From contig CALKLF010000126.1 in NCBI GenBank assembly GCA_937992175.1, positions 1 to 33,489 on the forward strand: a DNA stretch of 33,489 bases, read 5' to 3'. Below, in pieces: positions 1 through 33,489 of this stretch (positions are counted from its first letter, which is position 1; every line of letters begins with the position of its first letter). The notes below the pieces were generated by a model. The model saw nothing but the letters and a program-made list of their open reading frames with translations. It was not told where the DNA came from and did no database searches. The stretch comes from an uncultured Fimbriimonadales bacterium (lineage in GTDB: Bacteria; Armatimonadota; Fimbriimonadia; Fimbriimonadales; GBS-DC). The translations under genes were made by a program, and so were the position numbers.

Positions 1-165
1 GCTACTTGAACTCGCGATTGGTAAGCCTTTCCTACAAAAAATGATACCGAAAGAGGTTCCTTGCTTCGCTCGGAATGACAACCGTTGTCATTCCGAGCGA
101 AGCAAGGAACCTCTTTCGGTATCATTTTTTGTAGGAAAGGCTTACCAATCGCGAGTTCAAGTAGC
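1..165. repeat. Perfect 82-bp inverted repeat (palindrome with a 1-nt centre)
   Basis: Bases 1-82 are the exact reverse complement of 84-165, with a single C at 83. The inner part is the common CATTCCGAGCGAAGC / GCTTCGCTCGGAATG repeat. The outer part contains a GTAGGAAAGGCTTAC-type module that is also found, diverged, in the element at 15044-15184. Reading through such repeats gives junk peptides of the HSERSEES / SEARNL type. Because the palindrome begins exactly at base 1, a fold-back artefact at a contig end cannot be excluded. Confidence 0.9.
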
Positions 166-172
166 GCCAATT

Positions 173-189
173 GTCGGCGTCCCGCCGAC
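173..189. repeat. Short hairpin repeat with a GCGtccCGC core
   Basis: Arms GTCGGCG and CGCCGAC (7 bp) enclose the loop TCC. The core matches the hairpin at 3294-3318 (loop TCC) and resembles the one at 21177-21197 (loop TGC), while the outer arm bases differ. It lies in the leader region of the first gene. The rest of 190-285 shows nothing recognisable. Confidence 0.5.
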
Positions 190-285
190 GATTTGGGCGA
201 CTTGAACCCTCAGTTGGTATTACTGCGTTTCCGCAGCGCGTTTCACGGGTTAGCTTCCACGAGACAGGCGCGCTGCTCAAAATCA

Positions 286-293
286 GGTAAGAT
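286..293 (+). promoter_or_regulatory. Putative extended -10 (GGTAAGAT) of the TPR/zinc-ribbon gene
   Basis: GGTAAGAT ends 9 nt before the ATG at 303. No Shine-Dalgarno sequence lies between, so the transcript would be leaderless or nearly so. This is a weaker match to TATAAT than the other members of the set. Confidence 0.4.
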
Positions 294-302
294 TCGCACT
301 CG

Positions 303-1061
303 ATGGAGACGGTCTTTGTCGCCATGCTGGTGTGGCTGCTCGCGGCGGCGTGGATCTTCTTTCTGGTGAGCTGGGCGGTTACGGGCGATGTGACGGCAGG
401 GGAGGCGATTATCGGTTCGGTGGTCGCGCTGTTGCTGGCGCTGGCGACGGCGCGGCAAGCGTTTCCCCATGTGGGGCTGTTCTCGCTGCTGACGCTGGGC
501 GGCGGAGCAATTGGACTGCCCCTCCTGCGCGCCTATCTGAACCGCGCGGCGCATGCTCAGATGGACGCGGAACTCATCGAGCGCGCCTGCCTCGCTTACG
601 AGTTCGACCCCAAAAACTACGGCTCGCTCATCCATCTTGCCGAAGTGTGCTATAAAAACAATCTGCTGGAGCAGGCGGTGTACCATCTGAAAAAAGCCAT
701 CCAGACCGCGCCCGTGATGGCGTCGACCGAGAAGCGACGCCTATCGCTGTGGCAAGACGAACTGAAACATTCGCACAGGCTGGGCTACACACCGTGCATG
801 CACTGTGGCGCGCGGCAGGCAGTGGGCGCGGTGCGCTGTGACCGCTGCGGGAAACTCGTCTTACCTCTGCTCGTTCAGGGACGCTGGATCCCGCGCCAGC
901 TGCTGCAGAAAGCCGTGATGGTGTGGGTGATTGCTGTCGGCGCAATCGGGCTGAGCCTGATTTGGGGCGAGCAGCTGATGGGGCTGAGCGCGCTGATGGC
1001 GATCCTGCTCACGCTCGCCGCCGCGCTGGCGCTTATTTTCTGGGTGGTACGCAAACCATGA
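303..1061 (+). CDS. Membrane protein with TPR-like segment and zinc ribbon
   Basis: 252-residue protein of unknown specific function. Two hydrophobic segments occupy about residues 5-26 and 32-75. A soluble part at about 85-140 has TPR-like helices (ERACLAYEFDPKNYGSLIHL, then AEVCYKNNLLEQAVYHLKKA). A four-cysteine zinc-ribbon motif follows (C165, C168, C179, C182; CxxC-x10-CxxC). Two more membrane helices lie at about 203-250. Its stop overlaps the start of the LptF/LptG permease gene by ATGA, so the two are almost certainly co-transcribed and translationally coupled. A role in envelope assembly is suggested only by that neighbour. The start is the first ATG after a -10-like GGTAAGAT; no ribosome-binding site is visible. 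Confidence 0.8.
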   Translation: METVFVAMLVWLLAAAWIFFLVSWAVTGDVTAGEAIIGSVVALLLALATARQAFPHVGLFSLLTLGGGAIGLPLLRAYLNRAAHAQMDAELIERACLAYEFDPKNYGSLIHLAEVCYKNNLLEQAVYHLKKAIQTAPVMASTEKRRLSLWQDELKHSHRLGYTPCMHCGARQAVGAVRCDRCGKLVLPLLVQGRWIPRQLLQKAVMVWVIAVGAIGLSLIWGEQLMGLSALMAILLTLAAALALIFWVVRKP

Positions 1062-2155
1062 ATATACTCCGCACGCTGCCTCCGTTCACGCGGCTGGATC
1101 GATATATCGCCCGCGAGATGCTCACCCCCTTGGGCATTGGCGTGTGTGCGATTCTGCTGATGCTCATCGGCAACCTGCTGTTCAACTACGCGCCGTGGTT
1201 TTTCAACTACGGCGTGCCGGTGGCGGCGGTGGCGCAGATGGTGCTGTATTACACGCCATACCTGCTGGTGCTGAGTCTGCCTGTGGGCGCGGCGGTGGGC
1301 ACTGCGCTCACGGTGAACCGCCTAACGCGCGACAGCGAGATTACCATCCTGCGCATGACGGGCGTGAGCCTGCGCCGAATCTTCGCGCCGATGATGCTAA
1401 TTGGCGTGCTGCTCTCCGTCGCGAACTTCGCGCTGAACGAGTATCTCGTGCCCCCTTCGATGCAGCAGTTCAACAAGCTGCGCAACAAGATTTTTCTGCT
1501 CGCGCCTGTGCCGAACCTGACAAACAACGCCGTGATCAAGGCGCAGAACTACATGGTGGGCATCGGCGTGGCGCAGCAGCAGGGCGAGAAGGTGGTGCTG
1601 GAGGATGTGCTGATGTTCGAGCGGCGCGAGCAGGGTGGCTGGCTGGTGGTGAAAGCCCCACGCGGCGAGTATCACAACGGCGTATGGACGCTCTACGAGC
1701 CGAGCGTGCATTATTACCAGCCCGACGGCAAGGTCGCCGATGTGCGGGAAGCCACGCGTCTGGTGATTAATCTGCAGGTAGCGTTGCAGGACTTCTTCGC
1801 CGCGCCGACGCCCGAAGAGCAGACGATGGCGCAGCTTAGCGAGCAGATTCGGCGCAACCGTGAAATGGGGTTGGACACGCGGCAGCTCGAGGTGAGCTAC
1901 CATCTCAAAGCGGCAGTGCCTGCTGCGTGTCTGGTGCTGGCGTTGTGCGCGCCGGTGCTGAGTTTCCTGCTGGCGCGGGCGGGCGGGTTCGTGGGCGTGC
2001 TGCTCTCCATCGTGCTGGTGTTCGTGTTCTGGAACACGCTGCTGCTGTTCCAGATACTGGGCAACTATGGCTTTCTGCCGCCGATGCTGGCGGCGTGGTC
2101 GCCCAACCTGCTGTTTGGGGTGGGAGGGCTGGTGTTGCTACGGCGGCTGGAGTAA
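1058..2155 (+). CDS. LptF/LptG (YjgP/YjgQ) family lipopolysaccharide-export permease
   Basis: 365-residue inner-membrane permease. In Gram-negative cells LptF and LptG pair with the LptB ATPase to extract LPS and pass it to the periplasmic Lpt bridge. The start region TRLDRYIAREMLTPLGIG is typical of the family. Three N-terminal membrane helices (about 22-120, including the conserved YYTPYLLVLSLPVGAAVGTA segment) precede a periplasmic beta-jellyroll-like domain (about 135-275). The SYHLKAAVPAACLVLALCAP segment and two further helices follow. The ATG at 1058 is chosen because it overlaps the previous stop (ATGA) and begins the family homology; the longer reading frame back to 923 is an extension with no homology. 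A single copy is seen, so whether it acts as LptF or LptG is undecided. A strong hairpin follows its stop. Confidence 0.9.
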   Translation: MNILRTLPPFTRLDRYIAREMLTPLGIGVCAILLMLIGNLLFNYAPWFFNYGVPVAAVAQMVLYYTPYLLVLSLPVGAAVGTALTVNRLTRDSEITILRMTGVSLRRIFAPMMLIGVLLSVANFALNEYLVPPSMQQFNKLRNKIFLLAPVPNLTNNAVIKAQNYMVGIGVAQQQGEKVVLEDVLMFERREQGGWLVVKAPRGEYHNGVWTLYEPSVHYYQPDGKVADVREATRLVINLQVALQDFFAAPTPEEQTMAQLSEQIRRNREMGLDTRQLEVSYHLKAAVPAACLVLALCAPVLSFLLARAGGFVGVLLSIVLVFVFWNTLLLFQILGNYGFLPPMLAAWSPNLLFGVGGLVLLRRLE

Positions 2156-2174
2156 TCATCCGAACGGTAATATC

Positions 2175-2210
2175 GAAACCGCCCCGTGGGGGACAGACGG
2201 GGCGGTTTCT
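2175..2210. terminator. Terminator hairpin between convergent genes
   Basis: AAACCGCCCC (2176-2185) pairs perfectly with GGGGCGGTTT (2199-2208) across a 13-nt loop, leaving T-rich or A-rich edges on both strands. It sits 20 nt after the permease stop and 26 nt beyond the E2 stop on the other strand, so it can serve both directions. Confidence 0.8.
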
Positions 2211-2235
2211 TCGGGGGACGGGTCGGATGGAAGGC

Positions 2236-3588
2236 TTACCTGAAAAACTCGAACTCCTCAATCGCCCGCTTGATGTGCTGCAGGAAGCGCCCCGCGTACA
2301 TCCCATCGATTAATCGATGGTCGTAGCTCAGACAAAGAGTCATCATCGGGCGGATGGCGATCATATCGTTGATGACTATAGGCTGTTTGACAATCGCGTA
2401 GGTTCCCAGAATAGCCGTTTGGGGATGGTTGATGATGGGCGTGCCAATCAGCGCGCCGTAGCTGCCAGGGTTGGTCAGCGTGAAGGTTGCGCCCTGCACC
2501 TCGGCGACGCCGATGGTCTTGTTGCGGGCGCGGGTCGCGATGTCTTCCAGCTCGCGGGCAATATCAACAAGCGATTTTTTGTGCGCGTCGCGGATCACGG
2601 GCACAATCAAGCCCTCCTCGCCCTTCGCGCCGAGCGCGACCGCCACCCCCATATGCACATAGTGGCGCACGATAATCTGGTCGTCCTGCAGTGTGGCGTT
2701 CATTATCGGGAACTCCCGCAGGGCGTCGGTGCAGGCTTTCACAAAGAAGGGGGTATAGGTCAAACGCACGCCGTACTGCTGCTGGAACGAGTCTTTGTTG
2801 CGCTCGCGGAACTCCACCAGACGCGACACATCGACCTGGATGACGGTGGTGACATGCACAGCGGTCTGGTAGCTTTTGGTAAGGTGTTCGGCGATGACCT
2901 TGCGCATGCCGACCAGCGGGATGATTTCCTCGCCTTCGCGGGGTTGCACGGGGGCGGCGGCGGGTTGGGGCGCGGGTGCAGGCGCTGGCGCAGGCGCAGG
3001 TTGCGGCGCGGCGGCGCGGCGTTGCAGGTAGGCCTCGATGTCTTTGCGCGTCACGCGCCCCCCTGTACCCGTGCCGGGAATGGTCTGCAGCTCCTCGATG
3101 CTGATGCCGTGTTCCTGCGCAATCTTGCTCACGACAGGCGAGATGAAGGGGCGTCCTGTGCCCGTGCGCGTCTGCCCATCGCGTCGCGGGGTGGGCGGGG
3201 GCGCAGGTTCCGCGGGTGGGGCGACGGTCGCTGGCTCTTCGCCGCCGCCATAGAAGCCGACGGAGGTGACGGGGGGTGGGGTGGAGATGGGCGTCGCTTG
3301 AGCGTCCCGCTCAAGCGACACGGGCGAGACGCCCGTGCTACGGGCTTCGGCTTCGGAAGCAATCAGGGCGAGTTCCTGCCCCACCAGAACGGTCGCGCCT
3401 TCAGCCGCCAGAATCTGCTGCAACACGCCCGATGCAGGCGCGGGCAACTCGGTGTTCACCTTGTCGGTCATAATCTCGACAATCGGTTCGTCCTCTTTGA
3501 CCGAGTCGCCCTCCTGCTTCAGCCAGCGGACAATCGTGCCTTCCACAATGCTCTCGCCCAGTTCGGGCATAATCACCGCAACCGCCAT
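2236..3588 (-). CDS. 2-oxoacid dehydrogenase E2 (dihydrolipoamide acyltransferase)
   Basis: 450-residue E2 core enzyme. It transfers the acyl group from lipoyl-lysine to CoA in a pyruvate or branched-chain 2-oxoacid dehydrogenase complex. Domains in order: a lipoyl domain (1-78) with lipoylation Lys43 in MTDKVN; a linker; an E1/E3-binding domain (about 148-190, FISPVVSKIAQEHGISIEEL); a long Ala-Pro linker (about 192-218); and the acyltransferase domain (about 222-450) ending with the catalytic SYDHRLIDG motif. It is the last gene of the E1alpha-E1beta-E2 operon and starts 12 nt after the E1beta stop, behind a GGGAGA ribosome-binding site. Linker residues of about 82-102 (STGVSPVSLERDAQATP) are encoded by an absorbed hairpin repeat. 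Substrate preference cannot be read from the sequence. Confidence 0.95.
   Translation of the reverse strand: MAVAVIMPELGESIVEGTIVRWLKQEGDSVKEDEPIVEIMTDKVNTELPAPASGVLQQILAAEGATVLVGQELALIASEAEARSTGVSPVSLERDAQATPISTPPPVTSVGFYGGGEEPATVAPPAEPAPPPTPRRDGQTRTGTGRPFISPVVSKIAQEHGISIEELQTIPGTGTGGRVTRKDIEAYLQRRAAAPQPAPAPAPAPAPQPAAAPVQPREGEEIIPLVGMRKVIAEHLTKSYQTAVHVTTVIQVDVSRLVEFRERNKDSFQQQYGVRLTYTPFFVKACTDALREFPIMNATLQDDQIIVRHYVHMGVAVALGAKGEEGLIVPVIRDAHKKSLVDIARELEDIATRARNKTIGVAEVQGATFTLTNPGSYGALIGTPIINHPQTAILGTYAIVKQPIVINDMIAIRPMMTLCLSYDHRLIDGMYAGRFLQHIKRAIEEFEFFR
3294..3337. repeat. Tandem hairpin repeat inside the E2 coding sequence
   Basis: Two perfect hairpins abut. 3294-3318 has arms TCGCTTGAGCG / CGCTCAAGCGA and loop TCC. 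3319-3337 has arms CACGGGCG / CGCCCGTG and loop AGA. They translate on the minus strand to TGVSPVSLERDAQAT, a peptide typical of bacterial intergenic repeats that have entered genes. The insertion keeps the frame and lies in the flexible linker after the lipoyl domain. Confidence 0.85.
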
Positions 3589-3600
3589 AATCTGTCTCCC

Positions 3601-4587
3601 TCAGTACGCCACCAGCTCTCGCGCGGCGAACACGATGTCGTCCACGCTGGGCAGTACGAACTTCTCCAGCGGCTCGGCAAAGGGCACGAAGGCGTCCTTT
3701 GCCGCGACTCGCATAATCGGCGCATCGAGCCACTCGAACGCCTGTTCCGTGATGCGCGCCGAGATTTCCGCGCCCACGCCGCCCGTCTTCGGCGCTTCGT
3801 ACACAATTAATACCTTGCTCGTCTTGCGCACCGACTGCAGAATCGTCTTCATGTCGAGCGGCTTGATGGTGCGCAGGTCGATGACCTCTAACGAGATGCC
3901 CTCTTTTTCGAGGTGTTGCGCCGCTTCGAGGACGAAATGCACCATCGCGCCATAGGTGACCACCGTGATGTCTTCGCCGTAGCGTCGGACGCGCGCGCTG
4001 CCGAGTTTGACGATGTAGTCCTCGTGCGCTTCGGGGATAGGTCCCTTGATGCGCCGGTAGAGATGCTTATGTTCGTAGAACACGACGGGGTTGTTGTCGC
4101 GAATGGCGGCTTTCATCAGTCCGTAGGCGTCGTCGGGGAAGGCGGGCTGCACGACCTTTAAGCCGGGCGTATGGAAGAACCACGCCTCGAACTGCTGGCT
4201 GTGATACAGGCTGCCGCCGATATAGCCGCCCGACGGTCCGCGCACCACGATAGGAATCGGCGTCTTACCCCCTGAGCGGTACAGGTAAGTGCCAGCGACA
4301 TTCACGACCTGATCGAAGCCGTAGGAGATGAAATCCATGAACTGCATTTCGGCGACGCCGCGTTTGCCTGCCGCCGCCGCGCCCACGCAGACCGCGATAA
4401 TCGCTGTCTCGGAGATGGGCGAGTCCACCACGCGGTCGGGCCCGAAGTGTTCATAGAAACCTTCCGTCACGCCGAACGCGCCGCCCATCCGCCCGATGTC
4501 TTCGCCAATCAGGAACACATTCGGGTCGCGCTCCATCTCTTCCCCGCGCGCGAGCCGAATCGCCTCCAGGAAAGTGACCTCTCTCAT
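3601..4587 (-). CDS. 2-oxoacid dehydrogenase E1 component, beta subunit
   Basis: 328-residue transketolase-like beta subunit that pairs with E1alpha to decarboxylate a 2-oxoacid with thiamine diphosphate. Family landmarks are the N-terminus MREVTFLEAIRLARGEEMERD, the GEDIGRMGGAFGVTEG segment that carries the cofactor-contacting Glu, FMDFISYGFDQVVNVAGTY, and GPSGGYIGGSLYHSQ. The C-terminal transketolase domain has RTIKPLDMKTILQSVRKTSK and YEAPKTGGVGAEISA. Its ATG overlaps the E1alpha stop by 4 nt, indicating coupled translation. Length is normal for the family (about 325-330). The beta subunit does not reveal whether pyruvate, acetoin or branched-chain acids are used. Confidence 0.95.
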   Translation of the reverse strand: MREVTFLEAIRLARGEEMERDPNVFLIGEDIGRMGGAFGVTEGFYEHFGPDRVVDSPISETAIIAVCVGAAAAGKRGVAEMQFMDFISYGFDQVVNVAGTYLYRSGGKTPIPIVVRGPSGGYIGGSLYHSQQFEAWFFHTPGLKVVQPAFPDDAYGLMKAAIRDNNPVVFYEHKHLYRRIKGPIPEAHEDYIVKLGSARVRRYGEDITVVTYGAMVHFVLEAAQHLEKEGISLEVIDLRTIKPLDMKTILQSVRKTSKVLIVYEAPKTGGVGAEISARITEQAFEWLDAPIMRVAAKDAFVPFAEPLEKFVLPSVDDIVFAARELVAY

Positions 4588-5633
4588 AGCGACACCCCCG
4601 CGCTCTCGTCGTAGATGTCTTCCAGCGCCGTATGCGGCTCAGGGTCAGGGCTGCTGATAGCGTACACAATCGCACGCTCGATCTGCTCTTTAATGTCCAG
4701 AGGCGGTTCGGGCAGCTCCGCTTCAGTGAATTGCCCCGTGCTGAGCAGATACTGGCGGTAGCGCACGAGCGGGTCGCGCTTCTCCCACAACTCGATCTCT
4801 TCTACGGGGCGGTACTTGCGGGCGCGGGTCTCGTCGTGATCTGCGTGCCCCTGCAGGCGGTAGGTCACGCACTCGATAATCACGGGCCCGTTGCCCGCGC
4901 GCGCGTGGTCCAACGCCTCGCACATCGTGTCGTACACCGCGTTGAAATCGTTGCCGTCGATGCTGTAGCCCGGAATACCGTAGCCTAATGCACGCTCGGC
5001 GACGGTCTTGGTGGGCACTTCCAGCTCAACAGGCGTGGAGTAGGCGTACTGGTTATTCTCCACCACCACAATCAGAGGTAGTTTATGCACGGCGGCGAAA
5101 TTCAGTCCTTCGTGGAACGGTCCCGTGGCGGTTGCGCCCTCGCCCGTGTAGGCGACCAGCACGCGATCGCGCCTGCCGTCCAGTCGCTGCGCCCACAGCA
5201 CGCCGCACGCCACCGCAATCGTGGAGCCGAGCATGCTTGTGGAATGCACAATCCCCAGATTCATATCGCCCATATGGCTCCACGAGTCTTTGCCGCGCGT
5301 AGGGGCTTCCGCCTTGCCCCACACCTGGCACATCACCTGCTCGACGGTCATCCCGCGAAACACGAACACGGGCATATCGCGATGGATGGGCGAGACGAAA
5401 TCGTCGGGGCGCAGCGGATAGGTCGTGCCGACCATAATCGCTTCCTGCCCGCGCGAGCCGTACACATTCCCGCGCCGCAGGCGACCTTTTTTCTTCGCAT
5501 CGTACAACGCCTCATCAAACAAGCGGGCAAACCACAGCCTGCGATAAATCTCAATTAAATCGCTCTTCTCCAGTCGCTCGTGGAAGGCGACCCTCTGTTG
5601 TCCATTTTTGCGTCGCGTGCGCGTCGTACTCAA
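4584..5633 (-). CDS. 2-oxoacid dehydrogenase E1 component, alpha subunit
   Basis: 349-residue thiamine-diphosphate-binding alpha subunit and first gene of the operon. The cofactor/Mg motif is GEGATATGPFHEGLNFAAVH ending in NNQYAYST, i.e. GEG rather than GDG, as also occurs in branched-chain E1alpha proteins. The phosphorylation-loop-like region YRLQGHADHDETRARKYR and an early IEIYRRLWFARLFDEALYDA helix are also typical. The start is TTG at 5633, chosen because GGAGG lies 7 nt upstream and no ATG precedes the homology. A GGGTATAAT promoter lies just upstream. No E3 (lipoamide dehydrogenase) gene follows E2 within the window, so E3 must be encoded elsewhere. Confidence 0.93.
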   Translation of the reverse strand: MSTTRTRRKNGQQRVAFHERLEKSDLIEIYRRLWFARLFDEALYDAKKKGRLRRGNVYGSRGQEAIMVGTTYPLRPDDFVSPIHRDMPVFVFRGMTVEQVMCQVWGKAEAPTRGKDSWSHMGDMNLGIVHSTSMLGSTIAVACGVLWAQRLDGRRDRVLVAYTGEGATATGPFHEGLNFAAVHKLPLIVVVENNQYAYSTPVELEVPTKTVAERALGYGIPGYSIDGNDFNAVYDTMCEALDHARAGNGPVIIECVTYRLQGHADHDETRARKYRPVEEIELWEKRDPLVRYRQYLLSTGQFTEAELPEPPLDIKEQIERAIVYAISSPDPEPHTALEDIYDESAGVSL

Positions 5634-5656
5634 GGCGGTTCCTCCGTGCGAAAGGG

Positions 5657-5665
5657 ATTATACCC
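5657..5665 (-). promoter_or_regulatory. Promoter -10 (GGGTATAAT) of the E1alpha-E1beta-E2 operon
   Basis: On the minus strand GGGTATAAT ends 23 nt before the TTG start, leaving a leader of about 17 nt that holds the GGAGG ribosome-binding site (5639-5645). No good -35 TTGACA was seen. Confidence 0.6.
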
Positions 5666-5709
5666 TATCCGTCGATGGCGCGTCATAATATAGCGGAGGC
5701 ACGACACAG

Positions 5710-7689
5710 ATGCGATACGCATGGACAGCGTTTTTACTGTTGACGATAGGGAGCGGACTGGCGCAGGAAGCGTTGCCGATTACGCGCGTGGTACTGTTCC
5801 GCAGCGGCGTGGGCTATATCGAGCGATTGGGGCGCGTGAACGGCGAGACGAGCCTCACGCTCAGCCTGCGCGAGCACCAGATGAACGATTTGCTCAAGTC
5901 GCTCGTGCTGGTCGACTTCGACGGCGGGCAGATTCTGCCGGTGCAGTACGCCCCGCGCGACCCGCTGACCCGCACGCTCAGCGCGTTCGCGATTAACATC
6001 GCCGATAACCCGAACCTTGCGACGCTGATGCAGCGGCTGCGCGGCGCGCCCGTGGAGATCCAGATCGAGAAAGAGACGCTGCAGGGCACGGTGCTGAGCG
6101 TGGAGACGCGCAAAGTCGCCGCGGGCGAGGTGGTCGTCGACCAGCCGTTCGTGAACCTGATGACGCGCGATGGGATGCGCTCCGTCGGGCTGGATTCGAT
6201 TCGCAGTTTCCGCGTACGCGACGAGCGGCTCCAAAAAGAGTTGCAGGACGCGCTCGCGGCGCTGGGGACGGGGCTGGACGCCACGCGCAAGACGGTCGAT
6301 CTGCGCTTTCGCGGGCAGGGCAGTCGGCGCGTGCTGGTGGGCTACCTGACCGAGATGCCCCTGTGGAAGATGAGCTATCGGCTGGTGCTGGGCGAGGGCG
6401 AGCCGCTGCTGCAGGGCTGGGCTATCGTGGAGAACACCACCGATGAGGACTGGCGCAATGTGCGCGTGGAACTCGTGTCGGGCAGACCAGTGAGCTTCAT
6501 TCAGAACCTGTACGAGCCGATTTACATCCAGCGTCCGCGCTTGGAACCCCAGATTGATGCGGCGTTGCTGCCTCCCGCGCCTGAAGCGGCGCTGCGCAAG
6601 CAGGAGGCGCAGGCGGCGATGGAGATGGCGCCAGGCGTCGCAGGGCGCGGCGGCTTCGGCGCGCCGACCCCGCCCGGTCTGGCGGACGCCGACGCCGCCC
6701 TGCGCGAAAGTATTATCGAAATGGCGACCGGGCAGGAGCGCGGCGCGCTCTTCGACTACCGAATCGATCAGCCCGTGACGATACTGCGTCAGCAGTCGGC
6801 AATGCTCCCCGTGCTGAGCCGCGCCGTGCAGGCGGAGACGGTCTCACTCTACAACCCCGCCAATCACCCGCGCCACCCCTTCTTCGGCGTTAAGCTCACG
6901 AACACGACCGACCTGACGCTAATGGAAGGCCCCGTCACGGTCTACCTGAACGGCTCCTACGGCGGCGACGCGCAACTGACCACGCTGGAGCCGAAAGGCG
7001 AGCGCGTGCTGACCTTCGCGCTCGATCTGGGCGTGGAAGTTGTACGCGACCGCGAGGACATGACCTCGCAGCAGGTCTCGGTCAAAATCGTGAACGGCGT
7101 GCTGGAGCAGCGAATCATGCTCCGACGCGAGAACGAGTACCGCATCGAGAACCGCGACCGCAAGCTGCGCACGCTGCTGATGGAGCAGCCGTTGGATGGC
7201 GAGTGGGAACTTGTGGAGCCGCACGACGCCGAGCGCACCGCGAGCTTCTACCGCTTCCGTCTCGCGCTGGAGCCGAACCAGAGCCGCACGCTGAAGATTG
7301 TCGAGCAGCGCGCCGTGCAGGAAACGCTTGCGTTGCTGGAGGCGGACGATACAACCCTGCGCCTGTTGGTGCAGAATCGGCAACTGAGCGAACCCGTGCG
7401 TCAGGCGATGGCGAGCATCCTCAACCGCCGCCGCGCCCTCAGCAACCTCGACGCCGAGATTCGCCAGCAGGAGGCGAAAATCCGCGCCATCAGCGACGAC
7501 CAGGCGCGTATCCGCGAAAACATGAAGCAGCTCGATCGGAACTCGGAACTGTACCGCCAGTATGTGCAGAAGCTGACGCAACAGGAGCGGGAGATCGAGG
7601 AGGCGCGCCGCGCTATCCAGCGTCTGAGCGAGCAGCGCGCGCGGGCGCAACGGGAGCTGAACGACTATATCGCGGGGCTGACCTTGTAG
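5710..7689 (+). CDS. Secreted DUF4139 domain-containing protein
   Basis: 659-residue exported protein of unknown biochemical function. A signal peptide ([19 protein letters not shown], cleavage probably after the Gln) precedes the family-typical [16 protein letters not shown] opening and [13 protein letters not shown] central DUF4139-like beta-rich region contains [40 protein letters not shown] and [21 protein letters not shown] low-complexity Ala/Gly/Pro linker at about 280-330 is followed by a second beta region. The last 90 residues form a strongly charged coiled coil ([20 protein letters not shown] onward). GGAGG at 5695-5699, 10 nt upstream, supports the ATG at 5710. The gene is divergent from the E1alpha operon, with 76 nt between starts. 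It may be an envelope or surface protein, but nothing indicates a substrate. Confidence 0.85.
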
Positions 7690-7714
7690 CGAACGACGCT
7701 CAGCCGTGTCGTCA

Positions 7715-7736
7715 GGTACAATTCCCCAGCAAGGAG
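7715..7736 (+). promoter_or_regulatory. glyA promoter -10 and ribosome-binding site
   Basis: GGTACAAT (7715-7722) is followed by AAGGAG (7731-7736), 9 nt before the ATG at 7746. Here the -10 is 23 nt upstream, giving a short leader with a ribosome-binding site, unlike the leaderless genes of this window. Confidence 0.6.
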
Positions 7737-7745
7737 CAAGTAACT

Positions 7746-9026
7746 ATGAGCGTGATCGATTACCTCGACATCGTGCGTCGGCAGCGGACGGCAAGTCTGG
7801 CGGAGGTCGACCCCGAAATCTACGCGCTAATCCATAAAGAGACCGCGCGACAGGAACAGAACCTGGAGCTGATCGCCTCTGAGAACATCACCAGCCGCGC
7901 CGTGCGTGAGGCGGTCGGCTCCGTGATGACCGACAAGTACGCGGAGGGCTATCCAGGCAGACGCTACTACGGTGGCTGCGAGTATTATGACGAGGTGGAA
8001 AACCTCGCTATCGAGCGGGCGAAGCGACTGTTTGGCGCGGAACACGCGAATGTGCAACCCCACTCGGGCGCGAACGCGAACATGGCGGTCTACTTCGCCG
8101 TGCTCCAGCCTGGCGATACGATGATGGCACTCGACCTCGCGCAGGGCGGGCACCTGACGCACGGCAGTCCCGTGAACTTTTCGGGGATGCTTTACAATGT
8201 CGTGCATTACGGCGTGCGACGCGATACTGAGCTAATCGACTATGACCAGCTGCGGGAGTTAGCCCTGCAGCATCGCCCGAAACTCATCGTGGGCGGTGCG
8301 ACGGTCTACCCCCGCGAAATCGATTGGGCAGCGATGCGCGCCATTGCCGACGAGGTGGGCGCGTACCTGATGGCGGACATCGCCCACTATGCAGGACTGA
8401 TTGCCGCAGGGGAGTATCCATCGCCTGTACCCTACGCCGATTTCGTGACCACTACCACGCACAAAACGCTGCGTGGTCCCCGTGGTGGGCTGATTCTGTG
8501 CAAGCAGGAATATGCACAACTAATCGACAAGATAGTCTTCCCTGGCTTGCAGGGGGGACCGCTGATGCACCAAATTGCTGGCAAGGCGGTCTGCTTCCAC
8601 GAGGCGTTGCAGCCTGAGTTCAAGCTGTATCAGCGACAGGTGAAGGTGAACGCCCGCGCACTGGCGCATGCCTTGCAGGAGGAAGGCTTCCGACTTGTGG
8701 CGGGCGGTACGGACAGCCACAAAATCCTGATTGACCTCACCCCGCTGAGCGTTACCGGGAAACTCGCGCAACAGGTGCTGGACAGCGTCTATATCACCAC
8801 GAACAAAAACATGATTCCCTATGACACACAGAAGCCGTTCGTTACGAGTGGGTTGCGCGTGGGCACACCCGCCGTCACAACGCGCGGGATGCGCGAGTCG
8901 GAGATGCCAATAATCGCACGGCTTATCGGCGACGCGCTGCGCAACTGTCAGGATGAAGATGCGCTGAATCGCGTGCGCCAGCAGGTGCGTGCGCTGACCG
9001 CGCGATTCCCCGTGCATACGCTTTAG
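7746..9026 (+). CDS. glyA: Serine hydroxymethyltransferase
   Basis: 426-residue cytoplasmic PLP enzyme. It interconverts serine plus tetrahydrofolate with glycine plus 5,10-methylene-tetrahydrofolate and feeds one-carbon metabolism. Landmarks are [49 protein letters not shown], the PLP-lysine motif [15 protein letters not shown] (Lys240) and the C-terminal [16 protein letters not shown]. Length is normal for the bacterial enzyme. The ATG at 7746 is supported by AAGGAG 9 nt upstream and by the family N-terminus; the frame remains open upstream to 7203 only because it shadows the preceding gene. Its TAG overlaps by 4 nt the stop of the convergent cupin gene. Confidence 0.98.
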
Positions 9027-9493
9027 CCCATGCGGATGCCCCAATCGTAGGGAATCTCGGGCGTATCGTAGGGCAGGCGCAGCTCGTCAGGATTCGCGCG
9101 ATTGTACGGCTCCGTCGGGAAGTTAATCAGCAGCGACGGCGCCACGCCAATCGTCTTGTAACCGTGCGCCACCAACGGCGGGATGACCAGTAGCACGTGG
9201 TTGTGTTCGCCCAAGAAGAACTCATTAATCATCCCGTAAGTGGGTGATTCGGCGCGACGGTCGTATAGCACGGCTTTCACCATGCCCTGCACGACCACCC
9301 AGTAGTCGGTCTGTTTCTCGTGCCAGTGCCAAGCACGAATGACGCCAGGATAGTTCAACGACACATATGCTTGCCCGAATTTCTGGAAGATGGGGTCGTC
9401 GCAGCGGAGCATCTCCATTAGATACCCCCGCTCGTCCGCATGGGCGACCAGTGGCTTGAGCTGAACTCCTTCGATGAGCCGTTTCTCCATCAT
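9023..9493 (-). CDS. dTDP-sugar 3,5-epimerase family cupin (RmlC-like)
   Basis: 156-residue single-domain cupin related to dTDP-4-dehydrorhamnose 3,5-epimerase. Recognisable segments are [39 protein letters not shown] (the classical family has RGLHYQ here), [32 protein letters not shown] and [20 protein letters not shown]. The His/Arg-rich first motif is altered, and no other dTDP-rhamnose gene (RmlA, RmlB, RmlD) lies nearby. The substrate could therefore be another nucleotide sugar, or the protein could be a non-catalytic relative. Two ATGs stand in tandem (9493 and 9490). A TACAAT -10 ends 5 nt before the first and there is no ribosome-binding site, so the message is probably leaderless and the true start could be either. 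Confidence 0.8.
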
Positions 9494-9498
9494 ACAGG

Positions 9499-9506
9499 AT
9501 TGTACC
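9499..9506 (-). promoter_or_regulatory. Extended -10 (GGTACAAT) of the RmlC-like gene
   Basis: On the minus strand GGTACAAT is followed by 5 nt (CCTGT) and then ATGATG. The spacing leaves no room for a leader with a ribosome-binding site. Confidence 0.55.
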
Positions 9507-9589
9507 AGAGGTGTATCTACTGGGGTTTCAAGTGAGACAAGACCGGACGGCGCGAAAGAGGGATGCGCTTGTTTGCCCTCACTCCCTCT

Positions 9590-9659
9590 GGTATATTATT
9601 CCGTCCTATGTGCTTATGTAGCGTTCTGAGATGTGCAGTGTTGCGAAATAAGTGGGAGG
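9590..9659 (+). promoter_or_regulatory. Promoter region and ribosome-binding site of the antiporter gene
   Basis: GGTATATTAT (about 9590-9599) is a plausible -10. GGGAGG (9654-9659) lies 7 nt before the ATG at 9667 and decides that start over the GTG at 9652 and the ATG at 9724. Confidence 0.5.
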
Positions 9660-9666
9660 CGAAACG

Positions 9667-11595
9667 ATGCTCCTGACTGTTTGCTCTGACGGCATCAGGG
9701 ACAGAGTTGCCGTGCACGCACTTATGACGCTGCTGTTTTTTCTGCTCGTCTTGCAGGCGCGTTCGGCGGAAATCCGCGCGCCAGCAGTGGCGCTCAACGG
9801 TGTGCCTGTCTCTATTTCAGGCGTGTCGCTGCCGCCGCAGACGCGGGTTCAGATGCGTTTTGAGGATGCGCGGGGCAACCTTGCTGCGACGCTCCGGACA
9901 CAAACCGACGACTCGGGCGCGTTCGAGCAGCAGGTACGCCTGACCACGCCGGGCGCAGTGCGTTATCGGTGGGAGGTGGGCAATGTGTCAGGCGAGGGTC
10001 GGATGCGCGTGATTCCCGCGTGGTGGAGCTCGCTGCCCCCCCTGCTGGCAATTGCGCTCGCGCTGCTGCTGCGGCAGGTGGTGCTGGCGTTGCTGGGCGG
10101 TGTGTGGCTCGGCGCATGGATGATTGCGGGCGCGAACCCGTTCACTGCACTGCTGCGCGTTGCGGACACTTACCTGCTGAACGCCTACGCCAATCGCGAC
10201 CACTTGCAAATTATCGGCTTCACGATGCTGCTGGGCGGCATGCTGGGCGTGACGACGCGCGCGGGCGGGCTGAAGGCGATTGTACGAGTGCTGAGCCGCC
10301 GCGTGCGCTCCGACCGAGGCGTGCAACTCAGCGCGTACCTGATGGGGCTGGTGATTTTTATCGACGATTACGCGAACACGCTGTTTGTCGGTGCGACGAT
10401 GCGCCCGTTAGCCGACCGATTCCGCGTTTCGCGCGAGAAACTGGCGTACATTATCGACTCTACGGCTGCGCCTGTGGCGAACCTCGCGCTGATTGGCACA
10501 TGGATTGGCTTTGAGGTCTCGCTAATCGCCGACAGTTTCAAAGCGACAGGTGTGGGGCTGGAGCCGTACTGGGCGTTTTTACTCAGTATTCCGTATCGGT
10601 TCTATCCGATTTTTGCGCTGGTGTTTATCGCATGGCTGTTGATTTGGAGGCGGGATTTCGGGGCGATGTATCGGGCTGAGTTGCGGGCGCGCACGACGGG
10701 CAAGGTGCTGGCAGACGGCGCGTCGCCACTGGCGAACTACGAATCGGCGGAGCTGCTGCCGCCCGACCACCTGCGCGGGAGCGTATGGAGTGCGCTACTG
10801 CCGATAGTGGTCGCGCTGGGCGGGACGCTGGGCGGGCTGTTCTACACGGGCTACTATGGCGCCCTCGACGCCGGCGAGGCGATTACGCTGCGTTCGGTGC
10901 TATCTAACGCGAATTCTTACATCAGCCTCACCTGGGGCGCGCTGTTGGGGTGTGTCGCGGCGTTTCTGTGCGCTGTGCCGACGCGTGCGCTGAACATGCG
11001 CGAGGCGTTCGATGCCTGGGTGGGCGGCGCACGCGCGATGGTGCTGGCGGTGGTGATCCTTGGCTTGGCGTGGAGCATCGGCGATGTGTGCGAGGGGTTG
11101 CACACGGCGCAGTATCTGGTGCAGGCGTTGCAGGGGAATTTGAGTCCTGCGTGGCTGCCGGCGCTGACCACGCTGGTGGCGGCGGGAATTAGCTTCGCGA
11201 TTGGCAGTTCGTGGGGCACGATGAGTATCCTGATGCCGCTGGCGATTCCGCTGGCGCATAGCCTCACGGCGGGGATGGACGCCCCCACGCAGCAGTTTTG
11301 TTTGATCGCGACGCTTTCGTCCGTGCTGGCGGGCGCGACTTTTGGCGATCACTGCTCGCCTATCTCCGATACGACCGTCCTGTCGTCAATTTTCGCGGGG
11401 TCGGATCATATTGACCATGTGCGCACGCAGTTGCCGTATGCGCTAATAGTGGGCGCGGTGGCATGGCTGGTAGGCGATGTGGCGACGGGGTTCGGCTTAC
11501 CTGTTTGGGTTGCGTTGCTGCTGGGCACTGCGCTATTGGGTGTGGTGGTGCGGATTGCGGGCAAACCGACGCCGGGGTATGAAGGAGAAACTTAG
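9667..11595 (+). CDS. NhaC-family Na+/H+ antiporter with N-terminal extracytoplasmic domain
   Basis: 642-residue membrane transporter of the NhaC/ion-transporter superfamily, expected to exchange sodium for protons (some relatives move dicarboxylates or lactate). A hydrophobic signal at about 20-38 (MTLLFFLLVLQARSAE) is followed by a small beta-rich domain of about 80 residues (IRAPAVALNGVPVSISGVSL onward) that looks periplasmic. About 10-12 membrane helices then start near residue 115. Transporter landmarks are YLMGLVIFIDDYANTLFVGA, DSTAAPVANLALIGTWIGFE, AIGSSWGTMSILMPLAIPLA and GATFGDHCSPISDTTVLSS. The added N-terminal domain is unusual for the family. The start rests on a good GGGAGG site. 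The stop abuts the convergent DUF58 stop with no base between. Confidence 0.88.
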   Translation: MLLTVCSDGIRDRVAVHALMTLLFFLLVLQARSAEIRAPAVALNGVPVSISGVSLPPQTRVQMRFEDARGNLAATLRTQTDDSGAFEQQVRLTTPGAVRYRWEVGNVSGEGRMRVIPAWWSSLPPLLAIALALLLRQVVLALLGGVWLGAWMIAGANPFTALLRVADTYLLNAYANRDHLQIIGFTMLLGGMLGVTTRAGGLKAIVRVLSRRVRSDRGVQLSAYLMGLVIFIDDYANTLFVGATMRPLADRFRVSREKLAYIIDSTAAPVANLALIGTWIGFEVSLIADSFKATGVGLEPYWAFLLSIPYRFYPIFALVFIAWLLIWRRDFGAMYRAELRARTTGKVLADGASPLANYESAELLPPDHLRGSVWSALLPIVVALGGTLGGLFYTGYYGALDAGEAITLRSVLSNANSYISLTWGALLGCVAAFLCAVPTRALNMREAFDAWVGGARAMVLAVVILGLAWSIGDVCEGLHTAQYLVQALQGNLSPAWLPALTTLVAAGISFAIGSSWGTMSILMPLAIPLAHSLTAGMDAPTQQFCLIATLSSVLAGATFGDHCSPISDTTVLSSIFAGSDHIDHVRTQLPYALIVGAVAWLVGDVATGFGLPVWVALLLGTALLGVVVRIAGKPTPGYEGET

Positions 11596-12906
11596 CTACA
11601 ACCCCCCACGCGCCTTGACCTGCAGGTAGTAATTCACCAGGTTCGCTACGAGCGTGTCGGGTTCGGCGTCGATGCAGTGGACGCCCATGCGTTCCAGCGT
11701 GCGCATCGCGGCGAGTCGGTCGTCGAGCGTCTGGATGGCGACGGCGCGGCGATAGAGTTCGGCGGGCGTCTCGGGCGTCTGCTGGCTCCATGTGTGCAGG
11801 CGCGGGTCAGACACGGTAATCGTCACGCACAGATGCTGCCGCGCGAGCGTTCCCAGCGCGTGCAGCGCCATGCGCGAGGCGTCGGGGTCAATCAGGTCGG
11901 TGAACAGCGCAATCAGCGAGCGTTTGCGCCAGCGTTTCGCCAAGTAGGTCGCGGCGTAGAGGTAGTCCGGCTCCACGAGGCGGGGTTGCGCGTCGTGCAG
12001 GGCGTCCACAAGCTTGCCCACCTGCGCCCTGCCGCGATGCGGCGGGCTGAACAGGTCGATCTCGTCCGCGAAGACCAGCGCGCCCACCTTGTCGTCCATT
12101 TGCACGGCGACATAGGCGAGCATCAGCGCGGCGTTCAGCACGGCGTCGAACTTGCGCCTGCCTTCCACCTCCGCCAGCATATTGCGCCCCGCGTCTAGCA
12201 TCAGGATCACATTCTGGCTGCGCTCGGTCTGGTAATCGCGCACGATGGGCTTGCCGCGGCGGGCGGTGGCTTTCCAGTCGATACGGCGGAACTCGTCGTC
12301 GGGGGTGTATTCGCGCAGCGATTCGAACTCCGTGCCCTGCCCGCGCAGGCGCAGCTGGCGGAAGCCCATCTGTTGCAGGCGTCCGCGATGGCGCAACAGG
12401 TCGTACTCGCGCATCTGCAACAGGTTGGGATACACGGGCGCGATTTCGCGGGCGGGCAGGCGGTAGTCGCGCGCCGTCAAGCCGAACCGTCCCTCCACGC
12501 GCAGAAACACATCCTCAAACCGCGCCTCGCCCCGATAGCGCGGGGTCAGGTGATAGACGACTTGCGCAGGTCGCTGCGGCTGGAGCGTCAGGGTGAACTC
12601 GCGCTGGTCATAGTCGCAGAGTGGGGGCGGCTCGTCGCGCAGGCGAGCGCGGCGCGGCGTGGTCAGCCCATGCTCCAAGCGCAGCTCAATCCGATTCGCC
12701 GCGCCCAGCGACAACACACGCTCGCGCATGCGCTGCACGCGAAAAGCATCGGCGCGGGGCAGCGTCAGCGCGTCCACCGTGATTGCCAAAATCGCCAGCA
12801 GGTCTACAAGTAAAACCAGTCCCAACCAATCGGGGCGGACTGCCCCCATCAAGGCGACCAGCCCGCCCGCTCCCAGCAAAATCCAAGCGCGATGAGTAAG
12901 TACCAC
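11596..12906 (-). CDS. DUF58 domain-containing membrane-anchored protein
   Basis: 436-residue protein. Two N-terminal membrane helices (about 7-23 and 27-48) are followed by a beta-rich region and the DUF58 signature FESLREYTPDDEFRRIDWKA, continuing TARRGKPIVRDYQTER. A von-Willebrand-A-like fold then begins with NVILMLDAGRNM; its metal site departs from the usual DxSxS (DAGRN). DUF58 proteins usually accompany a MoxR AAA+ ATPase and transglutaminase-like genes. None is adjacent here, so its partners must be elsewhere. The GTG at 12906 lies 9 nt after the pseudopilin stop, but no ribosome-binding site is evident, so the exact start is uncertain. Confidence 0.85.
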   Translation of the reverse strand: MVLTHRAWILLGAGGLVALMGAVRPDWLGLVLLVDLLAILAITVDALTLPRADAFRVQRMRERVLSLGAANRIELRLEHGLTTPRRARLRDEPPPLCDYDQREFTLTLQPQRPAQVVYHLTPRYRGEARFEDVFLRVEGRFGLTARDYRLPAREIAPVYPNLLQMREYDLLRHRGRLQQMGFRQLRLRGQGTEFESLREYTPDDEFRRIDWKATARRGKPIVRDYQTERSQNVILMLDAGRNMLAEVEGRRKFDAVLNAALMLAYVAVQMDDKVGALVFADEIDLFSPPHRGRAQVGKLVDALHDAQPRLVEPDYLYAATYLAKRWRKRSLIALFTDLIDPDASRMALHALGTLARQHLCVTITVSDPRLHTWSQQTPETPAELYRRAVAIQTLDDRLAAMRTLERMGVHCIDAEPDTLVANLVNYYLQVKARGGL

Positions 12907-12915
12907 TGCCGAAGC

Positions 12916-13785
12916 TCAGCGCGACGGCGTGTAGCACTTGCCCAGGTTGTCTTCGTCCACGAGTCCCTGCACCTGGAACACGCATGGCTCGGAGTTCGGG
13001 CGCCCGCAGCGGCGCAGGTACGGACCCTCGCCCAGACACCAAGGCTGAGCGTCGCGCAGAGAATCGAGCGTGCTGCCCGTCAAATAGCGGTAGGTGCAGG
13101 CGGGTCGATCGCGCCGCACCTTCAGCACCTTGGAGTGCCCATCGGCGTAGTTCACCATCACCGTCTCCGTGTGGCGCGCCTGCAACGGCACCTCCAGCGT
13201 GTCCATCCCAATCACACTGCCACAGTTGCCGTTGAACAGAATCATCAAATGCCCATCGAACATCATAATCGTCTCGGCAGGGAACTTCATCTCCGCCATG
13301 CTGACGGGATTGCGCTTGGCAGGGTTCGTGTTCCAATCGGTGTTCAGAATATGCTGACCTGGAATTGCCAGATCGAAGTTGAACATGTAGCTCAGTTTGC
13401 CAATTTGGGAACACTCGCCGCCCGGCGTTTGCAATGTACTGGAAAGCGCCAGAATACCGCCGTGCAGATCCATCGGCTGTCCGTCGGAGGGGCAGCGCAG
13501 GATATCCTTGTTTTTGGCGTAGGGGTAGGTCGCACTAATCATCGTGAACTGGCAGCGTTGCCCTGCGCTGTTGACGGCGGTGTCGTAAATCGCGAACGGG
13601 AACTTCTCGTCGTAGTCCTGCACATACATCTGAACCGCCAGCGCCCAGTTCTTGCCGTTGCTCAGACATTGGGTCTTGCGCGCCGCCTCGCGCGCTTGGG
13701 CGAATACGGGGAAGAGAATCGCCGCAAGGATTGCGATAATAGCGATAACGACCAATAGCTCAATCAGCGTAAAGCCTCTTCGCAT
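12916..13785 (-). CDS. Type II secretion/type IV pilin-like pseudopilin (DUF1559-type)
   Basis: 289-residue prepilin-like protein. The short positive leader MRRG is cleaved before Phe5 by prepilin peptidase, and the helix [20 protein letters not shown] forms the membrane anchor/assembly core. It continues [20 protein letters not shown]. The rest is a globular domain with [20 protein letters not shown], typical of the large pseudopilin families of Armatimonadota and Planctomycetes. It has no secretion or pilus genes around it, as is common for these dispersed single genes. AGGAGG lies 7 nt before the ATG, and a TATAAT promoter stands about 70 nt upstream. Function beyond an exported, possibly extracellular, pseudopilin is not visible. 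Confidence 0.9.
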
Positions 13786-13854
13786 CAGTATACCTCCTCA
13801 ATAGAGTTTTAGACTGTCGCTGCGCGTGATGGGTTTCTGCAGCGCTGCGACTGT

Positions 13855-13860
13855 ATTATA
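13855..13860 (-). promoter_or_regulatory. Promoter -10 (TATAAT) of the pseudopilin gene
   Basis: A perfect TATAAT on the minus strand lies about 70 nt upstream of the ATG. It predicts a leader of about 60 nt with an AGGAGG ribosome-binding site. It also lies between the pseudopilin gene and the end of deoC, so the two genes are separately expressed. Confidence 0.5.
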
Positions 13861-13909
13861 CATCACTTTTCGGATTCCTGCTGCTGACGCCGCGAATTCG
13901 ACTGGACGG

Positions 13910-14947
13910 TCAGTCGTAGGCGAACTCCTCGTCGGCGCGATAGCTGCCTGTAAGCTGCTTGACAATCTGCCGCAGCAGGTCGTTCAGCAGGGAGCTTGCG
14001 CCAAAGCGGAACCGTTCGGGCGTGAGCCACTCGTCGCCGAGCGTTTCGTGGAGCAGCACGAGGTAGCGAATCGCGTCTTTCGCGGTGCGGATGCCTCCCG
14101 CAGGCTTCATGCCGACGGCGCGCCCTGTAGCGTCGTAGAAGTCGCGAATCGCCTCCAGCATCACCAGCGTCGCTGGCAGGCTCGCCGCAGGCTGAATCTT
14201 GCCCGTGCTGGTCTTGATGAAGTCTGCGCCCGCCATCAGCGCGATATGCGAGGCTTTGCGAATTGCGTCGTAATCGCCCAGCTCGCCCGTCTCCAGAATC
14301 ACTTTCAGATGCACGCGCTCCCCGCAAGCGTCCTTTACTTTCGCGATCTCATCGAACACACGCCGATAGTCGCCCTGCAGGAACGCGCCACGATTGATGA
14401 CCATATCGATCTCATCCGCGCCCTCGCGAACTGCCCATTTCACATCGGCGAGGCGCAGGTGGAGCGGATACTGCCCCGACGGGAACGCTGTGCCGACAGC
14501 GGCGACCTTGATGTTTGTGCCCTGCAGCGCGTCTTTGGCGACGGCGATGAAGTTCGGGTACACACACACGGCGGCGACAGGCGGCGCGGCGACGGTCTCG
14601 GCGTCGGGCATCCCCTCGCGCGGCGTGTAGGGGTTGCGCGCCCGGCTGCACAGGCGGCGCACCTTTTCCTCCGTGTCCGCGCCCTCCAGCGTTGTCAGGT
14701 CGCACATACTCACTGCCAAACGCAGCGCGAAGAGCTTGCTCTGCGTCTTGATGCTCCGCTTGCTGAGCCAGTCGCACCGCTGCTGCAGTTCATAGGCGTT
14801 CACCGGCGGAACCGTGCGCCACGCCTGACCCGCTTTAGGAATCAGACGGCGCACCTTCGAGTGGTCGTCAAGGTCTACCCCCCTCAGCTCCCCAAAGGGG
14901 ATGGAGGGCGTCGCTGTGGAGCGTTTCACAGGCGTCAACACAGGCAT
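13910..14947 (-). CDS. deoC: Deoxyribose-phosphate aldolase
   Basis: 345-residue class I aldolase. It cleaves 2-deoxy-D-ribose 5-phosphate to glyceraldehyde 3-phosphate and acetaldehyde in deoxynucleoside catabolism. Active-site landmarks are EIDMVINRGAFLQGDY (Asp181), the Schiff-base lysine in AGADFIKTSTGK (Lys245) and the assisting lysine in GMKPAGGIRTAKDA (Lys281). The first about 110 residues extend beyond the compact TIM-barrel form, as in the long DeoC group. Residues 14-23 (PSIPFGELRG) are encoded by a C-rich hairpin resembling an intergenic repeat, so the extreme N-terminus may be recently altered. TAAACT ends 6 nt before the ATG with no ribosome-binding site, suggesting a leaderless message. 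No other nucleoside-catabolism gene is adjacent. Confidence 0.93.
   Translation of the reverse strand: MPVLTPVKRSTATPSIPFGELRGVDLDDHSKVRRLIPKAGQAWRTVPPVNAYELQQRCDWLSKRSIKTQSKLFALRLAVSMCDLTTLEGADTEEKVRRLCSRARNPYTPREGMPDAETVAAPPVAAVCVYPNFIAVAKDALQGTNIKVAAVGTAFPSGQYPLHLRLADVKWAVREGADEIDMVINRGAFLQGDYRRVFDEIAKVKDACGERVHLKVILETGELGDYDAIRKASHIALMAGADFIKTSTGKIQPAASLPATLVMLEAIRDFYDATGRAVGMKPAGGIRTAKDAIRYLVLLHETLGDEWLTPERFRFGASSLLNDLLRQIVKQLTGSYRADEEFAYD
14881..14908. repeat. C-rich hairpin within the 5' end of deoC
   Basis: CCCTC-AGC-TCCCC pairs with GGGGA-TG-GAGGG across an AAA loop. It is of the same C/G-rich style as the intergenic hairpins at 16659-16727 and 29288-29311 and encodes PSIPFGELRG in frame. 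Confidence 0.5.
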
Positions 14948-14953
14948 AGGTTT

Positions 14954-14959
14954 AGTTTA
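14954..14959 (-). promoter_or_regulatory. Putative -10 (TAAACT) of deoC
   Basis: The hexamer TAAACT on the minus strand ends 6 nt before the ATG. No ribosome-binding site is present in between. It lacks the GG that precedes the other members of the set. Confidence 0.4.
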
Positions 14960-15043
14960 CAAGAGGGGACGGGGGATTCCTGCTGTTTTGCGTCTATCTT
15001 TCTTACACACTTTCGGGTATGCTTCTGAACCAGTTCAGGAATG

Positions 15044-15184
15044 GTAAGTCCTTCCTGCGAAAAAGCGATGGAAACGCACAGGGAAGCGGCTGAGATTCCT
15101 CGCTTCGCTCGGAATGACAATCGTTGTCATTCCGAGCGAAGCGAGGAATCTCAAGCGGTATTATTTTCCGCAGGAAGGACTTAC
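15044..15184. repeat. Nested inverted-repeat element (SEARNL/HSERSEES type)
   Basis: An inner 29-bp perfect inverted repeat (15092-15120 with 15124-15152, centre TCG) is nested within an outer 16-bp perfect inverted repeat GTAAGTCCTTCCTGCG / CGCAGGAAGGACTTAC (15044-15059 with 15169-15184). The spacers between inner and outer arms are 32 and 16 nt, so the two sides are not symmetric. The right half is clearly related to 84-145 in the first palindrome. It contains GGTATTAT at 15157-15164, a possible -10 for the gene downstream. Confidence 0.85.
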
Positions 15185-15224
15185 AGGCGCAACAATTCGC
15201 GCCTGCTCGAGTCAGAGGCGGAGC

Positions 15225-16343
15225 ATGGTTCAAAACGGCATCGATCGGCTGGAGGAGCGTCTCACGGAGTTGAAGCGGCTGCGCGTGGGCGTCATTACGA
15301 ACCACACGGGGCTGACCGCTGAACGCGAACATCTGATTGACAAACTGCAGCGGCTGGGCATAACCATCGGCGCGCTGTTCAGCCCTGAACACGGGCTTCG
15401 CGGGCAGCTCGATGAAACTGTGCCCGACAGCGTCGATGAGCGCACTGGGCTGCCCATCTACAGCCTGTACGGAGAGCGCAAGAAGCCCACGCCGTCGCAG
15501 CTCGCGAACCTGGATGCGCTGATTTTTGATATTCAGGACATCGGCGCGCGGTACTACACCTATATCTCCACGATGGGGCTGGCGATGGAAGCCGCCGCCG
15601 AGCGCAAAATCCCCTTCTATGTGCTGGATCGCGTGAACCCTATCGGCGGAGCAGTGGAGGGCCCGCTCGCCGACCCCGACCGCCTCTCGTTCACCGCCTA
15701 TCACACGATTACTCTGCGGCACGGGATGACCGTCGGCGAACTCGCGCAGATGTTCAACGCCGAGCGCAACCTCGGCGCGGAGCTGAAAATCGTCCCCTGC
15801 GCGGGCTGGAAACGCAGTATGACGCTGGACGAGTGCGGCTTCTACTGGACGAACCCGTCGCCGAATATGCGCCGCCTGCAGCAGGCGTTTCTGTATATTG
15901 GCGTCGGCGTGTGGGAGGCGACGAACCTCTCAGTGGGGCGCGGCACGGACACGCCGTTCGAAATCGTGGGCGCGCCGTGGATTGATGGGCGTAAACTCGC
16001 GGGGATGCTCAACGAACTGCCTGTTTGCGCGGGCGCGCGCTTTACGCCGATGGTCTTCACTCCCACTGCGAGCGTTTACAAAGGCGTGGAGTGTCAGGGC
16101 GTCTCGATTTTCATCACGAATCGCGAGCAGTTGCGTCCGTTTTCGATGGGCGTGGGGCTGGGCTACTGTCTGCGCAAGCTCTACCCGCGCGACTGGGAGG
16201 CGCAGAAAGCGCTGGGCTTGCTGGCGAACCGCGAGGTGCATGCAATGCTAATCGACGGCGCGGAGCCAGAGCGTATCCTGCAACGCTGCGCACGCGATGT
16301 CGAGCAGTTCACCCGCAGGCGGGAGGCGTTTTTGTTGTATTAG
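15225..16343 (+). CDS. DUF1343 protein, NamZ-type exo-beta-N-acetylmuramidase family
   Basis: 372-residue member of the DUF1343 family; the characterised member NamZ (GH171) removes N-acetylmuramic acid from the end of peptidoglycan fragments during cell-wall recycling. Landmarks are VGVITNHTGLTAEREHLID, LFSPEHGLRGQLDETVPDS (carrying a conserved Glu), LPIYSLYGERKKPT, DALIFDIQDIGARYYTYIST, FYVLDRVNPIGG and the C-terminal NLSVGRGTDTPFEIVGAPWI. No signal peptide is visible from the ATG at 15225, although many relatives are exported. A longer reading frame from 15114 runs back through the repeat and would add only repeat-coded residues, so it is rejected. GAGGCGGAG upstream is a weak ribosome-binding site. 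Two terminator hairpins follow at 16467-16511. Confidence 0.88.
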   Translation: MVQNGIDRLEERLTELKRLRVGVITNHTGLTAEREHLIDKLQRLGITIGALFSPEHGLRGQLDETVPDSVDERTGLPIYSLYGERKKPTPSQLANLDALIFDIQDIGARYYTYISTMGLAMEAAAERKIPFYVLDRVNPIGGAVEGPLADPDRLSFTAYHTITLRHGMTVGELAQMFNAERNLGAELKIVPCAGWKRSMTLDECGFYWTNPSPNMRRLQQAFLYIGVGVWEATNLSVGRGTDTPFEIVGAPWIDGRKLAGMLNELPVCAGARFTPMVFTPTASVYKGVECQGVSIFITNREQLRPFSMGVGLGYCLRKLYPRDWEAQKALGLLANREVHAMLIDGAEPERILQRCARDVEQFTRRREAFLLY

Positions 16344-16436
16344 GCGCGCTTGCGTCTGCTAAGAGCGTGTATACGAAGCACCGCTTGGAGTTTTCGCGAT
16401 TACTGAACGCGCCTTGTGAACATCCAGTTTGCCCAA

Positions 16437-16538
16437 GCGAATCCATTTGTACCCATACAATCGAGAAACCCCGCCTTCGCGGGGTTCTAAAACCCGCGCA
16501 GGCGGGTTTTTCGGGTGTGTGGGCGCGAATGGATTCGC
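16437..16538 (+). terminator. Tandem terminator hairpins inside an inverted repeat
   Basis: Hairpin 1 at 16467-16486 has AACCCCGC / GCGGGGTT with loop CTTC. Hairpin 2 at 16489-16510 has AAAACCCGC / GCGGGTTTT, followed by another T. The pair is flanked by GCGAATCCATT (16437-16447) and AATGGATTCGC (16528-16538), so the whole block is itself an inverted repeat. It is placed 120 nt after the NamZ-family stop and probably ends that transcript. Confidence 0.75.
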
Positions 16539-16591
16539 CTAAGACTATCTCGTCGCAGGCACGACGGTCAACTATTTATTCAAACTCCATA

Positions 16592-16615
16592 AGTCCCTCA
16601 AAGATTAAAGTGTCC
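16592..16615 (+). repeat. 24-nt direct repeat, diverged copy
   Basis: It begins AGTCCCTCAAAG and ends GTCC. The copies at 16780-16803 and 33349-33372 match each other exactly over 24 nt; this one differs by a few central bases. Confidence 0.6.
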
Positions 16616-16658
16616 CTTTTTGCCTTGATGCCTGCCGAAGTGGCTGCCCCCACCCCAC

Positions 16659-16727
16659 CCCTCCCCGCAAGGGGGGAGGGAGCGCACGCGCGGGCAGCCG
16701 CGACCCCTCCCCCGTTCACGGGGGAGG
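16659..16727. repeat. Pair of C/G-rich hairpins
   Basis: 16659-16680 has CCCTCCCC pairing with GGGGAGGG. 16706-16727 has CCTCCCCCG / CGGGGGAGG with loop TTCA. These are of the dispersed PLPARGEG-type repeat family common in bacterial spacers. No coding potential is evident here. Confidence 0.7.
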
Positions 16728-16779
16728 TCGGGAGAAAGAACAACAGGCAAAGGGGGCGATTTAATCTTTGAGGAACTTG

Positions 16780-16892
16780 AGTCCCTCAAAGGTGAAATTG
16801 TCCACGAAGCGCGAGGTCGGCTTTTGGTGCGACGGCATTCTTGTCGTCGCGTGTGGAACCTACGCAGGGGGCACGACGGCAGGAATGCCGTC
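16780..16892. repeat. 24-nt repeat copy plus two covarying hairpins
   Basis: 16780-16803 is an exact copy of the 24-nt repeat found again at 33349-33372. 16829-16850 forms GCGACGGCA-TTCT-TGTCGTCGC with one G-T pair. 16875-16892 forms GACGGCA-GGAA-TGCCGTC. The core CAGGAATG/CATTCTTG is shared, as complement, with the hairpins at 19638-19699. Overall, 16344-16915 is 572 bp without a supported gene and consists mostly of such repeats. Confidence 0.65.
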
Positions 16893-16915
16893 ACCCCACT
16901 TAACTTTTGAGGAAC

Positions 16916-18823
16916 TTACCACTCCAGCACGCTCACCGACATCGGCGGGAAGGTGTGGCGGATGCGGTCGCCGTTGCCCCGTAGGGTGTGCGTAGCAATC
17001 TCCCTGCTTTTGACCGTATCCTGCGCCGCAGAGTAGTAGCGCCAGTAGATGATGTTGCCTGCGCGCAACCCCTGCAGCCGAATCTCCGCCGTAATCGCCG
17101 TGCTGCGCATTTTGTTAATCACCAGTAGCCTGCCCTTGCCGTTCGGCGTGCGCACAGCGTAGACGCTCAGCATCGGGTTGTCGCAGTTCACTGAGATGAG
17201 CGTGTCGCCGGGGCGGGCGAAGCGCGTGATGAGCTGCGCCGCGAAGAAGGTCGGGTAGGGCGTGTTGAGCGGGTCACCTGCGCCGGGTGGGTAGCCCGCG
17301 GCCACAATCCCATAGTCGCCCCAGTTGCGCCAGCCGTAGAGCAACGGGCTGTTGTTATTGTTCACCTCCGCCGAGTTGTGCAAATCCCACCACACATAGG
17401 CGTCCGCGCCCGCCCGAATCGCCCGCGCCCACGAATCCGCCATATAGAGCGCGTTCACCATGCTCGTTGTCTGCTTGCCCGGATTATAGGCGACGGAGTT
17501 GTTCTCCGTGAGAAAGATGGGCACACTGTCGCCCGCCGCGCCCATATAGTCGCGTAGCAGCTGGCGCATCTGCGGGATAATCTCGTCCCATGTGCGCGGG
17601 TCGTCCAGTAGAAAGGCGTCGTCTTCGCGCCCAGGCTGCTGTGGGTAATGGTGAACATCGAAAAAGTCGGGCACGACGCCCAGACTGCTCAGACGGTTCA
17701 GCAGCACAGGCGTCCATCCGTTTTGCGACTGCCCCGTGCGCGGATTTGTGACCGAGAAACGCTGCGGATACTCGGTTTCCGTGAACACGCCGACCACGCC
17801 GACCTTGATAGTGGGATCGACTGCCTTCATCAGCTGCATAGCGTCGCGCGTGAAGAGGGCGTAGGTATCGGCGTCGTGGCGGTTGGGATGCGTGTCATAC
17901 TCCCATGAGCCGTAGTTCTCGTTGCCGATTGCCCAGTAACGCACGCCGCCGTTGCGCTGGATGTTGGCGTACTGCACCCAGTCGGCGGCTTCCTGCGGCG
18001 TGCCAGAGCCGTAGTTGACGCAGATAATTTTCTCCGCACCCAGCGCGTTCGTCACACTCAGAAAGCCGTCGGTGTTCGTGCCGTAAGTATCGCCCGTGCG
18101 CTTATTGCGGTTGTTGCGCCAGTCGTACTCATTGGAGATGGAGCCGCCTGGGAAGCGCATCAGCCCGAAATTCACCTGTCTCAACAGGTCGCGGCGCGCC
18201 GGTGTATTGAGAAACCAGTCCCAGCAAGCGGTGTTGATACCGAGCATCGGTTTCGTGATGGCACGCCCCGCCGCGTTGAAGTTCACCGTCGCCATCGCGC
18301 GGTTGCTCACATTCGCGCGAATCAGGCGGATGTCGTCCAGATAAAAAGTGGGTACGCTTTGCCCTGAAAACTCGCGGAAGTGGATTCCTGTGAGGCGGTC
18401 GCCCTGATTGACACCCAGCGCGCTGAGCGGAACCTGCACGCGCGTCCACTGATTGGCAGGGATATTGCTGATAAAGCTGGTGATCGGCACGAGTGGGCGA
18501 TCCGCACCGTTCACCTCTGCCCGCAGGTGAAAGCGTGGGTTGCCAGCGCTGCCCCCATGCACCCAGAACTCCAGATGACTGAAGCCGTCCACGACGAAGC
18601 CGCCCGGATTCTTGAACCAGATTGACGACCATGCGTAGAAATCAACGCGAATCGAGTATTGTCCCGACCGCACGGGGCTTGGGTTCCGCAGATTGCGGTT
18701 CGCCCATGACCAATCTTCCCAGCGTCCTGCGGGGTAGTCGCGATAGATTGCGGGGTGCGCGAAGTCGTCGGCGTAGACGCCTGCCCATAGTAAGCCTACC
18801 AACACAAATCCATACCAGCGCAT
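16916..18823 (-). CDS. Secreted clan GH-A glycoside hydrolase, alpha-L-arabinofuranosidase-like (GH51-like)
   Basis: 635-residue exported enzyme. A signal peptide (about 1-18, ending VYA) is followed by a beta-sandwich carbohydrate-binding-like domain (about 19-170: WEDWSWANRNLRNPSPVRSG, FWVHGGSAGNPRFHLRAEVN, FYLDDIRLIRANVS). A linker leads to a TIM-barrel catalytic domain: GINTACWDWFLNT, FGLMRFPGGSISNEYDWRNN, VRYWAIGNENYGSWEYDTHP with acid/base Glu302, FFDVHHYPQQPG, and IFLTENNSVAYN with nucleophile Glu440. A C-terminal beta domain ends the protein. This arrangement matches arabinofuranosidases and related clan A hydrolases, but the exact substrate is not fixed by the sequence. GGAGG lies 6 nt before the ATG. 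A LacI-type operator-like palindrome lies between promoter and start, suggesting induction by sugar. Confidence 0.85.
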   Translation of the reverse strand: MRWYGFVLVGLLWAGVYADDFAHPAIYRDYPAGRWEDWSWANRNLRNPSPVRSGQYSIRVDFYAWSSIWFKNPGGFVVDGFSHLEFWVHGGSAGNPRFHLRAEVNGADRPLVPITSFISNIPANQWTRVQVPLSALGVNQGDRLTGIHFREFSGQSVPTFYLDDIRLIRANVSNRAMATVNFNAAGRAITKPMLGINTACWDWFLNTPARRDLLRQVNFGLMRFPGGSISNEYDWRNNRNKRTGDTYGTNTDGFLSVTNALGAEKIICVNYGSGTPQEAADWVQYANIQRNGGVRYWAIGNENYGSWEYDTHPNRHDADTYALFTRDAMQLMKAVDPTIKVGVVGVFTETEYPQRFSVTNPRTGQSQNGWTPVLLNRLSSLGVVPDFFDVHHYPQQPGREDDAFLLDDPRTWDEIIPQMRQLLRDYMGAAGDSVPIFLTENNSVAYNPGKQTTSMVNALYMADSWARAIRAGADAYVWWDLHNSAEVNNNNSPLLYGWRNWGDYGIVAAGYPPGAGDPLNTPYPTFFAAQLITRFARPGDTLISVNCDNPMLSVYAVRTPNGKGRLLVINKMRSTAITAEIRLQGLRAGNIIYWRYYSAAQDTVKSREIATHTLRGNGDRIRHTFPPMSVSVLEW

Positions 18824-18838
18824 CGTCTGCCTCCATGC

Positions 18839-18858
18839 GCCTTGAAACGGTTCAAGGC
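18839..18858. promoter_or_regulatory. LacI-family-like operator
   Basis: GCCTTGAAACGGTTCAAGGC is an inverted repeat with 8-bp arms. Its core TGAAAC|GGTTCA has the central CG typical of LacI-family operators, with one mismatch between half-sites. It lies just downstream of the predicted transcription start of the glycosidase gene, a repressing position. Confidence 0.55.
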
Positions 18859-18866
18859 ACGACTCT

Positions 18867-18872
18867 ATTATA
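18867..18872 (-). promoter_or_regulatory. Promoter -10 (TATAAT) of the glycosidase gene
   Basis: A perfect TATAAT on the minus strand is preceded by GGGC. Transcription would start at about 18860, directly next to the operator-like palindrome. No clear -35 was seen. Confidence 0.55.
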
Positions 18873-18907
18873 GCCCAAGTTGCGACCTATAGACTTTGAG
18901 CAGGCGA

Positions 18908-18984
18908 GATTCCTCGCTGCGCTCGGAATGACAGACTGGTTGCTTGCGTGAATCCACTGTTGTTCCGAGCGCAGCGAGGAATCC
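18908..18984. repeat. SEARNL-type inverted repeat
   Basis: GATTCCTCGCTGCGCTCGGA (from 18908) is matched as its reverse complement near 18964-18984 (21-bp arms, about 35-nt spacer). It lies between the divergently placed ends of the glycosidase promoter and the lipoprotein 3' end. Confidence 0.8.
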
Positions 18985-19000
18985 GAATCAGTGGGACGGG

Positions 19001-19585
19001 TTAATTCGGCGGAGGCGGGAAGTCCAGCACGGAGACTGGCACTTCGAAGGTTACGCCCGTGCGGGCGTCGGTAATCACGAGCCGCGTGGCGCCACGACTG
19101 ACGCCTGTGAGCCGCGCCGAGTTACTGGTGAGTTTCTGCACGGTCGCCCTGTTCGTGTCGCGCACCGACCAGACGAAATCTGCGCTCACGATATTGTTTG
19201 TGCGCAGATCGCGCATGCTGGCAGCGACGGTGATTGCTTCGCCTGCCCAGACCTCAATCGTGGCGGGGTTTGTTTCGATCTGGTAGCGGCTCAGGTCATA
19301 CTGGATGGAACCGACGGAGCCTGCCACAATGGTGAACTCCTGCGCGACTACCTGTCCGTTGCTGAGGGTGGTTTCCACGCGAATCGTGTGCGCGCCAGGC
19401 GGCAGGGTGATGCGCTGTGGGTTCTCCACCGGTTGTCCGTTGAGATACACTTTCGCGCTGGCGGGCGTGCCCGTCACGGCAAGCGAGAAGGTCGTCGTAC
19501 CGCCTCCGCCGCCTGAACACGCGAGCAAGCTCAGCGCAAAGAGCGCGACTAAGCCAATTACCGCAACGCCTGCTTTCCGTTTCAT
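19001..19585 (-). CDS. Putative lipoprotein with PEGA-like and bacterial Ig-like domains
   Basis: 194-residue lipoprotein. The signal peptide MKRKAGVAVIGLVALFALSL ends in the lipobox LLAC with Cys at about 23, followed by a GGGGG spacer. A PEGA-like unit (about 33-98) contains TGTPASAKVYLNGQPVENPQ and LPPGAHTIRVET. The C-terminal part (about 100-187: YQIETNPATIEVWAGEAITV, WSVRDTNRATVQKL, SARLTGVSRGATRLVIT) is typical of Big-2-type Ig-like folds. It is expected on the periplasmic side or cell surface; partner unknown. An AGAGAG stretch precedes the ATG; no convincing promoter was found. Confidence 0.8.
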   Translation of the reverse strand: MKRKAGVAVIGLVALFALSLLACSGGGGGTTTFSLAVTGTPASAKVYLNGQPVENPQRITLPPGAHTIRVETTLSNGQVVAQEFTIVAGSVGSIQYDLSRYQIETNPATIEVWAGEAITVAASMRDLRTNNIVSADFVWSVRDTNRATVQKLTSNSARLTGVSRGATRLVITDARTGVTFEVPVSVLDFPPPPN

Positions 19586-19633
19586 AGTTCTCTCTGAGTA
19601 GCGCGGACATTCTTTTCCGTGCTAAAAAAATCT

Positions 19634-19706
19634 CTATGCTTGGACAGGAATGTCCAAGCCCTATAGACATCCCCTGTGCTTGGACAGGAATGTCCAAGCT
19701 ACAGGG
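19634..19706. repeat. Two tandem hairpins with identical cores and different, compensated flanks
   Basis: Both copies (cores 19638-19659 and 19678-19699, period 40 nt) form GCTTGGACA-GGAA-TGTCCAAGC. The stem is extended in copy 1 by CTAT/ATAG and in copy 2 by CCCTGT/ACAGGG. Copy 2 lies just downstream of the asnS stop on the minus strand, so the pair may act in 3'-end formation although no U-run follows. Confidence 0.8.
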
Positions 19707-19717
19707 TTAGACGCCCC

Positions 19718-21109
19718 CTAAAACTCCGCGTTTCCGGGCGTGCGCGGGAACGGGATCACATCCCGAATGTTCTTTATACCCGTGAGATACATCATCATGC
19801 GCTCGAAGCCCAGCCCGAAGCCCGAATGGGGCGCGCTGCCGTATCGGCGCAAATCGAGATACCACCAGTAGTCCTCCTCGCGCAGCCCCGTCTCGCGAAT
19901 GCACTGCAGCAGCACATCGTAGCGCTCCTCGCGTTGGCTGCCGCCGATAATCTCGCCCACGCGGGGAACCAGCACATCCATCGCCCGCACCGTGCGCCCG
20001 TCGTCGTTCAGGCGCATATAGAACGCCTTGATCTCGCGGGGGTAGTCCGTTACAATCACGGGCTTCTTGAAATACTCCTCCGTCAGGTAGCGTTCGTGTT
20101 CGGTTTGCAGGTCGTTGCCCCACACGGGCGGGAACTCCCAATCGCGCTCCGCCGATTGCAGAATGCGGATTGCCTCGGTGTAAGTAATCCGCTCGAACGG
20201 CGACTCGGCGACATGCTGCAGCGTCTCCAGCACAGTGTTGTCGATGCGCTGGTGGAAAAACTCCAGGTCCTCCTCGCAGTGATTCAGCACATACTGAATG
20301 ATATACTTGAGGAACTCCTCGGCGAGGTTGGCGTTGTCTTCGAGTTCGTAGAACGCCATTTCGGGTTCGATCATCCAGAACTCGGCGAGGTGGCGCGGGG
20401 TGTTGCTATTCTCGGCGCGGAAGGTGGGTCCGAAGGTATACACCTTGCCGAAAGCAAGCGCGAAAATCTCCGCTTCGAGCTGTCCGCTGACCGTCAGGTA
20501 GGTCGGCTTGCCGAAGAAGTCCTGAGAAAGGTCGACTCTGCCATCGGGAGTGCGGGGTAGGTTCTCCAAATCCAGCGTCGTAACGCGAAACATCGCGCCT
20601 GCGCCCTCGCAGTCTGACCCCGTGATGATGGGCGTATGCACATAGAGAAAGCCGCGCTCTTGAAAGAACTGGTGAATTGCATAGGCGAGGGCGTTGCGCA
20701 CGCGAAATACCGCGCCGAAGGTGTTGCCGCGCACGCGCAGGTGGGCAATCTCGCGCAGGTACTCGAACGAGTGCCCTTTCTTCTGCATTGGGTAGGTTTC
20801 GGGGTCGGCGGTTCCGTAGATGCGCAGCGATTGCAGTTTCAGCTCCACGGGTTGTTTCGGCGCGGGGGATTCGGTCAGTACGCCCACTGCCTCGATGCAT
20901 GCGCCTGTGGTGACCTGGTGAAGCGTCTCTTGGGGCACGACGCCGGCCTCAGCTACAATCTGCAGGCTCTTGAAGCGCGAGCCGTCGTTGAGTTCGATGA
21001 ACGAGACGCCTTTCGAGTCGCGTCGGGAGCGCACCCAGCCGCGCACCTTCAGCATACTCCCCACTGGTTGCGCATACGCCTGCTTCACGGAGACCAGCTT
21101 CGGTTCCAT
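19718..21109 (-). CDS. asnS: Asparaginyl-tRNA synthetase
   Basis: 463-residue class II aminoacyl-tRNA synthetase that charges tRNA-Asn with asparagine. The N-terminal OB-fold anticodon-binding domain (about 15-105) contains [20 protein letters not shown] and SFIELNDGS. The catalytic core shows [40 protein letters not shown] (class II motif 2 region) and the motif 3 region [20 protein letters not shown] ending [10 protein letters not shown]. The [12 protein letters not shown] segment favours AsnRS over AspRS. Length is normal. GGTAAAAT ends 9 nt before the ATG with no ribosome-binding site, suggesting a leaderless message. Confidence 0.96.
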
Positions 21110-21118
21110 ACGGCAGGT

Positions 21119-21126
21119 ATTTTACC
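21119..21126 (-). promoter_or_regulatory. Extended -10 (GGTAAAAT) of asnS
   Basis: On the minus strand GGTAAAAT is followed by 9 nt (ACCTGCCGT) and the ATG. No purine-rich ribosome-binding site is present. Confidence 0.45.
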
Positions 21127-21130
21127 TGAT

Positions 21131-21203
21131 GGCGTGGCTTAGGCGCCCCGCCCACGCACGGCTCTCTACAAGCGTGGCTTGGGCGTGCCGCCCAAGCGTA
21201 GCT
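21131..21203. repeat. Two tandem imperfect hairpin repeats
   Basis: Unit 2 holds the perfect hairpin GCTTGGGCG-TGC-CGCCCAAGC (21177-21197). Unit 1 (GCGTGG ... CCACGC, 21132-21157) is a diverged version, and each is followed by a related GGCTCT/AGCTCTACA tail. It resembles the E2-embedded hairpin at 3294-3318. It fills the gap between the asnS promoter and the end of the permease gene. Confidence 0.7.
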
Positions 21204-22346
21204 CTACACGATCCGCCGCTCTACTATCGCCACAGGGTCAAAAGTGCGCAGTCGCCAGCCGATGGTGAACAGCGCGAACGCGAGTACCATCAGCGGCACG
21301 GGCAGCGTGTATTGATAGGCAATGGGGTCGAACGGCTCGATATACAGCCCGCGCGGCTCCATGATGCGCACTTTCGCCCAGAGTAGCACGCCCATCGCGC
21401 TCAGCACGCCCAGCACCCAGCCCAGCGCGACGACCGTGATGGTCTCCAGCGAGACGCGCATCAACAGCCCGCGCCTCGTGAAGCCAATCGCCTGCAGCAA
21501 GCCGAACTCCACCAGTCGCTGCTGAAAGTAGATGTTCGCCAGCAGCCCCGTCATCGTCGCCAGCATCACCGCCACGACCACCACCACGATTCCCGTGATA
21601 AAGTAGAGGTTCTTGAAAGCGCGATGGGTCTCCTCCTGGAGTTCGGCATAAGTCCAGACTCGTGCCTGCTCGCCTTTGAGATTCTCGCGGATCCATGCGT
21701 CGAGACGCGGCTGATAGCGCGGCTCGGTCGAGAAAATCAGCAGGTTGCGCGTTGGTGGGAAAAAGTTGTCCCGAACGAACTCCAGTGAGCCGATTGCCAG
21801 CCATGTGTCGCCTTGCAGCACGCCGACAACGCGCACGGGCACCGGCGCATACTGGTCGGGCAGAAAAGGCGACAGCACGATGTCCCCGATGTTGAGGTTC
21901 TTGTTGCGCATCAGCGGCTCCGAGAGCGCGACGCCCGGCTCGCCCGGAGCGGGGAACCGCCCTTCCGCCAGCGTCAACCGACAGCGCGCCGTGAGCGACG
22001 CCATCTGCTCCTGCTCCAGCCCAAAAATCACGAACGGCATCTTGCCCACGATGGTCTCCGCGTTCATGAAGCAGACCACCGTCTCATAGGAACTGCCATA
22101 ATACGGGGCGTTCTGGATACGCGCTACCAGCTCGGGTTTGAGCTTGCTGGAGCCGCGCGGGGTAATCGCCGCGAAGTAGCGGTTGTAATCGTAAATTTTC
22201 AGAATTGTGCGGTCGATGGAGTTGAGCAGCGCGACAACGCTGGCAATCGTCAGCACTGCCAGCGCCAGCACCAGCGTCAGGGGCAAGCTGCGCCCCGGAT
22301 TGCGCGTCAGAAACAGAATCGGCGAGAGCGGATGTCTTCGGGGCAT
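21204..22346 (-). CDS. FtsX-like ABC transporter permease
   Basis: 380-residue inner-membrane permease of the MacB/FtsX type. One N-terminal helix (about 20-42) precedes a large periplasmic domain (about 45-235: LAEGRFPAPGEPGVALSEPL, VRVVGVLQGDTWLAIGS). Three helices form the FtsX domain (ITGIVVVVVAVMLATMTGLL, TITVVALGWVLGVLSAMGVL, LMVLAFALFTIGW). FGLLQAIGFTRRGLLMRVSLE is typical of the coupling region. Such permeases normally work with an ATPase and often an adaptor protein, neither of which is adjacent. AGAGG lies 7 nt before the ATG. The gene starts 32 nt after the transhydrogenase subunit stop and could be read through from it, although a TATCAT element just upstream could act as its own promoter. 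Confidence 0.85.
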   Translation of the reverse strand: MPRRHPLSPILFLTRNPGRSLPLTLVLALAVLTIASVVALLNSIDRTILKIYDYNRYFAAITPRGSSKLKPELVARIQNAPYYGSSYETVVCFMNAETIVGKMPFVIFGLEQEQMASLTARCRLTLAEGRFPAPGEPGVALSEPLMRNKNLNIGDIVLSPFLPDQYAPVPVRVVGVLQGDTWLAIGSLEFVRDNFFPPTRNLLIFSTEPRYQPRLDAWIRENLKGEQARVWTYAELQEETHRAFKNLYFITGIVVVVVAVMLATMTGLLANIYFQQRLVEFGLLQAIGFTRRGLLMRVSLETITVVALGWVLGVLSAMGVLLWAKVRIMEPRGLYIEPFDPIAYQYTLPVPLMVLAFALFTIGWRLRTFDPVAIVERRIV

Positions 22347-22378
22347 GGGCGAACCTCTTCGAGAGCATGATACCCGTA

Positions 22379-23539
22379 TTAGCCCGTGTCCAGGCTCCCT
22401 GCCACACGCGGATGCACGACACTGCCCCCGACGGCGACCAGCGTTTCGCGAGCGATTTCATCTTCAATCGCGGAGCCGGGTTCCGGCAGCATACCCACTT
22501 TGTGCAGGTGTGCCATAAAATGATACAGGTTGCGACTGTAGAGCAAGCTTGCGTCTACAGGGACTGTGGCGGGCAGGTTCACTGCGCCGACGATGGCAAC
22601 GCCGTTGTGCTGGATGATCTCGCCCGGCTGGGTGAGTTCGCAGTTGCCGCCCCACTCGGCGGCGAGGTCGATGATTACGCTGCCGGTGGGCATCGCCTCC
22701 ACCACGCGGCGCGGAATCAGGAGCGGGGCGCACTTGCCTGGCACAGCGGCGGTGGTGATAATCACCTCATGTTGCACAAGATGCTCGCCCAGCAGGTCTT
22801 GCTGGCGGCGCAGGGTCTCTTCCTCCAACGCGCGGGCATAGCCGCCAGTGGTTTCCGCCTGCGCGACCTCCAGCGGGATCTCTACGAACTTCGCGCCGAC
22901 GCTTTCTACCTGCTCGCGGGTTGCGGGACGCACATCGTAGCCTGCGACCGACGCGCCGAGCCGTTTAGCCGTCGCCATCGCTTGCAAACCTGCCACCCCC
23001 GCACCGATGACAAACACGCGCGCGGGTGAAATTGTGCCCGCCGCGCTCATAAGCAGCGGGAACATGCGCGGCAACAGGCTCGCCGCGAGCAGCACCGCTT
23101 TGTAGCCCGCGATGGTCGCCATCGAAGAGAGCGCGTCCATACTCTGCGCGCGGGTGATGCGCGGAATCAGCTCCATCGCGAACGCCGTCGCGCCCCGCTT
23201 GGCAAGTTGCGCTACGCCCTGAGGGCGGTACAACGGCTCCATAAACCCCATCCAGATTTGCCCGACGCGAATGTAAGGTAAATCCGCCTCGAAATCCGGG
23301 TTCGCGCCAGCTGTGCGAACCGTCAGGATGATGTCCGCTCGTTCAAGCACCGCCGCGCGCGACGGGAGAACTGTCGCGCCAGCGTGCTGGTACGCTTCGT
23401 CTGTGTGGAACGCGCCTGCGCCCGCGCCCGATTGCACCAGTGTTTCGAAGCCGAGTTTCGCATAGTTCGCGACCAGCGCAGGGATGAGCGCGACGCGCTG
23501 CTCGCCAGGGTAGGTCTCCTTCAGGACGCCTAACTTCAT
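22379..23539 (-). CDS. NAD(P) transhydrogenase alpha subunit (PntAA-like)
   Basis: 386-residue soluble NAD(H)-binding subunit of proton-translocating transhydrogenase, related to alanine dehydrogenase. Landmarks are MKLGVLKETYPGEQRVALIP, QSGAGAGAFHTDEAYQHAGA, the Rossmann segment VFVIGAGVAGLQAMATAKRL (about 175-194), GYDVRPATREQVESVGAKFV and VIIDLAAEWGGNCELTQPGE. Its length matches the split alpha-1 form, in which the membrane helices (PntAB) and NADP subunit (PntB) are separate genes, but neither lies in this window. Alanine dehydrogenase is less likely given the DVRPATREQVESVGAKF segment. GGTACAAT ends 7 nt before the ATG with no ribosome-binding site (leaderless). It is divergent from the coiled-coil membrane protein gene, only 39 nt away. 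Confidence 0.88.
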   Translation of the reverse strand: MKLGVLKETYPGEQRVALIPALVANYAKLGFETLVQSGAGAGAFHTDEAYQHAGATVLPSRAAVLERADIILTVRTAGANPDFEADLPYIRVGQIWMGFMEPLYRPQGVAQLAKRGATAFAMELIPRITRAQSMDALSSMATIAGYKAVLLAASLLPRMFPLLMSAAGTISPARVFVIGAGVAGLQAMATAKRLGASVAGYDVRPATREQVESVGAKFVEIPLEVAQAETTGGYARALEEETLRRQQDLLGEHLVQHEVIITTAAVPGKCAPLLIPRRVVEAMPTGSVIIDLAAEWGGNCELTQPGEIIQHNGVAIVGAVNLPATVPVDASLLYSRNLYHFMAHLHKVGMLPEPGSAIEDEIARETLVAVGGSVVHPRVAGSLDTG

Positions 23540-23578
23540 CGGGTCAATTGTACCTTCGGAACGGGTATAATCGTGCTG
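23540..23578. promoter_or_regulatory. 39-bp divergent leaderless promoter pair
   Basis: Minus strand: GGTACAAT (23554-23547), 7 nt, ATG at 23539. Plus strand: GGGTATAAT (23563-23571), 7 nt, ATG at 23579. Both starts lie at the expected +1, neither has a ribosome-binding site, and the two -10 elements are 13 nt apart. The RNA polymerase footprints must overlap, so the two genes may be mutually exclusive in firing. Confidence 0.65.
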
Positions 23579-24415
23579 ATGCTACGGGTCGGACTGGGGG
23601 CGTTGTTAGGCGCAGCAGCAGGGGTATTCGCCGCGGCGGGCTGGCTACTTTTCACGGGTGGCGCGGGGCTCGCCATGACGCTGTTGACCGTGCTGGGACT
23701 CATCGGTATCGGCGCGGTGGGTGGAGGCACGGCAGGCTATCTCTGGGGCAAGCGCACGCCGCCGATGTTGCCCCACTACCGCGAGGGACACTTGCGCCTG
23801 CGACAGATGGCGCAACAGATTCGCGCCAATCTGCAGCAGATGACGGGCGTCAAGGGCGCGTACCCTGAACTGGACGAAATCCTCGCCAAAGACGCTGATC
23901 TGCGCCAGAAAGCCACCCGACTGCGCCTGCAAATCGAGCGTCAGGCGCGGCGCGGGCTGTCATGGCAAGATCACCTGAGTGTCGCTTTAGACGCGCTTCG
24001 CGAGGGCACACTGGGCAGTTTCAGACGATCAGAGTGGATCTGGCGTGCCTATCGGGCAAAGCTGGAGCGCGAGCTGAACGCCCTCGGGCGCAAACTAGAC
24101 CACAATCACGACGGACACCTGGAGAACACACTCCAGCGCGCCTACCGCCAGAAGGCGCGCGAGTTAGCAAGCTTTCGCAATCTGGAACGCACGCTCCAGA
24201 CCCTCGAAAACGAGAGCGCGATGATTACCACCAGCGTGGAGAACCTGCTGATGGAGACGATTCGGCTCAGCGCCGCGCCCCGCAGCACCGCCCCCCGCGC
24301 CGACGCACTTCTGGAACCGCTGCGCGAGCAAATCAAAGCCTATGAACAGGCGATTGACGAAATCTATCGTGTTCCGCAGCAGGACGAGAGCGAGACGGCG
24401 TGGCTCCGACACTGA
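23579..24415 (+). CDS. Membrane-anchored coiled-coil protein of unknown function
   Basis: 278-residue protein I do not recognise. Two N-terminal membrane helices rich in Gly/Ala (about 4-25 and 30-57: LGALLGAAAGVFAAAG, AMTLLTVLGLIGIGAVGGGT) are followed by a cytoplasmic, strongly charged helical region (about 65-260). That region has coiled-coil character (LRLRQMAQQIRANLQQMTGV, QKARELASFRNLERTLQTLE). No catalytic motif was seen. The ATG at 23579 is preferred over the GTG at 23573 because a GGGTATAAT -10 ends 7 nt before the ATG, so the GTG would lie upstream of the transcription start. Plausible roles such as envelope scaffolding are guesses. Confidence 0.75.
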   Translation: MLRVGLGALLGAAAGVFAAAGWLLFTGGAGLAMTLLTVLGLIGIGAVGGGTAGYLWGKRTPPMLPHYREGHLRLRQMAQQIRANLQQMTGVKGAYPELDEILAKDADLRQKATRLRLQIERQARRGLSWQDHLSVALDALREGTLGSFRRSEWIWRAYRAKLERELNALGRKLDHNHDGHLENTLQRAYRQKARELASFRNLERTLQTLENESAMITTSVENLLMETIRLSAAPRSTAPRADALLEPLREQIKAYEQAIDEIYRVPQQDESETAWLRH

Positions 24416-24489
24416 GCGCCGATTCTTTCGAATGTGTCCCCGCCTCCCCTGAAACCTTTTCAGGCTCCGAATCGTATCCATGAATGCCC

Positions 24490-24522
24490 GAAAAAAAATG
24501 CCGGGGCTTTTCAGCCCCGGCT
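24490..24522 (-). terminator. groEL terminator
   Basis: Read on the minus strand, GCCGGGGCTG-AAAA-(C)AGCCCCGGC-type stem (24500-24521, arms GCCGGGGCT / AGCCCCGGC) is followed by eight U residues (24498-24491). It lies 28 nt after the groEL stop. Confidence 0.9.
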
Positions 24523-24548
24523 ATTGGGGGGTGAGTGGTCTGTGTGTG

Positions 24549-26159
24549 TCAGTAGGGGGATGGTGAAGTCTTCTTGCCGTTCTTCTCCTCAGGCACTTCC
24601 GCCACGAGCGCTTCAGTGGTGAGCAGCATCGAGGCGATGGACGCCGCGTTCTCCAGCGCAGTGCGCGTCACCTTCGCCGGGTCGATGATGCCCGCCTCGA
24701 TCATATTCACGAACTCGCCCGTAGCGGCGTTGTAGCCCTGTCCCTGCGGCAATTCCTTAACTTTCTCGACGATGACCGAGCCTTCCACGCCCGCATTATT
24801 GGCGATTTGGCGCAGCGGCTCTTCGAGCGCGCGGCGAATGATATGCACGCCGATTTTCTCGTCGCCGTCCACCTGCAGCGCGTCGACAGCTTTGATGGCG
24901 TTCACCAGCGTCACGCCGCCGCCCGGCACGATGCCCTCTTCCAGCGCGGCTTTGGTGGCGTTGATGGCGTCCTCAAAGCGCGCCTTCTTCTCCTTCAGCT
25001 CGGTCTCGGTGGCGGCGCCGACTTTAATCACCGCCACGCCGCCTGCCAGTTTCGCCAGACGCTCTTGCAACTTCTCGCGGTCGTAGTCCGACTCGGTGGT
25101 CTCAATCTGCTTGCGGATTTGCTGGATGCGTCCCTGAATCGCCTCGGGCTTGCCCTTACCGCCGACGATGGTCGTATGCTCTTTCTCGATGACCACCTTC
25201 TCGGCGCGTCCGAGCTGATCCAGTTTCACATTCTCTAGCTTGATGCCCAAATCTTCGGTGATGAAGGTGCCGCCCGTAAGGATGGCGATATCTTCCATCA
25301 TCGCCTTGCGTCGCTCGCCGAAGCCGGGCGCTTTCACCGCGGCGCACTGGAACACGCCACGCAGTTTGTTCACCACCAGCGTTGCCAGCGCCTCGCCTTC
25401 CATATCCTCGGCGATGACCAGCAACGGGCGCCCCGCGCGCACCACCTGCTCCAGCACGGGGATCAGATCCTGCGCCGCGCTGATTTTCTTCTCGTAGAGC
25501 AGGATGTACGGCTCTTCCAGTACGGCTTCCATGCGCTCAGGGTCGGTGATAAAGTAGGGCGAGATGTAGCCGCGGTCAAAGCGCATGCCCTCCACCACAT
25601 CGAGCGTGGTCTCCGTGCCTTTGGACTCCTCGACGGTTATCACACCGTCTTTGGTGACCTTCTCGATGGCGTCGGCGACCACCTTGCCGATGTTGGGGTC
25701 GTTCGCGGAGATGGTTGCGACTTGCTCCACAGCGGCGCGCCCCTCGATTTGGGTTGCCGACTCATGGATGAACTTCACAGCGGCTTCGACCGCTTTATCG
25801 ATGCCGCGTTTCACATACATCGGGTTTGCGCCCGCGGCGACGGCTTTCAGCCCCTCCTTGAAAATCGCCTGCGCCAGCACGGTAGCAGTGGTGGTTCCGT
25901 CGCCTGCGACATCGTTGGTCTTGGACGCGACCTCGCGTACGAGTTGCGCGCCCATGTTCTCAAAGCGGTCTTCTAACTCGATCTCCTTCGCAATCGTTAC
26001 GCCATCGTTAATCACAGTGGGCGAGCCAAATTTCTTCTCTAAAACAACGTTCCTGCCTCGCGGTCCGAGAGTGACCTTAACTGCATTTGCAATTGTATCG
26101 ACGCCTCGCTCCAACGCCTGTCGCGCCTGCTCAGTATATAAAATTTCCTTCGCAGCCAT
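24549..26159 (-). CDS. groL: Chaperonin GroEL (Hsp60)
   Basis: 536-residue ATP-dependent chaperonin that folds proteins in the tetradecamer cavity capped by GroES. Landmarks are [20 protein letters not shown], the ATP-site [54 protein letters not shown] and [16 protein letters not shown] with the nucleotide-contacting PGGG loop. The protein ends [13 protein letters not shown] and has no Gly-Gly-Met tail, unlike many bacterial homologues. The start is preceded by GGAGGTGAT, a near-perfect ribosome-binding site, and lies 23 nt after the groES stop. It is controlled with groES by the CIRCE/HrcA operator at 26517-26543. Confidence 0.98.
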
Positions 26160-26182
26160 CGCTCGCTATCACCTCCGTGCGC

Positions 26183-26470
26183 TTAGTTCTCCAGTATCGC
26201 TAAAATGTCGTCTTCGCGTAAGATAATGTACTCCTCGCCGCCGATTTTTATTTCCGTACCGCCGTACTTCGAGAAGAGTACCTTATCGCCAACCTTCACT
26301 TCAAGGGGGACGACCTTCCCGTCGTCCAGAATGCGCCCTGTGCCCACCGCCATGACCTCACCTTCCTGAGGTCGCTCTTTCGCGGTGTCGGGCAGGATAA
26401 TCCCGCTCTGAGTGGTCTCCTCTGCCGATTTCGGTCGTACCACGACTCGATCGCCGATAGGTTTCAGCAT
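26183..26470 (-). CDS. groS: Co-chaperonin GroES (Hsp10)
   Basis: 95-residue co-chaperonin that caps GroEL. Landmarks are [18 protein letters not shown], the mobile loop [19 protein letters not shown] and the C-terminal [18 protein letters not shown]. The ATG at 26470 is chosen because homologues begin M-x-L-K-P-x-G-D. An in-frame GTG six bases upstream (26476) is also possible, and the AAGGAGG site stands 10 nt from the ATG and only 4 nt from the GTG. It is the first gene of the groES-groEL operon. Confidence 0.97.
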
Positions 26471-26516
26471 CTCCACAACACCTCCTTCTCCGATGAAGGT
26501 TCAAACTGCCATAAAT

Positions 26517-26543
26517 TTAGCACTCGCGTGGGGCGAGTGCTAA
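26517..26543. promoter_or_regulatory. CIRCE operator (HrcA binding site)
   Basis: TTAGCACTC-N9-GAGTGCTAA, a perfect match to the CIRCE consensus including the 9-nt spacer. It lies between the promoter and groES, where bound HrcA represses at normal temperature and heat relieves repression. No hrcA gene is in the window. Confidence 0.97.
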
Positions 26544-26554
26544 ACGCGATTTTA

Positions 26555-26584
26555 TTTATACCCTATGGCAACAGGGTTTGTCAA
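26555..26584 (-). promoter_or_regulatory. groES-groEL housekeeping promoter
   Basis: On the minus strand TTGACA (26584-26579), 18-nt spacer, GGGTATAAA (-10 TATAAA at 26560-26555). Transcription starts at the edge of the CIRCE element. This is the only promoter in the window for which I found a perfect -35. Confidence 0.85.
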
Positions 26585-26674
26585 GGGGGTAGGGGCAATT
26601 CAGGGCAAATTGGAACGGAATTCCGTATATTTACGGGATGCAGGGCAGATTCTCAGTCTTTTTATTGCCCGTTT

Positions 26675-27712
26675 TTACGCCGCCCACTCCTCCGAAAAGA
26701 GCGACGCTTGCTGCAGCACAACCTCGGCAGCGTCCTCACGCTGAGCAGGCGGGTAGCCGTGCTGGTTCAGGATTCGTTTAACCATCACGCGCATTCGCGC
26801 ACGGGCGTTCTCACGCATCGTCCAGTCGATTGTGATATTCTGGCGCACTGCCTGCACAAGTTTGCGTGCAATCTCACGCAGCTGCTGGTCGTTCAGGATC
26901 TGCTTCACTTCAGGATTCACTAACAGCGCGTCGTAGCAGGTTGACCAGTCGAAGCCATGCAGCAGGTCGCGGCAAATCTCGTATTTTTCTTTCAGGAGGG
27001 CGACTGCCTCGTCCTGATCAATCGCCGTGCGCCCCGTGCCGCCGCTTTCCGTGTAAGTTGCCAGCGCGAGTTTCAGCTCCTGCGCCAGCCCCAGATAGTC
27101 CACCACCAGTCCACCAAGCTTATCTCGGAACACACGGTTCACGCGTGCGATCGCCTGTAGCAGCCCGTGCCCGCGCATTGGCTTGTCCAGATACATTGTG
27201 TGTAAGCAGGGTGCATCGAAGCCTGTCAGCCACATATCGCCATCGCCAATACGGATATTTGTAATCAGGTCAATCAGTTGCCCCAGTCGCGTTTTATCGA
27301 GGGCAGGGCGGGCGTAATCTTTGGGCAGCACACCTTTCAGTGCGGGGTTGTCACGCTCGATGGCGGTCATCGCCTCGTCGATCCGTTGCCCGATAGTGGG
27401 CTGTTTAGAGTGGGCTTGCAGATGGCTCCAGCGAGCTTCTGGGGGAACCCAGAAGACATTCTCGGCGCGATACTCGTCGGGGTCTTCGGGGTCCGCTCCC
27501 TGATCGCGCTCTCGTTCCAGCTGGCGGCGTCGCTCCTCGAAAGCGTCGGAAATATACTTGAGAAAGATAAGTCCCAGCACTACATGCTTGTACTCGGCGG
27601 CGTCCATGTTGTTGCGCAGGGCGTCTGCCATTCGCCACAACTGCGCTTCGTAACCCAACGTTGCGCCGTTCATTTCTGGAATCGGTGGTTGGCTGTTTTT
27701 CTGTTTCGGCAC
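26675..27712 (-). CDS. Chimeric remnant of a type I restriction system: HsdM N-terminus fused to HsdR C-terminus
   Basis: 345-residue in-frame chimera. Residues of about 15-157 are the HsdM N-terminal helical domain ([67 protein letters not shown]). From about residue 159 (near 27236) the sequence becomes Hsd[21 protein letters not shown] and [20 protein letters not shown] (helicase motifs V and VI), then the C-terminal domain to its natural end ([20 protein letters not shown] ... LFSEEWAA). Everything between is missing: the methyltransferase SAM and NPPF motifs, HsdS, and the HsdR nuclease and early helicase motifs. It cannot be a working R-M enzyme; a DNA-binding or regulatory role is conceivable. 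The GTG at 27712 is chosen for GGGAGG 7 nt upstream; an ATG at 27754 is the alternative. Confidence 0.85.
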
Positions 27713-27733
27713 CACGACCCCTCCCGTAAAAAC

Positions 27734-27741
27734 AGTATACC
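27734..27741 (-). promoter_or_regulatory. Extended -10 (GGTATACT) of the HsdM-HsdR chimera
   Basis: On the minus strand GGTATACT is followed by GTTTTTAC, GGGAGGGG and the GTG start, giving a conventional short leader. A second hexamer, TATAAT at 27766-27761, lies 6 nt before the alternative ATG at 27754. Confidence 0.5.
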
Positions 27742-27771
27742 TGTGTGGGGGCATTTCGGAATTATACGCAT

Positions 27772-27791
27772 GGTATACTCCATTCAGGAGG
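27772..27791 (+). promoter_or_regulatory. rtcB promoter -10 and ribosome-binding site
   Basis: GGTATACT (27772-27779) is followed by AGGAGG (27786-27791), 7 nt before the ATG at 27799. The leader would start almost at the ribosome-binding site. Confidence 0.55.
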
Positions 27792-27798
27792 ACGTTCC

Positions 27799-29259
27799 AT
27801 GAGTCAATACTGGAAGGGACCGCTGGAGCAGATTGACGACCACCGCTGGCGCATTCCGAAAAGCTACAAGCCTGGCATGCGCGTAGACGGTCTCATCTTC
27901 GCCAGCAAGGAAATGATCGAGCAAATCAAGCAAGACCAAGCCCCCGAGCAGGTGGCGAATGTGGCGTTTTTGCCTGGCATCGTCGGCTACTCCATCGCGA
28001 TGCCCGACATCCACTGGGGCTACGGCTTCCCCGTGGGCGGCGTGGCGGCGATGGATTTGGACGAGGGCGTGATTTCGCCCGGGGGAATCGGCTACGACAT
28101 CAATTGTGGCGTCAGACTTTTAAGAACAGAATTAACAGAACAAAAAGTCCGCCCGCGCCTGAAAGAGTTGGTTGACCAGATTTTCCGCGATGTGCCGGCG
28201 GGCTTTGGCGGCGAGGGGCTGATTAAAACCAATCGCGCCGAACTGCGCGAGGTGATGCTGAAAGGCGCGCACTGGATGGTGGAACACGGCTACGGCTGGG
28301 AGGACGACCTCGCCCACACGGAAGCGAACGGCAAACTCGATATGCCCGACCCCGATGTGATTACCGAGAAAGCCGTCGAGCGCGGCAAAGACCAGCTGGG
28401 CACGCTGGGCGGCGGCAACCACTTCCTTGAGATTCAGGTGGTGGACGAAATCTACGACCCGCAAGCCGCCGCCGCGATGGGCATCACGCAGGTCGGGCAG
28501 GTCACGATTATGATTCACACCGGCTCGCGCGGCTTCGGGCATCAGACCTGCCAAGACCATCTGGACATTATGGAAGAGGCGCACCAGAAATACGGTATCA
28601 GCCTGCCCGACCGTCAGCTGGCGTGCGCGCCGATTAACTCGGAGGAGGGGCAGACCTACCTGCGGGCGATGCACTGCGCGGCGAACTTCGCGTTTGCAAA
28701 CCGCCAGGCGATTGCCCACTGGACGCGCCAGGCGTTCGCCAAAATCTTCAAGTCCACGCCGGAAAGTCTGGGCATGTATCAGGTGTACGATGTGGCGCAC
28801 AACATCGCCAAGATCGAAGACCACGAGTGGGACAGCAAGAAGGTGCGCGTGTGCGTGCATCGCAAAGGCGCGACGCGGGCGTTTCCGCCGGGACACCCCG
28901 AAACGCCCGACGCCTACAAAGCGGTGGGGCAGCCTGTGCTGATTCCGGGCGATATGGGACGCTACTCGTTCGTGCTGGTGGGCACAGAAAACGCCATGCG
29001 CGAGAGTTTCGGCACGACCTGCCACGGCGCGGGGCGCATGATGAGCCGCAAAGGCGCGCTGCGCGAAGCGCAAAAACGCGACATCGCCAAAGAGATGGAG
29101 AAACAGGGCATTATCGTGCGCGCGCAGAACAAAGCCACCCTCGCAGAGGAAGCCTCCTACGCCTACAAGGATGTGGCGGATGTGGTGGAGGTGGTGCATA
29201 ACGCGGGCATCGCGCGCAAGGTGGCGAAACTCCGTCCGATTGGCGTGGTGAAGGGTTGA
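27799..29259 (+). CDS. rtcB: RNA-splicing ligase RtcB
   Basis: 486-residue GTP- and Mn-dependent RNA ligase that joins 2',3'-cyclic phosphate or 3'-phosphate ends to 5'-hydroxyl ends via a guanylylated histidine. Conserved residues visible are Asp100 and Cys103 in [14 protein letters not shown] (metal site), Asn207-His208 in [14 protein letters not shown], His240 in [36 protein letters not shown], and the guanylylation histidine His409 in [15 protein letters not shown]. Length is typical. AGGAGG 7 nt upstream fixes the ATG at 27799. The gene stands alone and is divergent from the chimeric hsd remnant. In bacteria RtcB is thought to repair RNA broken by stress-activated nucleases; no archease or RtcR gene is nearby. 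Confidence 0.97.
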
Positions 29260-29287
29260 AGGATTAATAAACGCCTCATATGCAAAT

Positions 29288-29311
29288 CCCTCTCCTGCGT
29301 GCGGGAGAGGG
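29288..29311. repeat. C/G-rich hairpin repeat after rtcB
   Basis: CCCTCTCC pairs with GGAGAGGG across a 7-nt loop and is followed by GGCTGGGGGTAGGGG, the familiar dispersed repeat type. It may serve as the rtcB terminator, but no U-run follows. The rest of 29312-29533 shows no gene. Confidence 0.65.
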
Positions 29312-29532
29312 GCTGGGGGTAGGGGCTGAACAACCGACGGCGCGCGGTGAGATCGAACTCGAGCGTTGTACCCTTGTCAGGGGAGGTCGTGGGCAGAAGC
29401 CGCCACTGACCGCCTGCGACGACACAGACAGAATGGCGTTGGCGATTTCGCGCAGGGGATAGGGGCGTGGGGGTTCGATGTGCTTGCGTCCGTAAAGGGC
29501 GCGGGGCGGGTTCGAGGATAGCCCATAAGCAC

Positions 29533-29541
29533 GGGTATACT
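29533..29541 (+). promoter_or_regulatory. Extended -10 (GGGTATACT) of the TPR gene
   Basis: GGGTATACT ends 7 nt (TCCCCCG is pyrimidine-rich) before the ATG at 29549. This leaves no ribosome-binding site and predicts a leaderless transcript. Confidence 0.6.
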
Positions 29542-29548
29542 TCCCCCG

Positions 29549-32026
29549 ATGCGACTACGCAGCTATCTGACGCTTGGATTGGGGCTACTAACGGCGTATC
29601 TACTGGCGCAGGCGACGCTGCCGAAAGACCTTCAGCAACGCTTCGAACGTGCGGTACAACTGGCGGCGCAGGGCAAACTGCGCGAGGCGGAGCCGCTCTT
29701 CCGCGAGATTACCCAGAAACAGCCGAACTTCGCCCCCGCGCACCTGAATCTGGGACTGGTCTACCGCCTGCAGAATCAAAACGAGAAAGCCGTGACCCAT
29801 CTGCGCCGCGCAGCCGAGCTGAACCCCAAAGACCCCAAGCCGCTGGTGGAGCTGGCGCGCCTGTCGCTGGACACGGGCAAGCTCGCTGACGCGCGGGGCT
29901 ACCTGCGCACGCTGCGTGACCGTTCCCCGAAAGAGCCGGAGCTGCCCGTGCTGGAGGGCGCGCTCGCCTCGCTGCAGGGCGAGTGGGGCGTCGCCATCGA
30001 AAAGTTCCAGCAAGCCCTCAAAACCCGCCCGAACGATTTCCGAATCCACTACAATCTGGGCATTGCGGCGTATCAGCTCAAGCGCTATGACGAGGCGGAG
30101 AAACACCTCAAGCGCACGGTGGAACTCCAACCCGACTACACGACGGGCTGGAAGTCGCTGGGCATGACCTACGAGGCGCGCGGGCTGCCCGAACACGCCA
30201 TCCGCGCCTATAGCGAATCGCTCAAGCGCGAACCCGACGACCTGCCCACGCGCCTCAAACGCGCCTACCTTTATCAGCGCACGGGCAACTTAGACGCCGC
30301 GCTCGCCGACTTTCGACGCCTCACAAAGCTCTACCCGCGCAACCCCGACGCGCACATCGGCGCGGGGCTGATCCTGATGCGCCAGGAGCGCTATAGCGAA
30401 GCCCTCGTCCATTTAGGCGCGGCGCTGGAGATGACCTCGTCAGGTGACCCGCTCTACCTCGATATCCTCACGGAGATCGGACACTGCAACCTGAACCTGA
30501 AGCAGTACGGCAAGGCGCGGGAGCAGTTCGCGCAAGTGCTGAAACTCGCGCCGAAGAACACCCGCGCCTACGAAGGGCAGCTGCAGGCGTTGCTGGCGCA
30601 GGAAGTGGAAGCGGAAATCACCCCGTTCCTGCGCCACTGGGCGAGCAATCTGCCCGACGACCCCCGCCCCATCCTGCAACTCGCGCGGCTCTATGAGCGC
30701 AACAACAACCCCAAACTCGCTGAAGAGGAATATAAGCAGCTCCTGCAGAAATTTCCCCGCCAAACCGAGTTCGTGCGTGAGTACGCGCAGTTCCTGACTC
30801 GTCAGGGGCGCGACGAGGAGGCGGCGCAACTCTATGACCAGCTGCTGCTGCAGTCGCCCAACGAGGTCGTCGCGCTGCTGGGCAAGGCGCGCTTCGCCGA
30901 GAAGCGCAACGAACCCCAGCAAGCCCTCGAACTCTACCGCAAGGTGCTGGAGCAAGACCCGAACAACGAGATTGCATTGCTCGGCGCAGCGTCGATGTAC
31001 CGGAAACTGAGCCAGACCGAGTCGGCGATAGAAATCTACCGACGCATGACGCTCGCCGAAACGCCGCACCCGCTTGCGTTCTCCAGCCTGCTCAACCTCT
31101 ATCGCGAGCAGCAACGCACGGACGAACTGCTGGAATATCTCAAGCAGATGGCGCAGCGGCACGGCGCGCGGTTCCTGCCGTTCCTGGCGAGCGAAATGCT
31201 GCAGGCGGGTAAGGGCGAGGAGGCGATTGCCCTCTTTCAGGACGCCCTCAAGCGCGAGCCGAACAACGCGCAGATTCACAAACTGCTGGGCGTGGTCTAT
31301 GAGACGCTGCAACGCCCGGACGACGCGCTCCGCGCCTATCAGAACGCGCGCGCGTTAGACCCCAGCGACACATGGACGCTCTATCACATCGCGCAGATTC
31401 AGGCGCAGCAAGGGCAGAAAACAGCAGCGTGGGATACGCTCGTCGGCGCGTTGCGGATGAACCCCGACGACCTGAGCCTGTACCCCGCGCTGGAGCGACT
31501 GGCAGGCGAGCTGGGACGCGAGGCGCAGTATCGCGCGTTGGTGGAAGAACTCGCGCAACGCAACACGCCGGGGCAAGAGCCGCTCAAAGCCTATGTGGAG
31601 CTGCTCCGCCAGGACGGCAAACTGGAGGACGCGCTTGCCCTTGTGCAGCGCCGCCTGCGCGACCGCCCCGACGACGCCTCGCTCCTGCACCTGCAGCTGA
31701 GCCTACTGAACGCGCTCGGACGCCACCGCGAGATGCTGGGCGTCTATTCGCACCTCGCGCGGCTCAACCCGCAGGACATCAGCATGCTGCGCACCTGGGT
31801 CATGCACGCTGAGCAGTACGGCTCGACTGTCGACGCGATACTGGCGTTGCAGGCGCTCTATAAAGCCGCGCCTGACGACATCTCCACAGGGCTGAAACTC
31901 GCCCGCTATCTGGAGCTGGGGGGGCAGCGCTATCGCGCCCTCGAGCTGCTGCGCCTGATGCGCGAGAACTTCCCGATGAACGAGGACATCCGCAAGGCAC
32001 TTGAGCGGCTGGAGGGGGCGCGTTGA
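29549..32026 (+). CDS. Large exported tetratricopeptide-repeat protein
   Basis: 825-residue protein. An N-terminal signal or anchor (MRLRSYLTLGLGLLTAYLLA, cleavage perhaps after AQA) is followed by close to twenty TPR units of about 34 residues covering nearly the whole length. Examples are AARGKLREAEPLFREI-like, AIEKFQQALKTRPNDFRIHY, RYDEAEKHLKRTVELQPDY, ALELYRKVLEQDPNNEIALL and GEEAIALFQDALKREPNNAQ. No enzymatic domain is present, so it should be a scaffold for protein partners at or beyond the inner membrane. Its stop overlaps the TTG start of the DUF2993 gene (TTGA), so the two are translationally coupled. The -10 lies directly upstream of the ATG. TPR proteins of this layout often act in outer-membrane or pilus biogenesis, but that is inference. 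Confidence 0.9.
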   Translation: MRLRSYLTLGLGLLTAYLLAQATLPKDLQQRFERAVQLAAQGKLREAEPLFREITQKQPNFAPAHLNLGLVYRLQNQNEKAVTHLRRAAELNPKDPKPLVELARLSLDTGKLADARGYLRTLRDRSPKEPELPVLEGALASLQGEWGVAIEKFQQALKTRPNDFRIHYNLGIAAYQLKRYDEAEKHLKRTVELQPDYTTGWKSLGMTYEARGLPEHAIRAYSESLKREPDDLPTRLKRAYLYQRTGNLDAALADFRRLTKLYPRNPDAHIGAGLILMRQERYSEALVHLGAALEMTSSGDPLYLDILTEIGHCNLNLKQYGKAREQFAQVLKLAPKNTRAYEGQLQALLAQEVEAEITPFLRHWASNLPDDPRPILQLARLYERNNNPKLAEEEYKQLLQKFPRQTEFVREYAQFLTRQGRDEEAAQLYDQLLLQSPNEVVALLGKARFAEKRNEPQQALELYRKVLEQDPNNEIALLGAASMYRKLSQTESAIEIYRRMTLAETPHPLAFSSLLNLYREQQRTDELLEYLKQMAQRHGARFLPFLASEMLQAGKGEEAIALFQDALKREPNNAQIHKLLGVVYETLQRPDDALRAYQNARALDPSDTWTLYHIAQIQAQQGQKTAAWDTLVGALRMNPDDLSLYPALERLAGELGREAQYRALVEELAQRNTPGQEPLKAYVELLRQDGKLEDALALVQRRLRDRPDDASLLHLQLSLLNALGRHREMLGVYSHLARLNPQDISMLRTWVMHAEQYGSTVDAILALQALYKAAPDDISTGLKLARYLELGGQRYRALELLRLMRENFPMNEDIRKALERLEGAR

Positions 32027-32838
32027 GGCGCGAATGGCTGGCAATCTTCGCGATTGTGCTGACGCTTGGACGGGGCGCGCTGCGTGAAGTCGAGAAGACC
32101 GCCGCCCGTGAGATTCGACAACGTCTCGGCGGGGGCGAAATTCAGGTCAAAATCGAACCCGACGGCGTCGATGGGCTGATGCATGGACGCCTGAAGAGGC
32201 TCACCGTGCGCGCTCGCAACTTCACCTTGAACGGACTGCCCTTCACACTGGAGCCAGGACGCCCGCAATCGGGGCGGATTCAGCAGTTTGTGTTGCTGAT
32301 AGAGAACGCGAGCTTGCGCGGGCTGCGCGCTGAACGGGCGACCGCCGTCATCCCTAACATCGGCTATGACAAAGGGTTGGCGGTTGCCAAGCGCATCTTT
32401 CGGCTAAGTGCGACGGGCGTCGGCGCATGTGAGATTGTGGTGAATGAAACCGACCTCGCGGCGTATATCCGACGCAAGTATGCGCCTTCTGTCCGCGAGG
32501 TCGCCGTGCAGATTACACCAGAGCAGACGACGGTGCAGGGCGTCGTGACGTTGCTCGGTAGCGAAGTGCGCTTCCGCGCCGTCGGCAAACTCGCCCCCCG
32601 CGATGGACGCTATTTAGACCTCGCCGAGATGGAAATCGCGATCGAAGGCGCCAACCTGCCTCCCGAATCCGCCAACCTGCTGCGTCAGTTCCTGAACCCG
32701 ATTATCGATATCGACCGCGATTTGGGGCTATACGACGGCATGGCGGTCGAGCGTGTGCAAAGCGAATCGGGCAGGATGCATGCGCTCGGGAAAGTCTGGA
32801 TCCCCCGCCCTCACCCTTCATCCACGGGCGAGAAGTAG
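32023..32838 (+). CDS. DUF2993 (LmeA-like) domain protein
   Basis: 271-residue protein with an N-terminal hydrophobic anchor (MRREWLAIFAIVLTLGRGAL) and a DUF2993-type beta-rich body. Family style is seen in AAREIRQRLGGGEIQVKIEP, KRLTVRARNFTLNGLPFTLE, CEIVVNETDLAAYIRRKYAP, ITPEQTTVQGVVTLLGSEVR and the terminal LRQFLNPIIDIDRDLGLY. DUF2993 proteins are exported lipid- or membrane-associated proteins; the mycobacterial member LmeA acts in lipoglycan maturation, but transfer of that function here is unproven. The start is TTG at 32023, overlapping the TPR stop (TTGA); no earlier ATG exists. Its 3' end overlaps the convergent ASCH gene by 28 nt. Confidence 0.75.
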   Translation: MRREWLAIFAIVLTLGRGALREVEKTAAREIRQRLGGGEIQVKIEPDGVDGLMHGRLKRLTVRARNFTLNGLPFTLEPGRPQSGRIQQFVLLIENASLRGLRAERATAVIPNIGYDKGLAVAKRIFRLSATGVGACEIVVNETDLAAYIRRKYAPSVREVAVQITPEQTTVQGVVTLLGSEVRFRAVGKLAPRDGRYLDLAEMEIAIEGANLPPESANLLRQFLNPIIDIDRDLGLYDGMAVERVQSESGRMHALGKVWIPRPHPSSTGEK

Positions 32839-33161
32839 ATGACCGTGACTAAGTCGTCCATCGACACGGGGCGGTCGTAAATCCGCTCCAGCAGCGCAAT
32901 CACATCCTCGACGGTGCGGAATTCGGGGTTTTCTCGTTCGATGTCGCGCGGGCTGAGGTCGGCGATGGGTTTCACTTCCACCCTGTCTAAAATCGCTGTG
33001 AACAGTCGCTTCCGTCTGCCGAAGCGCGGCCCGACGGTAATCCACACAATCTGTCCCGCGCTGTATTTGCGCGACTTGTCGCCCAGACGAATCGTCGCCG
33101 TCTTGCGCAGGGAACGCAGCATATCCTCGTACAAATCCGTGTAGAAGTTCAACGCGAACAT
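32811..33161 (-). CDS. ASCH-domain protein
   Basis: 116-residue single-domain protein of the ASCH/PUA-like superfamily, a fold used for RNA or modified-nucleotide binding. The signature is LRKTATIRLGDKSRKYSAGQ, followed by IVWITVGPRFGRRKRLFTAI and LDRVEVKPIADLSPRDIERE, with the TIRLGDKS loop forming the predicted pocket. The second ATG (33161) is chosen over the first (33170) because GAGAGGG lies 9 nt before it but directly abuts the first. The stop lies inside the convergent DUF2993 gene (28-nt overlap). Target unknown; family members have been linked to RNA metabolism and to modified-nucleoside hydrolysis. Confidence 0.8.
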   Translation of the reverse strand: MFALNFYTDLYEDMLRSLRKTATIRLGDKSRKYSAGQIVWITVGPRFGRRKRLFTAILDRVEVKPIADLSPRDIERENPEFRTVEDVIALLERIYDRPVSMDDLVTVIYFSPVDEG

Positions 33162-33208
33162 AGAAATCATCCCTCTCGATTATTCCACAGTGGAGATTCG
33201 CCATTGAT

Positions 33209-33216
33209 ATTGTACC
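33209..33216 (-). promoter_or_regulatory. Extended -10 (GGTACAAT) of the ASCH gene
   Basis: GGTACAAT on the minus strand lies about 48 nt before the chosen ATG, giving a leader of about 40 nt that carries GAGAGGG. Confidence 0.5.
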
Positions 33217-33234
33217 TCCTGCCATCAGTGGGAA

Positions 33235-33309
33235 GATTCCTCGCCCCACTTGAAATGACAGGCAGTTCCTCGAACAGTCCTTGTTGTTCCGAGTGGAGCG
33301 AGGGGTCTC
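33235..33309. repeat. Decayed SEARNL-type inverted repeat
   Basis: GATTCCTCGCCCC ... AATGACA is faced by TTGTTCCGAGTGGAGCGAGG; arms are recognisable but with several mismatches. It is followed by the 24-nt repeat and a fresh copy of the same family. The interval 33178-33489 contains no supported gene. Confidence 0.6.
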
Positions 33310-33348
33310 TTAGGTGCTCTAGGGACACTTGCATACTTGAGGCGCTTT

Positions 33349-33372
33349 AGTCCCTCAAAGGTGAAATTGTCC
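33349..33372 (+). repeat. 24-nt direct repeat copy
   Basis: Exact match to 16780-16803 (begins AGTCCCTCAAAGG, ends TTGTCC). It lies about 16.5 kb away from the first copy and, like it, in a repeat-rich spacer. Confidence 0.75.
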
Positions 33373-33379
33373 CGAAATC

Positions 33380-33455
33380 AGATTCCTCGCTCCGCTCGGA
33401 ATGACAGAACCTCTTTGCTCGCGAAGCTTGTCATTCCGAGCGGAGCGAGGAATCT
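33380..33455. repeat. SEARNL-type inverted repeat, intact
   Basis: 27-bp perfect arms (33380-33406 and 33429-33455; AGATTCCTCGCTCCGCTCGG on the left) flank a 22-nt spacer. The arm bases CTCCG differ from CTTCG and CTGCG in other copies, with the matching change on the opposite arm. Confidence 0.85.
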
Positions 33456-33489
33456 CAACGCTGCATTTTCAGGATGCCTTAACATTTGA

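Follow-up and report, generated by a model that had tools for sequence, protein, structure and literature searches.

An in-frame GTAG-tagged REPIN in the E2 linker of a Fimbriimonadales bacterium, with signs of subtype turnover at the site

How does a perfect double hairpin come to lie inside the reading frame of a conserved metabolic gene? The question is raised by an E2 (2-oxoacid dehydrogenase acyltransferase) gene in the 2.8-Mb draft genome (about 94% complete; coded G000) of a hot-spring bacterium. The window analyzed here is a 33,489-nucleotide stretch of this genome, and the features discussed are listed in Table 1. The product has lipoyl (residues 5 to 76), E3_binding (residues 147 to 185), and catalytic (residues 219 to 447) domains and, judged by these matches, is a bona fide E2; the open reading frames upstream of it at 4584-5633 and 3601-4587, both on the minus strand, are taken by position only as E1 alpha and E1 beta. 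A reading of the sequence alone had described the hairpins and proposed that they are a mobile element inserted at a tolerant site in the linker. The explanation that we favor, with a probability of roughly 0.86, is that the doublet is a GTAG REPIN of the kind handled by RAYTs, from a family that spread to spacers and linkers, and that the E2 copy arose when a tolerated site was occupied anew or converted.

The two abutting perfect hairpins are real, as is their in-frame position between the lipoyl and E3-binding domains: they encode residues 83 to 99 (R83-T99), within the flexible linker. The coding strand reads ...GAA GCC GAA GCC C / GTAG CACGGGCG-TCT-CGCCCGTG-TCG-CTTGAGCG-GGA-CGCTCAAG-CGAC / GCCC..., with base 3319 common to both hairpins, and hairpin B can equally be described as 11-bp arms with a 5-nt loop. 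By chance, in first-order Markov simulations, the window would hold about 3 hairpins whose arms reach 8 bp (loops of 3 to 5 nt) and 0.2 whose arms reach 11 bp; the single-strand fold of the doublet has a z of -5.7 against shuffles. Hairpin A carries an unpaired GTAG tag at one end, as a REP does, while the tag of hairpin B, GTCG, is a rarer form and is base-paired with its own complement. Both stems and both loops are inside the range of GTAG REPs (about 6 to 13 bp, short loop). The terminal tag is GTAG/GTNG and not the CGTC of Rickettsia palindromic elements and CGTC REPs.

Table 1. Coordinates in the window of the E2 gene, its hairpin doublet, and related spacer hairpins
Feature	Position	Strand	Details
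Host gene E2 (2-oxoacid dehydrogenase acyltransferase)	2236..3588	-	450 aa; lipoyl, E3-binding, and catalytic domains
REPIN-like element, 49 nt: GTAG-hairpin A, then hairpin B-CGAC, tags outward	3293..3341	-	Encodes RSTGVSPVSLERDAQAT
Hairpin A: CACGGGCG-TCT-CGCCCGTG, phase AGC ACG GGC	3319..3337	-	8-bp arms, 3-nt loop
GTAG tag immediately 5' of hairpin A	3338..3341 (GTAG at 3341-3338, coding strand)	-	
Hairpin B: GTCGCTTGAGCG-GGA-CGCTCAAGCGAC, outward tag GTCG	3293..3319	-	12-bp arms, 3-nt loop
Two REP-like hairpins GCTTGGACAGGAATGTCCAAGC, TTGGACA subtype, spacer	19638..19699	.	
B-like hairpins GTGGCTTGGGCGTGCCGCCCAAGC, spacer	21132..21197	.	
GTCGGCG-subtype hairpin GTCGGCG-TCC-CGCCGAC, spacer	173..189	.	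GTAG-tagged copies of subtype elsewhere

A search for the doublet elsewhere in the source genome, a check suggested along with the original proposal, returned 72 dispersed BLASTN matches (for example, C37:8503-8556, with 85% identity and E 3.7e-10). The sister species G007 has 55 matches, with copies up to 97% identical over part of the element and 91% over most of it; in G008 and G010, among others, the family is scarce or missing. The loci retrieved from the source genome hold 64 A hairpins and 40 B hairpins. GTNG stands directly 5' of the stem in 54 of the A hairpins, 50 of which carry it on one side only (26 GTAG, 22 GTGG, and 2 GTCG), and a GTNG tag, mostly GTGG, accompanies 36 of the B hairpins. 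Where A and B are paired, the tags point outward in 20 cases (11 A+B-, 9 B+A-) versus inward in 5; the E2 doublet has the A+ B- arrangement, inverted with its tags outward, as in a REPIN. By these sequence features, the doublet is a REPIN of a dispersed GTAG-tagged REP family. The A and B cores are 8 to 35 nt apart in nearly all pairs but only 3 nt apart in E2, so the spacer of the E2 copy was probably trimmed. The spacer hairpins at 173-189 and 21177-21197, which the sequence-only reading had likened in core to the doublet, do exist and have the GGCG-NNN-CGCC core in common with it, but they are not the same doublet: since their stems differ, they belong to related subfamilies. The window contains other repeats as well. 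At the contig start, positions 1-165 form an inverted repeat whose 82-bp arms match perfectly around a 1-nt center; this repeat, possibly an assembly fold-back, includes the dispersed repeat TTGTCATTCCGAGCGAAGC, and another dispersed inverted repeat family, GAGATTCCTCGCTTCGCTCGGAATGACA, occurs at 46-115, 15085-15154, 18899-18987, and 33226-33458.

E2 is one of several genes of the source genome that carry A/B copies in frame. By Pfam match, the others encode SMC (in the hinge), MetG (in the linker preceding the tRNA-binding domain), the SAM hydroxide adenosyltransferase (SAM_HAT), an alcohol dehydrogenase, FlgH, and FliH, and there is a further, less certain copy at the N-terminus of an acyltransferase. 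A candidate copy in a phosphoesterase gene (L101) lacks a tag, and chance probably accounts for it. In SMC and SAM_HAT, comparison with relatives reveals clean inserts of about 22 and 25 amino acids, respectively; most relatives are without them, which indicates that true insertions do occur, and from this presence and absence among species the family is probably mobile. Among the copies that lie in host frames, 20 of 22 A hairpins and all 13 B hairpins have the same reading phase, and almost all of them the same orientation; the candidates came from frames of at least 200 amino acids on both strands, hosts were retained on a Pfam match, and several copies in one gene do not count as independent. 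This dominant phase reads S/G-T-G-V-x-P ... L-E-R-D-A-Q-A-T, although each hairpin, on inspection, could be read without a stop in at least four of its six frames. The bias could be due to peptide selection or to mechanism. In the FliH (L118 937-2169) and FlgH (L098 864-2540) frames, some 200 N-terminal residues are largely translated palindromic repeats, which in FlgH come after an apparent lipoprotein signal peptide.

Had the doublet entered E2 recently and simply, close relatives would be expected to have a gap at about residues 82 to 102, as was predicted from the sequence alone. There is none. Compared with that of the source E2, the linker is longer by one residue in the nearest relative, G007 (90% identical), shorter by one in G004 and G006, shorter by five in G003, and shorter by only 7 to 10 in the REP-free relatives G008 to G011. 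These lengths point to replacement, trimming, or re-occupation rather than a simple recent insertion. In the G007 linker, AGCGTTGGCG-CCCCGCCGACG agrees at 20 of 22 columns, with a mismatch and a gap at the other two, with the GTAG-tagged GTCGGCG subtype, copies of which are scattered through the genus. This relic has lost its tag and its perfect stem, and it starts at linker base 27, which is the base of the AGC of hairpin A. Its p value from codon shuffles is about 0.001, in a partly post hoc test (the similarity was noticed first) of 21 linkers, including a few duplicates, against a library of four subtypes. The G003 linker possibly holds a decayed REP too: the similarity of GCGCGGATACTCCTGCCCGCGC is suggestive (p 0.048); it begins one base further on, and GGC is the codon that lines up with AGC. 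The E2 linkers of all other relatives tested, including G004, G006, G008, and G010, gave no REP trace at p 0.05. Because the G007 linker holds a decayed REP of another subtype from the same start nucleotide, the E2 site appears either to have been reused or to be old with turnover.

Other genes have similar histories. The MetG site is occupied by A/B in G000 and by the GGACA subtype in G003, whereas G004 and G006 have decayed forms there; these four start from one and the same base, and MetG of G007 has two copies of the GTCGGCG subtype. At the SAM_HAT site (L134, L135, L138, and L143), G000 and G007 have A/B, and G009 and G011 have the GGACA subtype (an STDIPVRA-type REP); the SAM_HAT frame of G011 ends within repeats. 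The E2/MetG tree has moderate supports (0.78 to 0.89 in the relevant part) with the REP-free G009 and G011 nested within, so both a single ancestral insertion followed by loss and several insertions are possible.

What could have moved these elements? A pair of inverted GTAG-type REPs with outward tags would be non-autonomous mobile DNA of the kind served by a single-strand HUH/Y1 transposase (RAYT). Such a gene lies next to the same dimers in G007, where an open frame of 494 aa leads from a TetR-type regulator across an A/B REPIN (RSTGVPPVQAAPPALERDAQAT) into a RAYT and on through two more REPINs. The three A/B dimers, on both sides of the RAYT, are in frame and in the same phase and encode STGVPPV..LERDAQAT. 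The HUH motif is intact (NHVH), and Pfam Y1_Tnp matches above the Pfam cut-off; against the RAYT model NF047646 the score is 69.3 bits, under the model cut-off of 80. Downstream of the left REPIN, no ATG, GTG, or TTG precedes the conserved N-terminus of the RAYT; one GTG lies inside hairpin A. A RAYT with flanking doublets is present in the sister species, but the source genome, at about 94% completeness, has no RAYT flanked by the E2 doublet, and neither of its two Y1 genes is accompanied by A/B REPs. The only one of its genes that is RAYT-like and has the HUH motif intact (C26), in carB, is flanked by palindromes of another type and was rejected as the cognate. The Y1 gene on C6 (L061 1420-2145), whose IS200-like Y1 domain has QVH for HUH, is fused to sigma-70 region 4, and has no flanking A/B hairpins, was rejected as well. 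Y1 frames of 236 to 325 amino acids, similar in length to L061, are found in all genus members searched, which suggests that the Y1/sigma-70 protein is domesticated. A RAYT such as that of G007 may mobilize the REPINs in trans.

We read the E2 doublet as follows. The family has spread through spacers and the flexible linkers of conserved genes, in the latter almost exclusively in one orientation and phase, in a lineage that relatives named in GTDB contigs place in the Armatimonadota (Fimbriimonadales). The E2 linker position has held a GTAG REP of another subtype in at least one, and possibly two, sister species. Given that this other REP starts from the same nucleotide, the present copy most likely re-occupied, or was converted at, a tolerated site, leaving the linker near its old length, and it is probably tolerated there without function. 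Of the original proposal, the absorbed mobile element at a tolerant linker survives, with the repeated doublet, the sister RAYT, and the clean inserts elsewhere on its side; a simple recent insertion into an empty E2 linker is not supported.

The last step might instead have been the remodeling of a palindrome already in the linker, by template switching or recombination with other REPs, so that the subtype changed in place. We consider this possible but doubtful as the whole account. Different subtypes do start from the same nucleotide in sister species at both E2 and MetG, and the net change in linker length is small at both; however, about 22 to 25 amino acids were truly gained in SMC and SAM_HAT, and the stretches common to the subtypes are very short for homologous exchange. 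In-place conversion is also compatible with an original insertion, and it overlaps our favored explanation without replacing it. That the element is retained for a function seems improbable: the hairpins might tune or slow translation or shield the E1-E2 transcript, or else the peptide might be a useful spacer. Both E2 hairpins keep perfect pairing despite the decay of the sister copy, the doublet folds stably, and a REP seemingly sat at this site in more than one species. Yet perfect arms also fit a recent arrival, the same hairpins occur in unrelated genes and spacers, the G007 relic has neither tag nor perfect stem, and the E2 linkers of G008, G009, G010, and G011 are without a significant REP trace. 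Chance palindromes in a GC-rich, low-complexity linker, an idea to which the simple composition and variable length of E2 linkers lend some appeal, are already refuted by the recurrence in the genome of the doublet's sequence, and not of its pairing alone, in addition to the low expectation for arms of this length.

Rickettsia palindromic elements (RPE) are palindromic repeats absorbed in frame into many conserved genes. In-frame absorption is common to them and to the E2-doublet family, but the latter is of the GTAG class and has a RAYT in a sister species, whereas RPE-4 and RPE-6 have been classed as CGTC (PMC3733652). GTAG REPs have a GTAG or GTGG tag, a 6- to 13-bp stem, a loop of mostly 2 to 3 nt, head-to-head dimers, and high copy number; some dimers or groups lie inside conserved genes and code for 20 to 30 amino acids, and in recB, two Xanthomonas species differ in the REP that occupies roughly one site (Di Nocera et al. 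2013, PMC3733652). The E2-doublet family resembles them in tag, stem and loop, dimer arrangement, copy number, and intragenic copies, and REPs in frame within genes, likely harmless in linkers, have been discussed (PMC3733652; PMC6006769). The E2 copy is thus an intragenic GTAG REPIN of a kind already published. It differs from the published REPs in coming from the Armatimonadota, which are absent from PMC3733652, in having one dominant orientation and phase, and in the occupation of one nucleotide position by different subtypes in several congeners. What looks new here is this turnover of subtypes at the same nucleotide, together with the RAYT units embedded in host genes. In-frame REPs are usually treated as curiosities. 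Because both the family and its transposase are likewise read through in other conserved genes, this lineage offers a natural test bed for genes absorbing mobile DNA: orthologous genes of one genus hold a full series that includes empty linkers, copies both fresh and decayed, single nucleotide positions with different subtypes, and an in-frame transposase unit. With such a series, the rate at which palindromes enter genes, the frames and sites that tolerate them, and whether a transposase gains from host translation become testable.

RAYT, or TnpA-REP, units consist of an HUH/Y1 transposase gene between two inverted REPs, and RAYTs of subclass 2.4 have in-frame REPs inside their own gene (Nunvar et al. 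2010, PMC2817692; PMC6006769). The RAYTs found here match in their inverted flanking REPs and their NHVH and WQ motifs but differ in that the unit itself is in frame with a host gene (TetR, carB, or GH38), either inside it or at its end. In G039, from the same order but another family, one REP-RAYT-REP unit lies in carB between CPSase_L_D2 and CPSase_L_D3 (C27, L095 1813-2474), flanked by inverted GTGG-tagged hairpins with outward tags, and another whole unit is in frame within a GH38-family gene (C6, L094 3350-4032). Both are on long contigs, and in both a start codon may lie near the left REP. In the source genome, the C-terminal half of carB shares one frame with the C26 RAYT and its palindromes (L093 1928-4891); the contig stops in the left repeats of the RAYT and so lacks the upstream junction. 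Judging by these cases, residence in frame looks like a habit of this element group. Whole in-frame REP-RAYT-REP units in host genes look to be new; the open-access literature yielded nothing relevant on RAYTs embedded in host genes or on REPs in Armatimonadetes, and unexpectedly long proteins were discarded as gene fusions or annotation errors in PMC6006769. We offer tentatively, and with more doubt than belief, that RAYTs of this order reside in host genes as in-frame units that use the host start codon and are read through, and that REPs and REPINs such as that of E2 are shaped for translation in one phase. The carriage would be like that of inteins, although the RAYT units have no known splicing. 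If true, the element exploits conserved genes instead of avoiding them. The carB frame of the source genome has two further in-frame palindromic inserts (LTPIPSPTAWERG... and LTPSPSLTAWERG...), the first of which is missing in most relatives; G004 has a different REP-like peptide there.
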